In this document: positions 1 to 64,000 of the stretch, piece by piece
Layout of the letters: the number at the start of each line of letters is the position of its first letter
How positions within the stretch are numbered: the first letter of the stretch is position 1
Virus record (IMG/VR): IMGVR_UViG_3300017917_002374
Span: 248,001 to 312,000 of that record
Source: a virus
DNA length: 64,000 nucleotides
Strand: one strand, 5' to 3'
Translations under genes and position numbers: made by a program
Notes under the pieces: model-generated
The model's database searches: none
What the model saw: only the letters and a program-made list of their open reading frames with translations
What the model was told of the DNA's origin: nothing

Positions 1-1023
1 GGTACCAGCATTGGCGGCAACCTAAATGTAAGTCAAGGCGCACGTTTTAACGACCAACAGAATGCTAATCGTGACTTTTATGTACGTGGTGGCAATGATT
101 CAACCTTGATTTGGGCCAATACTAGAAGCGCATATAACCAGGTGTTGATTGGTAACAGCGCGATTGGTGCCAACTTGATCACAGGTGCTAAGTTACAAAT
201 CAACAGTACAGACAGTATTATTATACCTGTAGGTACCACAGCACAGCGTCCAGGAGCGTCGCAAGGTTATGGCACTGCCACAGCAGGTATGGTACGATTT
301 AATACTCTTACTGCTGACTTGGAATACTACACAGGTACACAATGGTTCAGTCCACAGACATCTGCGCTTACAGTAGTCACAGATGATCAGTTCTCTGGAA
401 ACGGAGTGCAAACGGAATTTGTTATCAGTCGTCCTGCTACTACCAACGGAACATTTATTACTCTAAACGGTGTGGTACAGCACCCAAGTGTTGCTTACAA
501 CACATTCTCTGCAAACAGCACAGTGGTGTTTACAGAAGCACCGGCAGTAGGCGATGCAATTGACATTCGTACAGTAACACTCACATCTGAAGTGGTTGGT
601 TTAAGTGCGCCATTGGGATATGTTACCATTGTGGCAGAGAACGAAAGTTTAAAAATAACCACAGGTGAAACTGCTGCAAATGTACGTTACGAATTTTTAA
701 ATGACGGTGCTTTACTGTACAGACCAGCTAATCTTGCTGTTGGACAAAGTCAGACTATTGTGGATAGCTTTGACAAAGCACAAATTCGCAGTGCCAAATA
801 TGTTATCAATGTTGAGCATTTTGGCGAGTACGAAACCAGCGAAGTTATGGTGTTGCACGACGGAACAACTGCATATCGTACTCAGTACAACAAGATATTC
901 ACAGGCAATGCAGGCCTGGGCAGTGTAACCGCAGCAGTGGTAGGAGCAAACGTGTATGTTTACTACACAGGCACTTATACTGGCAATTATGTGAAGTATA
1001 AAGCGGACTACGTGGGTGTATAA
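1..1023 (+). CDS. Tail fibre protein, C-terminal part (5' end outside window)
   Basis: The frame is open from base 1 to the TAA at 1021-1023, so this is the last 340 codons of a longer gene. The first residues (GTSIGGNLNVSQG) look like the end of the TGALVVxGGxGIGGN repeat found 14 times in the fibre at 58447-62592. Around DNA 225-355 there is a module (TTAQRPG...GMVRFNT...YTGTQW) that recurs near the C-terminus of that same fibre. The rest is Thr/Val/Asn-rich beta sequence without a recognised enzyme motif. It is probably a trimeric distal fibre that contacts the host; the assignment rests on shared modules and on its position before other fibre genes. The gene is followed after 25 nt by a 61-codon adaptor-like gene. 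Confidence 0.75.
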   Translation, partial: GTSIGGNLNVSQGARFNDQQNANRDFYVRGGNDSTLIWANTRSAYNQVLIGNSAIGANLITGAKLQINSTDSIIIPVGTTAQRPGASQGYGTATAGMVRFNTLTADLEYYTGTQWFSPQTSALTVVTDDQFSGNGVQTEFVISRPATTNGTFITLNGVVQHPSVAYNTFSANSTVVFTEAPAVGDAIDIRTVTLTSEVVGLSAPLGYVTIVAENESLKITTGETAANVRYEFLNDGALLYRPANLAVGQSQTIVDSFDKAQIRSAKYVINVEHFGEYETSEVMVLHDGTTAYRTQYNKIFTGNAGLGSVTAAVVGANVYVYYTGTYTGNYVKYKADYVGV

Positions 1024-1048
1024 GGTAAATAAGGTATAGGAAACACAA

Positions 1049-1234
1049 ATGGCCAATTCATATTTTGAAGTTGATGTGGGAGTAAACGTTGGTGGCGTAA
1101 GCATCAACGGTACCACTGGCAATATAACCACTTCTGGAAACATAATTCTAAATACGACCACTGTGAATTACAGTGCTAACAGCGTGACTCCAAAAAGCTA
1201 TGTAGATAACATAGCAGTGGTTTTTGGAGTATAA
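1049..1234 (+). CDS. Small fibre-associated protein (61 aa)
   Basis: This short gene has an AGG-type ribosome site (gtatagg) upstream and lies in line with the fibre genes on both sides. Its C-terminus, NSVTPKSYVDNIAVVFGV, is almost the same as the end of the 69-aa protein at 10500-10709 (NSAIPKSYADSISVVFGF), which supports it as a real protein family. The middle (SINGTTGNITTSGNIIL) resembles the fibre repeat style. A role as a fibre adaptor, tip or trimerisation piece is inferred from sequence sharing and location; no enzyme motif is visible. Its TAA stop codon is embedded in the late promoter of the next gene. Confidence 0.6.
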   Translation: MANSYFEVDVGVNVGGVSINGTTGNITTSGNIILNTTTVNYSANSVTPKSYVDNIAVVFGV

Positions 1235-1237
1235 ATA
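1230..1237 (+). promoter_or_regulatory. T4-type late promoter, TATAAATA
   Basis: An exact TATAAATA lies 26 nt before the ATG of the 2063-aa gene. It overlaps the TAA stop codon of the upstream 61-aa gene. In T4 this octamer is the whole late-promoter core, read by the gp55/gp33/gp45 system. Confidence 0.8.
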
Positions 1238-1263
1238 GTTAAATTACTACAAGGTAGACAAAG

Positions 1264-4200
1264 ATGGCAAGAAAATCAGTTAAAAATTATATTTTTACAC
1301 CAGGCGCAGCAAATTCTGGAACAGTAACAATCCCTGATCCGTACAAACTTGGTGACATTCTAATGATCACAAACGTCACACGTAACACTGTGATTTACAA
1401 TTTTGGTGATCCTACTAGAGGGGGCAGCGTTGCGTATACTAACAATACCAACGGCACTCTTACCAGTCCTGCAGGCACAGCTCTGAGTGCTGGTAAAAAC
1501 ATCTTTAGTAATCTAAACAATGGATTTACCACAATTACCTTGGCATTTGACACCAGCACACATAATGCTGCTGATGTATTGCAAATCTTTGTTGAAAGCG
1601 AAGAACTAAAAGTTCGTCCATATGATTTTGGTGTTGACGCTGTGGAGCGTATGAAAATTGCTGCACCACAATCCTTGATTGATGCAGACTTTGAATATGG
1701 TATGCAGCCAACCAAGTGGGTGAGTTTTGCATCCATGAATGACATGCCTTGTACTTACGAACTGCCTGGTAGTGATATATCACTAGGTGGAGGTCTTGGC
1801 AGCTATGCTACATTTATTACTGGAGGCATTAACACACCAAGTACTTTTATCTCCGGCACCGCCCAAACAAACACAATATTTGTAAACCAAGGCTATGATG
1901 GCCCTGGTGGTACTCTTACACAAAATGGTCCAAGAAGTATTCTCAACGGCTACTACATGATTGTGGCACAAGGGCAAGCTGGGCAACCAAACTGTGCAGC
2001 AGGCACTACTCATATCACACACGACTTACCGGTCACTGTTAAAAATGGTGGTATGTTCCAGCGCACCTTCACTGTGGCAAACACAGCTGGATGGAGCCCA
2101 GGTGACATCGCTTGCGTGGTTGAAATGCCAGGTGAAGGTGCTGATGCAGCCGGTATAGGAGCAAAAGTAGTTGGCACAGTGGCCACTACCGCAGTAACAG
2201 CCGGAATAACAACACTAGCAGCCAATGCAGGCGTGCTCACATCCAATGCAATTGTATTGGTTGAAACAACACAGTTTGGTGTATGGGAAGCTATGGCTGT
2301 TGTGGGCGGTACGACCTCCACTGCAACTGTAGTACGTAACATATGGGGCACCAATAGTGCCAATGCTGCTATTCCAGTTGGATCAAAGATTCGTATTATC
2401 GCTGGTACTAGCACTTATGCTAATGCCAACGTGGAAACCATGCGCATTGACAGTGTGGATTCCTACAATCAGTTCACAGTAACACGTTCATGGTTCAATG
2501 TCAACGCCAGCCCAACATTTGGTGCCAACAGTATTGTGTTTAAAGTTAATCACACAGCGAACTCTGCTGCTGTTATGGATGCAGGTAATATTGAAATTGT
2601 TCGTGGAACCACAGTGAACCCAGTTCAGTTAACTGGACAAGTAATTGAACGAGGCAGACTTGGTACAAGACCATTGAGCGCAGCAGGTCCTGGTAGTCTA
2701 GTGGTCCTGCTCACAGGTGCATTTGTGGCAGGAAATACTTCTTCACAATCGGTGGTTGCTTATGTACCTAACCATGAAATTGGCCTAGTTTCAAACTCCA
2801 ACATAGCAAACTGCTATGTAAGTACTTTGAACTTTAGTCAGGCTGTGACAGTGAGTAATATTGAAGGTGTTTATTTCAATACCATTAATGACAGAAACTA
2901 CGTAAGATATTATCCAAAAGTGCAGTTGAATCAGCTGCCTGGTCATCAGTTGAATCAAAACGATCAGCAGGCTGTGATTCGTCGTGGTGGTATCTATACT
3001 GGTGCTAATATTGTGGTAGCCAACGTTACATCCAACGTGGGTTCTCCAAGTTTGATCACAGTTAACACAGTTTATTCACATGGACTAACTCCTGGTCAGG
3101 CTGTGCAAGTGATTCTAGGAACTGGTCCGCAGAGCGCAGGACAGTTTGCTAACATCTATGAAGGTGGAACTGGTCAATTTGTTATTACCAGCACTCCTAC
3201 TCCTAAGAGTTTTACTTATGTAGGCAAACCAAACTTAATCATTCCTACGCTACAGACCATTAACTCAGGCACACCAGTTGTGGGCTCTGAAATATATGCT
3301 AACGTTACCATGTTCCCAACAGGTCTGGTAAAACATCGTGCATTTGATGGCGGTAACAACATTGGTACAAACACCCCAGCACACGGTTACGAGATGACTC
3401 GTCAAACCAAGAAATACTTCCGCTACCAGTCTGGCAAAGGCACAATGTTTACCTCTGGTACACAGTTCATGCCAACTTTCCAATTAGCAAATGTGATATC
3501 AACAGGTACCACTATTGGTAGCACAATCACGATCACAACAGAAAACGAACATGGTTTGCAAATTGGTGCAAACGTAGTGCTGTTTGGAATAAATTCCTCA
3601 GGCTACAATGCTTTCTATCGTGTGGCAACAATCACCAATGTTAACCAATTCACAGTACTGGCTACAAATGTGTTGGCTTCGGCAAATCCTAACTTCAGTA
3701 GAACAAGATCGCAGGCTACGGATTACCAAGGAGTTAATTATCCACGTTTGACCATTGTAAACTGGCATGGTAGCAAAGTGCGTTCTGGTATATTTGATGA
3801 CAGTAACGGTGTGTTCTATGAATATGATGGACAAACATTCTATGCAGTAAAACGCAGTAGCACCAATGATATTGCAGGCCGTGCTAGTATAGCAGTAGGT
3901 AGCAATCTCATGATTGGTGATAAAGACTGCCGCTGGATTGATCAACTGGCATCAGGTGATCAAATTATTATCAAAGGTATGACTCATACAGTTACTGACA
4001 TTATTACACAAAATCAACTGTATGTGACACCTGTGTATCGTGGAGTCTTCAATGCCTTTGACACACGTATCTGCAGAATCAGCGAAGAACGTACTCCGCA
4101 GCATGAATTCAATCTAGATCGCATGGACGGAACAGGTCCTAGTGGCTATGTAATGGATCTCAAGAAAATGCAGATGATTGGTATTCAGTACACCTGGTAT

Positions 4201-7200
4201 GGTGCTGGCTTTGTTGATTACATGATGAGAGCTATTGATGGTCGTATGATTATGGCGCATCGTAGCAAAGGTAACAACATCAATGACGAAGCCTACATGC
4301 GTACTGGTAATTTGCCAGCACGTTATCAAGCAGTCAATAAAGGCGCTCGTAGCTGGACCAGCAAGGCAGTCACACCAGATGCAACAGAAATTCAGTTGTA
4401 TGATGTAAGCGAATTCCCAACAGCAAATGCCACATATCCTGTGACTGTTCAAATTGACAACGAACTGATTAGTTATACAGGAGTATGGCAAGCGAACGGC
4501 AACATCACAGGTATCACTCGTGGTGCTACTCTAAACAGTTATATTCTAGGCGAACAACGCAGCCTATGGAAAGGCAGCAATGCTGGAGTGGCATGGAGTC
4601 CTCGTGGTATGCCAAGCAATGCACCTTGGGCAGCACAAGCATTTAACCCACGTACAGGTACCTGGGTAGCGGTTGCAGGATACAGCACAGGCAGTCAAGC
4701 CACTGCATACAGCAAGGACGGACATAACTGGATCGCTGGCGGCAACCTGCCAGTAAGCAGCAACTGGTTCAATGTTGCCTACGGTCAGTTGAATGGTGTA
4801 GACACATTTGTGGCTATTTCCAATACCAACAGCACAGTGAGTGCATATTCACAAGATGACGGCTTGACCTGGACTTCGTTAACACTGCCTACCACTGCAC
4901 AGTGGTCAGGTCTAGCACATGGATTTGATCAAAACAATGTACCAGTGTTTGTGGCTATTTCAGGATTTTCCGGGGTCACAGGAACCACAAGTCAAGCAAC
5001 TGCATGGCTAAAGTCAATTGGTGCAGGATGGCAATCAGGTGGTAGCTTATCAACTGCTTTACAGTGGACATCAGTGGCATTTGGTAAAACCACAGCTAAT
5101 TTGAACGTTACTACCAACAATGTGAGTGCTAGAACCAACTACTTCTGTGCCGTGGGAAGTACAGCTACATTTTCTACTGGTACCACCACATTTAACTATA
5201 GTACAGATGGCGGTGTAAGTTGGAATCCAGGTATATTGGCTTCAACTGCCGCCTGGACAGATATTGCTTTTGGTAACAATACCTGGATTGCAATCGCAGG
5301 TGGTCTGGGCGGCACAGCAGGCAGTGTGGCAAACTATGTTCACGGAAATCCTGCGTTAGCGACCTGGGCATCAACCACATTGCCGGCCACACAAGGATGG
5401 CGTAGTATCATCTGGGGCGAAATTTATGGTATGAACCAATCTGGTGTACCAAACGTTGGTCAGGCAGGTCAGTGGATGGTGGTAAGCGACACAGCTTCAA
5501 CCACAACATTTGCTTATATGACCAACCCGCATTTGCTTGGCCCAGGTGTTGCACCAACATGGTTGAGCGGCACTCTAAACACAGCAGGCAGTTATACCAG
5601 CATCTGCTGGGGTAAAGGCATGTTCACAGCACTAGCAAGTGCTCAGTGGCAAGTGCCAATCAGCACATTTGGTAATACATTTGCAACCAGCGAATTCACC
5701 AGTGCAGGTAACTGGAGAGGACTGGCACAAGGCGATGGTAACGTGGTAGCAGTTGGCTTTGGTCAAACTGTGGCACAGGCTAGCTACAATGGTGGTCGCA
5801 CCTGGCAAGCAGCAGGTACCATGGCCAGTAGCCAAAACTGGATAGCAGTTGCATACGCACCAGACATGGGCTTTGGACAAAGAGGTCGTTTTGTTGCAGT
5901 AAGCAACACCAGCGGTACTACTGTTCAGTGGCAAGATGCTGTACAGTTAGGGGCTAGCTGGAACACAACAACCACAGGTGTTGCAAGTTTATCATATTCA
6001 GATATTTGTGCAGTAAACAGAACCTTTATTGCAGTGGCTACAGGATCGCAAACCAGTATATTCTCTGCTAACGGTGCACTAGGCTTCAGTCAGATAAATC
6101 TGCCAAGCAGCAGTAACTGGAGCGGAGTTGCAGGCGGGTTGTTCCCAATCTTCCAAGGCAACACAGGCAACGTGTGGATGGTAGCAGCAGTAAGCAGCAC
6201 CAGCGGAACAATTGCTGCTTACAGTAATGTACGTTCTGCAATTCAAGGCCTAAGCACTTTACCAGACAGTGGTAACCAAGGACAGAATGTTGTAAGTTTG
6301 TGGGGTAGTGCAACACTACCAGCCACAGGCACATGGACCTGTATTGGATACGGGTACAACAGTTACAACAACACCGGAAGATTTATCGCTCTGGCTGCTA
6401 GCAGTACCAGCTCAGCAATCAGTGTTGATGGTGGACGCACTTGGACAGCAGGCGGCGCACTGCCAAGCAGCAGTTTGTGGCAGCGTGTGGCGTATGGTTC
6501 TAACGGTATTTGGGTAGCGATTGCCAACGATAGAAGCACAGTGGCAGCTTACAGTTTGAATGAGGGTGCAAGCTGGATAGCCAGCACATTACCAACTGCA
6601 TGTAACTGGACCAATGTGGTTTATCAAGATCGTCATCATCACTTTGTGGCAATTTCAGGTGATGCTACCAACGCTAGTGCAAACGTTTCTTTAAGTCGTC
6701 CAACAGCAGGTGTTGGTATGGAACACACAGCCAACACAGGTGTTAAGGTAGTAAGTGTAACAGCCAGCCCAGACTTGAATCACTGGGGTAGTGCAGTTAT
6801 CATGGACGGCGGCTTCACAGTTGACCGTACATACACATTCACCTACAACGTAACCAACTATCAAGTGGCTGCGGTAGCTGGTGTACCACAAACCATGTTT
6901 ATGATGAGACTGGCACCAACAATCAGTAACTCCTTAACAGGTGAACTGGGTGGTAAAGAACTGATCAACCGTGCGCAGGTTCTGTTACAGAGCATGTACA
7001 TCAACGTTGGTGCATCCGCTGCACGTTTCTTGGTACAGGGCGTTCTGAACCCAACCAACGTGATCAGTGCTAACTGGAGACCGTTGAATGCAACTTCAAC
7101 GTTCTTACAACCTAGCTTTACACAGTTTGTGGCTAACGCATTAGCAGCATTACCAACTGCTGGTGTACGTCAAATAATCTTTGGTGCAAACACCACTGCA

Positions 7201-7455
7201 ACTGGTATTCAAATTGGTGAAGGTGCACTATCGCATGCGGCAACTGGTGGCGAACAGTTGTTCTCCATACCAGTTACACAAACCAACTCTGGTTTCTTGG
7301 ATCTAAGTCAAATCAAGGAAATCACATCCATGGTATTGCCAGGTACTGGTATATATCCAAATGGTAACGAGATTCTTGCTATTAACATCGTTCCAGTAAC
7401 TGCTGTGGCATCAAACGTTGACATTCAGTTGACATTTATTGAATCACAAGCATAA
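1264..7455 (+). CDS. Giant structural adhesin with Asp-box beta-propeller (2063 aa)
   Basis: This is the longest gene in the window and has an aaggtag ribosome site. The N-terminal ~700 residues are beta-rich and contain modules of the kind TTIGSTITIT...GYNAFYRV...FTV, one of which is also inserted in the neck protein gp13. From about residue 1100 to 1800 there are repeated blades with YSxDGxxWTxxxLP, VAYG and FVAIS motifs. These are Asp-box (BNR/sialidase-like) beta-propeller repeats, probably forming one or two propellers. The C-terminal ~230 residues form a separate domain. No sialidase catalytic set (Arg triad, Tyr) could be assigned, so binding rather than hydrolysis is inferred. It is likely a virion surface protein that recognises glycans. 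It is preceded by an exact late promoter and closed by a strong terminator, so it forms its own late unit. Confidence 0.75.
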   Translation: MARKSVKNYIFTPGAANSGTVTIPDPYKLGDILMITNVTRNTVIYNFGDPTRGGSVAYTNNTNGTLTSPAGTALSAGKNIFSNLNNGFTTITLAFDTSTHNAADVLQIFVESEELKVRPYDFGVDAVERMKIAAPQSLIDADFEYGMQPTKWVSFASMNDMPCTYELPGSDISLGGGLGSYATFITGGINTPSTFISGTAQTNTIFVNQGYDGPGGTLTQNGPRSILNGYYMIVAQGQAGQPNCAAGTTHITHDLPVTVKNGGMFQRTFTVANTAGWSPGDIACVVEMPGEGADAAGIGAKVVGTVATTAVTAGITTLAANAGVLTSNAIVLVETTQFGVWEAMAVVGGTTSTATVVRNIWGTNSANAAIPVGSKIRIIAGTSTYANANVETMRIDSVDSYNQFTVTRSWFNVNASPTFGANSIVFKVNHTANSAAVMDAGNIEIVRGTTVNPVQLTGQVIERGRLGTRPLSAAGPGSLVVLLTGAFVAGNTSSQSVVAYVPNHEIGLVSNSNIANCYVSTLNFSQAVTVSNIEGVYFNTINDRNYVRYYPKVQLNQLPGHQLNQNDQQAVIRRGGIYTGANIVVANVTSNVGSPSLITVNTVYSHGLTPGQAVQVILGTGPQSAGQFANIYEGGTGQFVITSTPTPKSFTYVGKPNLIIPTLQTINSGTPVVGSEIYANVTMFPTGLVKHRAFDGGNNIGTNTPAHGYEMTRQTKKYFRYQSGKGTMFTSGTQFMPTFQLANVISTGTTIGSTITITTENEHGLQIGANVVLFGINSSGYNAFYRVATITNVNQFTVLATNVLASANPNFSRTRSQATDYQGVNYPRLTIVNWHGSKVRSGIFDDSNGVFYEYDGQTFYAVKRSSTNDIAGRASIAVGSNLMIGDKDCRWIDQLASGDQIIIKGMTHTVTDIITQNQLYVTPVYRGVFNAFDTRICRISEERTPQHEFNLDRMDGTGPSGYVMDLKKMQMIGIQYTWYGAGFVDYMMRAIDGRMIMAHRSKGNNINDEAYMRTGNLPARYQAVNKGARSWTSKAVTPDATEIQLYDVSEFPTANATYPVTVQIDNELISYTGVWQANGNITGITRGATLNSYILGEQRSLWKGSNAGVAWSPRGMPSNAPWAAQAFNPRTGTWVAVAGYSTGSQATAYSKDGHNWIAGGNLPVSSNWFNVAYGQLNGVDTFVAISNTNSTVSAYSQDDGLTWTSLTLPTTAQWSGLAHGFDQNNVPVFVAISGFSGVTGTTSQATAWLKSIGAGWQSGGSLSTALQWTSVAFGKTTANLNVTTNNVSARTNYFCAVGSTATFSTGTTTFNYSTDGGVSWNPGILASTAAWTDIAFGNNTWIAIAGGLGGTAGSVANYVHGNPALATWASTTLPATQGWRSIIWGEIYGMNQSGVPNVGQAGQWMVVSDTASTTTFAYMTNPHLLGPGVAPTWLSGTLNTAGSYTSICWGKGMFTALASAQWQVPISTFGNTFATSEFTSAGNWRGLAQGDGNVVAVGFGQTVAQASYNGGRTWQAAGTMASSQNWIAVAYAPDMGFGQRGRFVAVSNTSGTTVQWQDAVQLGASWNTTTTGVASLSYSDICAVNRTFIAVATGSQTSIFSANGALGFSQINLPSSSNWSGVAGGLFPIFQGNTGNVWMVAAVSSTSGTIAAYSNVRSAIQGLSTLPDSGNQGQNVVSLWGSATLPATGTWTCIGYGYNSYNNTGRFIALAASSTSSAISVDGGRTWTAGGALPSSSLWQRVAYGSNGIWVAIANDRSTVAAYSLNEGASWIASTLPTACNWTNVVYQDRHHHFVAISGDATNASANVSLSRPTAGVGMEHTANTGVKVVSVTASPDLNHWGSAVIMDGGFTVDRTYTFTYNVTNYQVAAVAGVPQTMFMMRLAPTISNSLTGELGGKELINRAQVLLQSMYINVGASAARFLVQGVLNPTNVISANWRPLNATSTFLQPSFTQFVANALAALPTAGVRQIIFGANTTATGIQIGEGALSHAATGGEQLFSIPVTQTNSGFLDLSQIKEITSMVLPGTGIYPNGNEILAINIVPVTAVASNVDIQLTFIESQA

Positions 7456-7470
7456 AGCATGTGCAAGATC

Positions 7471-7496
7471 AAAAAAGGGCCTTAGGGCCCTTTTTT
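7471..7496 (+). terminator. Rho-independent terminator after the 2063-aa gene
   Basis: A GC-rich hairpin (GGGCC, loop TTAG, GGCCC) is flanked by six A on the left and six T on the right, 16 nt after the stop codon. The A/T flanks could make it work in both directions. Confidence 0.9.
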
Positions 7497-7513
7497 GTTA
7501 TCTAGCTCTACCC

Positions 7514-7521
7514 ATAAATAC
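7514..7521 (+). promoter_or_regulatory. Late promoter, CATAAATAC
   Basis: ATAAATA preceded by C lies 20 nt before the ATG at 7541 and directly follows the terminator, as expected for a new late unit. A TATAAT hexamer (7524-7529) is also present but has no good -35. Confidence 0.7.
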
Positions 7522-7540
7522 ACTATAATCTGAGATTGTA

Positions 7541-10489
7541 ATGGCACTAACTAGACCACGTTATAGCAACATTGTTGATACAGACTACAAGGCCAGCTGT
7601 AGGGTAGTAACAACCACAAATATCACACTAGCCGGGGGTGCTCCAAACACCTATGATGGTGTTAGCCTACTGGTTGGGGATAGAATACTGGTAGCAGGAC
7701 AAAGCACCGGCAGTCAAAATGGTATCTACACTGTACAGTCCGTGGGCACAGGTAGTAATGGTACTTGGACTAGATCCATTGATGCTAACGACGGAGAGCG
7801 GCTCACAGCAGGTCTACAAACTAACATTTCAGAAGGTACCTATGCTGGAAAAAACTGGCGATTGACCACCCCGGATCCAATCACAGTAGGAGTTACCAGT
7901 TTAACCTTTGTAGAATCCTCAACCGTTGCAGCAGGTATTAATCGCAATATACAATTTAACAACTCTAACGAAATTGCCGGCGCCGCTGCACTAAATTATT
8001 TCTCTGGTAACACTTCATTGGTGGCAGCAGGCAATATCTTTGCTGGAACGATCTATACCAACCAGTTAAAATGGGAAGCAAACAGTCAGCCTGTGACCTT
8101 AACAGGCAATATTAATCCTACCATATATGTAAGCAATACCGCAGTTTCAACGGCCACAACCAAAGTTGACTCTTTGCCTGCTGTTGGAAATACCTATATA
8201 CGATGGAACATTGTAGCCAAAGATCAAGTGAACAATAGATACAGATTTGTTACTATTGAATCTGTAAACGACACAGTTGATGTATACTACAATGAATACG
8301 GCAGTGTTAAATCAAATACTTCATTTGAAGTAGCTGAATTCACCAGTAACATTACCAGCGGCAATATAAATCTTTGGGCTGTAGGCAACAGTGCCACAGT
8401 GTATGTGAATTTCCAACGTACCGTATTAGGATCATATGCTCCAACCGGATACATAAACAACTTTGGTCCCATTGGGCCTGCGGGCACTGTGGCAGAGACC
8501 AGCAGTAATATTGTGACCACTGCAACCAGTGCAGCTACTAGTACTACCACAGGTGCACTACAAGTGGCAGGTGGTGCAGGCATAGCAGGCAACGCTTATA
8601 TTGGCGGCAATGCTGTGGTTGGTACAGATCTTACTGTGCTAGGCAATTTGTATGTGCAAGGCGACTTAACAAGAATCAATGCAGCAATTATCACAGTTGA
8701 AGATTTGAATATTACCTTGGCCAACGGCGCAGCCACAGCCGGTGCAGCCAACGGTGCTGGTATTAGCGTGGATGGTCCTGCTGGTGCACAGATTGTTTAT
8801 CTTGCGTCTGGCGACAGATGGAGTTTAAACAAGGATACTAAAGTCACCAATCTGTATTCAGGTGGAATCTATTGGAGTGGCAACAATGCTGTGATGCGCA
8901 CTGGTATAAACTATTATAACAGCGACACTGCCCCTATTAATGCAAATTACGGTGACAAATGGTATGATACTACAACTGATATCTTATACGAATGGCAGAC
9001 CGGCGACGGTGCCACTGGATTCTGGGTTGATGTGGGCAGCTTGGCTATTATTGCCAACGCTAATTTATCAAATCAAGCATTTAACACAGTAAGCGCAAAC
9101 AATATCACATCCACCGGTAACATCACGGCTAGTAATGTAGTATTGGGTGGTATAGGCAGCGGATATGTGTATGCCAACAATTTTATATTCAGTCAAAACG
9201 GTGCCAGCATCTTTGACTCGTTTGGTGTTAACAGCTATGGCAACGTCAACGTTGGTCAGTATCTACCAAAGCACACTGGCAATCTGCAGGCAGCAAATGT
9301 GTATGTGGTTGGTAACGACAGCCTTACCAATACCTCAGGTGCGCTGCGGGTAATTGGCGGAGTAGGCATCACTGGTAACTTAAATTTGTATCAGCCAACC
9401 GCCAGCGGGTATTTTGCTAATATTTCTGGGTACGGACGCCCAGGCGCTGGTGTACAGGCGTGGCAATTTTACATCAATAGCAGCATAGGTGGTCCTAACA
9501 GTTGGATAAACTTTCCTGATGGGACTAACCAGTTTACAGCATATCCTGGTACATCAACCACACTGACCACTTTTGATGCTAACATTGGCACACTGTTCTT
9601 AGGTAACATCAGTACACAGGCGAACCTAGGTGCATTTCAAACCTATGCTAATTCTAATCTAAGTACTCTAACAACAAATATTACCAACTTGGTTACACAG
9701 GCCAATGCTAATACAGCAGCCTACTTAACAACCTACAGTGGCAATGTATCCGCTGGCAATTTAAATGTAGGAAACTATGCTAATATTTTTATTACCACTG
9801 GGTCTACTGCAAATAAAAGTGCTTTGACTATTGCAGGCAACATATATGGCCGCGGCGGGGTAGGCTACCTAGATGCACTTCAATTGACCAATAATTACAG
9901 TTTAGGAACCAATCCTAGCAAGTACATACGTGTGGGTCCAACTGGTACTTTTGAGATCATCAACAATGCCTACACACAAAACATATTCAGTTTGAGTGAT
10001 GCTGGGGCACTTACTATCCCAGGGCAACTTTTTATTGGCGGAGCGCAAACAACCAATGGTCCTGCTTTTGCTGCCTATGCAGCCGCGGTACTACAAACTA
10101 TCACCTCAGGTAGTCAACAGAAAGTACTGTTCCAGACCGAAGAGTATGATACCAACAGCAACTATGCTAATTCAAGATTCACACCTACAATTGCAGGATA
10201 CTATCAACTCAATGCTGAAGTTAGACTTGACGGAGCCAGCGGCACAGGTGAAATGATGATTATTCTTTACAAGAATGGTGGAGAATACAAACGCGGCACA
10301 AATCAAAGCGGAACACAAATTGCTTCTAACTTCTGGGCCATGCAAGTGAGCAGCGTAGTATATGCCAATGGTACAGGGGATTATTTTGAAATATATGTTC
10401 AACAAGGTTCAGGCGGAAACGTCACTGTGACCGCGGTTAACAACCCAGCTATCACCTGGTTTAATGGTTGCATGCTACGAGGAGCATAA
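7541..10489 (+). CDS. Tail fibre with C1q-like tip (982 aa)
   Basis: The N-terminal ~130 residues carry the fibre module LVGDRILVAGQ...NGIYTV...DANDGERL, known from many phage tail fibres. The middle has two copies of the TGAL(Q/R)V...GG(A/V)GI(A/T)GN repeat shared with the 1381-aa fibre, and long Asn/Thr/Gly-rich stretches. The last ~135 residues (TSGSQQKVLF...FTPTIAGYYQLNAEV...YANGTGDYFEIYV) match the C1q/TNF-like jelly-roll pattern, which forms trimeric binding heads. It is probably a trimeric receptor-binding fibre in the virion. It heads an operon with the 69-aa and 245-aa proteins. Confidence 0.8.
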   Translation: MALTRPRYSNIVDTDYKASCRVVTTTNITLAGGAPNTYDGVSLLVGDRILVAGQSTGSQNGIYTVQSVGTGSNGTWTRSIDANDGERLTAGLQTNISEGTYAGKNWRLTTPDPITVGVTSLTFVESSTVAAGINRNIQFNNSNEIAGAAALNYFSGNTSLVAAGNIFAGTIYTNQLKWEANSQPVTLTGNINPTIYVSNTAVSTATTKVDSLPAVGNTYIRWNIVAKDQVNNRYRFVTIESVNDTVDVYYNEYGSVKSNTSFEVAEFTSNITSGNINLWAVGNSATVYVNFQRTVLGSYAPTGYINNFGPIGPAGTVAETSSNIVTTATSAATSTTTGALQVAGGAGIAGNAYIGGNAVVGTDLTVLGNLYVQGDLTRINAAIITVEDLNITLANGAATAGAANGAGISVDGPAGAQIVYLASGDRWSLNKDTKVTNLYSGGIYWSGNNAVMRTGINYYNSDTAPINANYGDKWYDTTTDILYEWQTGDGATGFWVDVGSLAIIANANLSNQAFNTVSANNITSTGNITASNVVLGGIGSGYVYANNFIFSQNGASIFDSFGVNSYGNVNVGQYLPKHTGNLQAANVYVVGNDSLTNTSGALRVIGGVGITGNLNLYQPTASGYFANISGYGRPGAGVQAWQFYINSSIGGPNSWINFPDGTNQFTAYPGTSTTLTTFDANIGTLFLGNISTQANLGAFQTYANSNLSTLTTNITNLVTQANANTAAYLTTYSGNVSAGNLNVGNYANIFITTGSTANKSALTIAGNIYGRGGVGYLDALQLTNNYSLGTNPSKYIRVGPTGTFEIINNAYTQNIFSLSDAGALTIPGQLFIGGAQTTNGPAFAAYAAAVLQTITSGSQQKVLFQTEEYDTNSNYANSRFTPTIAGYYQLNAEVRLDGASGTGEMMIILYKNGGEYKRGTNQSGTQIASNFWAMQVSSVVYANGTGDYFEIYVQQGSGGNVTVTAVNNPAITWFNGCMLRGA

Positions 10490-10499
10490 GGATAACACA

Positions 10500-10709
10500 A
10501 TGTCATTTCCAACATCGCCAATAAACGGACAACAAGTCACAGTAAATGGAGTCACTTATGTGTATGTAAGTGCTAAAAACGCCTGGAATAGAATTACAGG
10601 ATCATTTTCAGTAATTGGTGATATTACATTGGCAAATGTAAGCTATCAAGCCAACAGTGCCATACCAAAAAGCTATGCTGATTCTATTTCAGTAGTGTTT
10701 GGATTTTAA
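10500..10709 (+). CDS. Small fibre adaptor-like protein (69 aa)
   Basis: The start at the ATG of MSFPTSPINGQ is chosen because an aagga ribosome site lies just upstream; a longer in-frame start upstream would overlap the fibre gene. The N-terminus (FPTSPxxGQ...NGVTYVYxxxxxxW) is the same module as in the 66-aa protein at 51299-51499, while the C-terminus (NSAIPKSYADSISVVFGF) matches the 61-aa protein at 1049-1234. It is therefore a chimera of two small modules, each found next to a different fibre. A fibre-joining or tip role is inferred. Confidence 0.65.
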   Translation: MSFPTSPINGQQVTVNGVTYVYVSAKNAWNRITGSFSVIGDITLANVSYQANSAIPKSYADSISVVFGF

Positions 10710-10723
10710 CAAGGTAAAGCAAC

Positions 10724-11461
10724 ATGCAAAAACTTAAAAAACTTTATAGATCGGAATACGCAGGCGAAACCATGACCACTAGCAGTACATGGGCAGGCAG
10801 CCAATGGGAATACACACAAGAATACATTCCCAATGCTATTACCAATCAACACATATCAAGACGTGCAGTGATAATAGGCAATGGTGCCAGCAGAAAAGAT
10901 TATGAAATAAATCTGCTCAAAAATCACCGCGCTGGAATACTAGGTGCTTTGGCTGTGCAAACCTATGGTTGTAATGCATTGTATAGAGATTTTGCTCCTA
11001 CTTTTCTTGTTAGTACTGGTACTGATATTAGCAAAGAAATAGCCAACAGTGGTTTCTGCGAAGATAACATCGTATATGCAAACGCAGAAATCGTAGCAGC
11101 GCATCCTCAAAAGTTTTATCTTGTGCCACAAGACATACACTACGATGCTGGTGCATTAGCAGTGTACCTGGCCTGCTTTGATGGACATAAACAGATTTAT
11201 TTACTAGGTTTTGACAATTGGTCTGGTGACGGCGATAACAGCAACATGTATGTTGACACCAATGCTTATGGGCCGCATGATCAAGAACCAGCACACAATT
11301 TCTGGACAACCACCTTAAAACATATTATGGAAACCTACTCTGAAGTGCAGTTCACACGAGTCATGCCCACATCAGGATGGTGGTGCCCACCTGCCTGGAA
11401 GAACTGTTTGAATTTTAGACAAATCACTTACAAAGAATTCACACTAGAAATTGATTTATAA
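10724..11461 (+). CDS. Conserved GNG-motif protein, possibly nucleotide-sugar related (245 aa)
   Basis: After a ~45-residue leader the protein has RAVIIGNGASRKDYE, then YGCNALYRDFAPTFLVSTGTD, and later KQIYLLGFDNW. This looks like a Rossmann-type fold with a GNGxSR nucleotide-binding loop, seen in phage and bacterial proteins related to DUF115/glycosyltransferase-like families. The assignment is from memory of the motif only. It follows the fibre and its small adaptor with short spacers, so it may modify fibres or surface glycans. Its 3' end overlaps the convergent Nudix gene by 6 nt, within an inverted repeat that could end both transcripts. Confidence 0.5.
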   Translation: MQKLKKLYRSEYAGETMTTSSTWAGSQWEYTQEYIPNAITNQHISRRAVIIGNGASRKDYEINLLKNHRAGILGALAVQTYGCNALYRDFAPTFLVSTGTDISKEIANSGFCEDNIVYANAEIVAAHPQKFYLVPQDIHYDAGALAVYLACFDGHKQIYLLGFDNWSGDGDNSNMYVDTNAYGPHDQEPAHNFWTTTLKHIMETYSEVQFTRVMPTSGWWCPPAWKNCLNFRQITYKEFTLEIDL

Positions 11462-11475
11462 AATTTTTTCTAGTG
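11442..11475. terminator. Candidate bidirectional terminator between convergent genes
   Basis: CACTAGAAA (11442-11450) and TTTCTAGTG (11467-11475) are a perfect 9-bp inverted repeat with an A/T-rich loop. It spans the stop codons of both convergent genes (11461 on +, 11456 on -). The stem is only moderately GC-rich, so strength is uncertain. Confidence 0.5.
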
Positions 11476-11884
11476 TTTTGATTTTGTTCACCACTTGGCT
11501 GAACTTGAAAGTTCTCCAAACTCCTGGGTGCAACGGTTTGGGATAATGCTCCAACGGAACCCAACAGTATCCATTGTGTTCATTGTTTAGTACAGGAATA
11601 AATTCATCAGATACAGGAATTAAAAATGTGTGATAACAAAAGTTATTGTCATCACTGGTGAATTTTTCTAACGGGATAATCTTGTAGCCACTGGCATCAA
11701 TGGATATTTCTTCTTGTATCTCTCTTATCAGTGCCTGCGATACAGTTTCGTTTGTCTCAACTCCGCCGCCAACAAGACCCCAAGAATGTTTGTGTTTTTT
11801 CTGACTGCGTAGTAAAAATAGATAACGTTTGGTAGTAATACTGTATATCAGTGCTCCGCAGCCGACTAGAGTATTATGGTCCAT
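11456..11884 (-). CDS. Nudix hydrolase (142 aa)
   Basis: The Nudix box is clear at about residues 40-61: G, five residues, E46, seven residues, then REIQEEIS (R54, E55, E58, E59). The usual final Gly is Ser61. Such enzymes hydrolyse nucleoside diphosphates linked to another group, using Mg2+ bound by the REUXEE glutamates; the substrate cannot be read from sequence. T4 also carries a Nudix enzyme (NudE), but orthology is not shown. It is the last gene of the minus-strand gp14-gp15 unit; its start lies 19 nt inside the gp15 3' end, so translation is probably coupled. Confidence 0.8.
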   Translation of the reverse strand: MDHNTLVGCGALIYSITTKRYLFLLRSQKKHKHSWGLVGGGVETNETVSQALIREIQEEISIDASGYKIIPLEKFTSDDNNFCYHTFLIPVSDEFIPVLNNEHNGYCWVPLEHYPKPLHPGVWRTFKFSQVVNKIKTLEKIL

Positions 11885-13317
11885 TTACCTTCTCTGTATA
11901 TGCCTTCATAGCTTCTAACCCAACTTTCACCGTCCCAGTAAAACTGCACGTTTGTATTTAAGTTGGTCACATAGGCACCGTCAATATTGTTTTGACTGTC
12001 AAAACTCACTCGCCAACGAGTGCCATCAAATTCAATGATGTCATTGGCATTGGCATAAAAAGGAATGTCGTTAGGACTCCATGCCTTGGCAAAGTCAGTG
12101 TTGTTTATGTTGTTAATTGGTTTCAAGATCAAAAATCTTGTGCCTGTGGCTACCTTGTAGTTTCCTGTATTACTGTCTATTAACAGTTGATCCACATTGA
12201 CCTTTTGTGGATCAATGATGGCATTTACTGGATTCAGTGTGTTGGCTGGTAAAGTGTCTACAAATGGTTCAAACAAAAGTAAAGAATCGTCTACCGGATG
12301 AAATGCCACAGTGCCCACAATTTCTGTACCGTCGGGTTGTTGTAGTCGTATTTCACTAGTGCCATTTTTTAGCACACCGTACAAACTTAGGAATCCGCTC
12401 CAGCTGTCTGGCTTGCCTGATCTAGTAAGATTGAGTTCAGAAGTGTTCAACTGCTCGTTATTATCAATAATAATATTGAAAGGATCTTGTACGGGTTCGT
12501 CATATTTTATTAATTGTAGAGTGTTTCCGGTATACATGATACCATATCGCATGGGCACCCACGCTCTACGAGTGAGTAATGTTTCGGGATCCCCAAGAGC
12601 TTCTTCAGGTGTACTGACATTACTGCTGTCAAAAATAGAACTAATAACCTTTTGTACCACACCAAGTTTTTTAAGTTTTGCCGGCGGACTTATCCAAATA
12701 GGAATGTCAAACGTCATGGTTGCCACACTGATAGGATCGTCTGCGCCAATGGGCACAGTTCTACTGTCCCAACTAACGTCTGTTAAGGTCACAATGCTTA
12801 AACTGGTCCAATCAATATAGTTGTCTGTGCTTTGTATTTCAAGACTGGGATTGAACAGTGTACATAGTTGTTCTATTAACTGTAATTTTTGTTCAGTGTT
12901 ACTGGTCCAAACGTCTAGTTTTAAAGTAAGACGATATGGTACCGGCATGTGTCGTTCCACAGTGTAACTATCGCCTTGTTCGCTGGTTGGCATACCGGTG
13001 TTTGGATCAATGCGTCTTTGTCTAATATGCAATTTGCTAATATGAAACGGTTCCTGCATGCGTTCACGATCGTATTGCAGTCCAGTAATATAAACTGCCA
13101 TAGCAGGCACAGTGTTCATGGCATTTTCGCTCATGCCTTTGAGTATGTGCTGCGCTTGTCTGCTGGCATCGCCATAGAACACTGGTACTGTTTGCAAAGC
13201 CAGTTTGCCAGTGCCCGCGTCAGTTGTTCCAAACTGCACTTGAAAATTGCTGACCATTCTTATAAACTGTAACAAGAATCGTCTAATCTGCTCGTCGTAG
13301 AAAAATTGAACTGCCAT
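11866..13317 (-). CDS. 15: Tail completion / proximal sheath stabiliser, gp15-like (483 aa)
   Basis: The first ~225 residues follow the gp15 pattern: YDEQIRRFLLQFIRMVSNFQV at the N-terminus, VPVFYGD, VPYRLTLKLDVWTSN, QLIEQLCTLFNPSLEI, and FDIPIWISPPAKL. In T4, gp15 caps the tail and joins it to the head. T4 gp15 is 272 aa; here there is an extra C-terminal half (about residues 230-483) ending in FYWDGESWVRSYEGIYREGKW, which resembles fibre-type FYWNGxxW motifs. The start codon overlaps the gp14 stop (TAATG). The gene is on the minus strand, opposite to gp13, gp18 and gp19. Confidence 0.8.
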   Translation of the reverse strand: MAVQFFYDEQIRRFLLQFIRMVSNFQVQFGTTDAGTGKLALQTVPVFYGDASRQAQHILKGMSENAMNTVPAMAVYITGLQYDRERMQEPFHISKLHIRQRRIDPNTGMPTSEQGDSYTVERHMPVPYRLTLKLDVWTSNTEQKLQLIEQLCTLFNPSLEIQSTDNYIDWTSLSIVTLTDVSWDSRTVPIGADDPISVATMTFDIPIWISPPAKLKKLGVVQKVISSIFDSSNVSTPEEALGDPETLLTRRAWVPMRYGIMYTGNTLQLIKYDEPVQDPFNIIIDNNEQLNTSELNLTRSGKPDSWSGFLSLYGVLKNGTSEIRLQQPDGTEIVGTVAFHPVDDSLLLFEPFVDTLPANTLNPVNAIIDPQKVNVDQLLIDSNTGNYKVATGTRFLILKPINNINNTDFAKAWSPNDIPFYANANDIIEFDGTRWRVSFDSQNNIDGAYVTNLNTNVQFYWDGESWVRSYEGIYREGKWTIIL

Positions 13318-14723
13318 TAGTTATCTGCCTTTGGTGTTAGTGCCTTGCTCAAGCTCACACGTTCGGTCACCACATTGCCATTGGCATTGGTCCATGTGGT
13401 TGCGTTGTTTACAAAACCGCTTCGTTGAGTCTTGTTATCTGCGGCACCTGGTGTAAGGTTGGTTCTCACGCTGTCTTCAATTTTAACCCACTTGCTGCCA
13501 TTGTATCTAAAAAGTCTATTAGGCACAAAGTCTAACCTTAAAAAATAATCGCCTGATTTTGCATTGGCAGGGAATGCGATCCCCATGCTGATGTCAATTC
13601 CATTTGGAGCAGTACCGTCACCGGTCATGTAACCTTGTACTTTAGAATCAGGTGCAGCATTTCCGCTTGAACTGTTAAGAACTATACTCTTGCGCAGAGT
13701 TATTATTTCGCCGCTGGCAATAGTGATGTTACTGCTGAGTATGATTCCAGAATTGCCAATGATTCCGGTGACAGTTATACCAGCATTGGCAAGAATATTT
13801 GCAGAGCTAACCGTAGCGCCAACAATAGCTGCGCGAGCATTACCAACCAAGATTCTATTAGAATTGATTCTCGTACTGGATGCGATTAAATTGATAATGC
13901 TTGCACCGGACGCATCAATGTTTCCGGTGGCAACATTCTGTCCACTAGGTGCAGTCAGTTGTCCAGTAACCCCTCTAGTGACCACATATAAATTGGCATT
14001 ATTATACCCACTCTTAGGCAATTCAATTTCTGCCTGCGCAAGGATATTTTCGTTAATATCAAGATATTTTTGATAGGTACTGACCACATCACCAATGCTG
14101 GTAGCGTTGGCATTGGCAGTAAATGGATCGCTGTCGGCGGCAATTTTGTCCAGTATGTCTTTGTATTCCTGGCTGTCTACCAACGGTTGTAGTTTAACAC
14201 GCCAAAGGTGTGGATACCAAGTTGGTGAGAACCCTTCTGCTGCCCACGATGCATCAGTTACCACATAGTAGCGTTTGATTGCAAATGGCACACTTTGATC
14301 CAGTGCATGATAATCTTTAAGATGCATGAGCTCTAGTACATCACCTGCAACGATCTTTCGCCCTACAGTTTCTACCATGTCATTCAAGTGGAAGGTCATA
14401 AACTGAGTGCCAGCAGCTAAGAATATACCAAACTGACTTAGATCAAAATCCTGATCCTGCTTTTGATAAATGCCTCGCAGATTGTAGATATCTGGATCGT
14501 ATTTGCGATCACGATTTTCTAAAAACAGTAGATCTTGAATGTTTAACTCGCTCTGATTAGCATATTCAGGTTTGGTAGCATCTGTACCAGCGCCGTTTGC
14601 TGGCCCAAGATACTTGTGCAAATGAATGCCGGTACCGCCCACAGTGAACATTTCGCTGATTCTGCGATCCAGGAACTGGTAATCGTTACCTTTATTTTCA
14701 CGCCATAGGCTCAAACGTGGCAT
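13317..14723 (-). CDS. 14: Neck protein, gp14-like (468 aa)
   Basis: The start at MPRLSLWRENKG is preferred over a longer in-frame start 19 codons upstream, because it has a taaggg ribosome site and a GCTAAATA late motif in front. The N-terminal ~200 residues include IQDLLFLENRDRKYD, FGIFLAAGTQFMTFHLN and GDVLELMHLKDYHAL, which match the layout of T4 gp14 (neck, head-tail joining). After about residue 215 comes a beta-rich domain with repeated NI.ASGASIINLI-like strands and MTGDGTAPNG...YFLRLDFVPNRLFRYNGSKWVKI, a FRYNGSKW motif also used in sheath and fibres. T4 gp14 is 256 aa, so the extension is large and decorative. Followed by gp15 with a 1-nt overlap. Confidence 0.7.
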   Translation of the reverse strand: MPRLSLWRENKGNDYQFLDRRISEMFTVGGTGIHLHKYLGPANGAGTDATKPEYANQSELNIQDLLFLENRDRKYDPDIYNLRGIYQKQDQDFDLSQFGIFLAAGTQFMTFHLNDMVETVGRKIVAGDVLELMHLKDYHALDQSVPFAIKRYYVVTDASWAAEGFSPTWYPHLWRVKLQPLVDSQEYKDILDKIAADSDPFTANANATSIGDVVSTYQKYLDINENILAQAEIELPKSGYNNANLYVVTRGVTGQLTAPSGQNVATGNIDASGASIINLIASSTRINSNRILVGNARAAIVGATVSSANILANAGITVTGIIGNSGIILSSNITIASGEIITLRKSIVLNSSSGNAAPDSKVQGYMTGDGTAPNGIDISMGIAFPANAKSGDYFLRLDFVPNRLFRYNGSKWVKIEDSVRTNLTPGAADNKTQRSGFVNNATTWTNANGNVVTERVSLSKALTPKADN

Positions 14724-14742
14724 TTTTAAACCCTTATTATTA

Positions 14743-14750
14743 TATTTAGC
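14743..14750 (-). promoter_or_regulatory. Late promoter for gp14-gp15-Nudix, GCTAAATA
   Basis: On the minus strand GCTAAATA ends 19 nt before the gp14 ATG, with a taaggg ribosome site between. Confidence 0.6.
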
Positions 14751-14763
14751 TAGGGCACCCAGG

Positions 14764-14792
14764 TTGACAACATAGCCCAATTGTTTTATAAT
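14764..14792 (+). promoter_or_regulatory. Consensus sigma70 promoter, TTGACA-17-TATAAT
   Basis: TTGACA at 14764-14769 and TATAAT at 14787-14792 are both exact and spaced by 17 nt. It reads towards the 404-aa gene, with expected start near 14799 and a taggag ribosome site at about 14809-14814. It lies over the 5' end of the divergent gp14 unit. Confidence 0.85.
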
Positions 14793-14821
14793 TAACTGTT
14801 ACAATAACTTAGGAGCAAAGC

Positions 14822-16036
14822 ATGGCTACCAAAGCTGTTGCAAAAAAAGCAAATGCACCTGTTGCAAAAAAAGCAAGTGTGCCCGCTGCAAAAAAGAGCA
14901 GCGTCCGCCGCAAGCATTTACCGGACGAAAAGTACACCGGCAGCGAGCCGCAGTGGGATACAGAACTAGCACTCAAAATGACAGATGAGGAGTTTGATCA
15001 TCATCTGCGACGCAGTTTTTATTTTTACAACTATCATTATGCAGTTAAAGATCTCAAGCCCGAATTTGTTAAATGGCTGCAAGAACAAAAACATTTTGAA
15101 ATCAGCAAAGCAGATCTCAGCAAGATCATAAAAAGTCGTTGGGTGCCCATGACAGCTTGTAGTCTGGTCATGGCCCATGGCATGGGCATGCCACTGCGCG
15201 GTCGCACTCTTGAATATCTCAAAAACAGTGTACAGGAAGTGTGCCTGAAGTACGATTACTATAAAGAAGGTGACGACGAGCAGCCTGAGGTTGTAGTGCC
15301 CACAGCACCGTCCAAAGTGCCTACTATTCAAGATCGTTTGAACGAACGCACTAGCGAACTGTTAGGCGAGCTTGAAGGACACTATGATGAAGTATGCGAG
15401 GGTAAAACCACGTTTGATCATTACAAGTTTTTGGTTTCCAACAATGTGGTACAAGGGCAGTTGATCAAATACGAAACCTTGTACATGACAAGAAAGGTTG
15501 AACTGGATGCTGCCTACAATGGAGCAGATGCTGATCTAGTGGAAGCCTACAAACACTATAAAGCAGCTGATTGGAAGCGAATTTTTGCCTGGATAGACGG
15601 TCTGCTTACTGCAATTGAACAGTACCGTGGAGTTAAAAAAGCCAGTAAAAAAGCCAGAGTTAAGAAAGCTCCTAGCAAAGAAAAGCTGGTGAGCAAACTC
15701 AAGTATTGTAAAGATTTTCCTCAACTGAAAGTGGTAAGTATCAACCCTGCAGAAATAGTTGGAGCACAAGAGCTTTGGGTGTACAACACCAAGACTCGCA
15801 AGCTGGGCAAATACATAGCCAGCAACAGCGATGGCTTTGCTGTTAAAGGTACCACAATTGAAAACTTTACAGACAAGAGTGTGAGCAAGACTCTGCGCAA
15901 GCCTGAGCAACAACTGTTGGAATTTACCAAAAGTACCAAGGTACAACTGCGTAAATTTTTAGAAAGCATCAAAGCCACAGAAACCTTGCTTAACGGACGT
16001 ATTAACACTGACACTGTGCTACTGCGAGTACTGTAA
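14822..16036 (+). CDS. Lys-rich conserved phage protein behind a strong early promoter (404 aa)
   Basis: The N-terminal ~32 residues are made of Ala/Lys repeats (VAKKANAPVAKKASVPAAKK), like the tails of histone H1-type or nucleoid proteins, followed by VRRKHLPDEKY. The central part is alpha-helical (FDHHLRRSFYFYNYHYAVKDLKPEFVKWLQ). A second basic patch, KKASKKARVKKAPSKEKL, is near residue 275, and a beta segment ELWVYNTKTRKLGKYIA is near residue 320. I recall similar proteins in marine T4-like phages without a known role. Nucleic-acid binding is inferred from the basic tails. Unlike its neighbours it has a perfect sigma70 promoter, which suggests transcription soon after infection. The terminator at 16041 ends the unit. 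Confidence 0.7.
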   Translation: MATKAVAKKANAPVAKKASVPAAKKSSVRRKHLPDEKYTGSEPQWDTELALKMTDEEFDHHLRRSFYFYNYHYAVKDLKPEFVKWLQEQKHFEISKADLSKIIKSRWVPMTACSLVMAHGMGMPLRGRTLEYLKNSVQEVCLKYDYYKEGDDEQPEVVVPTAPSKVPTIQDRLNERTSELLGELEGHYDEVCEGKTTFDHYKFLVSNNVVQGQLIKYETLYMTRKVELDAAYNGADADLVEAYKHYKAADWKRIFAWIDGLLTAIEQYRGVKKASKKARVKKAPSKEKLVSKLKYCKDFPQLKVVSINPAEIVGAQELWVYNTKTRKLGKYIASNSDGFAVKGTTIENFTDKSVSKTLRKPEQQLLEFTKSTKVQLRKFLESIKATETLLNGRINTDTVLLRVL

Positions 16037-16040
16037 GTCC

Positions 16041-16076
16041 AAACCCCCGTTTGCATAAATACTGCAACGGGGGTTT
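16041..16076 (+). terminator. Terminator hairpin with a late promoter in its loop
   Basis: AAACCCCCGTTTGC (16041-16054) pairs with GCAACGGGGGTTT (16064-16076) with one bulged T. The loop is ATAAATACT. It lies 4 nt after the stop codon of the 404-aa gene, and the right arm ends in TTTCTT. Confidence 0.75.
16054..16061 (+). promoter_or_regulatory. 13: Late promoter CATAAATA inside the hairpin loop
   Basis: CATAAATA sits at the top of the terminator stem, 18 nt before the gp13 ATG (16080). A T4-like start about 6 nt downstream would give a leader of roughly a dozen nt that contains only the right arm of the hairpin. Confidence 0.65.
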
Positions 16077-16079
16077 CTT

Positions 16080-17213
16080 ATGGCCACATTAAAGCCAGGA
16101 CTGAATTCTAAACAACACTTGATCACTGACAGCTTGGGCACACCAGGTCCAATAGCCTACGATGAAACACAGTACGACAGCGTGGCCAAAAAACGCAAAG
16201 AAATAGAAGACTACGTGCGTTTTCGTTTGGGCGATGGCATGGTTGATGTTGAACTGGATCCAGATCATTATAGAGTAGCTATTGATAGAGCTCTGCTGCG
16301 CTATCGTCAACGTGCTGGAAATGGCGAAGAAGAAAGTTATGCGTTTCTAGAACTTTTACCAGAAACACAAGAATACATTCTGCCAGAAGAAGTCATGACT
16401 GTACGACAGATATTCCGTAGAGGCATTGGTAGTGTAACAGGAACCACAGCTAGCCAATTTGAACCGTTTGCGTCCGGGTACTTAAACACATACATGTTGG
16501 TGGCTGGACGTGTGGGTGGATTGCTCAGTTACGAACTGTTTAGCCAATACCAAGAACTGGCCATGCGCATGTTTGGCGGACACATGAATTTTACTTGGAA
16601 TCCAATGAGCAAAAAGCTCACACTGATTCGCAAGATTCCCGAAACAGGTCATGTGTACAAGCGAATAAGTACTCTTACTGCCAGTGGTACCACAGTTGGA
16701 AGCACAATCACTGTTACATTCTCTGATCCTTGGGAAGAAATTGTGGTTGGTGGAACTTTGGTTATTGCCAACTGTCCGGTTACCGGATACAACAATGCCT
16801 ATGAAGTTCTTACTGTGGACAATGACAGCAAGGTGTTTACTGTGGAGGCACTGAGCAATCTTGGTTCCACTGCGGTAACAGGCAGCAATCGTGATCGCAC
16901 CAGAGCCTACAGTCCACTTACTGATGATCCTGCCGAAACAGTTTTGTTGCATATCTATAATAAGAAACCAGACAGCATGCTGTTGAATGACAGTAGAATT
17001 TTTCCATGGCTACAAGACTACGCACTGGCAGTTGCTAAAGACATGTTGGGTCAGGCTCGCGAAAAGTTTGCTACCATAGCAGGCCCACAAGGTGGTACTC
17101 AGCTGAACGGCGGCGCATTAAAAACCGAGGCTAAAGCAGAAATGGAAGCTCTTGAAGAAGAACTCAAGCGTTTTTACGATGGCAGTATGCCTTACACTTG
17201 GGTAATTGGATAA
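16080..17213 (+). CDS. 13: Neck protein, gp13-like (377 aa)
   Basis: The N-terminal ~195 residues (KKRKEIEDYVRFRLGDGMVDVELDPDHY, ALLRYRQRAGNG.EESY, LPEEVMTVRQIFRRGIG, QYQELAMRMFGGHMNFTWNP) and the C-terminus (DYALAVAKDMLGQAREKFATIAGPQGGTQLNG) match gp13 of T4-like phages, the neck protein that with gp14 seals the filled head and accepts the tail. Between them, at about residues 195-275, is an inserted beta module (SGTTVGSTITVTF...GYNNAYEVLTV...FTVEAL) that also occurs in the 2063-aa adhesin. T4 gp13 is 309 aa, so the extra length is about this module. No ribosome site is obvious; the leader would be very short. Confidence 0.85.
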   Translation: MATLKPGLNSKQHLITDSLGTPGPIAYDETQYDSVAKKRKEIEDYVRFRLGDGMVDVELDPDHYRVAIDRALLRYRQRAGNGEEESYAFLELLPETQEYILPEEVMTVRQIFRRGIGSVTGTTASQFEPFASGYLNTYMLVAGRVGGLLSYELFSQYQELAMRMFGGHMNFTWNPMSKKLTLIRKIPETGHVYKRISTLTASGTTVGSTITVTFSDPWEEIVVGGTLVIANCPVTGYNNAYEVLTVDNDSKVFTVEALSNLGSTAVTGSNRDRTRAYSPLTDDPAETVLLHIYNKKPDSMLLNDSRIFPWLQDYALAVAKDMLGQAREKFATIAGPQGGTQLNGGALKTEAKAEMEALEEELKRFYDGSMPYTWVIG

Positions 17214-17593
17214 TGAAGATAAGAGAAATTATTACTGAAGTACGAGCTGGTGACATACCTGACAATTTTAAACAGTCAAGTGCTGGCTTGCATACATTTA
17301 GTGATGCAGAAAGAGCCAATACAGACTACACTCACTACAGATTGGGATTGGCTTTGGCATGTGCAGATGGTAAAGGGCAGCTGATTGACATGGATCCAAA
17401 AACCTTTTATGGTAAGAAACACACTGCACATCCTTATACCAAAGAAGAAGAAGACATGCTCAAACAAAGCTACAAACTGGTTGGAGCAAACTATAAAGAC
17501 CTTAACAAAGGTAATTTGAATAGTATGGAAATAAGCGATACTAATAAAGTAAGCCCAACAGCCAAACCTAAGAAAAACAAATACGGTGTTTGA
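17213..17593 (+). CDS. Conserved small protein with capsid-targeting-like N-terminus (126 aa)
   Basis: The ATG at 17213 overlaps the gp13 stop (TAATG) and gives MKIREIITEVRAGD, which is better than a start five codons upstream inside gp13. The first residues resemble the T4 capsid-targeting sequence (MKTYQEFIAEA type), where gp21 protease cuts after an (I/L)xE; here IITE-V. The rest (FSDAERANTDYTHYRLGLALA, DPKTFYGKKHTAHPYTKEEEDMLKQSYKLVGANYKDLN) belongs to a family I recall from marine T4-like phages with no assigned function. Translationally coupled to gp13, so a head or neck role is likely. An internal or packaged protein is a plausible alternative. Confidence 0.6.
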   Translation: MKIREIITEVRAGDIPDNFKQSSAGLHTFSDAERANTDYTHYRLGLALACADGKGQLIDMDPKTFYGKKHTAHPYTKEEEDMLKQSYKLVGANYKDLNKGNLNSMEISDTNKVSPTAKPKKNKYGV

Positions 17594-17615
17594 CCACCGA
17601 AGCAGTTTAGTTTAT

Positions 17616-17639
17616 AATGCCCCTAAGGGGGCATTTTTT
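17616..17639 (+). terminator. Terminator hairpin touching the next start codon
   Basis: AATGCCCC, loop TAAG, GGGGCATT, then a run of T up to 17639. The ATG of the dNMP kinase begins at 17640, so the kinase mRNA start and this structure overlap. It ends the gp13 unit or attenuates read-through into the kinase. Confidence 0.8.
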
Positions 17640-18332
17640 ATGATCATAGGCATATCAGGATTTATTGGATCAGGCAAAGACACCGCAGCAAACTACTTGG
17701 TGGGCTTTCATGGATTTAGACGCGACAGTTTTGCAGGTGCGCTCAAGGATGCAGTTGCTACTGTGTTTGGGTGGGACAGAGAACTACTAGAAGGGCTTAC
17801 ACCTGAGAGCCGGGCCTGGCGAGAGCAAGTGGACACATGGTGGAGCAAACGGTTGGACATGCCGCATTTAACTCCTCGTTGGGTGTTACAACATTGGGGT
17901 ACTGAAGTTTGTCGTCAAGGGTTTCATGATGATATTTGGATTGCTGCACTTGAAAATCGTCTACGGCAACGTACCGGAAACACTGTGATAACAGATGTAC
18001 GTTTTCCTAACGAAATTAAAGCTATTCGTCGTGCTGGGGGTACTCTTTGCTGGGTCAAACGCGGATCCTTGCCCGAGTGGTACGAAACTGCACTGCTAGA
18101 AAATACCACACCTCTGGACAAGCAGTGGCTTCTAGAAGATGCGCATCAACTGATGCCACAAAAGTATCCTCGGGTGCATGCCAGCGAGTGGGCTTGGGTG
18201 GGTACACAATTTGACTACGAAATTGACAATAATGGCTCAGTTGAACAACTGTATGATCAACTTAAAAGTTTGGTTAATCCTCAGCGGCCCGCCACGGTAA
18301 ACGCTCTAGATATAATACTTTCTGGCAGTTAA
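17640..18332 (+). CDS. 1: Deoxynucleoside monophosphate kinase, gp1-like (230 aa)
   Basis: The start at MIIGISGFIGSGKDT is chosen because the P-loop (GFIGSGKDT, residues 7-15) should be near the N-terminus; an in-frame start 18 codons upstream would run through the terminator hairpin. Downstream are RRDSFAGALKDAVATVFGW, PRWVLQHWGTEVCR and NTVITDVRFPNEIKAIRRAGG, all typical of T4 gp1-type dNMP kinases. These phosphorylate dGMP, dTMP and modified dCMP to diphosphates for phage DNA synthesis. T4 gp1 is 241 aa. The 3' end overlaps the convergent zinc-protein gene by 59 nt. No ribosome site is present in front of the ATG other than the hairpin itself. Confidence 0.85.
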   Translation: MIIGISGFIGSGKDTAANYLVGFHGFRRDSFAGALKDAVATVFGWDRELLEGLTPESRAWREQVDTWWSKRLDMPHLTPRWVLQHWGTEVCRQGFHDDIWIAALENRLRQRTGNTVITDVRFPNEIKAIRRAGGTLCWVKRGSLPEWYETALLENTTPLDKQWLLEDAHQLMPQKYPRVHASEWAWVGTQFDYEIDNNGSVEQLYDQLKSLVNPQRPATVNALDIILSGS

Positions 18333-18615
18333 GACACACTGTTCTTAGATTTACTCTATCTACATTTTTTAAATTACCGTCCACATGATAAACATGCAAC
18401 TGTTGATCAGGTAATTTAGCCACAAAGCCGCAATGATCGCATGCGGCTTTTTTTCTATATCCGGCACGATACCAAGCAGGTCGTTTTGCTGGTACTTTTT
18501 TACCCTTTCTAATACAAGTGTCACACCGACTTCGGAAATGTGTGATTCCTTCTGAAATATAGTTGATTGCAACAGGACGATCGTTGCAAGCAGGGCATAA
18601 ACTTCTAATAGACAT
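18274..18615 (-). CDS. Small four-CxxC zinc protein, HNH-like (113 aa)
   Basis: Four CxxC pairs (CPAC, CDTC, CDHC, CLNC) and the segment YHVDGNLKNVDRVNLRTVCLNC suggest two zinc sites, with an HNH-like H-x-DGN...N core between the last pairs. I recall this family as common in T4-like marine phages, unannotated. Nucleic-acid binding or a small HNH-type nickase are both possible; no decisive catalytic histidine set can be assigned. It is a single minus-strand gene between plus-strand late genes and has an exact TATAAATA just 4 nt before its ATG, so its mRNA may be leaderless. Confidence 0.65.
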   Translation of the reverse strand: MSIRSLCPACNDRPVAINYISEGITHFRSRCDTCIRKGKKVPAKRPAWYRAGYRKKAACDHCGFVAKLPDQQLHVYHVDGNLKNVDRVNLRTVCLNCQKVLYLERLPWRAAED

Positions 18616-18619
18616 ACGG

Positions 18620-18627
18620 TATTTATA
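18620..18627 (-). promoter_or_regulatory. Late promoter TATAAATA (minus)
   Basis: Exact octamer on the minus strand with only 4 nt (CCGT) between it and the ATG of the zinc protein. Confidence 0.7.
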
Positions 18628-18677
18628 TACTAAACCTTTGCAAAGGGCAGTCTAGCAGCCCAAAAATGTCAGTTCCA

Positions 18678-18685
18678 AATAAATA
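18678..18685 (+). promoter_or_regulatory. 18: Late promoter AATAAATA for gp18
   Basis: AATAAATA lies 33 nt before the sheath ATG (18719), with an AAAGGA ribosome site (about 18706-18711) between. Confidence 0.6.
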
Positions 18686-18718
18686 TCTATAACATGATTT
18701 TTGTCAAAGGAAAATAAC

Positions 18719-21700
18719 ATGGCAACTTTAGTTTCTCCAGGTCTTAGTGTAACAGTAACCGATGAAAGCCAATATGTACCAGGCGGTCCAGGAACCGTTC
18801 CGTTGGTAATTTTAGCAACTGCACAAGACAAAACTTCACCAAGTGGTGGCACCGCTACTGGCACCACAGCAGCCAGAGCAAATACTCTACAAGCATTTGG
18901 CAGTCAGCGCGAGCTGATCACAGCCATGGGATATCCCGTATTTAAAACTGCGGCTGGCAGTCCTGTACATGGCGACGAACAAAACGAATATGGATTGCAA
19001 GCAGCTTACAGTGCAATGGGCCTTGGTAACAGATGTTTTGTACTAAGAGCTGATATTGACCTCGATCAACTTACACCTACTGGAGTAAGACCAAAAGGCA
19101 ACGTTGATGATGGTTTCTACTGGTTTGATCTTACCACATCTGACTTTGGTATATTCCAGTGGAATGCATCAACACAGACTTTTACAAAACAAACAGTAAC
19201 CGTTCTAACTTCAACCGCAGACGTAAATTCTCCTGGCGGCGCCGGAGAACCATTTACTCCAAAAGACAGTGTGGGAGAAATTGGCAGTTATGCAGTAATC
19301 GCAGTAGACGACGACAATCCTCTATTTTATAAAAATGCAGACAATGCCTGGGTAGCTGTTGGATCAAAAGATTGGCAGAAGGCCTGGCCTACTGTGCAAA
19401 GTTCATATGCAACTTATGCCGGAAATGAAGTAGCAGCAGGTACTCAAGTTACTATTAATACTGTTACTGTAACAATCACAGCAGCAGGTGCGACAGCAAC
19501 AGGAACAGAAGTAGTAACTGCAATTAATGCGGCGTTCGCTGCCAACTACGGCGACGGTATCCGTGCTGAAATTGATACCAACGGAAGACTGATCATTCGC
19601 GCTACATCAGACGCAGCAAGCGATGGTAGCACAGCTGACGGTAAAGTGGTTATTGTTGACGATGCTGGTGCTGCTGACTTAGGATTAGATGGCGGTATTG
19701 AAGCGTTTGCTCCAATTCTTGATTTTGGAAAATACACAGAGGTACCAACCTTTGCAGCGTCTGAAGCCACTCCAGCACCAACTGGTAGTATTTGGGTAAA
19801 AACTTCTGTAGTAGGCAGCGGTGCTAACTGGGTAGTAAAAAGATTCAACGCATCAACTGGTGCATTTGCTACCATGGCAGCTCCGATCTACGAAGACAAA
19901 GCATCGGCCATCTATGGACTAGATCCATTAGGCGGTGGATTTAATCTAGCGGTAGGCACACTGTATGTTGACTATTCAACACTAACTGATTTTCCTGGTA
20001 CATTTAAAATTTGGCGTCGTTACAAGAGTGGCGTAACCAAGGTTACTGGATCAGTACCTGCTAATGCAAATCCATTCACCATTGGGCATACTTTTAAACT
20101 GGCTGTGACACAGCCTGAGCAAAGTACCATTGATGAATACACATTTACTATTGCTGAAACCAGTGTAGACGGTTTTGTAAAACTAATACTTGGTAAAGCC
20201 ATTCCAAATGTGTTTGCATCAAAAGAAAGTTCAGGTGCAATCAGTATCACGCACAAAGCAGGCGGAGATATCTATCTAGTAGATACTACCGCAGGGGTTG
20301 GTAATCCATTGACCAACGCTGGTTTCACCAGCAGCACCAGTGGTATTCTTGTAGAAACAGTTGGAACATATTCAGGATCTTTACTGGCCACAAACTGGTC
20401 TGTACTAGACTACACTTACAGCACTGAAGAGCCTTATGTGGCCCCTGCTGATGGTACACTATGGTACTATGGTAGTGCTGTAGAAGCAGATGTGTTAATT
20501 TGCAGTACCACTGGCTGGAAGGGATATCGCACAGTGTCAAGTGACGCTCGCGGTTATAATCTAACTCTTACAGATCCAAATGGTCCAATTTTTTCTGCTT
20601 CAAGACCAACACTACAAAGCGACGAGACAGCTCTTGTGGCAGGCGACTTGTGGGTTGACACCAGCGATTTAGAAAACTATCCTGTGATCTACAGATACAA
20701 CGGCAGCAAGTGGGTAGCCATAGATAACACAGATACCATTACTCAAAACGGTATTCTATTCGCAGACGCACGTTGGGACGCAGATGTTGATGGCAGCGGT
20801 GACAGTATTGGTGGTATCGTTGATCCAATCAGTGGCGACCTGCCAGAGATAGCAACCATGCTGTTGAGCAACTACACTGACTTAGATTGCCCAGACTATC
20901 GTTTGTATCCACGTGGTACCATTCTATGGAACACACGTCGCAACGGATTCAACGTCAAACAATATGTAAGCCAAGCATTTACAGAAGACGCTTATCCAGA
21001 TGCAGATGCCAACAGCGGAAACAATCTGGTTGGAGAAATTCCTGACATCACAGCAACTTGGGTAACTGCTAGTGGCAACCAAGATGACGGAAGTCCTTAC
21101 ATGGGACACAAAGCTCAACGTCGTATGGTAGTCAAAGCACTACGTGCGGCAGTTGACAGCAACACACAGATACGTGAAGAACAGTTCACTTTCAATCTGA
21201 TTGCTTGCCCAGGATATCCAGAGCTGTTGTCAAACATGACAGCATTAAACAATGATCGTGCAAACACTGCATTTATCATTGGCGACACTCCATTGGATCT
21301 GGTTCCAGACACAATTGAGTTAACCAACTGGAGCAATAATGTTGCTACCACTGCTGACATCTATACAGGCCTGTTCTATCCGGCAGGGTTAACAAATGAC
21401 CTAGATGGCAACGAAGTTGTGGTACCTGCAAGTCACATGGCATTAAGAGCTTTGATTCGTAACGATCAAATTGCTTACCAGTGGTTTGCCCCAGCAGGCG
21501 CACGTCGTGGATTGATTGACAATGCCACAGCAGTAGGATATCTAGACTATACCACAGGATTGTTCACTAAGATTGGTGTACGTCAAAGTCTGCGTGACAC
21601 GCTGTACACTTTAAGAGTGAATCCTGTTGCAAACTTACCTGGTTTAGGACTGGCTATTTTTGGACAAAAGACTCGTAGTCCAATTGCACAAAGCACAGAC

Positions 21701-22021
21701 CGTATCAACGTTGCACGTCTGGTTAACTATATTAGAAGCATCCTAGGTGGCATCAGCAACAGTTATCTGTTTGAACCAAATGATAAGATCACAAGAGATC
21801 AAATCAAACAGGCAATTGAAGGTGCTATGAATGATCTAGTGGCCAAGAGAGGTGTGTACGATTACCTAGTGGTTTGTGACGAAAGCAACAACACCAGTGA
21901 TCGTATTGCAAGAAATGAATTGTATGTGGATATTGCTATTGAACCTGTAAAAGCAGCAGAGTTTATTTACATTCCAATTCGCTTGAAGAACCCAGGCACT
22001 ATCGCAGGAGCAGGCACTTAA
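18719..22021 (+). CDS. 18: Tail sheath protein gp18 (1100 aa)
   Basis: The start is set at MATLVSPGLSVTVTDES, after the AAAGGA ribosome site. The N-terminus (LVSPGLSVTVTDESQYVPGGPGTVPL) and the last ~330 residues (VASSH-type PASHMALRALIRND, GQKTRSPIAQSTDRINVARLVNYI, FEPNDKITRDQIKQAIEGAMNDL, LYVDIAIEPVKAAEFIYIPIRL) are diagnostic for contractile sheath proteins, which polymerise around the tube and contract at injection. T4 gp18 is 659 aa; here the middle (about residues 140-680) is much larger and contains several repeated display-type motifs (WVAVGSKDW, GSIWVKTS, LWVDTSDLENYPVIYRYNGSKWVAI). The insertion probably faces outwards. A perfect hairpin follows. Confidence 0.95.
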   Translation: MATLVSPGLSVTVTDESQYVPGGPGTVPLVILATAQDKTSPSGGTATGTTAARANTLQAFGSQRELITAMGYPVFKTAAGSPVHGDEQNEYGLQAAYSAMGLGNRCFVLRADIDLDQLTPTGVRPKGNVDDGFYWFDLTTSDFGIFQWNASTQTFTKQTVTVLTSTADVNSPGGAGEPFTPKDSVGEIGSYAVIAVDDDNPLFYKNADNAWVAVGSKDWQKAWPTVQSSYATYAGNEVAAGTQVTINTVTVTITAAGATATGTEVVTAINAAFAANYGDGIRAEIDTNGRLIIRATSDAASDGSTADGKVVIVDDAGAADLGLDGGIEAFAPILDFGKYTEVPTFAASEATPAPTGSIWVKTSVVGSGANWVVKRFNASTGAFATMAAPIYEDKASAIYGLDPLGGGFNLAVGTLYVDYSTLTDFPGTFKIWRRYKSGVTKVTGSVPANANPFTIGHTFKLAVTQPEQSTIDEYTFTIAETSVDGFVKLILGKAIPNVFASKESSGAISITHKAGGDIYLVDTTAGVGNPLTNAGFTSSTSGILVETVGTYSGSLLATNWSVLDYTYSTEEPYVAPADGTLWYYGSAVEADVLICSTTGWKGYRTVSSDARGYNLTLTDPNGPIFSASRPTLQSDETALVAGDLWVDTSDLENYPVIYRYNGSKWVAIDNTDTITQNGILFADARWDADVDGSGDSIGGIVDPISGDLPEIATMLLSNYTDLDCPDYRLYPRGTILWNTRRNGFNVKQYVSQAFTEDAYPDADANSGNNLVGEIPDITATWVTASGNQDDGSPYMGHKAQRRMVVKALRAAVDSNTQIREEQFTFNLIACPGYPELLSNMTALNNDRANTAFIIGDTPLDLVPDTIELTNWSNNVATTADIYTGLFYPAGLTNDLDGNEVVVPASHMALRALIRNDQIAYQWFAPAGARRGLIDNATAVGYLDYTTGLFTKIGVRQSLRDTLYTLRVNPVANLPGLGLAIFGQKTRSPIAQSTDRINVARLVNYIRSILGGISNSYLFEPNDKITRDQIKQAIEGAMNDLVAKRGVYDYLVVCDESNNTSDRIARNELYVDIAIEPVKAAEFIYIPIRLKNPGTIAGAGT

Positions 22022-22030
22022 TAGGCATAT

Positions 22031-22059
22031 ATTATGAAGCGGCGGTGCCGCTTCATAAT
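22031..22059 (+). terminator. Perfect 13-bp hairpin after gp18
   Basis: ATTATGAAGCGGC, loop GGT, GCCGCTTCATAAT, 9 nt after the sheath stop. It lacks a clear U-tract (ATTTGCC follows), so it may be a weak terminator or an mRNA 3' end stabiliser that sets sheath:tube ratios. Confidence 0.7.
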
Positions 22060-22073
22060 TTGCCAAAAATGAG

Positions 22074-22080
22074 CTAAATA
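22074..22080 (+). promoter_or_regulatory. 19: Late promoter CTAAATA for gp19
   Basis: CTAAATA 21 nt before the tube ATG, followed by an atataggag ribosome site. Confidence 0.55.
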
Positions 22081-22101
22081 AGAATATAGGAGACAACAAA
22101 C

Positions 22102-22722
22102 ATGTCCGTAGCATCATTAACAAGATTTACAGTGCCACTGGCTTCAAGTCAGAGTGCAAGCGCACAGGGCCTTTTAATGCCAAAACTGGCATATCGTTTT
22201 AGAGTATCATTTGAACAGTTTGGAGTTAGTCAGCCAACAACAGAATTAACCAAACAGGTAATGGACTTTACTCGTCCAACTGTACAGTTTGGCGATATTG
22301 TGGTTGATGTTTACAACAGCAAAATCAAACTTGCAGGCAAGCCAGAATGGCAGGATGTTACTGTTAACTTAAGAGACGACGCAGGCGGTAATGTCAGTCG
22401 TTTGGTAGGCGAACAGTTGCAAAAGCAATACGACTTTATGGAACAAGCTAGTGCAAGTTCTGGTATTGATTACAAGTTTATCACACGTTGTGAAATGCTT
22501 GATGGCGGCAACGGCGTACTACAGCCAAACGTGTTAGAGACTTGGGAACTGTATGGATGCTATCTCCAGCAAGTAAACTATGGAGAAGTTAACTACTCCA
22601 GCGGCACAGAAATGGTTAAAATTGCTCTTACCATTAAGTTTGATAACGCAGTACAAACACCACTTGGTTCTGGTGTTGGCGGCGATGTTGGCAGACTATT
22701 AGGTATTACAGCTACTGGTTAA
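22102..22722 (+). CDS. 19: Tail tube protein gp19 (206 aa)
   Basis: Position directly after the sheath, the length (T4 gp19 is 163 aa) and the motifs KLAYRFRVSFEQFG, KQVMDFTRPTVQFGDIVVDVYNSKIK, WQDVTVNLRDD and LETWELYGCYLQQVNYGEVNYSSG identify the tube protein. It forms the inner tail channel through which DNA passes. About 25 extra residues are at the Gly-rich C-terminus (GSGVGGDVGRLLG). It has its own late motif and a strong terminator after it, so it can be made in excess over neighbours. Confidence 0.9.
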   Translation: MSVASLTRFTVPLASSQSASAQGLLMPKLAYRFRVSFEQFGVSQPTTELTKQVMDFTRPTVQFGDIVVDVYNSKIKLAGKPEWQDVTVNLRDDAGGNVSRLVGEQLQKQYDFMEQASASSGIDYKFITRCEMLDGGNGVLQPNVLETWELYGCYLQQVNYGEVNYSSGTEMVKIALTIKFDNAVQTPLGSGVGGDVGRLLGITATG

Positions 22723-22747
22723 TCCAGACGACACACTTTTAAATTAC

Positions 22748-22770
22748 ACCCGGCTTAGGCCGGGTTTTTT
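22748..22770 (+). terminator. Rho-independent terminator after gp19
   Basis: ACCCGGC, loop TTAG, GCCGGGT, then six T. Followed within 5 nt by the next late motif. Confidence 0.9.
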
Positions 22771-22774
22771 ATGA

Positions 22775-22782
22775 GATAAATA
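22775..22782 (+). promoter_or_regulatory. Late promoter GATAAATA
   Basis: GATAAATA 16 nt before the ATG at 22799, with an aagagg ribosome site between; follows the gp19 terminator. Confidence 0.65.
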
Positions 22783-22798
22783 TCTAAAAAGAGGCATT

Positions 22799-24271
22799 AT
22801 GAGTTTAAATCCTTACCTACAGCCAATTGGCACCAACAGTACTGTTCATGATTATGCTCATGCTGACCGTGTGTTTAGAACAGATGCGTTTAGATTGCAT
22901 CCTAAACTTGCGTTTCTTTACTATGTGAGAATAAATCTTGACCCTAGCTATACCATGTTCAAAGGTTTGAAGCAAAAAGAAATTGGTGCCTTGGTTAAAA
23001 CTGTTTCGTTACCAAAATTCACAGTTGATACAAAAACTCTTAATGCCTATAATCGTGCGAACCTAGTTCAGACAAAAATAAAATATGATCCGGTACAAAT
23101 AAAGTTTCACGACGACGCCGCCAATATCATACGAGAATTTTGGTACGACTACTACAGTTTCTATTATAGAGACAGTGACCATGCAACAAGTTTGTATCAA
23201 AGTGCTCACAAATACAGTGTAAGACAAACAGATCAGTGGGGATATACACTGCGCAACTCTCCTGATTCGGGAGACAAAGAACAATTTTCATCTGTAACAC
23301 AGTTGATAACTGACATTCAAATTTATAGTTTTCACGGAAAGAGATTCAGCGAAGTTACACTGCACAATCCTATAATAACTTCATTCAGACACGGAGAACA
23401 TGATTACTCTCAAGGCACAGGCATACTAGAGCACGAAATGCAAGTCAGCTTTGAAACTGTGACCTATGCAGATGGATTTTTAACTGAAGAAGAGTTTGGT
23501 GACGACATGTTGTTAAAATACGATCGCACACCAAGCGATCTTTCTCCGCAGAGTTTACAACAGGCAGGTGCAAACACAGTTTCCGGAAGAGGAACCGATC
23601 TAACGTATCAAAACGGACAAGTGGTGCGAGCTTCTCCGCAAACCAATTATTATCGCGGCGGCAGTATACAAAAACAAAATGGATTTTCTCTATTGCCTGG
23701 ATCAGGTGGTTCTCAAGTTAGAACAAACAACAGTGTGTTTGCCACTGCCGGCAAAGCAGTGCTTGGAGGCATGCTGCAATCTGCCATTCGCGGAAGAAAT
23801 CCTTTAAGTCAATTTAATGTTGCAAATGCGTCAAACTTGCTTTATCAAGCAGGCAGTGCAGTTGGTGGGCCTGCAGGGCAACGATTGATTGCATCTGGTG
23901 GGCTAGTAAAAGCAGGACAAAGTATCATGAGAAACGGAGTTGGTCCTGGAAACTTCGGCACAGTGGCGGTAGCAGTACAAGCACTTGGGCAATTAGGTAT
24001 ACGACCTGAAAACATTCTATCGTCTGGTAAAAATATTTTCACTGGTAGAGCCACTACCAATGGATCTCCTGTGGCAAAAACACAAGGAACCTTTCCAACA
24101 GCCCAGACACCAAACTTTCCTAGTGTGACAACTGCGCCAAACAATACTACTAGTAGCTATTTTTCTAATCCAAGTTATACAGACGGTAGACCTACTGTTA
24201 TAAATGACAGTAGAAATACCACACCACCAAGTAATCAAGCTAGACCTGGACAATACGGACGGTTCGTATGA
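22799..24271 (+). CDS. Baseplate tail-tube initiator, gp54/gp48-like (490 aa)
   Basis: The first ~245 residues (FRTDAFRLHPKLAFLYYVRINL, LVKTVSLPKFTVDTKTLNAYNR, IKYDPVQIKFHDDAANIIREFWYDYYSFYYRD, EHEMQVSFETVTYADGF) have the tube-protein-like fold pattern of gp54 and gp48, the paralogues of gp19 that cap the baseplate hub and start tube growth. Which of the two cannot be told. The C-terminal half (about 250-490) is Gln/Ser/Gly-rich and mostly disordered (TYQNGQVVRASPQTNYYRGG, then small hydrophobic helices), and is unlike T4. The 3' end overlaps the next gene by 4 nt. Confidence 0.7.
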   Translation: MSLNPYLQPIGTNSTVHDYAHADRVFRTDAFRLHPKLAFLYYVRINLDPSYTMFKGLKQKEIGALVKTVSLPKFTVDTKTLNAYNRANLVQTKIKYDPVQIKFHDDAANIIREFWYDYYSFYYRDSDHATSLYQSAHKYSVRQTDQWGYTLRNSPDSGDKEQFSSVTQLITDIQIYSFHGKRFSEVTLHNPIITSFRHGEHDYSQGTGILEHEMQVSFETVTYADGFLTEEEFGDDMLLKYDRTPSDLSPQSLQQAGANTVSGRGTDLTYQNGQVVRASPQTNYYRGGSIQKQNGFSLLPGSGGSQVRTNNSVFATAGKAVLGGMLQSAIRGRNPLSQFNVANASNLLYQAGSAVGGPAGQRLIASGGLVKAGQSIMRNGVGPGNFGTVAVAVQALGQLGIRPENILSSGKNIFTGRATTNGSPVAKTQGTFPTAQTPNFPSVTTAPNNTTSSYFSNPSYTDGRPTVINDSRNTTPPSNQARPGQYGRFV

Positions 24272-24651
24272 GTAATAATATAAATCTTGAGCCAATTGAC
24301 ATTGGGATTAAAGGCACTGAATTTAATCCTAATCGTTATTTTAATAATCTAAGTTTGCCACCAATAGAAGTGGCTACAAATGTGAGCCATGCTGTACAAA
24401 GTTTTTTTGAGTCGTACACTCAAAACAAACGCAGTGCAGAAATTTTAGCCAGTGCAGTGATATTCACCAGCTCCAGTCAAGGTATTAATCCAATGGAAAC
24501 CCTTGATGAGTTCTTGCAATTGCCACCAGGACAATTAAACGACTTTTTGGTTGCATTTTTAAATTTTAATAGAATAGGAACCAGTCTATTGGGAACTATC
24601 AATAATTTTAAAACAAGTAACCAGTTTGTTAAAAGATCTATTCTAGTTTGA
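24268..24651 (+). CDS. Conserved small phage protein between gp54/48-like and gp4 (127 aa)
   Basis: ATGA overlap with the upstream baseplate gene and a 1-nt gap to gp4 make it part of a tightly packed structural operon. The sequence is alpha-helical in the second half (AVQSFFESYTQNKRSAEILASAVIFTSSS, ETLDEFLQLPPGQLNDFLVAFLNFNRIGTSLLG). I do not recognise a function. By location a baseplate or tail-assembly role is likely; it could stand where T4 carries small baseplate proteins such as gp53 or gp25, but no motif supports either. Confidence 0.6.
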   Translation: MSNNINLEPIDIGIKGTEFNPNRYFNNLSLPPIEVATNVSHAVQSFFESYTQNKRSAEILASAVIFTSSSQGINPMETLDEFLQLPPGQLNDFLVAFLNFNRIGTSLLGTINNFKTSNQFVKRSILV

Positions 24652-24652
24652 C

Positions 24653-25090
24653 ATGGCGAGAAATTACGCACAAGGAAAATTTCAAATGCGTAATCCTGCC
24701 AAGTATATTGGCAAAGGACAACCTACTTATCGTTCAGGATGGGAAATGGTGTTCATGCAGTTTTGTGATAACAATCCTGCTATATTAAACTGGGCCAGCG
24801 AAAGTATCAACATTCCATACCGTAATCCGTTTACAGGCAAGAGCACAATTTATGTTCCTGATTTTTTAATCATCTACGAAGATAAAAATGGGCAAAAGCA
24901 TGCAGAAGTAATTGAAATCAAGCCCAGTACAGAATCCACAATGGAAAGTGCTCGCAACACAAGAGATCGTGCTTATGTAGCACTCAATCATGCCAAATGG
25001 GCAGCAGCGCAGGCTTGGTGCAAACAACAAGGCTTGACCTTTAGAGTAATAACAGAGAATCAAATCTTTCATCGGGGTCAAAAGCGGTAA
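24653..25090 (+). CDS. 4: Head completion protein gp4, PD-(D/E)XK-type (145 aa)
   Basis: The N-terminus (GKFQMRNPAKYIGKGQPTYRSGWEMVFMQFCDNNPAILNWASESINIPYRNP) matches the gp4 (gp50/gp65) head-completion family. A nuclease-like core is visible: PD at residues 69-70, then E88-x-K90 in EVIEIKPS. In T4, gp4 acts after packaging to trim DNA or ready the head for the tail. Length equals T4 gp4 (150 aa). It overlaps nothing and is followed 7 nt later by the small terminase gene. The stop codon is built into the late-like motif GTAAATA. Confidence 0.85.
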   Translation: MARNYAQGKFQMRNPAKYIGKGQPTYRSGWEMVFMQFCDNNPAILNWASESINIPYRNPFTGKSTIYVPDFLIIYEDKNGQKHAEVIEIKPSTESTMESARNTRDRAYVALNHAKWAAAQAWCKQQGLTFRVITENQIFHRGQKR

Positions 25091-25093
25091 ATA
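25087..25093 (+). promoter_or_regulatory. 16: Late-type motif GTAAATA before gp16
   Basis: GTAAATA contains the gp4 TAA stop and ends 4 nt (CCGT) before the gp16 ATG, the same spacing and spacer bases as at 18620. Activity would imply a leaderless message. Confidence 0.4.
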
Positions 25094-25097
25094 CCGT

Positions 25098-25586
25098 ATG
25101 ACCAAAAAACTAGAACAATTGTTTGACTTACCTAGTGTTCCTGAAGCTATAGAAACCATAGAAGAACACCGATCCACTATACAAAACATAGATCTTGCGA
25201 TAGACAAGATAGATGCAGCACTGCCCACTGTACGAGATCTTGAAACAGCTGATCAAGAAATGGACGAGTTGGCAACTCTAGCAAGAGACAAATTTGACGA
25301 CTTAATGGATCTGGGCATGAATGTAGAACCCAGATATGCAGGTGTTATATTCCAAACAGCAGGGGTGTTGCTAGGACATGCAATCACTGCCAAGCAGGCC
25401 AAATTAGACAAGAAGCTGCGCATGGTTGATCTGCAACTGAAAAAAATGCGCTTGGATCAGACTGCAGAAAAGAATTCAGATACGACATCTGCGGTAGAAG
25501 GACAAGGCGTGGTACTGGACAGAAACGCCTTACTAGCAGAAATATTGGGCAAGCGACCAGATAATCAAAAAGATAACAAAGCATAA
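25098..25586 (+). CDS. 16: Terminase small subunit gp16 (162 aa)
   Basis: Starts KKLEQLFDLPS, then a helical stretch with coiled-coil character (ETIEEHRSTIQNIDLAIDKIDAALP), ADQEMDELATLARDKFDDLMDLGMNVEPRYAG, and a helical C-terminal part with conserved LLAEILGKR. This pattern and length (T4 gp16 is 164 aa) are those of the T4-like small terminase, which forms rings that select DNA and stimulate gp17 ATPase. Unlike T4, the large subunit is not next to it; about 7 kb of candidate packaged proteins and nucleases separate them. Confidence 0.85.
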   Translation: MTKKLEQLFDLPSVPEAIETIEEHRSTIQNIDLAIDKIDAALPTVRDLETADQEMDELATLARDKFDDLMDLGMNVEPRYAGVIFQTAGVLLGHAITAKQAKLDKKLRMVDLQLKKMRLDQTAEKNSDTTSAVEGQGVVLDRNALLAEILGKRPDNQKDNKA

Positions 25587-25589
25587 ATA
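25582..25589 (+). promoter_or_regulatory. Late promoter CATAAATA
   Basis: CATAAATA 19 nt before the ATG at 25609, containing the gp16 TAA stop; an atagga ribosome site follows. Confidence 0.7.
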
Positions 25590-25608
25590 GATAGTATAGG
25601 ATCCTGCA

Positions 25609-26247
25609 ATGAAAACCTTTAAAACATACTTGCAAGAAAGTGTCAAAACCTACAGTTTCCGTGTGCGTTTGGCTGATTGTGATTGCACAGCTGAACTCAT
25701 GGACAAGATAGAACAAGCACTGTCTGCATTCAAACTGGTAGATATTACCAAACCCAAGAGCTTGCCAATAGCTCGTACCAATGAATTTTATAAACTAGGT
25801 CCAGTGGGGCGTAACAGTTTTGACATAACCACAGCATACCCTGCAAATCCTCCTCAGGTACAGCAGGCCATTCACAACTGTTGCGGAGTACCAGTTAGTC
25901 ATATCTATGTGACTTACGCGGGCGCAGACGATCAGGATGCAGCAGTAGAAGCAGCACCTGAGCACACAGATAGTGGCAAAGCTCTATTAGTGGATCCTGA
26001 ACTAAAACAAGACGACAACAACGCACAAGATCACGTGGGGCTGAAAAAAATTGATAGCCTGTTAAAAGAGCTTGAGAAGAACCGCGGCGTTCAATCTCAG
26101 TACAAAGGAATCAACGACGACATTCTCGCAAAGAGTGAGGCTAAAGAAAGCGAATCTAAAACAACCAATAGCCTGCCACAAAACAATCGCAGTCCGGTCA
26201 CAGACACTGGTAGCAAAGCAACTACTAAAAAAGTAAAGGCACTATAA
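25609..26247 (+). CDS. Candidate internal head protein with capsid-targeting N-terminus (212 aa)
   Basis: The first 12 residues, MKTFKTYLQESV, closely follow the T4 capsid-targeting sequence (MKTYQEFIAEA of Alt and internal proteins), with LQE-S fitting the gp21 cleavage rule (I/L)xE before a small residue. Residues 14-105 (YSFRVRLADCDCTAELMDKIEQALSAF... VQQAIHNCCGVPVSHIYVTY) form an alpha/beta domain I recall from marine T4-like phages as unnamed. The C-terminal ~90 residues are charged and look disordered, ending KATTKKVKAL. Packaging into the prohead is inferred from the N-terminus; function after that is unknown. First gene of a late unit that continues into the 1014-aa protein. Confidence 0.65.
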   Translation: MKTFKTYLQESVKTYSFRVRLADCDCTAELMDKIEQALSAFKLVDITKPKSLPIARTNEFYKLGPVGRNSFDITTAYPANPPQVQQAIHNCCGVPVSHIYVTYAGADDQDAAVEAAPEHTDSGKALLVDPELKQDDNNAQDHVGLKKIDSLLKELEKNRGVQSQYKGINDDILAKSEAKESESKTTNSLPQNNRSPVTDTGSKATTKKVKAL

Positions 26248-26248
26248 C

Positions 26249-29200
26249 ATGAGCAAGCACAACGACATTTATAACATCTTGGGTAAATTGAATTCACTTA
26301 AACCTCAAGAAGAAACCAAACCCAGTATTCTAAAAGAGTTTGCTGAACCAAAGCCTGCTGATGTTGTGCAGAATCTAAATGCCAAATACCAAGAGCATAA
26401 ACAGTTGAATGAATATTTTCATTTTGACATGCCTAAAGGCAAGGATCGCGGCCCTCGCGACACAGGCACAGACGAACTAGAGCGTCGTAGCAAGCTAGGC
26501 AAAGATCCATTGGTCAAGCATGGCAAAGAATACAAAGAAAAAGATCGTTACGGTAATGGATACAAAATTGCTGGACCAAAAGGTAACTTACCCGAAGGCG
26601 ATATGGAAGAAGGACCAGCAGATCTATTGGCCGCGATTGAACAAGAAATCAATAACCCAGGTGGCAGTGTTGATAACTTGAGAGATGTCTTGAATGCTAC
26701 TTTTGGTAGCGATAGATCACCTGAATTTAAAAAAGCTCGTGCAGTCATTGGCAAGTATCTTGACTTGGTAGACAACGCTGCAATGGGTAGTGAACAAGAT
26801 GGTATTGCTCCAATGAGAGGTGGCAATATTGCTCGTCATATCCAACAATATGATCTAACTGATTATCTACAAAATGCTGCTGCTATGTTGGATAAAACAG
26901 TTAAAGGTCCAATGGACGAGAGCGGTTTGCAAGCATACCTAGGTAAAAAGAAGTACGGCGAACAAGGTATGAAGGCTCTGCAAAAGGCCGGTCGTGAAGG
27001 CGCCAGCAAAGAAAAGATGGCACAGATTCGTGCCAAGCATGACAAGCTGGACGAGATCAGTCAAGAACTTGCTGGCAATTACATGACAGCAGCAGAAAAA
27101 GACATCAAGTCAAGAAAAGAAAAAGACACATGGGATCCAAAGATCAGCAAGCGTAAAGAAGGTAAGTTCAATGCAGTACTACGCAAGACAGGTACAGTGC
27201 CTACCACAGACAATCCAACACATGGAAAGTTTATTACCAGCAAGATGGATGAAGCTGAAATGGATGAAGACATGCTGAGTCCTAAGCAGAAGAAGTTTGC
27301 AGCACTAGCTGAACCAAAAGATAAAATTACCTACGCAGACAAGATTGCAGGTGCAAAGAAAAAAGACGAAGGTAATGAATTCAGCGGCGAATTAGTAAAA
27401 GCTCGTGCGCAAGGCAAAGACAGCTTTAGTGTGGATGGTAAAGAGTATCCAGTAAAAGAAGGTTTTGAAGATCAACATGATGTTACCAACAAAGGCGAGT
27501 ACGATCAAGAAGGCGACATGGCCAAAGATGATCTCAGCACCATTGAAGATGCTGCTCGTGAGCTAGACAGTATTCTTAGTGCAGACGACAATCTGCCAGA
27601 ATGGGTACAAAGCAAGATCAACAAGGCCATGGACTATCTTGACACAGCAAGAGATTACATGAAAGCCAACACAGACGATGACAATCCTGAAATCAAAGAA
27701 GGCGAATACAAAGACTCTGTTAACAAGAGCAAGGTGCCTGCGTATCAACGCAAGGCCAAAGGTGGAGATTGGAAAGTGAGCACAAAAGATCTAGAGGACG
27801 AGGCTAGCAAGAGCCCAACTGGTCGCGCAGGATTAGAGAAACTGAAACAGCGCATGCGTGATGATGGTGTAATGGAAGGCTTCCCTACTGTAGCAGATGC
27901 CAAGGCTCGTGCAGAAAAAGAAAAAGGCACAGGCAAGTTTGATAAACAAACAACCAGTACAGGAACACGTTATACTCGCAAGCCAGAAACTTATAGCGAT
28001 GATGGCGAAGAGTCAGGTACCAGCGACGCACCTAAAAAGCGCGGCCGACCTAAGAAGCACACAGGCCCAGAGCGTGTGACCAGCAAAGCATGGAAGCACA
28101 AGGGCGGACGCAAGACCAATGAGTCTATTAAGTTGGATACATTTGTTGAAGACACAATTGGCGAACTAGATGCTCTATTATTGAGTGAAAAAGCAGTAAG
28201 CAAACAGCAGCAGAAATTCATGGGCATGGTACATGCCATGCAAAAAGGCGAGAAAGTCAAAGGCGCTAGCAAAGAATTAAAAGCAGCGGCTAAAGGCATG
28301 AGCAAGAAAGATGCCAAGGACTTTGCCAAAACCAAGCACAAAGGTTTACCGTCAAAAGTGACAGAAGGAATTAACTTTGTTGAAATGATGCGTGAGACAG
28401 ATCAGACAGTAGAAGAAATGTTAAACGAACTGCATGCTGAGCTTGATGAATACAAACGTTCAGGACAGATGGGCGACAAATTACGTGACGCTCTTGAACT
28501 GCATCGTCATAGCAAGAACAAGCTCATGGGCGAAACAAAAGAAAAAGAGAGAGACGATTTTTTCTACAATCCTGATGTGCCAGACGACCAGCAGTTGCCT
28601 GCATTACCAGACGAAGTAAAAGTTGATGTAGAGCTAGATGAACTGGCCAAGCTAGCAGGACTAGGTGAAGTCAGTCGCGGTGAATATATCAAACAACAGG
28701 ATGCACAAGCTGAACGTGCAGGCAAAGACAGTTTTAATGCATTTGGTCAAAACTTTGATACAGATCAAGTGCAAGAAGCTTCATGCAACATGACAGCGGA
28801 AGGTCAGTTCTGCCCAGAACACGGTCTAGCAGAATGTGGCAGCATGATGTATGAAAGCAAACAGTCACTAGACGAGTGCGGTGACATGGGGCCTATGGAG
28901 AAGCCAGAAAGCGGCATGAGCGTGAACACCAGTTTTGATACTAAGACCGGTCGTAAAACCATGAGCGTCACAGCCGACGGCGAAGCAGCAGAACAACTGG
29001 CACAGATGTTAAAAATGGCAGGACTGGGACATGATCATTCACACGACCACGGGCCTGAACGTAAGATTGTTATGGTACCAGAAGAAGAAGTAACTGAAGA
29101 GTTTGCAAATGAGCCAAATGAACAGTATGCAGACACACAAACAATAGTGGATGCTGGTCAAGATCTCAATCGTAAGAAAAAACAGTATGCTGACAAGCCC

Positions 29201-29293
29201 AAAGCAGGCGACAATCCAATGGCTACAGAAAATGTTCAACTAGAGGATCGTTTGGCAGCACTATATGATAGTATTAAGGTAAAATCAGAATGA
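26249..29293 (+). CDS. Large charged, DNA-binding-like internal protein (1014 aa)
   Basis: The protein is very rich in Lys, Glu and Asp and is probably largely extended. Visible parts: N-terminus HNDIYNILGKLNSLKP; a helical YLDLVDNAAMG region near 170; ELDSILSADDNLPEWVQSKINKAMDYLDTARDYM near 435-470; an AT-hook (KKRGRPKK) near 595; a DUF3008-like block near 650-705 (KQQQKFMGMVHAMQKG, KGMSKKDAKDFAKTKHKGLP); and ELDELAKLAGLGEVS near 795. C-terminal part has Cys/His-containing CNMTAEGQFCPEHGLAECG and HDHSHDHG. Motif family names are recalled, not searched. It lies between two proteins with capsid-targeting-like starts, so a DNA-condensing or scaffold/core role in the head is inferred. ATGA overlap with the next gene. 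Confidence 0.6.
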   Translation: MSKHNDIYNILGKLNSLKPQEETKPSILKEFAEPKPADVVQNLNAKYQEHKQLNEYFHFDMPKGKDRGPRDTGTDELERRSKLGKDPLVKHGKEYKEKDRYGNGYKIAGPKGNLPEGDMEEGPADLLAAIEQEINNPGGSVDNLRDVLNATFGSDRSPEFKKARAVIGKYLDLVDNAAMGSEQDGIAPMRGGNIARHIQQYDLTDYLQNAAAMLDKTVKGPMDESGLQAYLGKKKYGEQGMKALQKAGREGASKEKMAQIRAKHDKLDEISQELAGNYMTAAEKDIKSRKEKDTWDPKISKRKEGKFNAVLRKTGTVPTTDNPTHGKFITSKMDEAEMDEDMLSPKQKKFAALAEPKDKITYADKIAGAKKKDEGNEFSGELVKARAQGKDSFSVDGKEYPVKEGFEDQHDVTNKGEYDQEGDMAKDDLSTIEDAARELDSILSADDNLPEWVQSKINKAMDYLDTARDYMKANTDDDNPEIKEGEYKDSVNKSKVPAYQRKAKGGDWKVSTKDLEDEASKSPTGRAGLEKLKQRMRDDGVMEGFPTVADAKARAEKEKGTGKFDKQTTSTGTRYTRKPETYSDDGEESGTSDAPKKRGRPKKHTGPERVTSKAWKHKGGRKTNESIKLDTFVEDTIGELDALLLSEKAVSKQQQKFMGMVHAMQKGEKVKGASKELKAAAKGMSKKDAKDFAKTKHKGLPSKVTEGINFVEMMRETDQTVEEMLNELHAELDEYKRSGQMGDKLRDALELHRHSKNKLMGETKEKERDDFFYNPDVPDDQQLPALPDEVKVDVELDELAKLAGLGEVSRGEYIKQQDAQAERAGKDSFNAFGQNFDTDQVQEASCNMTAEGQFCPEHGLAECGSMMYESKQSLDECGDMGPMEKPESGMSVNTSFDTKTGRKTMSVTADGEAAEQLAQMLKMAGLGHDHSHDHGPERKIVMVPEEEVTEEFANEPNEQYADTQTIVDAGQDLNRKKKQYADKPKAGDNPMATENVQLEDRLAALYDSIKVKSE

Positions 29294-29910
29294 AAAGTCT
29301 AAAAGAATATATCGCCGAAAGCGAGTTCACTTTAGAAAATCCTGTACCAGGAGATGTGTTTGGTCTTGAACTTAGTACCGACGTGCTTATTGAAAGTGTA
29401 GTAGGAGAACTATTAGAGGATGGATCTCCTGTGGTTGAGTTAGATGCTCGTGCCATTGAGATTATGGAAAGCATGGGGTGGGTATTTGAAGATGTTGCAC
29501 CTGTGCCAACTGACAGCATAAGTCCAATACACGGTAATGCATTTGCTCCTTATCATCGTGAACATGACCCACGCGAATGGTTCCGTAAAGATGTACATGA
29601 AGAAGAGCAAGACGAAGAAGCAGAAGATGAAACTGTGACCGAAGCAGAATACAGAGGTCGCAAGGTGCCGTTAGGCAAACCAATGGCAGGCGATGTAAAA
29701 AAGAAAAAAGTTTATGTACGCAAGCCCAACGGCAGCATTGTAAAAGTAAATTTTGGCCATGGCGGAACCAGTGCCAAAAAAGCAGGTCAAAAGACCATGC
29801 GTATTAAAAAATCAAACCCTGCACGTCGCAAGAGTTTTAGAGCTAGACACAACTGTGACAATCCTGGACCACGCTGGAAAGCAAGGTACTGGAGTTGCAG
29901 AGCTTGGTAA
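29290..29910 (+). CDS. Candidate internal head protein with basic conserved C-terminus (206 aa)
   Basis: The N-terminus MKSLKEYIAESEF again resembles the T4 capsid-targeting sequence, with IAE-S as a likely gp21 site. A central acidic stretch (EEEQDEEAEDETVTEAEYRGRK) follows. The basic C-terminus, about residues 135-206, reads KKVYVRKPNGSIVKVNFG, MRIKKSNPARRKSFRARHNC, DNPGPRWKARYWSCRAW. I recall this tail as a widely shared module in marine phage proteins of unknown role; Arg/Lys-rich with two conserved Cys, it may bind DNA. Coupled to the 1014-aa gene by ATGA overlap, supporting a shared head function. Confidence 0.6.
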   Translation: MKSLKEYIAESEFTLENPVPGDVFGLELSTDVLIESVVGELLEDGSPVVELDARAIEIMESMGWVFEDVAPVPTDSISPIHGNAFAPYHREHDPREWFRKDVHEEEQDEEAEDETVTEAEYRGRKVPLGKPMAGDVKKKKVYVRKPNGSIVKVNFGHGGTSAKKAGQKTMRIKKSNPARRKSFRARHNCDNPGPRWKARYWSCRAW

Positions 29911-29928
29911 TATAAACAAAGGTCAATT

Positions 29929-30762
29929 ATGAAAAAATGGTTTTCAATTCTGCTACTATCTCTAGTGGCAACTCCAGCAGCAGCATGGGATCAATGGGCA
30001 CCGCAGCCTATTAATGCTTGTAATGTTCAAGCACCATACGGTTTTCCTAAAGCATCGCGAGGCGATCTTATGGGCAACAGTCAGGCAATATGCCGTCATG
30101 CCTATGTTACATTACATGATAATGTGGCAAAGATTCCTGTGTGGGTCAGCTACACATTGCAACCACAAAATGCATTAGGCTGTGTCCCACGTTCAAACGG
30201 ATTCATGCCAGACAACAGTTTGCCAAAAGGTAAACGTGCAGAATTGTCTGATTATGCCAAGAGTGGATATGACATTGGACATGTGGCTCCTAATGGCGAC
30301 ATGAGTTTTGATAATCGTGCAGAGTTAGAAAGTTTTTTGTTAACCAACATGTATCCACAACTGCCTGGGTTGAATCGTGGCATCTGGAAGTTGTTGGAAA
30401 CTGCAACAAGAGGCTGGGCGGTTCAAAGAGGACATGCGATAGTAGTATACGCTGGGGCTATATATGGCACTGGTGACAAAACCATTGGTGCGAATCAAGT
30501 GGTAGTACCACGTGCGTTTTATAAGATTGTAACAGACACCACTACAGGTGAAGTTATGGCATTCTTGTTCAAGCACGAAGGCGGGCAAGGCAATGACCTG
30601 ACCAAGGTACGTGCAAGTTTAGACACAGTTGAAAAACTCAGCGGTGTGGCTTTTAGTTTTCCTGCTAATGCTAGAGAAGTGCCATTGAATCAAATATGGC
30701 CAGTAGACTATGGAGCACTAACAAATGCAAAAAGAGCCAAATGCAAGGGAACCGGAGAATAA
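29929..30762 (+). CDS. DNA/RNA non-specific endonuclease with signal peptide (277 aa)
   Basis: The N-terminus is a clear signal peptide: KK, hydrophobic WFSILLLSLVATPA, then AAA-W as a likely signal peptidase I site near residue 19. The nuclease core has YDIGHVAPNGDMS (H118 is the expected catalytic base; the family motif is DRGH, here DIGH), followed by LLTNMYPQLPGLNRGIWKLLE with the Mg-binding Asn149 of the NUC1/Serratia nuclease family. It would act in the periplasm or outside the cell, degrading DNA and RNA. Good AAAGG ribosome site. Follows the candidate head proteins on the same strand. Confidence 0.85.
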   Translation: MKKWFSILLLSLVATPAAAWDQWAPQPINACNVQAPYGFPKASRGDLMGNSQAICRHAYVTLHDNVAKIPVWVSYTLQPQNALGCVPRSNGFMPDNSLPKGKRAELSDYAKSGYDIGHVAPNGDMSFDNRAELESFLLTNMYPQLPGLNRGIWKLLETATRGWAVQRGHAIVVYAGAIYGTGDKTIGANQVVVPRAFYKIVTDTTTGEVMAFLFKHEGGQGNDLTKVRASLDTVEKLSGVAFSFPANAREVPLNQIWPVDYGALTNAKRAKCKGTGE

Positions 30763-30791
30763 TCCGGATGACGATCGTCCGGTGATACCTT

Positions 30792-31001
30792 ATGGACAAC
30801 ATTGAAGAACTACAAGTATTGGCCGGCATAAAAAACCGGCCTTTGTTCACAGAGTACAAAGGACACTCTGGTAGCAACATCAGTGTGACTGGAAATGAAA
30901 AAGGTCAATTGATGAAAAAATTAAACATCAAACCAGGAACTGAAGAATGGTTCAAACTGTGGTTTAGCAAACCATATCTCACAGGCGAAAAGCCAGTTTA
31001 A
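30792..31001 (+). CDS. Small protein of unknown function (69 aa)
   Basis: Begins NIEELQVLAGIKN and ends FKLWFSKPYLTGEKPV. The start EELQVLAGIK is similar in style to the LAGL helical ends seen in the 1014-aa and 593-aa proteins (LDELAKLAGLG, LRAIARLAGLQ), which hints at a shared interaction motif. No ribosome site of note. The 3' end overlaps the convergent 321-aa gene by 4 nt. Reality of the gene is supported by its tight fit but not by known homology. Confidence 0.5.
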   Translation: MDNIEELQVLAGIKNRPLFTEYKGHSGSNISVTGNEKGQLMKKLNIKPGTEEWFKLWFSKPYLTGEKPV

Positions 31002-31963
31002 TCTAAAAATTTAACTTTACGTTTTTCAAACTTGGTGTTGGTTTCGGCGCGAGCATTTTTGAATCCCACGTCCGGACGATCAAGCATGTATCTTAACACT
31101 AGATAAGGTTCGTAATCGCCGGATGGAGTATCGCCATTGGCAAAAACCTGTTGTGCTGTTAACTGATACCCTCTTCCGGATTTTGCAATTTTAGGATAGC
31201 CTGCAAGTACCACATCAACATTGCTAATGCCCGGTTGCCCGCTAAAAAAGTTTTTTCCAAACACAACAAGATTTTTAATGTCATTGCTTGGATGCAACCC
31301 AAATGCCTGTCCACTTTGAAATACACCGCCGGTTTCGGCTTTAATTTTAGATAGCCATTGTTGAATTTCAGGCAAATTTATAAGATGATTCCAACCGCCA
31401 TACTTGGCAAAATTGTCAGCTTTTAGACTTACCCAGGCAACTGCATGACCATTTTCGTCATACACTGTCATGTCGCTTTTTGGAGCACGGCCATTAATTA
31501 ATTCTGTGGTTTTACCAAATGTAGCCGCTTGTACAACACGTTTGCCAATCTTAAGTGGGATACTGGATTTACCGAGTTTTTGTTTGATAGCTTCAAGCTC
31601 GCCAGACAGCCCGTCAATTTGCAACTGTTCTATAGCCACACGTTTGCCTGACTCTTCGCCGCCAAATTCTGCAGTCTTGATGATACTACCTAGTGGAATT
31701 TCTCGTGGAGGTTCTTCTGCTGTTTTCAGCTTTAGATTTGGTCTAGGAGAAGTTTGGGTCCACGCAGAAAAACGATCCGCTTCGGCAGGATCAATAACTA
31801 CATCTTCAACACCCTGTGTGGTTTTGACTTTAAAAGGACTGCCTGATTGTATTTTTTGAATAACAATAGGCACCCGAGCCTTTGGTGTACCTTCGTACTT
31901 GAAAAGTCCGGGTGCTAATGGAGCTTCGTTAACTGGCTCTTGGGTAACTTCTGTTATACGCAT
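30998..31963 (-). CDS. PD-(D/E)XK-like protein with capsid-targeting-like start (321 aa)
   Basis: N-terminus MRITEVTQEPVNEAP has the short basic/hydrophobic, E-rich form of the other capsid-targeting-like starts in this window. The middle has PKSDMTVYDENGHAVAWVSLKADNFAKYGGWNHL, where D164 and S179-x-K181 resemble a restriction-endonuclease-fold core in which the usual Glu is replaced by Ser. C-terminal part includes DVVLAGYPKI and YEPYLVLRYM. No family is recognised with confidence; a nuclease or nuclease-derived protein packaged in the head is a guess. It lies downstream of the HNH gene on the minus strand, separated by 8 nt. Confidence 0.5.
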   Translation of the reverse strand: MRITEVTQEPVNEAPLAPGLFKYEGTPKARVPIVIQKIQSGSPFKVKTTQGVEDVVIDPAEADRFSAWTQTSPRPNLKLKTAEEPPREIPLGSIIKTAEFGGEESGKRVAIEQLQIDGLSGELEAIKQKLGKSSIPLKIGKRVVQAATFGKTTELINGRAPKSDMTVYDENGHAVAWVSLKADNFAKYGGWNHLINLPEIQQWLSKIKAETGGVFQSGQAFGLHPSNDIKNLVVFGKNFFSGQPGISNVDVVLAGYPKIAKSGRGYQLTAQQVFANGDTPSGDYEPYLVLRYMLDRPDVGFKNARAETNTKFEKRKVKFLD

Positions 31964-31968
31964 AAGCG

Positions 31969-31975
31969 TATTTAG
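31969..31975 (-). promoter_or_regulatory. Late-type motif CTAAATA (minus)
   Basis: On the minus strand CTAAATA contains the HNH stop codon and ends 5 nt before the ATG of the 321-aa gene. Confidence 0.4.
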
Positions 31976-32502
31976 CCCGTTGCTCGCTTATCCTCAATGC
32001 CAAGATATTGATACCAACTTGGATGCTCAATATGTATAGGACGACTTTTCCACTTGTTTACCAACTGGTAATAGTCTGGTTTGTAAGGCATGCGTATGGG
32101 CTTCCATAGCTTGCTACCTTTTCTATGATTGCAGGATTTGCATGCGGTAACACTGTTTTCCCAATTGGTTTTACCGCCAGTGCTGCGTGGAATCACATGA
32201 TCCAGTGTAAGTTCGTCTCGCGGAAAAGTTTCTCTGCAATATTGGCATTGATACAAATCGCGCAGATACAGATTGCTTCTGCTGAAACGAATGTTGCGAC
32301 GTTTGGTAAAGTAGCCTTTGGTTACTGCCACAGCCGGGTAGTGAATGGTCAAATTGGAACTGCGAGCCACTAGATGGTCGTACTCTTCTAGCACAGTTAT
32401 GCGATCTAGAAACATCAGTTTAATAGCATGTTGCCAATTGATTATGCTCAAAGGAAGCACACTTATTGGCTCATAATTGCTGTTGAGTAGCAGGCAGTTC
32501 AT
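31972..32502 (-). CDS. HNH endonuclease next to the large terminase (176 aa)
   Basis: An HNH fold is clear in the C-terminal half: CQYC (86-89), LTLDHVIPRSTGGKTNWENSV (D101, H102, N113/N116), and CKSCNHRKG (C121, C124, H126). The four Cys form a structural zinc site. The N-terminal ~80 residues are the LLLNSNYEPISVLPL-type domain seen in a broad bacterial/phage HNH family. It is divergent from gp17 with 16 nt between start codons. HNH proteins next to terminases in other phages help packaging-linked cleavage; whether that applies here is inference. No intron or interrupted gene is seen, so a homing role is less likely. Confidence 0.85.
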   Translation of the reverse strand: MNCLLLNSNYEPISVLPLSIINWQHAIKLMFLDRITVLEEYDHLVARSSNLTIHYPAVAVTKGYFTKRRNIRFSRSNLYLRDLYQCQYCRETFPRDELTLDHVIPRSTGGKTNWENSVTACKSCNHRKGSKLWKPIRMPYKPDYYQLVNKWKSRPIHIEHPSWYQYLGIEDKRATG

Positions 32503-32518
32503 GTTAAATATATTTACT
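32503..32518. promoter_or_regulatory. Back-to-back divergent late motifs between HNH and gp17
   Basis: GTTAAATA on + (32503-32510) and AGTAAATA on - (32518-32511) abut exactly and together fill the whole 16-bp gap between the two start codons. Each ends 8 nt before its own ATG. Confidence 0.55.
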
Positions 32519-34084
32519 ATGTCAAAAAGTTTAGAAGGTGTAATTGTAAAAAAAGCTCATCAAGTAGAAAGCTACACTGAGCATCAAATTCGTGAAATAG
32601 CCAAATGTGCTGATCCTGTGACAGGTCCTCAGTACTTCATGGACAACTATTTCTACATACAGCATCCTACACAGGGTAGCATACAATACCATCCATTTGA
32701 GTACCAGGAACGCTTGATAGATACCTATCACAATTATAGATTCTCTATCAGTTTAATGCCAAGACAAACGGGGAAATCAACATCAGCTGCTGGATATTTA
32801 TTATGGTATGCAATGTTCATTCCGGACAGCACTATTCTGGTAGCTGCTCACAAATACTTGGGCGCACAGGAAATCATGCAACGTGTTCGTTATGCGTATG
32901 AAAACTGCCCGGATCATATACGAGCAGGGGTAGTAAGCTATAACAAAGGATCAATTGATTTTGATAACGGTAGTCGTATAGTTGCACAAACCACAACAGA
33001 AAACACTGGTCGTGGTATGAGTATATCTCTGTTATACTGTGACGAGTTTGCATTCGTTCGTCCCACAATCGCCAAAGACTTTTGGACCTCCATTACTCCT
33101 ACACTGGCCACTGGTGGTAAGTGTATTATCACCAGCACACCAAACAGCGACGAAGATCAGTTCGCACTGATCTGGAAAGGGGCTAACAAATGTGTAGACG
33201 AGTTTGGCAATGAAACGGAAATAGGAATTAATGGATTCAAGGCTTTTCGTAGCAACTGGAAAGAACACCCAGAGCGTGACGATGCGTGGGCAGCAGAAAT
33301 GAAAGCACAATTAGGCGAAGAACGTTTCCGCCGTGAAATGGATTGCGAGTTCTTGATTTTTGATGAAACTTTGATCAATGCAGTTACACTGTTTGAAATG
33401 GGAGGAATTGATCCTCTGGATCGGCAAGGTCAAGTGCGTTGGTATAAAAAGCCAGAAAAAGACTACACGTATGTTGTGGCGCTTGATCCTAGTTTGGGCA
33501 CAGGTGGAGACCCAGCTGCTATTGAAGTGTTTGAGTTACCTACGTTACGACAGGTTGCAGAATGGCAGCACAACAAAACTCCAGTGCAACGACAGGTTGC
33601 GATTCTTAAAGAAATTACCAGCTATCTAGCGGACACAATTGGCAGCAGCACAGAGGTGTATTATTCAGTAGAAAATAATACCTTAGGAGAGGCAGCACTG
33701 GTTGCCATTGCAGAAATTGGCGAAGAAAACATTCCTGGAATTTTTCTAAGTGAGCCACATCGTGCAGGACACAGCAAATCCTATCGTAAAGGATTTACTA
33801 CTACAAACAAGAGCAAACTAGCAGTTTGCAGCAAATTCAAAAGTCTAGTGGAAACCAAGCGAATGACCATTGCTAGTAAAAATCTCATTAGCGAGCTCAA
33901 GAACTTTGTAGCAGTGGGCACTTCGTTCAAAGCCAAAATAGGCGAAACTGATGATCTAGTGCTAGCCACGCTGCTAGTGGTACGCATGATACAGGTGCTA
34001 AAAGAGTTTGATCAACGACTGGACAATGAAGTTAGAGACACGCTTGAAGACTTTATTGCACCCATGCCCTTTATAATGATTTAG
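32519..34084 (+). CDS. 17: Terminase large subunit gp17 (521 aa)
   Basis: The start at MSKSLEG is chosen over a longer frame that would run into the HNH gene. ATPase: Walker A PRQTGKST (81-88), Walker B LLYCDEF with D175-E176, coupling motif ITSTPNS near 205. Nuclease (RNase H-like): D323 in ALDPSLGTGGD, E385 in SVENNT, D478-D479 in GETDDLVLA. Together these define the packaging motor and headful nuclease of T4-like phages. T4 gp17 is 610 aa; the N-terminal region is shorter here. It shares a 16-bp promoter gap with the HNH gene and is followed 30 nt later by the 593-aa protein. Confidence 0.95.
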   Translation: MSKSLEGVIVKKAHQVESYTEHQIREIAKCADPVTGPQYFMDNYFYIQHPTQGSIQYHPFEYQERLIDTYHNYRFSISLMPRQTGKSTSAAGYLLWYAMFIPDSTILVAAHKYLGAQEIMQRVRYAYENCPDHIRAGVVSYNKGSIDFDNGSRIVAQTTTENTGRGMSISLLYCDEFAFVRPTIAKDFWTSITPTLATGGKCIITSTPNSDEDQFALIWKGANKCVDEFGNETEIGINGFKAFRSNWKEHPERDDAWAAEMKAQLGEERFRREMDCEFLIFDETLINAVTLFEMGGIDPLDRQGQVRWYKKPEKDYTYVVALDPSLGTGGDPAAIEVFELPTLRQVAEWQHNKTPVQRQVAILKEITSYLADTIGSSTEVYYSVENNTLGEAALVAIAEIGEENIPGIFLSEPHRAGHSKSYRKGFTTTNKSKLAVCSKFKSLVETKRMTIASKNLISELKNFVAVGTSFKAKIGETDDLVLATLLVVRMIQVLKEFDQRLDNEVRDTLEDFIAPMPFIMI

Positions 34085-34086
34085 AG

Positions 34087-34093
34087 CTAAATA
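34087..34093 (+). promoter_or_regulatory. Late promoter CTAAATA
   Basis: CTAAATA 21 nt before the ATG at 34115, two nt after the gp17 stop. Confidence 0.5.
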
Positions 34094-34114
34094 CGCTATT
34101 AAAACGGAATTACT

Positions 34115-35896
34115 ATGTCACGCGAAATTGAAAAAATTGCCGAAGATTTATTTGAAAAAGTTAGATCTAGATTTGAAAATGTTAACTTAGGAGACGAAGC
34201 AGCCAAGGCTACCAACGATCCTGAGAAAGCAAGATTTTTCAACTTTGACTATGTGACAAACGAAGAAAATCATGGCAATGTTACAATCAGCATAATTGAC
34301 GAAAATAATCTAAAGATTTATTTCAGTAAAAATATCAGCGACAATCTAGAAGGGCAAGAGTTAGACAACTGGTACAGTTTTCTAAAAGAGTTACGCTATT
34401 TTGCCAAACGTAATCTACTCACATTTGACACTAGAGACATCAGTCGTAGCAATCTAAACATAAAGGATCTTAAACAAGTGAGCAAAGCAGACAGTACCTT
34501 GACCACTCAAGATGTGGCAATATCAGAAAGCAGACTTTATGGCACACACATGATCAGCTACGAAAATGTTGGACCGGCCCGTATCATGATCAAACACACA
34601 GAAAGTGTGAATCCTGAACAGCGTGGTAGTAGAGCAAGACACATCAATGCAATCTATGTTGAAAATGCACAGGGCGAACGTTTTAAAATGCAACACAACA
34701 AGTTGAGCGGAGCAAGGGCCATGGCACGTCATGTGGCAGAAGGCGGTATTCCTTACGATGATGTTGGTCAGCATATCAACAGCATGATACAAGAAATGGC
34801 AGATCTTGGTCGTTTTGTGCGTGTGATGAAGCATCGTACCTTTGAAGACAACACAGCAGTCAAAATGGTAGAAGCAGCAGCCAACTATTATCAAGGCATG
34901 AATAGACAATTAAACTATCTCAAAGGTTCAAGAGCCTATAGAAATTTTGTAGAGTCATTTGAACCAAACAAACAACAACTAGACGAAGTGGATGTAAATG
35001 AATTAAAAGAACGTTTTGTTAAAAAAGTTTTTGATGATCGTATGATGGCAGCACTGCCATTGGTGAACAAGGCCTATCAGTTACAAGAACAAGCCAAACA
35101 CAAACAATTAGAAAGTGTTAAAGACATTGTTGAACACCGTGCTGATTTGCAGTTGATTGAAAATGAAGGCATGGACGAATATTTCAAGGCTCTGAGTTTC
35201 GCTCGCCCTGCAGATCTGGTAGTTCGCATTCTTGAAGACATTGCCAAACGTGGCGCAGCTATTCCAGAAGTAGCAGAATTTGCCAAACACTGGGCAGCAA
35301 ACTTCAACATGGTAAACGAAGACAGCGATAAAGAATTAAAAGAAAATCAAGCTCTGGCAGTAAAATTGGCTACGCACTACATTAGAGACCTACGTAACCT
35401 ACATGAGGGGTTACGAGTGTCTCAAACAGACTATAATCTAGTGGATTTTGACAGCGGCGAAATACTAGAAGAAGGCACTTGGGCACTACCAGAATCACCA
35501 GAAGAAGTTCAGGCTTTACAGGCATTGATGGCGCAGCCATTAGAAGTGGGCGTGGATGCTGAAAATGCTACCAGCGCACTCTACGAACTGATTGGCGACG
35601 ATGAACTGTTTGATAGACTGAATGATCTAGCAGATGCAGAAGGACCACGTGCAGATGCCAGAGACACTATCAAATACTTTTTACAACAGGAAATGCCTGG
35701 CCTAGCAGCTAAATTGAATTTTGGTGATGCAGAAATGGATCAAGCTACAAATGTCGCATCGCCTGCGCAACCCGCACCGCCTGCACAACCAACAGCAGCT
35801 AACACACCACCTGGACAGAATTCTGGCGGAGTGGTAAGCGAAGAACTACGAGCAATCGCTCGTTTGGCTGGTTTACAGTCGTTTATGGTGAAATAA
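34115..35896 (+). CDS. Conserved phage protein downstream of terminase (593 aa)
   Basis: I recall this family from marine T4-like phages without a function. It has an N-terminal alpha/beta part (EIEKIAEDLFEKVRSRF), then SESRLYGTHMISYENVGPARIMIKHTESVN and RARHINAIYVENAQGERFKMQHNKLSGARAMARHV near 140-210, a long helical middle, and a C-terminal LYELIGDDELFDRLNDLADAEGPRADARDTIKYFL block (about 505-540). A Pro/Ala linker leads to a last helix, ELRAIARLAGLQSF, like the ends of other candidate head proteins here. Location after gp17 suggests a virion or packaging role; nothing in it shows enzymatic activity. Confidence 0.6.
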   Translation: MSREIEKIAEDLFEKVRSRFENVNLGDEAAKATNDPEKARFFNFDYVTNEENHGNVTISIIDENNLKIYFSKNISDNLEGQELDNWYSFLKELRYFAKRNLLTFDTRDISRSNLNIKDLKQVSKADSTLTTQDVAISESRLYGTHMISYENVGPARIMIKHTESVNPEQRGSRARHINAIYVENAQGERFKMQHNKLSGARAMARHVAEGGIPYDDVGQHINSMIQEMADLGRFVRVMKHRTFEDNTAVKMVEAAANYYQGMNRQLNYLKGSRAYRNFVESFEPNKQQLDEVDVNELKERFVKKVFDDRMMAALPLVNKAYQLQEQAKHKQLESVKDIVEHRADLQLIENEGMDEYFKALSFARPADLVVRILEDIAKRGAAIPEVAEFAKHWAANFNMVNEDSDKELKENQALAVKLATHYIRDLRNLHEGLRVSQTDYNLVDFDSGEILEEGTWALPESPEEVQALQALMAQPLEVGVDAENATSALYELIGDDELFDRLNDLADAEGPRADARDTIKYFLQQEMPGLAAKLNFGDAEMDQATNVASPAQPAPPAQPTAANTPPGQNSGGVVSEELRAIARLAGLQSFMVK

Positions 35897-35910
35897 TCTC
35901 GTTTTAGTTC

Positions 35911-35940
35911 TTGCAATCATAAATACTACTGTTATATACT
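35911..35940 (+). promoter_or_regulatory. 32: Sigma70-like promoter for gp32, with late motif inside
   Basis: TTGCAA (35911-35916), 18 nt, TATACT (35935-35940). The spacer holds a late motif CATAAATA (35918-35925). A small dyad TTGCAC-GGTGCAA follows at 35940-35952 and an AAAGGAAAA ribosome site lies before the ATG. Confidence 0.55.
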
Positions 35941-36002
35941 TGCACGGTGCAAGAATATATCTAGGCACAACAAAGACCATCTTAACTTAAAGGAAAATTA
36001 TC

Positions 36003-37010
36003 ATGGCTACATCATTGGCAGAAATTCGTGCAAAACTACAAGCACAAGAAAACCGCACAGGCGGCAGTCAAACAGGTGGCGACAACGCTATCTATCCACA
36101 CTGGAACATTGCAGAAGGTTCCACAGCAAAAATCCGTTTCCTACCAGACGGTAATTCCAAAAACAGCTTCTTCTGGGTTGAACGACTCATGATTCGTTTG
36201 CCTTTTGCTGGCATCAAAGGACAAGCAGACAGCAAGCCTGTTGTTGTACAAGTGCCTTGTGTGGAAATGTATGGCGAAGCATGCCCTATTCTAGCAGAGG
36301 TTCGTACTTGGTTCAAGGACGCTAGCCTTGAGGAAATGGGTCGTAAGTATTGGAAGAAAAAATCCTACTTGTTCCAGGGTTTTGTTCGCGAGAATACACT
36401 TGGCGACGACAAGACTCCGGCCAATCCTATTCGTCGTTTTGTGATCAGCCCGCAGATTTTTAACTTGGTTAAGAACGCACTTATGGATCCAGACATGGAA
36501 TCCATGCCAACAGACTATGAAGCAGGACTTGATTTCACTATCAAAAAAACTTCCAAAGGTGGTTATGCTGACTACAGCACTTCCACTTGGGCACGTAAAG
36601 AAAGTGCGCTCACAGCTGATGAACGTGCAGCCGTGGATCAGTTTGGTCTGTTCAATCTTGCAGACTTCCTGCCCAAGCAGCCAACAGATGTTGAGCTCAA
36701 GGTGATCAAGGAAATGTTTGAAGCAAGTGTTGATGGTCAAGCATATGATCCTGATCGTTGGGGTTCTTACTACAAACCAGCTGGCTTTGCTGGCGGTAAC
36801 AACAGTAGCACCGACGACGATGCAGCACCTGCAAAAGCAGCACCTGCACCGGTAGCAAAAGCAGCACCTGCATCAGCAGTGGCAGCAGAAGATCCACCTT
36901 TTGATACAGAAGATGCACCCGCTGCAACAGCACCGGTGCAAGAAGCCAAGCCTAGCAATCAACGTGCTGAGGACATCCTGGCTATGATTCGCAATCGTCA
37001 GAAGCAATAA
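36003..37010 (+). CDS. 32: Single-stranded DNA-binding protein gp32 (335 aa)
   Basis: The N-terminal ~20 residues (LAEIRAKLQAQE) match the basic cooperativity segment. The core has ISPQIFNLVKNAL, DPDMESMPTDYEAGLDFTIKKTSKGGYADY and a YKPAGF-like aromatic pattern for ssDNA. The T4 zinc site (one His, three Cys) is reduced: C86 and C94 are present in PCVEMYGEACPIL, but the last Cys of the usual CPxC is Leu97. The C-terminal ~70 residues are a Pro/Ala linker and an acidic tail (PPFDTEDAP) ending in a helix. It coats replication ssDNA and organises UvsX and UvsY, whose genes follow. Confidence 0.9.
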   Translation: MATSLAEIRAKLQAQENRTGGSQTGGDNAIYPHWNIAEGSTAKIRFLPDGNSKNSFFWVERLMIRLPFAGIKGQADSKPVVVQVPCVEMYGEACPILAEVRTWFKDASLEEMGRKYWKKKSYLFQGFVRENTLGDDKTPANPIRRFVISPQIFNLVKNALMDPDMESMPTDYEAGLDFTIKKTSKGGYADYSTSTWARKESALTADERAAVDQFGLFNLADFLPKQPTDVELKVIKEMFEASVDGQAYDPDRWGSYYKPAGFAGGNNSSTDDDAAPAKAAPAPVAKAAPASAVAAEDPPFDTEDAPAATAPVQEAKPSNQRAEDILAMIRNRQKQ

Positions 37011-37014
37011 CACG

Positions 37015-37048
37015 ACTTGGGCCTCTACACGGTTGTGTACGCCCAAGT
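37015..37048 (+). other. Hairpin in the gp32-uvsX spacer
   Basis: ACTTGGGC (37015-37022) pairs with GCCCAAGT (37041-37048); inside, TACAC pairs with GTGTA. There is no U-tract, so it is more likely an mRNA processing or stabilising element than a terminator. Its right half overlaps the uvsX sigma70-like promoter. Confidence 0.5.
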
Positions 37049-37061
37049 TCTCACTTATAAT
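37033..37061 (+). promoter_or_regulatory. Sigma70-like promoter for uvsX, TTGTGT-17-TATAAT
   Basis: TTGTGT at 37033-37038 and exact TATAAT at 37056-37061, 17 nt apart; ATG of uvsX at 37082 with a gagagga ribosome site. Confidence 0.55.
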
Positions 37062-37081
37062 ATCTACGAGAGGAATCTATC

Positions 37082-38149
37082 ATGGCAAAACCATTTGATC
37101 TAAGCAAATTTAGAAAAAGCATTACAAAAAGCATTGACGGTATTTCCGTTGGCTTTAACGATCCAGACACTTGGATCAGCACAGGCAACTACACACTAAA
37201 CTATCTTATCAGTGGAGACTTTAACAAAGGCATTCCAATGGGCAAGGTAACTGTGTTTGCAGGTGAATCAGGTGCAGGCAAATCATTTATCTGTTCAGGC
37301 AACTTGATTCGTCATGCACAACAGCAGGGCATTTATCCTATTCTTATTGACACAGAGAATGCGCTGGACGAAGCATGGCTGCATGCACTGGGGGTGGAAA
37401 CCACAGAAGACAAACTGCTAAAACTTAACATGGCCATGATTGATGATGTGGCCAAGGTAATTAGTGACTTTGTTAAAGAGTACAAGACACTACCAGAAGA
37501 TCAACGTCCCAAGGTATTGTTTGTGATTGACAGTTTGGGCATGTTGCTTACTCCAACTGACGTTAATCAGTTTGAAGCAGGAGAAATGAAAGGCGATCTT
37601 GGTCGTAAACCCAAAGCACTTACTGCTCTAGTAAGAAACTGTGTTAACATGTTTGGCAGCTTGAACATTGGCTTGGTTGCAACCAACCACACCTATGCTA
37701 GTCAGGACATGTTTGACCCAGATGACAAGATATCTGGTGGACAAGGTTTTATCTACGCCAGTTCAATTGTGGTTGCCATGCGCAAACTCAAACTCAAAGA
37801 GGACGACGAAGGCAACAAGATCTCAGAAGTTAAAGGTATTCGTGCTGCTTGCAAGGTTATGAAAACACGATATGCCAAACCATTTGAAAGTGTTCAGGTT
37901 AAAATTCCTTATGAAACAGGCATGAGCCCTTATTCAGGCTTAACTGATCTACTGGAAAGCAAAGGTTTGTTGCAGAAAGAAGGCAACAGTCTTAAATACA
38001 CCCTAGCTGATGGCACAGTTATCAAACAGTTCCGCAAGGCCTGGGAACGAAATGATGACGGTACGCTTGACAAGGTCATGGAAGACTTTGTTAAAAATCC
38101 ACATCATGTGGTATCAGCTCAATTACCTGAAGAGGAAATGGCAGAATGA
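37082..38149 (+). CDS. uvsX: UvsX RecA-like recombinase (355 aa)
   Basis: Walker A GESGAGKS at 61-68, Walker B VLFVIDSLG at 145-153, DNA-binding loop 1 region GDLGRKPKALTALVRN near 175-195, and SGGQGFIYASSIVVAMRK near 220. These define the T4 UvsX branch of RecA proteins, which catalyse strand exchange and recombination-dependent replication. Length is close to T4 UvsX (391 aa). It heads a packed operon: next gene overlaps by 4 nt, followed by UvsY. Confidence 0.95.
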   Translation: MAKPFDLSKFRKSITKSIDGISVGFNDPDTWISTGNYTLNYLISGDFNKGIPMGKVTVFAGESGAGKSFICSGNLIRHAQQQGIYPILIDTENALDEAWLHALGVETTEDKLLKLNMAMIDDVAKVISDFVKEYKTLPEDQRPKVLFVIDSLGMLLTPTDVNQFEAGEMKGDLGRKPKALTALVRNCVNMFGSLNIGLVATNHTYASQDMFDPDDKISGGQGFIYASSIVVAMRKLKLKEDDEGNKISEVKGIRAACKVMKTRYAKPFESVQVKIPYETGMSPYSGLTDLLESKGLLQKEGNSLKYTLADGTVIKQFRKAWERNDDGTLDKVMEDFVKNPHHVVSAQLPEEEMAE

Positions 38150-38391
38150 GCATTGATATAGATGCACTAGTAGACACTTACACTGTGATGAAAGAGTATA
38201 TTTCCAGCAAAGATCGGCAAGCAGCAGCTGATCATGTGTTTAGTATACTCAACGACAGCGGAGTAAGTGAACAAGATCTCAAAATACTTGCTGGTGTAGA
38301 TTCTTACATGAAACGAGCATCATCAGAATATCTTGATCCTGAAGAGGAAGAAGATAACGAGGACCTGGACTACGACTACGGTGACGACTGA
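38146..38391 (+). CDS. Small acidic protein between uvsX and uvsY (81 aa)
   Basis: ATGA overlap with uvsX at the 5' end and 1-nt overlap with uvsY (TGATG) at the 3' end. The sequence is helical (DALVDTYTVMKEYISSKDRQAAADHVFSIL) with a very acidic tail (DPEEEEDNEDLDYDYGDD). I do not recognise it from T4. I recall similar short acidic ORFs at this place in marine T4-like phages. Because of its position and translational coupling, a role with the recombinase or its loading factors is likely; the acidic tail could mimic ssDNA or the gp32 tail. Confidence 0.6.
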   Translation: MSIDIDALVDTYTVMKEYISSKDRQAAADHVFSILNDSGVSEQDLKILAGVDSYMKRASSEYLDPEEEEDNEDLDYDYGDD

Positions 38392-38843
38392 TGTGGTACA
38401 ATCGGATAGTACAAGATCTTGGTAATTTACCTGATTTTATATCCTATTACGAAGCGCAATTGCAAGAAGCTAAGTCTGATGTGCGTGTGGCCGGTCTGGT
38501 AGAACGAAATCTATCAGGCCTGCCAGGCGTTACAGAACATCGTTTCAACCAGCTACAAGAGATTGAAGCTGTGTTGGAATTTTTGAACATTCAGTTGCGC
38601 AAGATACGACGCAAGCATTTTCAAAAGTATTTAGAAGCATACGCCCGAGCACTAACCAGTAGAGATGCTGAAAAGTATGTGGACGGAGAAGATGAAGTGG
38701 TTGATTTTGAAACCATTATCAATGAAGTAGCACTGCTGCGTAACCGTTGGTTGGGTATCATGAAAGGTCTTGAAAGCAAGAATTTCATGCTAGGACATAT
38801 CACAAGACTGCGCACAGCAGGCATGGAGGATGTGACTGTATGA
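38391..38843 (+). CDS. uvsY: UvsY-like recombination mediator (150 aa)
   Basis: Length (T4 UvsY 137 aa), helical make-up and position after uvsX fit UvsY. The C-terminus, RNRWLGIMKGLESKNFMLGHITRLRTAGMED, is aligned by eye with the T4 UvsY end, where a similar KSRGF...HIQDMRAFE segment occurs. The N-terminal half (LPDFISYYEAQLQEAKSDVRVAGLVERNLSGLPGVTEHRF) is a helical domain. UvsY oligomers help UvsX replace gp32 on ssDNA. ATG overlaps the preceding stop; the next gene again overlaps by 4 nt. Confidence 0.7.
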   Translation: MWYNRIVQDLGNLPDFISYYEAQLQEAKSDVRVAGLVERNLSGLPGVTEHRFNQLQEIEAVLEFLNIQLRKIRRKHFQKYLEAYARALTSRDAEKYVDGEDEVVDFETIINEVALLRNRWLGIMKGLESKNFMLGHITRLRTAGMEDVTV

Positions 38844-39094
38844 CAGATTGTCGTGCTCGTGCAGACAAACTGATAGAAGAATTTAATCTTTGCATGCGAT
38901 CTCGCCCACGAGGAAACGCAGTTGAAGTTCAATTGGAAAAAGACGCTGTGTCGCATTGGGCAGTGTATCTAAATAGACAGCTGGCATGGGGGTCTGAAGT
39001 TGAAATCGCAGAAGCCTGTAATCAACTGGAATCAAGACTAAAAAGTCTACAAGAGAAACTAATTATTGAAATATTGACCAATGGATCACTTTAA
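38840..39094 (+). CDS. Small protein of unknown function in the uvs operon (84 aa)
   Basis: ATGA overlap with uvsY and a 14-nt overlap with the following methyltransferase gene. The protein is one helical unit (CRARADKLIEEFNLCMRSRPRGNAVEVQLEKDAVSHWAVYLNRQLAWG, then a helix EIAEACNQLESRLKSLQEKLIIEIL). No known family comes to mind. Tight packing on both sides is the main evidence that it is translated. Confidence 0.55.
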   Translation: MTDCRARADKLIEEFNLCMRSRPRGNAVEVQLEKDAVSHWAVYLNRQLAWGSEVEIAEACNQLESRLKSLQEKLIIEILTNGSL

Positions 39095-39863
39095 CAATGA
39101 GTATCAAAGTCACGAACACAGTCTTGAAGTACTGAATCTCATAAATCGCTACGAAGATTTCATGGACAGTATTAGCACAGTTGCGGACATGGGCTGCGGA
39201 ATAGGTTCAGACATCGCTTGGTGGGCAAATGCTGAGTATGTTGAAACCACGGAAGATGCACAAGGCAACATCTATGAAACTGTGCGAAAAAGAAACTACA
39301 AATGTTATGCTGTGGATAAAAACACACAACAGGTAGACAAAGAAAACCTACCACCAAATGTGAACTTGATCACGGCTGATTTTGAGCGTAGAAGTCTGCC
39401 CATACCTGTGGACATGATCTGGTGTCATAACAGTTTTCAATATGCAGTAAACCCAATGGCCACACTACGACTGTGGAATGAACAAATGAATGAAAATGGT
39501 ATGTTGTACATCTGCATACCATATCAAAGTACGTATCAAAACAACCGTTTGGTGCTGCGTAGTAACAGTTTTAATTATTACAATCACAACTTTCTCAGCA
39601 TGGTGTACATGTTGGCTGTGAATGGATTTGACTGTCGTGATGCGTATTTTCTCAAGCGCCGTGAAAATCCATGGTTACATCTTGCAGTGTACAAAAGTCA
39701 TCATGCTCCTATGGAACCAGCACAAACTTCATGGTATGATCTTGCTGAACGAAATCTAATCAACGACAGCATGAAAAACAGTTTACACAAGTACGGATAC
39801 ATTAGACAAGAAGACATATTGTATGCTTGGTTAGACAAAGATTTTCACTACGTTGAGGATTGA
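39081..39863 (+). CDS. SAM-dependent methyltransferase (260 aa)
   Basis: Class I fold: motif I VADMGCGIGSDIAWWA near 35-50, acidic motif II NYKCYAVDKNTQQVD near 75-90, and MIWCHNSFQYAVNPMATLRLWNEQMNENGMLYICIPY near 110-150, typical of Methyltransf_11/25-like enzymes. Substrate unknown; LPS, a small molecule or a protein are all possible. It is the last gene before the tRNA cluster, and the tRNA promoter -35 TTGACA begins at its stop codon. The C-terminal ~100 residues (YRF-type aromatic-rich) are not recognised. Confidence 0.75.
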   Translation: MDHFNNEYQSHEHSLEVLNLINRYEDFMDSISTVADMGCGIGSDIAWWANAEYVETTEDAQGNIYETVRKRNYKCYAVDKNTQQVDKENLPPNVNLITADFERRSLPIPVDMIWCHNSFQYAVNPMATLRLWNEQMNENGMLYICIPYQSTYQNNRLVLRSNSFNYYNHNFLSMVYMLAVNGFDCRDAYFLKRRENPWLHLAVYKSHHAPMEPAQTSWYDLAERNLINDSMKNSLHKYGYIRQEDILYAWLDKDFHYVED

Positions 39864-39888
39864 CAGCTATTCTGTTTTCGCATACAAT
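39860..39888 (+). promoter_or_regulatory. Sigma70 promoter for tRNA cluster 1, TTGACA-17-TACAAT
   Basis: TTGACA 39860-39865, TACAAT 39883-39888, 17 nt apart. The first tRNA starts 12 nt later. The same two hexamers and spacing recur before tRNA cluster 2. Confidence 0.85.
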
Positions 39889-39900
39889 ACACACTTAATA

Positions 39901-39978
<78 letters not shown>

Positions 39979-40023
39979 GATTTCTTAATAAGTTATTAAC
40001 TTATTAAATATGTAACAAGATTT

Positions 40024-40108
40024 GCGACTGTGGTGAAACAGGTATACACAGCAGACTTAAAATCTGCCGCTGCAAGGCGTGCCGGTTCGATTCCGGCCAG
40101 TCGCACCA
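40024..40108 (+). tRNA. tRNA-Leu (UAA)
   Basis: Acceptor GCGACTG pairs with CAGTCGC; anticodon arm CAGAC-TTAAAAT-CTG with UAA; class II variable arm (CCGCTGCAAGGCGTG region); T arm GCCGG-TTCGATT-CCGGC; encoded CCA. Confidence 0.9.
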
Positions 40109-40114
40109 AGATTT

Positions 40115-40191
40115 CTGACCATAGCTCAGTTGGATAGAGCAACAGCCTTCTAAGCTGTGGGTCGGGGGTTCGAATCCCTCTGGTCAGGCCA
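40115..40191 (+). tRNA. tRNA-Arg (UCU)
   Basis: Acceptor CTGACCA pairs with TGGTCAG; D arm GCTC...GAGC; anticodon arm ACAGC-CTTCTAA-GCTGT giving UCU; T arm GGGGG-TTCGAAT-CCCTC; encoded CCA. UCU reads AGA/AGG, which are heavily used in this phage. Confidence 0.9.
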
Positions 40192-40267
40192 ACAGATAAA
40201 TAAACTTATGAACAAGCTCTACACTACTGCACGAATACGTAACTATCACACTCAGTGATGGCGTCTT

Positions 40268-40357
40268 CCCACGGTAGCTCAAGGAGAGCAGGAGGCCTTA
40301 TAAGCCTTTCGTCCAGATAAGACCCAGGATGCGGTTCGATTCCGCACCGTGGGACCA
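40268..40357 (+). tRNA. Unusual tRNA, anticodon UAU, long variable region
   Basis: Acceptor CCCACGG with CCGTGGG, T arm TGCGG-TTCGATT-CCGCA and encoded CCA are perfect. The anticodon arm GAGGC-CTTATAA-GCCTT gives UAU (Ile, AUA). The D loop is very short (AAGGA between GCTC and GAGC), an extra base follows the D stem, and the variable region is about 21 nt, as in class II tRNAs. A UAU tRNA with a long variable arm is not expected, so identity and charging are uncertain. Confidence 0.7.
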
Positions 40358-40363
40358 ATTCAT

Positions 40364-40389
40364 AAAAAAAGCCCCTTTCGGGGCTTTTT
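40364..40389. terminator. Bidirectional terminator, tRNA cluster / autotransporter
   Basis: A-run, GCCCC, loop TTTC, GGGGC, T-run. The A and T flanks make it functional in both directions: it ends the tRNA transcript on + and the autotransporter transcript (stop at 40399) on -. Confidence 0.92.
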
Positions 40390-40398
40390 GTTTGGCGC

Positions 40399-42729
40399 TT
40401 AGAATCCTATTCTAAGCATCACACTGCCTGAGGTGCTTTGAATATCTTGACTGTGCAAATGCACAGCACCTAGAACAACAGACACCTTTTCAGAAAGTTG
40501 CTTGCCCACACCAACACGAGACACAGTGAAGTTGGTTGAAGTTTGTGCTACTTCTCCATAAACATTCATGGTACCAAATCTTCGGTCGTAACGTAAACCA
40601 TACTCGTGACTACGTGTGTTTTGATCCACTGCTGCATAGTTCATAGCAGTGATTGCACTACCAGATTCAGCAACTGCATCTCTGCGATTGTTCTCATGTC
40701 TAGCACCCACAAAAGGTCTAAAGCCCACTAGGTCTGGAGTGTACAGTCTAGCACTGAGCCAATAGTCGTTGCCGTTGGTTCTGCTGCTGTTTGAGTAGCC
40801 CAATGCTGGCAGGCTATGACCGGCTGTGAACACATTGTTGGCATAACCCAACTGTGAACTAACAATCCAGTTTCTAGCCACCCAGGTTGAGTTCAACGCA
40901 AAAATATCCTTGGTCAAACTGCCAGTGGCATCATTGCCGCCCATGTTACTATCAAAGCGACTCAAAGATAAACCTACCACTAGGTTTTCACGCACCAGTT
41001 TGTCTAATCCAAATCCATAACGTGAACTCATGATCAGATAGTTATCAAAACTGTAGTCTGCAGTTTTCTCACCAAACGCATAGAAAGAAACAGTTCTAGC
41101 TGAATCTAAATTGCCTTTGAAACTGAGATCTCCATTGATTATAGAATGTCTATTTAACAAGTTATCAGAACTGAGTAGATTGGCCAAACTGTTTGTTTGC
41201 GACAACACAGCATACTGATCAATTCTTGTGTAATAGCTTTGATCTTCACTGGTAGTAGAAACTGTGTTAAAAGTACTGGTAGTAGTGACCACTTGATTGC
41301 TGGTACTGGTAGTTGTTACCGGAGTACCATTGGTAGTGGTAGTTGTACCATCACTGTATGTGGTAACAGTTGTCGGAGTGGTTGTGGTTGTGGTTGTTAC
41401 AGGTGTGGTCTGAGTTATAACTCTGGTCACAGGAGTTGTGGTAACCACTGTGGTATTACGATTGATTTCAAGAGTTTTTTCAGTTTGTGCACCTCTACTG
41501 TCTGTGACAGTGGTCACACTGGTTGGTGTACCTGCTGTGTCTACAGTTGTACTGGTTGTGGTACCATAACTCACTGAAGTTGACACAATGTTTGCCCCGG
41601 GTGCAGTGCTGACCACAGTAGGAGTCATACTAGATACTGAACCTGGTGTACCAGGGTTGGCAATAGTGCCAGAGCCTGTTGCTACACTGGTTGTGGTGTT
41701 GTTACTGTCATAGTAGTAGGTAACTTCACCAATTTGCACACTGTCACAGGCCAGAGTGCCTAGTGCTGCTTGACAGGCTGCTACTGAACCATACTGATCA
41801 ATGGCCTTGATGCTTGGAAATGTGATAAAGTAATACACATAAGCGTTGGTATTGTTGATAGTGATCATGCTGGTTTGGGTATAACGACCACTAACGTTTT
41901 CCAATGTGGTACTTTGGTTGGCAGTGATTTCTGTCCAAGTCACACCGTCGTTTGATCCATACAGTGTAAACTTGGTAGGGTCACGTGGTACAAAGTCGTT
42001 GGCTGTGGTAAATTTAATACCGTCAATGACCTTGCCAGCATTTAGTGTGATAGTAAAACCAGCATTGGCACGATCAAAATTTAGATACTTGCTGCCACTG
42101 GTTCCATCCACTGCCTGCCCGGCACCTTCGCCTGCTGGACTGTTGTTGCTGGTTGGTGTGATATTGGCAATCATGCTTCCAGTAATTGCTGTGGGATTTG
42201 GTGTGCTGCTTCCTCCGCCGCCGCTGCTGGCTGTTTGTCCTGCTCCTAATGGAGTGGTGCTGGCCCAGGTGTATGAGCTGGCATCAGAACTGGACACACT
42301 GGTATCCATGTTGGTGAAACTGCCACTGGATCCGTAAGCATAGCCTGCACTGGTAGTGATCACTGTACCAAAGAATCCTGATCCAATGTAGAACAGAGCA
42401 TCTGGCCCAATTGCTTGTAGTGTTCCGGTGTTGTGAACCACTTGTGCAAGAGTACCATTTGCGTTGTACAATCCTAGACCGTATGTGCCTGGATTGGTGG
42501 TTGAGTTGAAAAATGCAAAATACTGTCCACTGCTGACCGTAGGATGTTGAAAATTCATATCGTATGGGGCAATGAAATTACTAGCATTCAGGGTGGTGCC
42601 AGACCAGTAATATTGAACGTCAAAAATTTGGTTAGTGCTGAAATGTCCGTCTGTGATATCTGCTTTAGCTGGAAGAATGGATAATAGAAAAACAGCAAGA
42701 GTCACAGCGACTCTGCTGAAGAATTTCAT
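40399..42729 (-). CDS. Autotransporter-like outer membrane protein with discoidin-like domain (776 aa)
   Basis: Residues 1-23 form a signal peptide (KFFSRVAVTLAVFLLSILPAKA-D). A passenger follows: an N-terminal beta domain, then about 195-310 an F5/8 type C (discoidin)-like domain (QAVDGTSGSKYLNFD, IDGIKFTTANDF, KFTLYGSNDGVTWTEI). About 400-500 is a Thr-rich linker. A helix (DQYAVLSQTNSLANLLSS) precedes a ~260-residue barrel of amphipathic strands (ENLVVGLSLSRFD, WIVSSQLGYANN, DYWLSARLYTP, HEYGLRYDRRF, MNVYGEVAQTS, KVSVVLGAVHL) ending in MLRIGF, the terminal Phe required for BAM insertion. So the product should be secreted by type V secretion and shown on the infected cell's surface. Strong ribosome site (AAAGGAG). 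Unexpected in a lytic phage; see findings. Confidence 0.85.
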   Translation of the reverse strand: MKFFSRVAVTLAVFLLSILPAKADITDGHFSTNQIFDVQYYWSGTTLNASNFIAPYDMNFQHPTVSSGQYFAFFNSTTNPGTYGLGLYNANGTLAQVVHNTGTLQAIGPDALFYIGSGFFGTVITTSAGYAYGSSGSFTNMDTSVSSSDASSYTWASTTPLGAGQTASSGGGGSSTPNPTAITGSMIANITPTSNNSPAGEGAGQAVDGTSGSKYLNFDRANAGFTITLNAGKVIDGIKFTTANDFVPRDPTKFTLYGSNDGVTWTEITANQSTTLENVSGRYTQTSMITINNTNAYVYYFITFPSIKAIDQYGSVAACQAALGTLACDSVQIGEVTYYYDSNNTTTSVATGSGTIANPGTPGSVSSMTPTVVSTAPGANIVSTSVSYGTTTSTTVDTAGTPTSVTTVTDSRGAQTEKTLEINRNTTVVTTTPVTRVITQTTPVTTTTTTTPTTVTTYSDGTTTTTNGTPVTTTSTSNQVVTTTSTFNTVSTTSEDQSYYTRIDQYAVLSQTNSLANLLSSDNLLNRHSIINGDLSFKGNLDSARTVSFYAFGEKTADYSFDNYLIMSSRYGFGLDKLVRENLVVGLSLSRFDSNMGGNDATGSLTKDIFALNSTWVARNWIVSSQLGYANNVFTAGHSLPALGYSNSSRTNGNDYWLSARLYTPDLVGFRPFVGARHENNRRDAVAESGSAITAMNYAAVDQNTRSHEYGLRYDRRFGTMNVYGEVAQTSTNFTVSRVGVGKQLSEKVSVVLGAVHLHSQDIQSTSGSVMLRIGF

Positions 42730-42875
42730 TTTGTAGAGCTCCTTTAAAAAATTAAGAACGGTAGTTGAAAAAGCAGAAGTAGATTGAATTGTTGTTCTTT
42801 TATATCTACAAGGATATTTAACCCAATAAAGTGTGTTATAATCTAGTGTTACAATAGCCAGGATAAGTACACTTT
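42730..42875. promoter_or_regulatory. Divergent regulatory region, autotransporter / DUF2452-like
   Basis: On the minus strand GTTAAATA (42822-42815) is a late-type motif about 85 nt before the autotransporter ATG, and TTGGGT-16-TATAAA (42826-42800) is a weak sigma70-like pair. On + an exact TATAAT (42837-42842) lies 33 nt before the ATG at 42876, without a good -35. Confidence 0.4.
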
Positions 42876-43301
42876 ATGGAACTTTCTGAATACGATCCCA
42901 TGCGTCATCACAGCATTGCCTATCCTATGGAAGTGGGTGCGCCTAAATTTGACTTGGTTCCTGTGACCGAGCAAAAAGATCTCATGATAAATGCTGCTAG
43001 AATGCATGCACAGCAGGAGTACGATCGTATCATGGAAGTGGTGCGTGTGTTGCAAAAACAAGCAGAAGACATTAAAAAACGCTTGGATCTGACCGATCAA
43101 GTGCATGCTGCTGCGTATCAAATGCAACTGTATCCTGGGCAAAAATATTGGTTATTTCATGATTCAAAAAAAGGCGGTACAGGACTAACCATAACTGGGC
43201 CCAAGGATTGGAGTACAGGAGTACCCGATCACTATGAATACATAACACAGATACAATGGTTAGGTGATTATACTTGGAGAGAAGTTACAGAAAATGAGTA
43301 A
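42876..43301 (+). CDS. DUF2452-like protein (141 aa)
   Basis: The pattern HSIAYPMEVGAPKFDLVPV, EQKDLMINAARMHAQQEYDRIMEVVRVLQKQAEDIKKRLDLTDQVHAA, then PGQKYWLFHDSKKGGTGLTITGPKDWSTGVPDHYEYITQIQWLGDYTWREV is what I recall for the DUF2452 family, found mostly in aquatic bacteria as single small genes. It combines a long helix with a small beta domain. Function is unknown. In a phage it is probably acquired from a host; no catalytic residues are evident. The next gene starts within its 3' end (ATGAGTAA). Confidence 0.7.
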   Translation: MELSEYDPMRHHSIAYPMEVGAPKFDLVPVTEQKDLMINAARMHAQQEYDRIMEVVRVLQKQAEDIKKRLDLTDQVHAAAYQMQLYPGQKYWLFHDSKKGGTGLTITGPKDWSTGVPDHYEYITQIQWLGDYTWREVTENE

Positions 43302-43917
43302 TTGGTATAAACTGAAGCTACCACCAGTGCCAACAAAATCAAATGTGGATTTAAGAAAATTTAGTGGCACTGGTCTGTGGAACATTTATACTAATCCTTT
43401 ATCAATTCTAAATGATGAACTGGTTAAAAACTTACAAGAACTAGGCGCAGAACCAGATATAATAGTAGTATTTGAATCCATAGAACAGCAGCGTACAAAT
43501 TTTTTTGTACACAAAGATCTGACATGGAAACAAAATAGATGGAAAACTGTACCTTGTGCTATAAATTGGGAGTTACAACCAGTTTCCACAACCGTCAGTT
43601 GGTTTGACACAAGCAATTGCAAGGAATATTGGCCAGAAGCGGATTTTTTAAATACCGAATGGCCTAGAAATTTTTTGAACAGCGTATCATATTCTGATAA
43701 CATACTGAATTTTGGAATACCTAACGGAAGTGAGTTGATACAGCAGGCAGCAATAGATGAAACAACACCAATTTTATTTAGAACTGATATTGCACATGGT
43801 GTTGAATTTAAATCTCGGACACTGGATAGATTTATGTTGAGTTTACGTTTTAAAAACATTTCAAGTTGGGAACATGCAGTTGAAATTTTTCGTAAAGTTA
43901 TTGTTGACAGCAATTAA
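43294..43917 (+). CDS. Putative 2OG-Fe(II) dioxygenase-like protein (207 aa)
   Basis: Start at MSNWYKLKLP overlaps the previous stop. A double-stranded beta-helix pattern is suggested by FFVHKDLTW (H73-x-D75), STTVSWFDT, then ILFRTDIAHGVEF (H168) and RFMLSLRF (R179 region). Spacing fits the 2-His-1-Asp iron triad plus a 2OG-binding Arg, but the family cannot be named with confidence. The substrate is unknown. The gene's last codons carry the -35 box of the second tRNA promoter. Confidence 0.5.
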   Translation: MSNWYKLKLPPVPTKSNVDLRKFSGTGLWNIYTNPLSILNDELVKNLQELGAEPDIIVVFESIEQQRTNFFVHKDLTWKQNRWKTVPCAINWELQPVSTTVSWFDTSNCKEYWPEADFLNTEWPRNFLNSVSYSDNILNFGIPNGSELIQQAAIDETTPILFRTDIAHGVEFKSRTLDRFMLSLRFKNISSWEHAVEIFRKVIVDSN

Positions 43918-43932
43918 AAATATAAGTACAAT
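43904..43932 (+). promoter_or_regulatory. Sigma70 promoter for tRNA cluster 2, TTGACA-17-TACAAT
   Basis: TTGACA 43904-43909 and TACAAT 43927-43932 with 17 nt between; identical in both hexamers and spacing to the cluster 1 promoter. The first tRNA starts 10 nt later. No terminator separates it from the HldE-like genes downstream. Confidence 0.85.
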
Positions 43933-43942
43933 AGAAGAATAC

Positions 43943-44035
43943 GGAAACGTGGCTGAGTGGCCGAAGGCAGCGGTTTGCTAAACCGTCGATCAGCTTAAAA
44001 CTGGTCCGTGGGTTCGAATCCCACCGTTTCCGCCA
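43943..44035 (+). tRNA. tRNA-Ser (GCU)
   Basis: Acceptor GGAAACG with CGTTTCC, anticodon arm CGGTT-TGCTAAA-CCG with GCU, class II long variable arm, T arm GTGGG-TTCGAAT-CCCAC, encoded CCA. Reads AGC/AGU, which are the dominant Ser codons in the phage's fibre genes. Confidence 0.92.
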
Positions 44036-44041
44036 AACAAT

Positions 44042-44115
44042 TCCGGAGTAGTATAATGGCAGTGCGACGGTCTCCAAAACCGTTAGTGGGGGTTCGATTC
44101 CCTCCTCCGGAGCCA
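44042..44115 (+). tRNA. tRNA-Trp (CCA)
   Basis: Acceptor TCCGGAG with CTCCGGA, anticodon arm ACGGT-CTCCAAA-ACCGT with CCA, T arm GGGGG-TTCGATT-CCCTC, encoded CCA. Ends 6 nt before the next start codon. Confidence 0.9.
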
Positions 44116-44121
44116 GATCAA

Positions 44122-44523
44122 ATGAAAAAAATATTTGTAAACGGTACATTTGATATTGTACATCGCGGGCATGTTGAAATGCTTAACTATGCTCGTGGCC
44201 TAGGCGATTATCTATTGGTTGCAATTGACACAGACACTAGAGTACAGCAGCTCAAAGGCCCAACTCGTCCTGTTAACATGCTTGTAGATCGCATGTTTCT
44301 GTTAAACAATCTCAAGGCAGTGGATCGTGTGGTTAGTTTTGATTCTGACCAAGAGTTATCTAGCATAATTAAACAGTATGCACCGGACGTTATGGTCAAG
44401 GGCAGCGATTATATAGGACGAGACATCATAGGTGCAGAGCATTGTGCAGCTATTGAATTTTATCAACTGGTAAATGGATACTCAACAACTCAAAAAATAC
44501 AAGATATTGTTAATCGGCGATAA
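44122..44523 (+). CDS. HldE C-domain-like nucleotidyltransferase (133 aa)
   Basis: The start is set at MKKIFVNGTFD because the upstream part of the open frame is the tRNA-Trp. The cytidylyltransferase signature is complete: GTFDIVHRGH (HRGH at 14-17) and GYSTTQKIQDIV near the end. Together with the kinase that follows, it resembles the adenylyltransferase half of HldE (RfaE domain II), which makes ADP-heptose from heptose-1-phosphate and ATP for LPS inner core. A glycerol-phosphate type is an alternative. It follows the tRNA-Trp by 6 nt and overlaps the kinase by 50 nt. Confidence 0.8.
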   Translation: MKKIFVNGTFDIVHRGHVEMLNYARGLGDYLLVAIDTDTRVQQLKGPTRPVNMLVDRMFLLNNLKAVDRVVSFDSDQELSSIIKQYAPDVMVKGSDYIGRDIIGAEHCAAIEFYQLVNGYSTTQKIQDIVNRR

Positions 44524-45244
44524 TGGTGTTGATCAGTACCAATATGGTACTGTGAATCGTATCAGTCCCGAAGCGCCTGTGCCTGTGCTAGATCTTAGCC
44601 ACACAGTAACCAAGCCGGGCATGGCTGCAAATGTTAGAGAAAATCTCCTAGCTCTGGGTTGTGATGTAATCTTTGAACATGGTCTTAAAACCTGTATCAA
44701 AACTCGTGTGATTGATCTGCGCAGCAAACAACAGTTGATACGCATAGATCAAGATCAAGAATCCAAACCAGTAAAAATAAATCATGCAACTCTGGACCGT
44801 TATGACGCCATTGTGATCAGCGACTATGCCAAAGGATCAGTTGATTATGCTACAGTGCAGAACATACGCTATCATTACACAGGCCCTATTTTTGTGGATA
44901 CCAAGAAAACAGACATGGCCAAGTTCAGCGGTTGTATAATCAAGATCAATCAGTTAGAATACGATAGACTGGTTACTCGGCCGGACTCGCTTACAGACAT
45001 GATCGTCACGCAAGGCGATCGTGGTGCAGAATGGAATGGCCGTCTAATACCAGCAGTGCCGGTGGAAGTGGCAGATGTGTGCGGTGCAGGAGATACATTT
45101 TTAGCAGCTCTTGCATATGGATATCTTGAACACAAGGACATGGAGCTAGCCATCAAATTTGCCTTGCGGTCCAGTTCTGTAACTGTACAGCATGTGGGAG
45201 TGTATGCACCCACACTAGAAGAAATTAATCAGGAGAAATCATGA
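44474..45244 (+). CDS. HldE N-domain-like PfkB sugar kinase (256 aa)
   Basis: N-terminal KILLIGDNGVDQYQYGTVNRISPEAPVPVL and GMAANVRENLLALG are typical for the heptose-phosphate kinase domain of HldE (RfaE domain I). The PfkB active-site motif is at 204-209 (GAGDTF, with Asp207 as base). Here the kinase is shorter than the ~320 aa HldE domain and its gene follows the transferase, the reverse of the order in HldE. It would make heptose bisphosphate from heptose-7-phosphate. ATGA overlap with the next gene. Confidence 0.8.
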   Translation: MDTQQLKKYKILLIGDNGVDQYQYGTVNRISPEAPVPVLDLSHTVTKPGMAANVRENLLALGCDVIFEHGLKTCIKTRVIDLRSKQQLIRIDQDQESKPVKINHATLDRYDAIVISDYAKGSVDYATVQNIRYHYTGPIFVDTKKTDMAKFSGCIIKINQLEYDRLVTRPDSLTDMIVTQGDRGAEWNGRLIPAVPVEVADVCGAGDTFLAALAYGYLEHKDMELAIKFALRSSSVTVQHVGVYAPTLEEINQEKS

Positions 45245-45402
45245 GTGTGAAAAAAGACAGTAAGCGTGATCCGATGAAACACAAGAGTGGCAAACCACGT
45301 TTAGGCCCACTGAATCTAGAGCAGTTAAACAAACTGATGGAAACAGCCCGTCCTAAAGAACGTGCTAAAATTCAGAATCGTATCCGGGCAATTTCACAAT
45401 GA
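45241..45402 (+). CDS. Small basic protein (53 aa)
   Basis: ATGA overlap with the kinase at the start and ATGA overlap with the cupin at the end place it firmly in the operon. It starts SVKKDSKRDPMKHKSGKPR, continues LGPLNLEQLNKLMETARPKE and ends RAKIQNRIRAISQ. I recall short proteins with the KHxSGKPRxGPLN pattern in other marine phages. It is strongly basic with a C-terminal helix; nucleic-acid or ribosome binding is only a guess. Confidence 0.65.
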   Translation: MSVKKDSKRDPMKHKSGKPRLGPLNLEQLNKLMETARPKERAKIQNRIRAISQ

Positions 45403-45761
45403 CCAGACTATCAGGCAGAGTAGAGAAAGGCTGGGGCTCTGAAGAAATTTGGGCCACTAACGACAAATACTGTGGCAAGCTCATGCACTTTAATCAAGGT
45501 GCAAAATTCAGCATGCACTTTCATGCTGTGAAAGAAGAAACTTGGTATGTGCTAAGTGGAAAGTTTGTTGTTCGCTGGATTACCACACAAGATGCTTCTG
45601 TAAAAGAAAGAGAACTAGATGCTGGTGACACCTGGCATAATCAACCATTAGTACCACATCAGCTGATTTGCATAGAAGCAGGCACAATCATAGAAGTCAG
45701 CACTCCGGACAGTGTGGAAGACAACTACAGAGTATTACCAGGCGACAGTCAGATCAGCTAG
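45399..45761 (+). CDS. Cupin domain protein, sugar-phosphate isomerase-like (120 aa)
   Basis: Cupin motif 1 in KFSMHFHAVKEETWYVLSGKF (H40, H42, E46/E47 as metal ligands) and motif 2 around H87 (PLVPHQLICIEAGTIIEVSTPD). The sequence is similar in style to the C-terminal cupin of type II mannose-6-phosphate isomerases and to small cupins in sugar nucleotide clusters. With the HldE-like pair it probably acts on a sugar phosphate. Its end overlaps the convergent methyltransferase by 8 nt. Confidence 0.8.
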   Translation: MTRLSGRVEKGWGSEEIWATNDKYCGKLMHFNQGAKFSMHFHAVKEETWYVLSGKFVVRWITTQDASVKERELDAGDTWHNQPLVPHQLICIEAGTIIEVSTPDSVEDNYRVLPGDSQIS

Positions 45762-46416
45762 CACTATAACGAACATTGCGGTCATCAAGATAACGTTTTT
45801 TTACTTGCTCGTATTCTGGATTTGACGGCAACAGTTCGTTTTCATAAAAAACGTCCTTGGCCCAGTGCGATTTGATATACTCAATTGTATCGGGATTCTG
45901 ACATAGAACACCCAACCCGCCAGAATGCAGAAATCTAATTTTTGGTTGAGGTATGCTAAAAAACACCTGTTCAACTTCAGGAAAGCTCGTAACATCGTGC
46001 ATGAGTAGCACGGTGTTTTCGTGAAAAAATCTACTCCAATTCACAATATCGTGTGTGACTGCTTGTGCTGTGTGTAATCCGTCTAGATGCAAAAGATCAA
46101 TCGGAGAAAACCATAAGGCACATGCAGCGTCAAAGGTGTTTTTCACTAGTTGTACATTATCAAACTTATGCTTGATTTTAAAATCAAGTACTCTTTGATA
46201 TAAGCCTTGATCACGTGCGCCTGCATGAATATCACCTTCAAAAGTATCAATTCCAAACACTTGCCCAGGATTGTTTTCGGCTAGACAGAAACAACTGTAC
46301 CCATTGTCTACTCCTAGTTCAACAGTGATTTTTGGCTGTAAATATTGCACAAGCCATTGTGCAAATCCGCGGTGCCCTTTCCAGGCGCTGTCTAATTCAT
46401 CTATGTTGTGGTTCAT
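45754..46416 (-). CDS. Class I methyltransferase, Methyltransf_24-like (220 aa)
   Basis: SAM motif ITVELGVDNGYSCFCLAE near 30-45, acidic loop VFGIDTFEGD near 53-62, and LLHLDGLHTAQAVTHDIVNW near 105-125, as in the sugar- or LPS-linked methyltransferases of the Methyltransf_24 family. A single minus-strand late gene with TATAAATA just 4 nt from the ATG. It is near the heptose-type genes, so surface glycan modification is a reasonable inference. Confidence 0.75.
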   Translation of the reverse strand: MNHNIDELDSAWKGHRGFAQWLVQYLQPKITVELGVDNGYSCFCLAENNPGQVFGIDTFEGDIHAGARDQGLYQRVLDFKIKHKFDNVQLVKNTFDAACALWFSPIDLLHLDGLHTAQAVTHDIVNWSRFFHENTVLLMHDVTSFPEVEQVFFSIPQPKIRFLHSGGLGVLCQNPDTIEYIKSHWAKDVFYENELLPSNPEYEQVKKRYLDDRNVRYSAS

Positions 46417-46420
46417 GATC

Positions 46421-46428
46421 TATTTATA
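46421..46428 (-). promoter_or_regulatory. Late promoter TATAAATA (minus)
   Basis: Exact octamer with 4 nt (GATC) between it and the methyltransferase ATG. Confidence 0.7.
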
Positions 46429-46463
46429 AGCTGTTTTTGGGACAAGATGAATACTATGTTTTC

Positions 46464-46471
46464 CATAAATA
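46464..46471 (+). promoter_or_regulatory. Late promoter CATAAATA for fibre locus B
   Basis: CATAAATA 24 nt before the ATG at 46496, at the head of the second fibre operon. Confidence 0.7.
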
Positions 46472-46495
46472 TAGAATAATACGGACAGCAGATCT

Positions 46496-46993
46496 ATGCA
46501 AACAATTGAAGTTTTTTGGTATAAAAATATTCTGGAAGTGCAGATTATAGATCCTGCTATTTTTACCACAAGGAACAGGATCGTGTACAGTAGAACCATC
46601 AAAGTCTATCAGGGTATAGACAATCCCATACATGTTGTGACTAAAAATCAAGATCAAAAGCAGGTGGATTTAACTGGATATGATTTACAAGTGGACATAC
46701 AGGATCCAGAAAATGAAATAACTGTGGAAACTTTCACAGTGAATTTTGTGGTACAAAACAAAGGGCTAGGCACTTTTACTATACCTGCAGGCATAGTTAA
46801 CGGACTAGATCAAAGACACTATGAACTGACAGTTAAGCTGATCAACATTAGCTCAGCAGATGAAACTCCATTGTATATAGACGATAACTACGGACTTAGA
46901 GTACCACTACAAGTGCTCAGCGGATTTTATTCAAATACTCCGGTTGGCTCCACCAACATTGAAGGTGTTATTGATGCAGGATTGCTAGGATGA
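46496..46993 (+). CDS. BppU-like baseplate/fibre N-domain protein (165 aa)
   Basis: The pattern QGIDNPIHVVTKNQDQKQVDLTGYDLQVDIQDPEN...GLGTFTIPAGIVNGLDQRHYELTVKL resembles the immunoglobulin-like N-domain of BppU/receptor-binding adaptor proteins: a 'Q G ... DLTGY' strand, then a Gly-rich turn and a second sheet. No enzyme motif. As first gene of the fibre operon, with ATGA overlap to the collagen fibre, it probably joins that fibre to the baseplate. Sequence similarity is by eye. Confidence 0.55.
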   Translation: MQTIEVFWYKNILEVQIIDPAIFTTRNRIVYSRTIKVYQGIDNPIHVVTKNQDQKQVDLTGYDLQVDIQDPENEITVETFTVNFVVQNKGLGTFTIPAGIVNGLDQRHYELTVKLINISSADETPLYIDDNYGLRVPLQVLSGFYSNTPVGSTNIEGVIDAGLLG

Positions 46994-49900
46994 CCACAGC
47001 TAATATAAAAATAACCAAGGTATTGTTGGGCAGAGGTAACACAGCAATCAGTGCCAACTATACTGGAGTAATGGGCGAAGTGACCATGGACACTACGCTT
47101 AAAACTCTGCGAGTGCATGATGGTGTGATTGTGGGCGGAACCAGACTGGCCACCTATGCTGAATTGTCTAATGTGGCTCTTGGCAATGTTGATCTTTCAG
47201 GGTATGCCACTACATCGCAGATCACAGCAGCCAATGCTGCAATCTCAGCACTACAAAGCAATGCCGCTGCACAAGCAGTCACACTGAACACACTGTTGGG
47301 TAATGCAGTTAGTCAACAGACTACCTTGATTGATCTCATTGCCAACGCCACAACACAAGCACAACAACTGGCAAACACTGGTAGCACCTATAGCAATGCA
47401 AATGTAAAAAGTTATCTTGCAGCGTTTGATGGCAATATCTTGCCCTCGGCCAATGTCGTATACAGTTTAGGTAGTGCAACACAGCAATGGAAAGATCTAT
47501 GGGTCAGTAATGCCACAATATATTTAAACTCAGTACCATTAGGACTGGACGCCACAGGCAATTTGACCTTTGATGGCAATCCATTGGTCAGTTATATCAA
47601 TGGCAATTTGAGCGTTGGCGGCAACAATGTAAACATCAACGGTATAAGTGCTGGTCAAGTGGTTGCCGGCAATTTGATTCTGACACTTACAGATACCACA
47701 ACAATTGATGTTGGCACTGTGGTTGGACCCGCAGGTGCTACTGGAGCACCTGGTGCAGCCGGTGCCACTGGACCACAAGGACCACAAGGCAATGCCGGTG
47801 CCACTGGACCACAAGGCATACAGGGCAACACAGGTGCCGCTGGACCAACTGGACCACAAGGTATACAGGGCAACACAGGACCTACTGGGCCTCAAGGCAT
47901 ACAGGGCAACACAGGCGCACAAGGACCACAAGGCATACAAGGTCCGGCTGGTGCCACGGGCGCACAGGGTATCAGTGTTACACTGGTTGGCAATGTGGCT
48001 ACCAGTGGCAACCTACCGCTAACAGGTAATGCAGGCGAAGCATACATTGTTACTAGCAGTGGTAATCTATTTTTCTGGAACAGCAATTTAAGTGTTTGGG
48101 CAGATATTGGTCCTATCGTAGGGCCACAAGGCGAAGCTGGTCCACAAGGACCCACTGGTGCCACAGGGCCACAAGGTGAAACTGGACCTGCAGGGCCAAC
48201 TGGCCCACAGGGCATACAGGGCAATGTTGGGCCACAAGGCCCACAGGGTATTCAAGGCAATACCGGACCCACTGGTGCCACAGGACCGCAAGGCGCACAA
48301 GGACCTGCAGGCAATACCATTGTGGGATGGAGTGTGGATGTAAACAACCACCTGGTTCCTAACACAGACAACCTACAAGACCTAGGCACACCTACCAGCA
48401 GAGTTAGACACATTTATGTAGGCCCAGGCTCTATCACAGTGGGCAGTTCAGTGATCACGGAATCGGCCACAGGCAAACTGGTGTTGCCTGGGGTGACCAG
48501 AGGCGTAAGCTACACCATTGATGAAGTGGAAGAAAAAGGCGATCAGAATCATGTGTTCAACGCACCGCCTGTGATTGTTGATGGCGGGCACTTTGCTGTG
48601 CTACAGGGAGTGATTGCACCACCTGGCGGATACCAGGCACCTGAATACAGTGTGGATCAACTGAATGATGACGGTGAGATTGATGGTATTACCATAGACA
48701 GTGCTGGTGCTGGTATTGACCAAGCTGTGGCTGCCAAGATGCGTGAATTCATGCGAGCCTATGTGGGCAATGATCCGGATCCTATCACAAACTTTAATGC
48801 TTCGGACTGGATACAGATTCCGTTCACAGTGAGTACAGAAGCTGCGGATGTCGAGTACGAAAACGCAGGTGCAGACCTAGGTGACTTCTCCATAGATGGC
48901 AGTGTACTGGAAGCAGACGAAGCCACAATCAGAACCAACGATGGCGACCTGACACTGGAATCAGACAGTGATGTGTTTGTAAAATCTTCTGGTGGCACTC
49001 ACATGTGGGAATTTAGCACCAATGGCCGGCTGTATCTTCCTGCCACTGGCACAATAGAATTTCCAGACGGGTCCATACAAATCACTGCCAACGCAGGCGG
49101 GGGTGGTGGCGGCAACATAGCCGGGCTTACCAGCTCTGTGGGCAATCAAGAAGCATCTCACGGATCAACTGTTTACAGCTTGACTCTTAACAGTGGCAAC
49201 GATGACAATGCTATAATCCAGCTATATAAAGGCACCGGAAACGACAATCCAGCCATATCAATTGGACAGGAAATTGGCGGGTTCCACCAGGCCAATGTTG
49301 TGGCAATTGGTAACTACGATGTTGGGTACAACTCTCTACCAGGAGGCGTGTACATTGGCTATGGAGCAGGCTACAACAATGTAGAAAGCCCGCAAGGTTT
49401 ACATGCCATTGCTATTGGATCCAAGGCAGCTTATACCTTTGCCACAAACAACAGTATCACACTCAATGCAACTGGTAACGATTTAACCCCAGATGAATCA
49501 GGTTTGTTTATCAAACCAATTCGCGAAGAACAGTATGATGATGCTATCTTATATTATAATGTACAGAGCGGAGAAGTAACCTATGCAGCTAATCCTGGCA
49601 GCGGAGCCTCAATAGGTAGCACTGCACCAACCGCAATAAATGGTCGTTTGTGGTACAACACTGAAGATGGCCGTACCTATGTGTATGCCTTGGACACCTG
49701 GATTGATGCCAATCCCCCAGTGGTTCCGGGCAACATGGTTGGCTATGGTCAGGATGGTAACATCACACTCAACGAAGATGCCAGAATCAACTATGCCAAT
49801 GGTGCAAGCATAATAAACAGCGTTTACGGTGATGAACAAGTAGCAGAATTCTTGAGTGCGTACACTGGTAACATTGGTAAAATAGGTTCTGATCCGCTGG

Positions 49901-51267
49901 CTATCACAGCCGCTAACATTAGATTGACCAGCGACAATGAAACCTGGGCCTTTAGCTCAACAGGCAATATCGTATTCCCTGACGGAACCCAACAGGCCAC
50001 TGCCTACACAGGCGGAGATGGCGGCAGCAGCTATGGCAATGTAGAACTAGCAGCCTTTATGAGCGACTATCAAGGTAATATCTATATCAACAGCGAAGGC
50101 AGTGGCTTGATTATAGATGCCGCAGGTGATCGTCGTGTAGGCTTTATGAAATACTTTGGCATTGAAGCCGGCTTTGTTCATGCCAATGGCCCAACAAAAT
50201 CCATTCCATTCCGTATTGGGCGAGTGGCTGCGGATGATATCACACAGGCAAACAGTTCAGTATTCACAACAGAAATCTTTATCAGCAATGTTGGCAAGAT
50301 TGGTATTCACAATACCACCCCTGCATACGATTTAGATCTAACTGGAAACGCTAGAGTAAGTGGTAGCCTCCTAATAGGCACCAACTCAACAATCAGCAAC
50401 GATGGTGAGTTCAGACTCTGGGCAACAGACACAGACATCACGGTGTATCGCAATGGTCAAGATGGCTACGGCGTCAAAGCCGGAAACATTGAAACCTATA
50501 CTGACAATGTTCTAAGAACCGTAACCAATAGCCAGGGCTTTGAACTCAAGACTGGTAACATAACTATCCCCAACGACAAAGGAGTGGTGTTTGCTAACGG
50601 TGTGAACATACTCAGCACCATTGTTGGAATAACCAGCATCAACACATCAGTTACAACCAGCTCCATCAACGATGAAAGTGGAGATTTCAGCTATGGCTCA
50701 TTGTCATACGACTACGCGGTAAACGGTGTCACATCTGGTGGGTTCACCATAGACTACTCTGCTCCGCTGGTACATGGCAATGTGGATGTGAATGTTGGCA
50801 ATGTGATTGCCACCAATATCAGTGTCAGTGGCAACCTAACTGTTGATAACACATTGGTAAACAGAGTGTATTTGCTTGAAGCCTATGCCAGTGTGACCTA
50901 CACCTTGCCAGGTAGTTTCACTGAAGATGTGTGTAGATACAGCGTTGTGAGTAATGCCGTCAATGTACCAAGTGCGTGGTTCAACACCTCAACTTATACA
51001 TTCACACCTCTAAAGGCTGGCTACTGGGAAATTACCGCCGCTTATGATGTTTATAGAAATGCTGAAGCAAGTATGGTGATTAAGAAAAATACCACGATTG
51101 TGGCTTCAGCTGGCAGTTTCAATGCAGTGGCCCAACAGGTAACAAAAATCATCTATCTAAATGGTTCAACTGATTATGTACAAATTTACAATTTTGGTGG
51201 GGCCGCACTAGAAAGATCACAATATGATGGCAGGTCTTGGTTCCAGGCACGATGGGTAGGCGCATGA
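46990..51267 (+). CDS. Collagen-like tail fibre with C1q-like tip (1425 aa)
   Basis: The N-terminus ([38 protein letters not shown]) is a fibre-attachment domain related to the phage Mtd-type N-domain. A helix with repeated AANAAI/QTTLIDL follows. Two collagen stretches (G-x-y, mostly GPQG, GIQG, GATG) are at residues ~246-327 and ~378-442, separated by a small beta module ([24 protein letters not shown]). Several beta segments lead to a C-terminal ~130-residue C1q-like domain ([10 protein letters not shown]...[18 protein letters not shown]...DYVQIYNFG). The fibre should be a homotrimer with collagen triple helices and a jelly-roll head. Confidence 0.85.
47725..48312 (+). repeat. Collagen-like Gly-x-y repeat segments
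   Basis: Two runs of triplets encoding G-x-y (47725 to about 47970 and 48121-48312) with recurring [10 protein letters not shown] units. The DNA repeats (ccacaaggcatacagggcaa-type) are almost identical, so length variation by slippage or recombination is likely. Confidence 0.9.
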
Positions 51268-51272
51268 TCACG

Positions 51273-51279
51273 GTAAATA
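51273..51279 (+). promoter_or_regulatory. Late-type motif GTAAATA
   Basis: GTAAATA 19 nt before the ATG at 51299, followed by an aatagga ribosome site. Confidence 0.45.
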
Positions 51280-51298
51280 TGAAAATAGGATACAACAA

Positions 51299-51499
51299 AT
51301 GATATATTTTCCAACAGCACCCACACTAGGACAACGATATGTAGGCATTAACGGCGTTACATATACCTGGATGGGCACACATTGGAATGGTGCTCTGGCA
51401 CTACAACAAGGCACAGCAGAACACTATGTGGACGGCGGTGACGCTGATTTTGAATACGATCCACTGCGTGACGGATTATTAGATGGCGGAACAGCCTAA
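51299..51499 (+). CDS. Small fibre adaptor-like protein (66 aa)
   Basis: MIYFPTAPTLGQRYVGINGVTYTWMGTHWNG matches the N-module of the 69-aa protein at 10500-10709 (FPTSPxxGQ...NGVTYVYxxxxxxW). The C-terminal half is acidic (DGGDADFEYDPLRDGLLDGG) and differs. Again it sits between two long fibre genes, supporting a role as a junction or capping piece. No other motif. Confidence 0.6.
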   Translation: MIYFPTAPTLGQRYVGINGVTYTWMGTHWNGALALQQGTAEHYVDGGDADFEYDPLRDGLLDGGTA

Positions 51500-51508
51500 G
51501 GAAAAACC

Positions 51509-54500
51509 ATGACAACAAGAATCAAATTTAGAAGAGACACAGCGGCAAACTGGACAGCAGAAAATCCTGTGTTGGCCTTGGGCGAGCCAGGTTTTGAACA
51601 GGACACTAATAAATTAAAAATTGGCGATGGCGAAACTGCCTGGTCTGGTTTAGACTATGCCAGTGGCGGCAGTGACAGTCTCACAAGTGATCACAACATA
51701 GCCATCACAGTGGGCAACACAGAATACTTTGCCATTGTGAATCGTACCAATCCAGACGGTGACAATGGTGTGGATGCTTCAGCAGTGGCCTATGACAGCG
51801 AAGGCAATTTAATTACGCTGCATGTGAGTGAAACATACAACACTGTGACTGATGACAACATTGATCAGCTGATCATCAGCAAGTTCAGCAGTACAGGTGC
51901 AACACTGTGGCAAAAAGAAATTGACCAAGATATAGATCCAGACACTGTGCATGATGTGGCCATAGACGCAGATGACAATATCATTGTGGCTGCTAGTGTG
52001 GACAATGGCGAAGATTCTGACAGCATTGTGTTGATAAAAATGAACAGCAGCGGCACAGTGCTGTGGCAGAAAAACTATCAAGGCGGTGCTGATACCTTTT
52101 TAGAAGTGGGCGCGATTGCAATCAATGGTGACCATGTGTTTGTATCAGGCTACTACAACGATGACACCATAGCAGGAGACGACAGTGGATATCTAATGAA
52201 AGTGTTGGTGTCAAACGGCTCAATGATCTGGGCCAAGAGCTTTGACACTGGTGCCAGCTTTACTAAAATGTTTGGCATGGATGTGGGTGCAGATGGACAT
52301 CCTGTGATGGTGGGCACTGGCGGAACTGTGGGACCTAATGGTGCTGCGGTGATCAAACTCAGCGGTACCAATGGTGATGTGCTCTGGGGAGCTACACTGT
52401 TTGACAGCGAGAATCTTGACATAGAATACAACGGCGGCGATGTGGTAGTGGACAGTCAGAACAATGTGTATGTGAGTGTGAACACTTATCAAGACATTGT
52501 GCATGATGATGGTAATAACACAGGCGTGACTATTGCTTATGTGAGCAAGATCAACAGCTCAGGCACAAGACAGTGGACACGCAGAATTGGCCCAGGGCCC
52601 TGTGCCAGTGTGGCCACAGGCATAGACTGCGACGACTCGGGCAATGTGTATCTCAGTGCGTTGACTGTGGCTCAAAAGAACCCAAATCGTGAAGCGAATA
52701 ACTATTATGACACCGCTATCAATGTGCTGGCCATGGCCAAGTATTCCACAGCAGGCGCAGTGCTATGGCAGCGTTACATTGAATGCGACGGTTACTGGTT
52801 CGATGCATCTTCAGACGAAACTGGCGCTCCTCCGGGTTTTTATAACAATGGCCTCAACAGAGGTCGTAATCTCAGCCTAGGACCCAATGGCAAATTGGCA
52901 GTACAGGTGAGTGTGCGTAAGAAAGACGCAGACGACAATGTTTGGGACAGTAACTACAACGAAAGTGTGACATTCCAGATTGATCAGGATGGTCGCGAAA
53001 TGACCGTGGGGTCGGGCAGTGAAAAGTTCGCTGTAAAGGCCAGCCGTATCCCTGGCAAGTTTATCGCCCCAGACTACACATTGGCCGACCTAGAAGCAAA
53101 TCCGTTGCCTATCAGTTCTGTTACCAATGACATCACAGTAACCACTTCTGCGGTGACATTTTCAGATGGCATACTTGCACAGCAGGTGGCCAAGAGTGCG
53201 CCCTATGAGTATGTGTTTGGCAACGATGGCACACTGACCATTCCCAACGACGGTGATCTAAAACTGGTTCAAACACAGTTGGGCTGGATCTCTATATTTG
53301 GTCCAATCAAGAACAATGATGACAACATAGACATTCGTGCCAGCGTAGTAGATCCTGCAGATGGTTCAGTGTATGCTGTAGGCGAAAGCGATGACTACAG
53401 TACTGGATTTCTCACTCGTTACAACAGTGCAGGACAACTGCTGTGGAGCATTCGCTTCTCAGACAATACTGATGGCTACAACAACAGAGCCAATGCTGTG
53501 CGCATACATCCAGTATCAGGCAATGTGATGGTGCTGTTGGAATACTACGGCAGCTATGATTATACGCTGATTGTGGAAGTGGATCCAGACACTGCCAAGG
53601 TTGTGAACAGTTTTGGCATACGCGATCTAGGAGACAGCGGCGATGCTCTGGCCTATGACTTTGCGTTTACTTCTTCTGCCAATGTGGCCATTGTGGGTCG
53701 CAAGTGGGATGAGTGGAGACAGCAGTCTGTAACGCCATTGGTGAGCAGCACCACAGACTTCTTGGTGTTTAACGCATCAGACATTCAAGGCGATGCCATA
53801 ACCAACAGTTTTTATGTGAGCGGCACAGGCATTGAGGGTAGATACAATGTGGCGCAGGTGAACCGTCATGAAGGGCTCACCGGCAATACTTCAGGCTCAG
53901 GCAGCAGCTTTGTGTTTGGCATCTACAAGAACAGCAGCGACTCAACCAACTACAATCAAAGCAGTTATTTCATAACCACCGCAGGCAACAACTATCAAAT
54001 CAACGACACTATCACGGTGTTGGGCACTGAGTTATATGGCAACACTCCTGCTAACGATTTGACCGTGACTGTGACCAATGTGGACGGCAGCGGTGGTGTT
54101 ACTGCCATTGATCTAGCAGGCACACAGCAGAACAGCACAATCAATGTATGGACCAATGGCCTGGGTGTGAACTTTGGTGGTGTGGGTTCCTGGACCATAG
54201 ACAACAATCTCAGTGGCGAAGCCTATGTGCTGTCAGCCAACACCGCGGCCAATGCCACAGTGAGCTGGAGCAAACTGTTGAGTGCGGGTAGTAACAATGA
54301 CACAGAACGCTATTTCAGTGTGGTAGTAGGCGCAGACAACAGCATCTATGCCGCGGGCGAAATGATTTCAAGACATGATGCAGCTGGCGGCGATCTAAAC
54401 AGCTATTGGTGTGCAGTGATCAGCAAGTTTGACAGCGCAGGCAACCATCAATGGACCAAGGCTCTCAACGACAATCTCAACGACTGCTATGCCAAGTGCG

Positions 54501-55498
54501 TGAGCATACAGGGCAATGTGCTGGCAGTGTCACACCACAACAGCGGTAATGGTGTCACAGTGATCAGCAAGCTGGACACCAGTGGCAATGTAAAATGGCA
54601 GCGCAGAACCTACAGCATTGACGACAGTTCAGTGGTGGTAGATACCAATGGCGATATCTATGCCGTGGTTGAAGCCAACTTTGAAAATAAATTTAACGAT
54701 GTGGCCAAGGTTATTCGTTTCAACAGTGTGGGCGAAGTGATCTGGCGCAAGTTCATTGGACATCTGTCATATGAATACGGCGCAGCCAGCCTGAGATTCA
54801 AGAACGGTCGCAACCTAACTCTGGATGCAGATCACCTGTACATTTCAGGCTACACCTATGCTCAGGCAGACAACTATCGTAACGGTGTCGTGATAAAGAT
54901 TCCCAAGAGCGGAGATTTTGACGGCTACTACGGCAACTGGGCCTTGCAGCAGGAAAATTATGATGTGGACCGTGTGTACTCCACAGAAGCTACCACATTC
55001 ACTCCAGTGATTGGTACAGGTAACTTTGAAAACTGGTCACCAGATTTTGAAACACAATGGTGGGATCCTAGCAACGACGACTACTATCATACACTGTGGG
55101 AAATTGCAGATCGTGATGGCGGTGCTATTGAATTTGCCGACGGCACACGACAGACTCGTAGTGCTCAGATGATTCCGCAGAAGCGTATTGACAATGGCCT
55201 GGATCACAGACTCACACTAGAAGACATGGGCGGCCACATCTACTTTACCAATGTCAGCGGCAGTGTTGTGCATGTGCCCTATAACAATGACAATCCCTTG
55301 CCCATTGGTTTTACCGTGGTAATCGTAAACAACAGCGGCGGTACAGTAAACATTGATGCAGATGGCGGCGGGATTGACATCATTGTGCCAGGTCAAAGCA
55401 CAGCACAGTATTGGGACCTTGAGAATTATGGCATGGCCACACTGTTAAAAGTAGCCAACGATATCTGGTTTCTAACTGGCAATGTAACGGAAGATTAA
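51509..55498 (+). CDS. Tail fibre with Mtd-type N-domain and beta-propeller repeats (1329 aa)
   Basis: The first ~50 residues (IKFRRDTAANWTAENPVLALGEPGFEQDTNKLKIGDGETAW) are the Mtd/hyaluronidase-type fibre N-domain. Then come about two blocks of SBBP/PQQ-like propeller blades with repeated LxKxNSSGxxxWxKxx and (D)xxGNVYVS/YAVGE patterns: around residues 75-480 (KMNSSGTVLWQKNY, YVSKINSSGTRQWTRRI, MAKYSTAGAVLWQRYI) and 620-1130 (LTRYNSAGQLLWSIRF, ISKFDSAGNHQWTKAL, ISKLDTSGNVKWQRR). C-terminus: ALLED-type end with GGGIDIIVPGQSTAQYW. Presumably binds a cell surface ligand. Confidence 0.8.
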   Translation: MTTRIKFRRDTAANWTAENPVLALGEPGFEQDTNKLKIGDGETAWSGLDYASGGSDSLTSDHNIAITVGNTEYFAIVNRTNPDGDNGVDASAVAYDSEGNLITLHVSETYNTVTDDNIDQLIISKFSSTGATLWQKEIDQDIDPDTVHDVAIDADDNIIVAASVDNGEDSDSIVLIKMNSSGTVLWQKNYQGGADTFLEVGAIAINGDHVFVSGYYNDDTIAGDDSGYLMKVLVSNGSMIWAKSFDTGASFTKMFGMDVGADGHPVMVGTGGTVGPNGAAVIKLSGTNGDVLWGATLFDSENLDIEYNGGDVVVDSQNNVYVSVNTYQDIVHDDGNNTGVTIAYVSKINSSGTRQWTRRIGPGPCASVATGIDCDDSGNVYLSALTVAQKNPNREANNYYDTAINVLAMAKYSTAGAVLWQRYIECDGYWFDASSDETGAPPGFYNNGLNRGRNLSLGPNGKLAVQVSVRKKDADDNVWDSNYNESVTFQIDQDGREMTVGSGSEKFAVKASRIPGKFIAPDYTLADLEANPLPISSVTNDITVTTSAVTFSDGILAQQVAKSAPYEYVFGNDGTLTIPNDGDLKLVQTQLGWISIFGPIKNNDDNIDIRASVVDPADGSVYAVGESDDYSTGFLTRYNSAGQLLWSIRFSDNTDGYNNRANAVRIHPVSGNVMVLLEYYGSYDYTLIVEVDPDTAKVVNSFGIRDLGDSGDALAYDFAFTSSANVAIVGRKWDEWRQQSVTPLVSSTTDFLVFNASDIQGDAITNSFYVSGTGIEGRYNVAQVNRHEGLTGNTSGSGSSFVFGIYKNSSDSTNYNQSSYFITTAGNNYQINDTITVLGTELYGNTPANDLTVTVTNVDGSGGVTAIDLAGTQQNSTINVWTNGLGVNFGGVGSWTIDNNLSGEAYVLSANTAANATVSWSKLLSAGSNNDTERYFSVVVGADNSIYAAGEMISRHDAAGGDLNSYWCAVISKFDSAGNHQWTKALNDNLNDCYAKCVSIQGNVLAVSHHNSGNGVTVISKLDTSGNVKWQRRTYSIDDSSVVVDTNGDIYAVVEANFENKFNDVAKVIRFNSVGEVIWRKFIGHLSYEYGAASLRFKNGRNLTLDADHLYISGYTYAQADNYRNGVVIKIPKSGDFDGYYGNWALQQENYDVDRVYSTEATTFTPVIGTGNFENWSPDFETQWWDPSNDDYYHTLWEIADRDGGAIEFADGTRQTRSAQMIPQKRIDNGLDHRLTLEDMGGHIYFTNVSGSVVHVPYNNDNPLPIGFTVVIVNNSGGTVNIDADGGGIDIIVPGQSTAQYWDLENYGMATLLKVANDIWFLTGNVTED

Positions 55499-55501
55499 AC
55501 C

Positions 55502-57961
55502 ATGCCAATCACACAGGTCCTACTAACTTCAACTGTCACAGCGGCTCCACCTCCACCTCCTCCGCCCACACCTGATGGGCAGTACTACAGTGATGAAACA
55601 CTGTTGACCTGGGGCAGTGTGGGAGTGGGACAAAACAAGCCCTCATACAATTCCAGTTACAGCTATCCAGACAATACAACTGTTGCACCAATTTGGGATT
55701 TCAATGGCACCAACCAGTATATGACCACTCAGGTGACCAATGGATACACACAGATATACATGAACCTGTGGTTCTATCCCACTGCTGCTGGTCGTGTTAT
55801 TATGACCATACAAGGGTCATTGGTAGAAGACTCAGGATATACTCACTCAGCACTGGAGATAGCTGCCAACCAAACTGTGATTGGTGCTTTCTGGGCCGGC
55901 ATGAATCTAGTGAGTGTTAACACAGCCAACTCAGTCACACTCAATGCCTGGAATCATATCTATTTTAGACAGAATGCCAATGAGATACTGTTACAGTTAA
56001 ACGGCGGCACAGCGGTCACGGCCAACAACACTTGGTCGTTGCCCACGCCTGCAATGGTAATAGGTATTGGAACTACCTCATCAATGAACAGTGGATACAG
56101 TGCGAGATTTGAAGGCAGCCTGGCAGAGTTCCGCATGAACTCAACCAACACGCCCAGCAACTACACTTTCACTAGAACCAAGTATGAAGCACCGCAGCAG
56201 GTTATCTATGATGACTTTACCATTGAGTGGTGGCAGAAAGCAGAATCCATTGGTGTGAATACTCGTCCCTGGGCCATTGGCTTGTTGGGATCCGCATCTG
56301 GTCAGGTAGTATCAATCAGTTATGAAGGCAACGGTCGTGACTATTTCTGGATCAACGACAGCTTCCCTGCTCAACTGGCAGACAGACCTGTGAAGAATCA
56401 CTATGGCATTGGTTGGGAACACATGGCCATAGTGCGCAAAGACAATGTGATTAAACTGTACAGCAATGGTACCAGTTATCTGACCTGGGCAGGCGGCGGA
56501 CAAGCCATAACAGCAACCAACGCAGACCTAGTGGTAGGCACAGGTGAGATACCCAACGGCAACTTCCAAGGTTGGATCAAAGACCTGCACATCATCAAAG
56601 GCTACGCAAAATATAATGCCAACTTCTCAGTGCCAGTATTGCCCGTACAACCACAGACTGGTACTGTGTTCCTCCTGCCAGCCATGAGTTCTGGCACAGC
56701 ATTTGATGATGTTGTAAGTTACAAGGCGGCTATACTGAGCAATACACCAACTTACAGTGAAGATGATCCATTTACATATCCAGGTGCTACATTCACTGCT
56801 ATAGGATATGGTAATAATCTCATAACACCGGCGTCAACGCCACCTAATTTACGAGTTGGTCTCCTAGTCAGCGATGGAGCAGGGTGGAGCGACTATATCA
56901 TTGATCCAAATTATTTTGGTAACCTACAGTTTTCAAGCCTACCAGCAAGCACACCGCCTGAACTTGTATACACTGTGTCTGAAGACTTAACCAGTGTCAC
57001 ACAAGGTACCAATACCTACGGTGGCAGTGGTCCTAATTGGAATGTAGACTACAGCAGTACCAACTTCAATGTGGAACTGTTAAAAGTAAGAGTGGGCTGG
57101 ACAGTGGCCTATGGTGAAGATATACTAGGCACAGTGACTGGCAATGCATATCTTATTACACCAGAAGTTATCAGAATAGGTGTAGATTTTGATCCTGGTA
57201 CAGCAGGCGGTTTGACATTTACATATCTGCCTCCTACATATGGTGGTAGCATACGCTTTGACGCAGGTGACCGTATCAACTATGGCAGCAGTGTGGACTG
57301 GGCCTTTGACATAGACGCCATTACCACAGGCAACATCACACTGAATCTAGATGCCAATGACATCAGCAGCTATACCGGCAGTGGTAGCACCTGGACTGAT
57401 CTGTCAGGCAACAACAATGCCACCTTGATTGGCACTCCCTACTGGGACAACGGACCTCCGGCCTACTTTGAATTCAACGGTATCAATCAGTATGCCACTG
57501 TGCCTGGCACCAATATTGTGCCTGCTGCGGCCTATACCAAAATGGTATGGTTCCGTATCAACACATTCTCAGCAGACAACAACCTGATCAGCAGCGACAA
57601 TGGTGGACACTTCATGTATTTCAATCAGACCACCACACTGTATGCTGGTCACAGCAATGTGTTCCCCTACAATGCGTTTGGTTCGGCCACAACCTTTAGC
57701 ACCAACACCTGGTACTGTGCCACAGTCACATTCAGTGTGGCCAATGGTATCAAACTGTATGTGAATGGTGTGTTAGACGCCAGCGACCCCAGCTACCAAA
57801 CTCCACACAATCAAAACGGCAATACCAACATTGCCTGCTTTGGTATAGGTGGAAATCTGTTGAATGGTCGTATTGGACGCCTGATGTGCTATGGTAAAGA
57901 ACTCACTGCACAGGAAGTGTTGAACAACTTCAACGCCACAAGAAATCGCTATGGTGTTTGA
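55502..57961 (+). CDS. LamG/concanavalin-like adhesin (819 aa)
   Basis: After a Pro-rich N-terminus there are three LamG-like jelly-roll domains: about 60-225 (NGTNQYMTTQ, LNAWNHIYFRQNANEILLQLNGG), 230-390 (FTIEWWQKAES, GWEHMAIVRKDNVIKLYSNGT) and 640-800 (LDANDISSYTGSGSTWTDLSGNNN, YFEFNGINQYATVPG, TWYCATVTFSVANGIKLYVNGVLD). These concanavalin-type folds commonly bind glycans. Between the second and third is a beta-rich linker domain. Only 3 nt separate it from the upstream fibre; its TGA overlaps the next ATG, so it is probably made in step with that fibre. Confidence 0.8.
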   Translation: MPITQVLLTSTVTAAPPPPPPPTPDGQYYSDETLLTWGSVGVGQNKPSYNSSYSYPDNTTVAPIWDFNGTNQYMTTQVTNGYTQIYMNLWFYPTAAGRVIMTIQGSLVEDSGYTHSALEIAANQTVIGAFWAGMNLVSVNTANSVTLNAWNHIYFRQNANEILLQLNGGTAVTANNTWSLPTPAMVIGIGTTSSMNSGYSARFEGSLAEFRMNSTNTPSNYTFTRTKYEAPQQVIYDDFTIEWWQKAESIGVNTRPWAIGLLGSASGQVVSISYEGNGRDYFWINDSFPAQLADRPVKNHYGIGWEHMAIVRKDNVIKLYSNGTSYLTWAGGGQAITATNADLVVGTGEIPNGNFQGWIKDLHIIKGYAKYNANFSVPVLPVQPQTGTVFLLPAMSSGTAFDDVVSYKAAILSNTPTYSEDDPFTYPGATFTAIGYGNNLITPASTPPNLRVGLLVSDGAGWSDYIIDPNYFGNLQFSSLPASTPPELVYTVSEDLTSVTQGTNTYGGSGPNWNVDYSSTNFNVELLKVRVGWTVAYGEDILGTVTGNAYLITPEVIRIGVDFDPGTAGGLTFTYLPPTYGGSIRFDAGDRINYGSSVDWAFDIDAITTGNITLNLDANDISSYTGSGSTWTDLSGNNNATLIGTPYWDNGPPAYFEFNGINQYATVPGTNIVPAAAYTKMVWFRINTFSADNNLISSDNGGHFMYFNQTTTLYAGHSNVFPYNAFGSATTFSTNTWYCATVTFSVANGIKLYVNGVLDASDPSYQTPHNQNGNTNIACFGIGGNLLNGRIGRLMCYGKELTAQEVLNNFNATRNRYGV

Positions 57962-58422
57962 TGTTTACACTCAGTCAAGTTGAAGTAGACCCTGGAGTGG
58001 CAGCGCAGGTTGTTGCTCTGTTTCAACAGCTGGATCGTGGACGCGGTGGTCCAATGGGCACCTGGCACGGCCAGCGACTGCGTGACAATCCTTACCCATG
58101 GTTTCAATCCACCTTTGATCGTGTTACAGCGGCTCTGAGCCATCTGCGCATAGATGAATGGTGGTTCAACTGTGGCCAGGCAGGCGACGAATATCGTTGG
58201 CACGAGCATGTGCCCTATCCTTGGGCTGCTGTGCTGTATGTTCAAACGCCAGAAAACTCTGGAGGCATAGAATTTCGCCGCCAGGAGGAGTATGCTGCAT
58301 TTCAACCAGTAGCAGGTGATTTTCTGTTGTTTTCGGGTAATCTTGCTCACAGGGTTTTGCCCAATAAAAGTGCAGATTATAGAATAAGTGTGGCGTTCAA
58401 CTTAACCTCCAGATCTAAATAA
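57961..58422 (+). CDS. 2OG-Fe(II) oxygenase in the fibre operon (153 aa)
   Basis: ATG at 57961 overlaps the preceding TGA; a TTG three bases earlier is possible but less likely. The fold is clear: WHEH (H81 and H83 in the place of the usual HxD/HxH), VLYVQTPENSGGIEF, GDFLLFSGNLAHRV (H130), and RISVAFN (R141 binds 2-oxoglutarate). This is the small prolyl-4-hydroxylase-like form common in marine myophages. Substrate is unknown. Lying between fibre genes, in the same operon as a collagen-like fibre, it could hydroxylate fibre residues (inference). Confidence 0.85.
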   Translation: MFTLSQVEVDPGVAAQVVALFQQLDRGRGGPMGTWHGQRLRDNPYPWFQSTFDRVTAALSHLRIDEWWFNCGQAGDEYRWHEHVPYPWAAVLYVQTPENSGGIEFRRQEEYAAFQPVAGDFLLFSGNLAHRVLPNKSADYRISVAFNLTSRSK

Positions 58423-58425
58423 ATA
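58418..58425 (+). promoter_or_regulatory. Late promoter AATAAATA
   Basis: CTAAATAAATA covers the oxygenase stop codon and ends 21 nt before the ATG at 58447; an ataggt ribosome site follows. Confidence 0.55.
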
Positions 58426-58446
58426 ACATAATAATAGGTTAAAAAT

Positions 58447-61400
58447 ATGGCCAAGCAGATACAATTACGTAGAGGAACCACACTAGAGCATAGCACATTT
58501 GTTGGTGCTGTAGGAGAAGTCACTGTAGATACCACAAAAGATGTAGTGGTAGTGCATGATGGAATTACCAGTGGAGGCGTTCCTGGAGCAAGAGAGCAAG
58601 ACATTTCAGCAGCAAATGCTGCTATTGCCACACTTACAGCAAACGTTGGGCTACTACGGGTTGACGTTAATGCTCTAGATCCGGGCGGCGCAGCAGCAGC
58701 CCAGGCACAGCTTAGAGCCAACATCACAGCAGCTAATGTAAAAATTTCCAATCTAGAAAGTAATGCTGTTGTACAAGCTGTACAAATTGCTGGATTGACA
58801 ACGGACTTGGCCGGCGCCAATTCGTCTATAACCAGTTTGCAGATCTCGTTGGGCATTACCAATAGTACTCTGGTACAATTACAAAATTCTGATACTGCGG
58901 TCAATGCAGCTATTGTGAGTCTAGAAACATTTGCATATTCAAATGCAGCCACACAGAATTCTTTGATTAATGACCTAAGAGCCAACATCACAGCAGCCAA
59001 TGCAGCCATACTGGTGAATACCGATCGTGTGACAGCAGCCAATATAGAAATTGCTGCGCTGAGAGCCAACATCACAGCAGCTAATGCTGAAATCACAAAT
59101 CTTTACAGTAATGCATCTACACAATCCACACAGATTTCTAGCATCAACTCAAATGTGGCCGCAGCTAATGTTGGCATTGCACTAGGAGTCAGTAGAAGTA
59201 TTGCAGCCAATGTTGAAATTGAAGCATTAAGAGGCAACATCACTGCGGCCAATGTACAGATCGCTATTAATACCAATAGATCCATGGCAGCAAATATTGA
59301 AATTGGAAATTTAAGAGCCAATATAACTGCGGCCAATGCAGCCATAACCTCAGCTAACACCTACAACATCAATTTAACCAACAGTACCTACACCACCTTG
59401 TTGGGTGGAGCAGATAGTAATTTTAACACCTTGAACAAACTGGCCAATGCGGTGGCTGGCGATCCTGCATACAGCAGCACAGTAAATGCTACCTTTGACA
59501 GTATTAGAGCAAACATCACTGCGGCCAATGCAGCCATACTGGTGAATACTAATCGGGTAATAGCGGCCAACGCAGCAATTGTTCTAACGCAACAAGGTGT
59601 GGACGGTGCTAATACTCGTGTGGCAGCAGCCAATGTGCTGAACGCAGTAACCAATGCTAATTTAACTGCGGCCAACGCACAGATAACCAATATCAGAAAC
59701 GTGGTATCCAGTAATGGAAATGTCTACACCAGTAATGCAGTGATTGGTAATTTGTATCTAGACGATCACTTTTTTGCCAACGGCGCACAGTTTATTGCTA
59801 ACTCAACCAATTGGCTGTATGTGGTTGAATCTCCTGATGATAGTGTAGCATACAACATACCTTATATTGGTTCAGATCTTAACAGTACAGCAGTATCAGA
59901 TTCATACAAACAGTTTTACAGTGATACAAACACACTAACATTTAACCCAGGACTGAATCTTTTATTATCTCCTAACATTAGCACTACCTCAAATGCGCAG
60001 GCCACATCAACTACCACTGGTGCTCTGAGAATCACCGGTGGAGCAAGCATTGCAATTGGTAATCTTTATATTGGTGGTAGTGCAGGAAGAAGTATCACAG
60101 CCACAGGTAATATTGTAGTAACTGGTGATGCCTCAACTGCGGCCAACACTGGTGCACTGGTAGTTGCTGGCGGTGTTGGGGTATCCGGTAATGTGAATAT
60201 TGGTACATCGCTAGGATTGATCGGTGCAGGCGACCAAGCGTTCCGTATGGGACTAAACAGCCAAGGACAGTTGGAATTTGTTCCAAATCAAGTGGCCAGT
60301 GTGTCCGGCGGTGTTCCGGTACTGATCATTGATGACGATGGTGGTGCAATTTGGGCAAACATTGCATTTGTAAGCAATTCAAATCTTTCAGTTACAGCCA
60401 GTACCGTGAGCTCTTCAAGTTCAACTGGTGCATTGCGAGTAACAGGCGGTGCTGGTATTGGCGGTTCATTGCATGCCGCAGGAAACATTGTGAGCGAAGC
60501 AACCACAGCAAGCACAGACGTTAGTACAGGTGCACTGATTGTTGCTGGTGGTGCTGGCATTGGCGGAGCAATCAACATAGGCGGTATAGGAAAAATTACA
60601 GGCAATTTGGTAGCTGCTTCAACTACCAATAGCACCTCTACAACCACAGGTGCTCTAGTAGTAGCAGGCGGAGTAGGCATAGCCAACAGTGTGATTACCG
60701 GCGGCAATATAGTAGCCGCATCTGGAACAGAAAGCACAAACACAACCACAGGCGCCGTGGTAGTCACAGGCGGTGTGGGAATAGCAAACAGATTGAATGT
60801 TGGCGGAAACATTGTGGCATTGGCCACAACCACAAGCACAAACACAACCACAGGCGCCCTGGTAGTTGCAGGAGGTGTGGGTATTGGCGGAACAGTGGTT
60901 GCAGGCGGAAATATTGTGGCATCGGCTGCCACAGCCAGTGTGAATACTACTACAGGCGCATTGGTAGTCACTGGGGGTGCGGGTATTGGTGGAGCCTTGC
61001 AAGTTGGTGGCAACGCAGTATTAGGCAGTGGCACTGCAACTTCTAGCACAACCACAGGAGCACTAGTAGTCACTGGTGGTATAGGACTCAGTGGTAACAT
61101 TGTTGCTGGAGGCGGCATTGAAATTGCTGGAAACATTCTGTCAACTGCAGGACAAATTAGAGTTAGCACCGGAACAGAAAGTACCAGTACTAGTACAGGT
61201 GCACTGGTAGTTACGGGTGGTGCTGGTATTAGCGATAGATTAAATGTTGGCGGCAATGTGGTTATCACCAGTAGTGCAACCAGTACAGATACAACCACAG
61301 GAGCATTAGTAGTTGCTGGAGGAGTGGGTATTGGTGGCAATCTAGTGGTTGCTGGCAATCTCAGTGTAGGTGGAGGCAGTTTGTCCAGCTTTGTTGCTGG

Positions 61401-62592
61401 CATGGACATGGTCAACTCTGCAGACAGTACCAGCGGTCATTATGTAAAACTGGCTACTATTCCAGTTATGCAAGCAGCAGATGTTGCTGAAGTGGTAATC
61501 AGCTGTTTGGTTACTGGTAGATATCTACCAGCAATAGAAGCATATCGTGTGCTGGTACGAGCAGTTGGATCCAGTGCAACAGGTGCAGTTCCACAACTGT
61601 ATGTGGAATCTTTATTAAACAATCAAACAAAGACAACTTTTAATGCTAGCGATTTTGTTTTAAGTTATAACGCCAGTACTTACGCAGCCTACGATTTATA
61701 CTATCAGTTCAATGATGCAAATCAAAGATTATTTGCCAAATTTGATCTAGTCACCAGCGAGGACACAACCTATACTGGCAATTATTGGCAACTGTTAAGT
61801 GGTCAGACTACTTCTGCTTCGTTTACCAGTCTTGGAACCACATTGTCCGGTATTGAAATGGGCAAGAGTGTAAGTAACCTCATTGTAAGTTACAGTGCCA
61901 GTGTTACTTCGGCCAACACATCAACATCTACCAGCACAGGTGCACTGGTAGTCACAGGTGGTGTAGGCATTGGTGATCGGTTGAATGTTGGCGGCAATGT
62001 GGTATTAACCAGCGGAACATCTAGTGCTAGTACTGTTACTGGTGCGCTAGTGGTGTCTGGCGGAATTGGAGCGTCTGGTAATATCATTGTTGCAGGCAAT
62101 ATTATCAGTCAAAGCACTTTTACCACACAGATAGCCGCAGGAGCCACTGCCACTCGTCCTGGCGCTCCAGCGGTTGGTATGATACGATACAATACCACAT
62201 TGCAAAGTTACGAAGGGTATGGTGCCGGGGCAGCTTGGTCCAGTCTTGGAGGAGTTAAGTCAGTTTCTGGAAACGCTTATATCAGTGCAGAATTGTCAGC
62301 TGCCAGCGGCGACGATGTGTTAAGATTCTATTCAGGCAGTGCTGGCCCTAGTCAGCAGGTTGCTTATATGAGCGCCAGCAACGTTGGTATTATTATTAAC
62401 ACAGCAGCAACTAGTACCAGTACTGGAGCACTACAGGTTTCAGGTGGTATTGGTTTAGCAGGAAACTTATTTTCAGGTGGTAATGTGTATGTTCGTTCTA
62501 GAATTGGATTTACTTTTGGTGCAAACGCAACTAGTGCAGTTTATCAACAGTATAATCAGGCCACAAACAGTCTTGACACAATCTTTGGATAA
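58447..62592 (+). CDS. Repeat-rich long tail fibre (1381 aa)
   Basis: The N-terminus (QIQLRRGTTLEHSTFVGAVGEVTVDTTKDVVVVHDG) is the Mtd-type domain. Residues ~50-420 hold a helical repeat with the core ITAAN(A/V)xI (over ten copies, e.g. [12 protein letters not shown]), likely a trimeric coiled coil. From ~520 to 970, and again later, the beta repeat T(T/S)TGALVVxGGxGIxxxxxxGGNI occurs, 14 copies in total. Between them is a non-repetitive domain (about 990-1150: VAEVVISCLVTG...YLPAIEAYRVLVRAVG). The C-terminus repeats the module ATRPGAPAVGMIRYNTTLQSYEGYG...AWSSLGG that is also in the window's first gene. The product is probably a long trimeric fibre. Confidence 0.85.
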   Translation: MAKQIQLRRGTTLEHSTFVGAVGEVTVDTTKDVVVVHDGITSGGVPGAREQDISAANAAIATLTANVGLLRVDVNALDPGGAAAAQAQLRANITAANVKISNLESNAVVQAVQIAGLTTDLAGANSSITSLQISLGITNSTLVQLQNSDTAVNAAIVSLETFAYSNAATQNSLINDLRANITAANAAILVNTDRVTAANIEIAALRANITAANAEITNLYSNASTQSTQISSINSNVAAANVGIALGVSRSIAANVEIEALRGNITAANVQIAINTNRSMAANIEIGNLRANITAANAAITSANTYNINLTNSTYTTLLGGADSNFNTLNKLANAVAGDPAYSSTVNATFDSIRANITAANAAILVNTNRVIAANAAIVLTQQGVDGANTRVAAANVLNAVTNANLTAANAQITNIRNVVSSNGNVYTSNAVIGNLYLDDHFFANGAQFIANSTNWLYVVESPDDSVAYNIPYIGSDLNSTAVSDSYKQFYSDTNTLTFNPGLNLLLSPNISTTSNAQATSTTTGALRITGGASIAIGNLYIGGSAGRSITATGNIVVTGDASTAANTGALVVAGGVGVSGNVNIGTSLGLIGAGDQAFRMGLNSQGQLEFVPNQVASVSGGVPVLIIDDDGGAIWANIAFVSNSNLSVTASTVSSSSSTGALRVTGGAGIGGSLHAAGNIVSEATTASTDVSTGALIVAGGAGIGGAINIGGIGKITGNLVAASTTNSTSTTTGALVVAGGVGIANSVITGGNIVAASGTESTNTTTGAVVVTGGVGIANRLNVGGNIVALATTTSTNTTTGALVVAGGVGIGGTVVAGGNIVASAATASVNTTTGALVVTGGAGIGGALQVGGNAVLGSGTATSSTTTGALVVTGGIGLSGNIVAGGGIEIAGNILSTAGQIRVSTGTESTSTSTGALVVTGGAGISDRLNVGGNVVITSSATSTDTTTGALVVAGGVGIGGNLVVAGNLSVGGGSLSSFVAGMDMVNSADSTSGHYVKLATIPVMQAADVAEVVISCLVTGRYLPAIEAYRVLVRAVGSSATGAVPQLYVESLLNNQTKTTFNASDFVLSYNASTYAAYDLYYQFNDANQRLFAKFDLVTSEDTTYTGNYWQLLSGQTTSASFTSLGTTLSGIEMGKSVSNLIVSYSASVTSANTSTSTSTGALVVTGGVGIGDRLNVGGNVVLTSGTSSASTVTGALVVSGGIGASGNIIVAGNIISQSTFTTQIAAGATATRPGAPAVGMIRYNTTLQSYEGYGAGAAWSSLGGVKSVSGNAYISAELSAASGDDVLRFYSGSAGPSQQVAYMSASNVGIIINTAATSTSTGALQVSGGIGLAGNLFSGGNVYVRSRIGFTFGANATSAVYQQYNQATNSLDTIFG
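58600..59700 (+). repeat. ITAANAAI coding repeat (coiled-coil)
   Basis: Direct repeats of about 24-60 nt with the core agccaacatcacagcagc-type sequence encode ANITAAN units. Spacing is irregular and copies differ at wobble positions. Confidence 0.8.
60000..62465 (+). repeat. TGALVVxGGxGIGG coding repeat, 14 copies
   Basis: Fourteen copies of an approximately 20-30 codon beta repeat (core acaggtgcactggtagt), ten or so consecutive in 60000-61350 and the others at 61930-62465. Two more copies are in the 982-aa fibre and a partial one at base 1. Confidence 0.85.
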
Positions 62593-62595
62593 TGC

Positions 62596-64000
62596 ATGAG
62601 TTACCTAGTCCATAGATTAACATCCACTGGTGATCTGATTCTTTATGAAGGAAGTTTAGACGAAATTTCTTCTTCTAACATAAAGATCAGTGACACAGCT
62701 ACTACATCGGCTGAATTTGACGAAGTTAGTCTAAACGGCGCATTAAATGGTGTTGTTAAAAAAGAATATTCTAATGGTAATTTGTCCATAGCAGGTACAT
62801 TTAACGAACTTGAATACGAAAACGAGGAGGTTTACACTGTACCAGGCGTTTATTCTTGGACATGCCCTTCTGGAATTTCGTCAGTAAGTGTGGTATGTAT
62901 TGGTGCAGGTGGTGCAGGCGCAGCTCCTGGGCCTGGTGGTGCTGGTGGCGGACTACGATACATAAATGATCTTACAGTTACGCCAGGAACCACATATACC
63001 GTGATTGTTGGTGCCGGCGGGCTCGCTGGTAACGGTAATTCGCCTGGTGGGTACAGTGCATTTGGATCTAATATTGTGTTTGCCACTGGAGGGGAATCTC
63101 TAACAGCAGGATCATTGCAAACTCCACTTGGCGGCACTGGAAGCACTATAGGTGGTAATATAGGTGGCGCCGACGGTGGTGCTGGTGGTGCTTATCGTGG
63201 TGCTCAAGGCGGCGGCGGTGGCGGAGGTGGTGCTGGTGGGTATTCCAGCAACGGAGGTGCTGGTGGTGCTGGTGGAACATTTTCCCCACTAACTAACGGA
63301 GTTTCAGGACAGAACAGCACAAACGGTGGTGCTGGCGGCTCTGGTGGTAGCGGAGAATATGCTGGTAATCCAAATGGACGAGGCGGCGGAGCAGGTGGTG
63401 GTGTAGGCGTATTTGGATTGTCAGGTACCACAGCCACGGGTGGAAATGCAGATGCCTTTGGTAACGGTGTTGGGGGGCTTGGAGGATCAGCTGGTACTAG
63501 CGGAGCAAACTATACTGGATCACAAACTGCTGCGGGTGGATTATACGGTGGTGGCGGTGGTGGCGGTGCTATAGCAGGACATGGTGGGCCTGGAGCAAAT
63601 GGTGCAGTGAGAATCATGTGGAGTTTGAGACAATTAAACAGACAATTTCCAAGCCTCAATACCAAGCGTATTTTGACTAATGAAATAATGAATACAGCTT
63701 TAGTCTCAGGGGTGACAGGTAGTTATAGTTTAGATTGGAAAACATCACTAAGACATCGGGTGGCGGTGGAGTTTAATAGTGTTGAAGATATTAGAAATTT
63801 TTTCAAGCTAGGCGGCAGTATTCGTATTGATGCCGGAGCATCGGGCGGGGGAATTATTGGATCTAAAACCAGCGATTGGCTTACTTTTCTTTCTGCTGTG
63901 CAGCCAGTCAGTTACACTGCAAGCAGTTTTCGTAGAGGCGGAAATCTAGTTGTAAGATCCAAAACTTTTGTAGGAGGCTATTATAGTGCCAACTATATTC
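62596..64000 (+). CDS. Glycine-rich adhesin, 3' end outside window
   Basis: The ATG at 62596 (4 nt after the fibre stop) opens a frame that is still open at base 64000, at least 468 codons. The N-terminal ~80 residues (SYLVHRLTSTGDLILYEGSLDE) are followed by VYSWTCPSGISSVSVVCIGAGGAG and then about 240 residues dominated by Gly runs (GGAGG, GGGGG) separated by short loops (GTFSPLTNG, NPNGRGG, YTGSQTAAGG). The block ends AGHGGPGANGAVRIMW. This is the architecture of T-even gp38-type adhesins and related proteins whose Gly-rich strands stack as polyglycine-II helices and whose loops contact the receptor. The following part (SLRQLNRQFPSLNTKRIL) begins another domain. Confidence 0.75.
   Translation, partial: MSYLVHRLTSTGDLILYEGSLDEISSSNIKISDTATTSAEFDEVSLNGALNGVVKKEYSNGNLSIAGTFNELEYENEEVYTVPGVYSWTCPSGISSVSVVCIGAGGAGAAPGPGGAGGGLRYINDLTVTPGTTYTVIVGAGGLAGNGNSPGGYSAFGSNIVFATGGESLTAGSLQTPLGGTGSTIGGNIGGADGGAGGAYRGAQGGGGGGGGAGGYSSNGGAGGAGGTFSPLTNGVSGQNSTNGGAGGSGGSGEYAGNPNGRGGGAGGGVGVFGLSGTTATGGNADAFGNGVGGLGGSAGTSGANYTGSQTAAGGLYGGGGGGGAIAGHGGPGANGAVRIMWSLRQLNRQFPSLNTKRILTNEIMNTALVSGVTGSYSLDWKTSLRHRVAVEFNSVEDIRNFFKLGGSIRIDAGASGGGIIGSKTSDWLTFLSAVQPVSYTASSFRRGGNLVVRSKTFVGGYYSANYI

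Follow-up and report, generated by a model that had tools for sequence, protein, structure and literature searches.

A probable set of internal head proteins in a T4-related jumbo phage, with two candidate signals for recruitment to the prohead core

The 64,000-nt window corresponds to bases 248001–312000 of a 354,959-bp virus record and encodes three adjacent proteins at positions 25609–29910, all on the plus strand. The first open reading frame (ORF, 25609–26247) encodes a 212-aa protein that starts MKTFKTYLQES, and the third (29290–29910) a 206-aa protein that starts MKSLKEYIAES. The ORF between them (26249–29293) encodes a modular, net acidic protein of 1014 aa, which is a candidate core protein without a capsid-targeting sequence (CTS). 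The first two genes are separated by 1 bp and the last two overlap by 4 bp; the three ORFs exist with the N-termini that the initial annotation had described. The cluster lies between the tail tube and terminase genes, outside of the head module, and the order in relatives is sheath, tube, tube, three small genes, 212, 1014, 206, ..., TerL, 593, 335, RecA. It is a fixed part of the lineage rather than a chance neighborhood.

By its sequence, the source is a T4-related jumbo phage of 355 kb. Similarity of the scaffold and the terminase groups it with PA5oct/MIJ3, Phosso, Atu_ph07, 121Q, CBB, and RaK2, with identities of about 33–42% for gp22 and 43–54% for TerL. A near-identity DNA search among phages gave zero matches. 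The complete T4-type head module (portal/gp67-like/gp68-like/gp21/gp22/gp23) is located ~9–15 kb upstream of the window. The record contains both an S77 (gp21) prohead protease (PF03420, E 3.8e-28, 96 bits, above the cut-off) and gp23 (PF07068, E 1.9e-101). At the corresponding propeptide end, this gp23 reads YLAE|SATAGA, and the gp23 proteins of relatives keep LxE|[S/N/T/A] at the cleavage site. From position and motif, we infer that gp23 is cut in this phage.

Packaging of T4 IPIII requires no more than its ten N-terminal residues (PMC9026906). Positions 4 and 7 of the T4 CTS are responsible for targeting and positions 8 and 10 (L/I-x-E) for cleavage by gp21, while Asp at position 10 permits targeting without processing (PMC9026906). 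The N-termini of the 212-aa and 206-aa proteins agree with this rule at positions 4, 7, 8, and 10. Both sequences, MKTFKTYLQE (25609–25638, plus strand) and MKSLKEYIAE (29290–29319, plus strand), have F or L at position 4, Y at 7, L or I at 8, and E at 10, and the cut is predicted before S11. E followed by S parallels the phage’s own gp23 site YLAE|S, and T4 IPII and IPIII start MKTYQEFIAE|A. The 1014-aa protein begins with MSKHNDIYNILGKL, which is not a CTS, and a reading of the cluster as three CTS proteins was rejected for this reason.

The resemblance to the T4 CTS that was proposed initially is borne out by the exact spacing and by the rarity of the pattern. When both strands of the 354,959 bp are searched with a degenerate nucleotide pattern of the CTS, two matches are obtained in total (reversed control: one match), and they are the start codons of the 212-aa and 206-aa genes. 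A narrower pattern that admits only a purine at codon 5 misses the 212-aa gene. A slightly wider one matches five times in T4, including ipII and ipIII, and not at all in lambda. Among 91 loci, the CTS peptide pattern is found at 25 N-termini versus one of 8,334 internal Met, in a set that is enriched in the 212-aa and 206-aa families because both served as queries. The CTS and LAG statistics (for LAG, see below) come partly from loci retrieved with these families, a bias of which the genome-wide pattern searches are free. Glu occupies position 10 in 25/29 N-terminal matches to the first eight CTS positions. Open-access papers yielded nothing relevant on a CTS in RaK2-like phages.

A looser class of starts, MKIxEIIxE, is enriched at N-termini in the same loci (38 N-terminal versus 2 internal in the 91 loci). 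It resembles the start of T4 gp24 (MAKINELLRE|S) and that of the gp67-like protein of PA5oct (MKINDIITE|G). In the window, proteins at 17213–17593 and 30998–31963 (minus strand) start MKIREIITE|V and MRITEVTQE|P. The 54-aa hypothetical protein gp61.1 of T4 (gene 61.1, 18966–19130 of the T4 record) starts MKTFKEFIKE, which matches the CTS closely.

For the 212-aa protein, a short N-terminal helix (residues 4–10) is predicted ahead of a ferredoxin-like or ribosomal-S6-like β-α-β-β-α-β domain (residues about 15–103) and a low-confidence tail. AlphaFold2 assigns pLDDT values of 81–89 to residues 11–100, and the structure matches are S6-like. Pfam gave zero matches up to E 1 for this protein and for the 206-aa protein. 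The 212-aa family evolves fast, and homologs of the protein can be followed down to 21–27% identity. In 17 metagenomic homologs M1, K2, Y7, and E10 are invariant and F4 and L8 are conserved at 90% or more; columns 1–11 of the family alignment average 74% conservation versus 42–49% elsewhere. For the Atu_ph07 homolog AUZ94910 (around 18394–19062 of the locus), the annotated start is too far downstream; MKTLQDYLTE|S is encoded ahead of it, and the upstream start restores MKTLQDYLTESKKCYTY. PA5oct gp282 and Phosso 408 keep K2, F4, and Y7 and carry A and S, respectively, at position 10, so that the targeting residues outlast the cleavage residue. Judged from these residues, gp21 cleavage may not be universal across the homologs. 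Besides the CTS, the 212-aa protein has one other [LI]xE site, and most of the protein would therefore survive gp21.

The 206-aa protein (phrog_7595, 1e-9) consists of the CTS, a small β-domain at about residues 21–61, an acidic linker, and a C-terminal module of residues 114–206. This C-module is very basic (pI 11.1), harbors every invariant alignment column of the family, and probably contacts packaged DNA. Most full-length family members start MKxLxxYIxE or with a shorter MKIxDIIxE. A fold assignment was dropped, as the predicted structure is of low confidence and a PDB search gave no useful match. The C-module (window 29629–29907) is characterized by the signature YxGRxVxLxKPM...RRKSFRARHNC...ARYWSCRAW and is extremely common, with at least 590 viral-contig stretches. 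It stands alone in small Pelagibacter phages and is joined to varied N-termini elsewhere. The module was not found in the counterpart sets of PA5oct, Phosso, and Atu_ph07. Downstream, the 206-aa gene is adjoined by a gene for a non-specific DNA/RNA endonuclease (29929–30762; PF01223, E 8.4e-41); the endonuclease apparently has a signal peptide and is found in the closest relatives only.

The 1014-aa protein is a mosaic of blocks known from elsewhere, including a DUF3008-like block (28193–28360, plus strand, residues 649–704) and an LPxWVQxKI block that is joined to the 206-aa module in other phages. The initial annotation had placed it in the head on the grounds of high charge, an AT-hook, and DUF3008 similarity, which are weak grounds. 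The protein is charge-rich (KR 16%, DE 19%), but its net charge is acidic, at −28. The AT-hook KKRGRPKK is real, but only 5/21 long homologs have one, all of them close relatives, and it was rejected as a defining trait of the family. The DUF3008-like block is matched by phrog_30268 (5e-16), whereas the Pfam score for DUF3008 (PF11450; E 0.0019) is 18.8 bits and thus below the gathering cut-off of 24. Among the 21 long relatives, DUF3008 is present in 9 and LPxWVQ in 11. Better grounds for the internal-head reading of the 1014-aa protein are the LAG motif and the virion proteins detected by mass spectrometry (MS) in related phages.

The LAG motif is an amphipathic helix motif, [LIVM]xx[LIVM]xx[LM][AS]G[LIVM], that is carried by 20/21 long relatives of the 1014-aa protein. 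Two copies are present here, LDELAKLAGL (28634–28663, plus strand, residues 796–805) and the variant LAQMLKMAGL (28997–29026, plus strand, residues 917–926). The gp22 scaffold of this phage ends in the same motif (IDIKRLAGLN, followed by the stop codon). The scaffold C-terminus is LAGL in nearly all close relatives examined, LAGI in PA5oct, Atu_ph07, and Phosso, and LSGI in 121Q, and more distant contigs also end their scaffold with LAG, for example as WKKLAGLLS in a contig whose gp23 is very different. The form [LIVM]xx[LIVM]xxLAG[LIVM] is common to the gp22 C-terminus, the 1014-aa protein, the C-terminal end of a 593-aa virion structural protein (34115–35896, plus strand; ELRAIARLAGLQSFMVK), and the N-terminal start of a 69-aa protein (30792–31001, plus strand; MDNIEELQVLAGI). 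The 593-aa protein matches phrog_13484 (head and packaging, 1.8e-16), and the Atu_ph07 counterpart of the 69-aa protein reads MDIERLKILAGL. These three proteins share [hydrophobic]xx[hydrophobic]xxLAG[LI] with the C-terminus of the gp22-type scaffolds of RaK2/121Q/PA5oct-like phages; apart from the motif, they are unrelated to gp22. In T4 and Kyanoviridae, gp22 ends in a different motif without LAG, which makes the LAG motif lineage-specific. Open-access papers yielded nothing relevant on an LAGL motif in scaffolds.

In 1,796 ORFs the motif occurs 68 times versus one to three times for each of five permutations of the LAG core, an enrichment of more than 20-fold. Genome-wide, the strict in-frame L-A-G form is present in four genes only, those of the scaffold and the 1014-aa, 69-aa, and 593-aa proteins. 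The bare LAG DNA pattern exceeds its control in this phage, in PA5oct (9 versus 1), and in CBB (10 versus 2), and slightly in Phosso (20 versus 14); Atu_ph07 has 11 matches against 13 in the control. The S-SCSM1 genome shows no excess (2 matches versus 3 in the control). PA5oct has seven LAG/LSG places, and the six outside of the scaffold are all in MS-flagged proteins, compared with 2/9 for permuted cores, a modest test because MS-flagged genes make up 39% of the genome length. The LSG variant is also found in a 2,243-residue tail-protein ORF. The PA5oct scaffold carries no MS flag, as would be the case for a scaffold that undergoes degradation.

PA5oct and Atu_ph07 are cultured relatives with virion proteomes. 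Around terL, the same order is observed for PA5oct gp282/gp281/gp278 (Wroclawvirus), Phosso 408–412, and Atu_ph07 AUZ94907–AUZ94910, in which gp282, Phosso 408, and AUZ94910 are the homologs of the 212-aa protein; of these, gp282 and Phosso 408 do not carry E10. The PA5oct record flags gp282, gp281, and gp278 as ESI-MS/MS. The last is the homolog of the 593-aa protein, and gp281 (residues 1–12: MFNINDILRLAG) is the positional counterpart of the 1014-aa protein and contains two LAG motifs. Whole-virion MS cannot tell head from tail or carry-over, and RIIB, UvsX, and enzymes of nucleotide metabolism are on the PA5oct list as well. The record of cyanophage S-SCSM1 labels both ORF93, a stand-alone DUF3008 protein, and ORF92, the charged protein next to it, as virion proteins, with labels that come from MS of a CsCl-purified proteome (PMC9602691). 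As a set, the S-SCSM1 virion proteins ORF89–93 include the DUF3008 module of the 1014-aa protein and are otherwise distant. The NMNAT next to ORF92 and ORF93 (ORF91, 5218–6447 of the locus) is a virion protein as well and starts MKSFLQFLKE|A, a CTS-like start that would explain its packaging. S-SCSM1 has two real N-terminal CTS matches, this virion NMNAT and ORF30, the latter not a virion protein. Cyanophage NMNATs of this kind have been found repeatedly in virions, and further ORFs that resemble NMNATs or nucleotidases in the 91 loci have MKIxEL-type starts.

With the T4 internal proteins (IPs), the 212-aa and 206-aa proteins share a 10-residue N-terminal peptide that begins with MK and has an aromatic or hydrophobic side chain at positions 4 and 7, L/I at 8, and E at 10; a small residue follows the cut, and a gp21-type protease is encoded. 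Unlike the basic T4 IPs, the two proteins are near-neutral (pI 6.4 and 6.3, respectively) and are encoded in the late tail-terminase block; they differ further by the ferredoxin-like domain of the former and the basic tail module of the latter. Neither is a small basic protein; basic character is confined to the C-module of the 206-aa protein. Neither Pfam nor a tblastn search of phages, in which T4 gave no match, pointed to homology with IPI, IPII, or IPIII.

Most probably, the genes at 25609–29910 specify internal proteins of the head (prohead core) that a T4-related jumbo phage assembles together as a set. For the 212-aa and 206-aa proteins, the proposal of the initial annotation is well supported by the CTS, the gp21 protease, the gp23 context, the distant conservation, and the PA5oct MS. 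We conclude that two signals would serve to recruit the cluster, a CTS of the T4 type and the scaffold-type LAG motif. The CTS helix (residues 4–10) would bring the 212-aa and 206-aa proteins into the prohead core, and the 1014-aa protein would enter it through LAG helices that copy the C-terminal docking peptide of the scaffold, with the two copies letting it bridge two sites. All three proteins would in this way be loaded into the head before the DNA. gp21 would then cut after E10, the mature 212-aa and 206-aa proteins would remain in the head with the DNA, and the basic C-module would hold the packaged DNA. Cleavage and head location are inferred from these features, and the example of T4 makes it conceivable that the proteins are released into the host along with the DNA.

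The same genes could be read as neck- or tail-associated virion proteins, in which the N-terminal helix docks another virion partner and is neither a capsid-targeting nor a cleavage signal. The position of the genes after the tail tubes and head-closure genes would fit, the PA5oct and Phosso homologs do without E10, and MS does not separate head from tail. The spacing of the T4 CTS is exact, however, E10 is kept in 17/17 metagenomic homologs and in Atu_ph07, the P1′ Ser matches gp23, and exactly two such N-termini exist genome-wide, so that this reading is quite improbable. Slightly less remote, but still unlikely, is a role as prohead-core assembly factors whose fate, as for T4 gp67/gp68, is to be largely broken down by gp21 and expelled instead of being retained as cargo. 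Such a fate would suit the 1014-aa protein, which is acidic and poorly conserved and has 15 [LI]xE sites alongside scaffold-type motifs. It is harder to reconcile with the 212-aa protein, which has just one further [LI]xE site, and with the homologs and positional counterparts that stay in mature virions by MS (PA5oct gp282 and gp281; S-SCSM1 ORF92 and ORF93).

A reading that concerns the second signal only takes LAG for a generic helix cap, a dimerization helix, or a docking site for gp21, with carriers that merely share a compartment. This is a serious contender that falls somewhat short of an even chance: the motif is short, its recruitment role is read from sequence, the PA5oct LSG variant occurs in the large tail-protein ORF, and the genome-wide excess is weak in Atu_ph07 and Phosso. 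Against it stand the enrichment over permuted cores, the restriction of the strict form here to the scaffold and three other genes, and the conservation of the motif at the extreme C-terminus of the scaffold. That RaK2/PA5oct-like jumbo phages have a second capsid-targeting signal, the C-terminal LAG helix of the scaffold, beside the cleavable CTS is close to an even proposition. The helix would in that case have been copied to unrelated internal proteins, at the N-terminus, in the interior, or at the C-terminus.

The internal-head reading broadens the capsid-targeting code of T4 to include a widespread lineage of jumbo phages in which most virion proteins are without an assigned role, and it gives sequence rules that predict which proteins ride in the head. 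If LAG is a docking signal, a single short peptide would account for the arrival of scaffold and cargo in the same shell, and it would provide a second tag with which to load proteins into phage heads.

Follow-up and report, generated by a model that had tools for sequence, protein, structure and literature searches.

Introduction

Genes for curli secretion (the type VIII system, T8SS) have been published for pelagiphages and for the phage Melnitz (PMC7029224, PMC9599517, PMC9004378), and in the portions of these papers available to us the genes are ordered CsgF-CsgG-curlin-FecR-second curlin-cyclase. The roles proposed there are sibling capture, superinfection defence, nutrient import and a pinholin-like part in lysis timing or as a secretin, and the role of phage curli genes is an open question. 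Those same portions describe neither an adhesin head nor replacement by an autotransporter, and the accessible part of PMC9599517 contains no terms for an adhesin head. Phage curli and phage autotransporters are each known already, and some database entries name phage proteins as autotransporters. Nothing relevant came from searching the literature for autotransporters of cyanophages, or for phage curli in combination with discoidin or PA14 domains, and no report of exchange between autotransporters and curli was found, although subscription literature lay outside the search and an unseen report is possible.

The window analysed here is a stretch of 64,000 nucleotides, bases 248001 to 312000 of a 354,959-base virus record (IMGVR_UViG_3300017917_002374). 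One of its phage genes probably encodes a classical (type Va) autotransporter that serves as an adhesin on the surface of the infected cell. A preliminary reading made from the DNA letters alone (the sequence-only reading) recognized the autotransporter but not its connection with phage curli, and that connection matters more.

Architecture of the autotransporter gene

The gene lies opposite in orientation to its neighbours, between a cluster of four tRNA genes (39901-40357) and a DUF2452 gene. The sequence-only reading had placed the open reading frame exactly, and all the parts it had proposed, from the signal peptide through the F5/8C-like domain, the Thr-rich linker and the helix to a C-terminal barrel with Phe as its last residue, are confirmed by the sequence itself, PF00754, AlphaFold and PF03797. 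The features, in window coordinates, are as follows.

42815-42820, minus strand: TAAATA late-promoter-like core, 91 nt upstream of the gene (motif scan)
42739-42745, minus strand: ribosome-binding site AAAGGAG, 9 bases before the ATG (read from the sequence)
40399-42729, minus strand: autotransporter open reading frame, 776 aa, ATG start (open reading frame list and sequence)
42658-42729, minus strand: Sec-type signal peptide, residues 1-24, MKFFSRVAVTLAVFLLSILPAKA/D (AKA/D) (read from the sequence)
42226-42657, minus strand: N domain, residues 25-168, beta-rich, no known family (alignment, 76 viral loci)
41725-42198, minus strand: F5/8 type C (CBM32-like) domain, residues 178-335 (PF00754, Foldseek, profile)
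41230-41694, minus strand: Thr-rich linker or stalk, residues 346-500 (composition)
41173-41217, minus strand: translocator helix, residues 505-519 (AlphaFold)
40402-41091, minus strand: 12-strand autotransporter beta-barrel, residues 547-776, last residue Phe (AlphaFold, Foldseek, profile, PF03797)
40366-40389, both strands: bidirectional intrinsic-terminator hairpin between the tRNA-Ile gene and the stop codon (direct folding)

This reading of the architecture of the 776-aa protein is very likely right. The signal peptide contains a helix at residues 2-16 in both AlphaFold models, and the complete relatives in the domain mapping have signal peptides as well. Thr accounts for 59 of the 155 linker residues, and the linker is modelled as long strands at moderate confidence.

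AlphaFold modelling of the full protein from a nine-sequence alignment gives the translocator helix at 505-519 followed by twelve strands over 547-775, with pLDDT mostly between 80 and 92; a 12-strand barrel is what the sequence-only reading had expected structure prediction to return. The best Foldseek match of the barrel in the PDB is NalP (1uyo/1uyn; E 2.7e-11, target TM 0.73-0.77), followed by EstA, AaaA, Hbp, EspP, AIDA-I and BrkA, and EstA is also found by sequence using the alignment profile (E 2.4e-5). The best BFVD matches are phage proteins named autotransporter beta-domain or outer-membrane barrel. A search with the autotransporter beta-domain model, the second check that had been suggested, is positive as well: PF03797 scores 43 bits against a cut-off of 26 in the genome-level search (E 6.5e-12) and falls on this gene alone within the 355-kb record, and it reaches 55 bits in the relative L015. 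Whole-protein scans of the window protein against Pfam, PHROG and NCBIfam gave no barrel match, perhaps owing to the Thr-rich composition, but this discrepancy is resolved by the structure, the alignment profile and the genome-level PF03797 search. The window protein ends in LRIGF, and the barrels of its relatives terminate in Phe or Trp, one with an extra trailing Asn. The barrel and preceding helix, the PF03797 match, the signal peptide, the N-terminal passenger and the terminal aromatic residue are the type Va features, and with every testable defining feature met the window protein is a member of this class, its surface exposure through BAM being inferred.

The head comprises the N domain and the F5/8C domain. 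PF00754 matches residues 191-296 above its cut-off (E 2e-8), a profile of the domain matches the F5/8C region of the GH92 mannosidase 7nsn (E 2e-29) as well as CBM32 modules, and Foldseek matches CBM32 structures. Both head domains are poorly modelled in the full-length prediction; a second AlphaFold run on residues 1-345 with 35 sequences resolves F5/8C and shows the N domain to be beta-rich without an assigned fold. The N domain was found only in viral contigs (76 loci); it has no sequence match among 84,980 bacterial and archaeal genomes and no sequence relative in the PDB. The genome-collection scan for bacterial relatives of the barrel was also empty, and is weak evidence of absence because only a single peptide pattern was used. 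Some F5/8C domains bind protein or lipid. Several barrel-type relatives lack F5/8C (for example L010, L012, L015 and L099), so sugar binding by F5/8C cannot be the sole function of the head.

Expression signals and selection

The remaining claims of the sequence-only reading concern expression. The ribosome site it had called strong is the AAAGGAG listed above, and its bidirectional terminator folds stably on both strands, with A- and T-tracts on both sides, energies of -16.8/-15.9 kcal/mol and z about -3.8 on each. Scans of the region for sigma-70 promoters and simple terminators found no more than in shuffles, and the 40366-40389 hairpin was missed there.

The upstream late-type motif also holds up. 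A TAAATA core lies 35-91 nt upstream of the gene in seven of eight relatives checked, and such cores are about 3-15 fold enriched upstream of genes in the window's phage, about 6-fold for the GTTAAATA form found at the autotransporter gene. The distance of 91 nt is long, and the form, with T before the core, is a less enriched subtype. The record as a whole clearly shows the late-promoter pattern of the T4 type, NTAAATA, placed in most cases 10-40 nt before the start codon. The gene is thus probably expressed late, although expression itself is inferred. Calling the phage T4-like is loose: its UvsX is closest to those of Rak2-like jumbo phages (Phosso, Atu_ph07, CBB and GAP32).

Over all 776 codons dN/dS against the relative L004 is 0.058 at a dS of 0.92, and each domain after the signal peptide has a value of 0.03-0.07. 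The gene is maintained under strong purifying selection.

Two adjacent window genes (44008-44523 and 44474-45244) encode a split HldE homologue (rfaE domains II and I; heptose-1-phosphate adenylyltransferase and heptose-7-phosphate kinase), with matches below the NCBIfam cut-offs. The listed start of the first overlaps tRNA-Trp, placing its real start further downstream. A small nucleotidyltransferase gene (L007:4021-4500, L022:4922-5398, L099:7208-7639) occurs near 8 of 14 barrel loci and none of 32 curlin loci. Heptosylation of the linker stays speculation: no Aah/TibC heptosyltransferase was found in the window's genome, which has two GT9 matches, and the window's own nucleotidyltransferase seems to belong to another subfamily than those next to barrel genes elsewhere.

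One head family on two anchors

The related loci recovered number 13 when the whole protein is the query, 77 for the barrel profile and 76 for the N domain. Homologues that are virion structural proteins would have refuted the autotransporter reading, and there are none among the roughly 150 related loci. Domain mapping shows that in related phages the N(+F5/8C) head is carried either on an autotransporter barrel or on curlin repeats; L016, for example, matches the CsgB/CsgA models. Some heads have no F5/8C and some barrels bear different passengers, which makes the protein modular. Comparison of L008:3656-5023 with window 41725-42729 suggests a finer level of exchange, as the N domains are 92% identical and the L008 F5/8C seems nearer to the L009 type, a pattern that recombination of heads inside the gene would give.

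The curlin-anchored heads sit in a cassette with the order CsgF (PF10614)-CsgG (PF03783, E 4e-47)-curlin-FecR-[head]-CHASE2-cyclase. Counting distinct proteins with enough flanking sequence, CsgG is nearby for all 31 curlin-anchored heads and for only 3 of 15 barrel-anchored ones (Fisher p 1e-8, indicative only since the rows are related). This is what the mechanism predicts, because export of curlin needs CsgG and an autotransporter does not. The N-domain tree requires at least four changes of anchor, at least two of them forced by well-supported branches, and in three phages (L107, L122/L006 and L105/L009) the curli slot, flanked by FecR and the cyclase, is filled by the barrel form.

The same slot in the cultured Pelagibacter phage HTVC008M holds gp018 (L184:5139-6464), filed as a hypothetical protein, which has a PA14 domain followed by curlin repeats. 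Of 34 scanned proteins that fill this slot or lie next to it at phage CsgG loci, several have F5/8C or PA14, and one has an autotransporter beta-domain. Three of the 34 match Amidoligase_2, perhaps the three proteins, each roughly 665-715 aa long and encoded between FecR and the cyclase (L194:9171-11162, L197:12659-14680 and L199:12930-15071), that match no head, barrel or curlin model.

Phage curli cassettes are common, being found in about 600 viral stretches (including L016:2539-9905, L108, L112, L145 and L158). They have a CHASE2-nucleotidyl cyclase gene downstream and, in several, heme oxygenase and ferredoxin-dependent bilin reductase genes just upstream. Elsewhere, in cyanophages and their kin (L002:3600-6792, L003:2946-6648, L038, L043, L050, L054 and L060), an autotransporter-barrel gene follows endolysin-type genes, a recurrent order that suggests expression at lysis in those phages; no endolysin adjoins the gene in the window.

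The window protein is not a member of the phage curli system, having no curlin repeats and no CsgG or CsgF alongside. Neither CsgG nor curlin is present in the window's 355-kb record or in the 367-kb phage of L013, while related records match the same queries. The genes that border the cassette or barrel gene in L009, L007 and L022, among them HSP20, ClpS, an exoribonuclease-like gene and a D-alanyl-D-alanine carboxypeptidase, are present at 14638-21001 of the window's genome with neither between them. They are the surviving flanks of the ancestral slot, whose contents this lineage has either lost or never had. The location beside the tRNA genes is common to L004, the closely related locus (91% identical).

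Discussion

The best reading of these data is that the autotransporter replaces the curli fibre as a scaffold. Display on the infected cell is likely even without localisation data: it follows from the anatomy, and the case is strengthened because one head swaps between a barrel and a curlin fibre tied to CsgG, structures that reach the surface by unrelated routes. On this basis the gene would be transcribed late in infection from the TAAATA promoter and its product exported through Sec; the barrel would be inserted by the host BAM complex, whose compatibility can only be assumed since the host is unknown, and the head would be threaded to the outside of the cell. The protein may then be retained at the surface without cleavage, as EstA is, with the F5/8C domain presumably binding a glycan, although its sugar-contact residues are unmapped and there are no binding data.

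What the displayed head is for can only be inferred. The foremost candidate, which we put forward tentatively and at somewhat less than even confidence, is that the infected cell, by sticking to particles or to its kin, comes to release progeny beside new hosts ('sibling capture'). Cultures of Melnitz, a phage with a curli cassette, are reported not to clump, which counts against adhesion (PMC9004378, in the part available).

Next, and unlikely though not to be set aside, is that the head masks a glycan receptor, either on the cell or on fragments of outer membrane left by lysis, so that rival phages are blocked by superinfection exclusion or progeny are not soaked up by re-adsorption. A CBM32-like head suits the binding of surface glycans, the split ADP-heptose genes of the window and the two GT9-family matches in the genome point to manipulation of surface sugars, and late expression suits the blocking of debris. 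Late expression is, however, late for exclusion, and the long Thr stalk and the exchange with a fibre fit a protein that reaches for other surfaces better than one that covers the cell's own.

It is improbable that the protein is a lysis accessory whose barrel destabilises the outer membrane with the head merely incidental. That proposal draws on the cyanophages DSL-LC03 and DSL-LC02 and related contigs, where the barrel gene comes directly after endolysin genes, and on the lysis-timing role proposed for phage CsgGF in the accessible part of PMC9004378. But the window gene has no such neighbour, and a head that is conserved (dN/dS about 0.05) and portable while its anchors swap is the opposite of what would be expected if it were incidental.

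Lectin-like domains do occur on phage virions. With a gene that is probably late, a decoration or tail accessory protein merely resembling an autotransporter might be imagined, but there is very little room for this given the signal peptide, the outer-membrane barrel with its terminal Phe, relatives that lie in secretion cassettes and not among structural genes, and the names of the best BFVD matches. Autotransporters as a class are bacterial in origin, yet a horizontally acquired adhesin without a current role in infection is scarcely credible at a dN/dS of 0.06 against a relative at dS 0.92, with a conserved late-type motif and no bacterial relative of head or barrel in the genome-collection scans (for the barrel, one peptide pattern).

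The adhesin reading of the window protein extends to a broader proposal, on which we regard the evidence as evenly poised: that one virus-specific head family is displayed interchangeably on infected cells by autotransporter barrels or phage curli amyloid, anchor and head recombining, and that the real purpose of phage curli is to present heads (N domain, F5/8C or PA14), with neither a pore nor lysis control as the aim. In the window's lineage, on this proposal, the ADP-heptose genes nearby might also serve to glycosylate the Thr-rich stalk, in the manner of AIDA-I-type autotransporters. It appears that viruses have two interchangeable ways of changing the surface of the cells they infect. That a head is exchanged between a fibre dependent on CsgG and a barrel independent of it is natural evidence that selection keeps the displayed head and not the pore. 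It also implies that phages use on the infected cell the autotransporter route, which is classical for bacterial adhesins. The phage curli question also becomes simply testable, by displaying the head on a laboratory strain and assaying binding, clumping and phage adsorption.

Comparison with known systems

With the type Va autotransporters of the EstA/NalP type (PF03797) the window protein has in common the signal peptide, N-terminal passenger, helix, 12-strand barrel and terminal Phe. It differs in being phage-encoded and single-copy, and in a passenger made of an unassigned domain, F5/8C and a Thr stalk where theirs is an esterase or beta-helix. The autotransporter-named phage proteins A0A6J5L9T3 (uncultured Caudovirales) and WJZ47857.1 (cyanophage DSL-LC03) have a homologous or structurally matching barrel, but the cyanophage proteins carry other passengers and their genes directly follow endolysins, unlike that of the window. 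Phage outer-membrane proteins of the Lom type, small barrels that change the infected or lysogenic cell, have no passenger and a different barrel. The CBM32/F5/8C modules of bacterial glycosidases (GH92 7nsn, CpGH89 and YeCBM32) share fold and sequence family with the window domain, which unlike them has no catalytic domain and is borne on a membrane barrel, or on curlin repeats in relatives. Finally, the T8SS of pelagiphages and Melnitz has been lost, or was never had, by the window's phage; the 'second curlin' in the cassette order of those phages (PMC7029224, PMC9599517, PMC9004378) corresponds to relatives of the window protein, which is filed here as working like the curli-borne adhesins of related phages.
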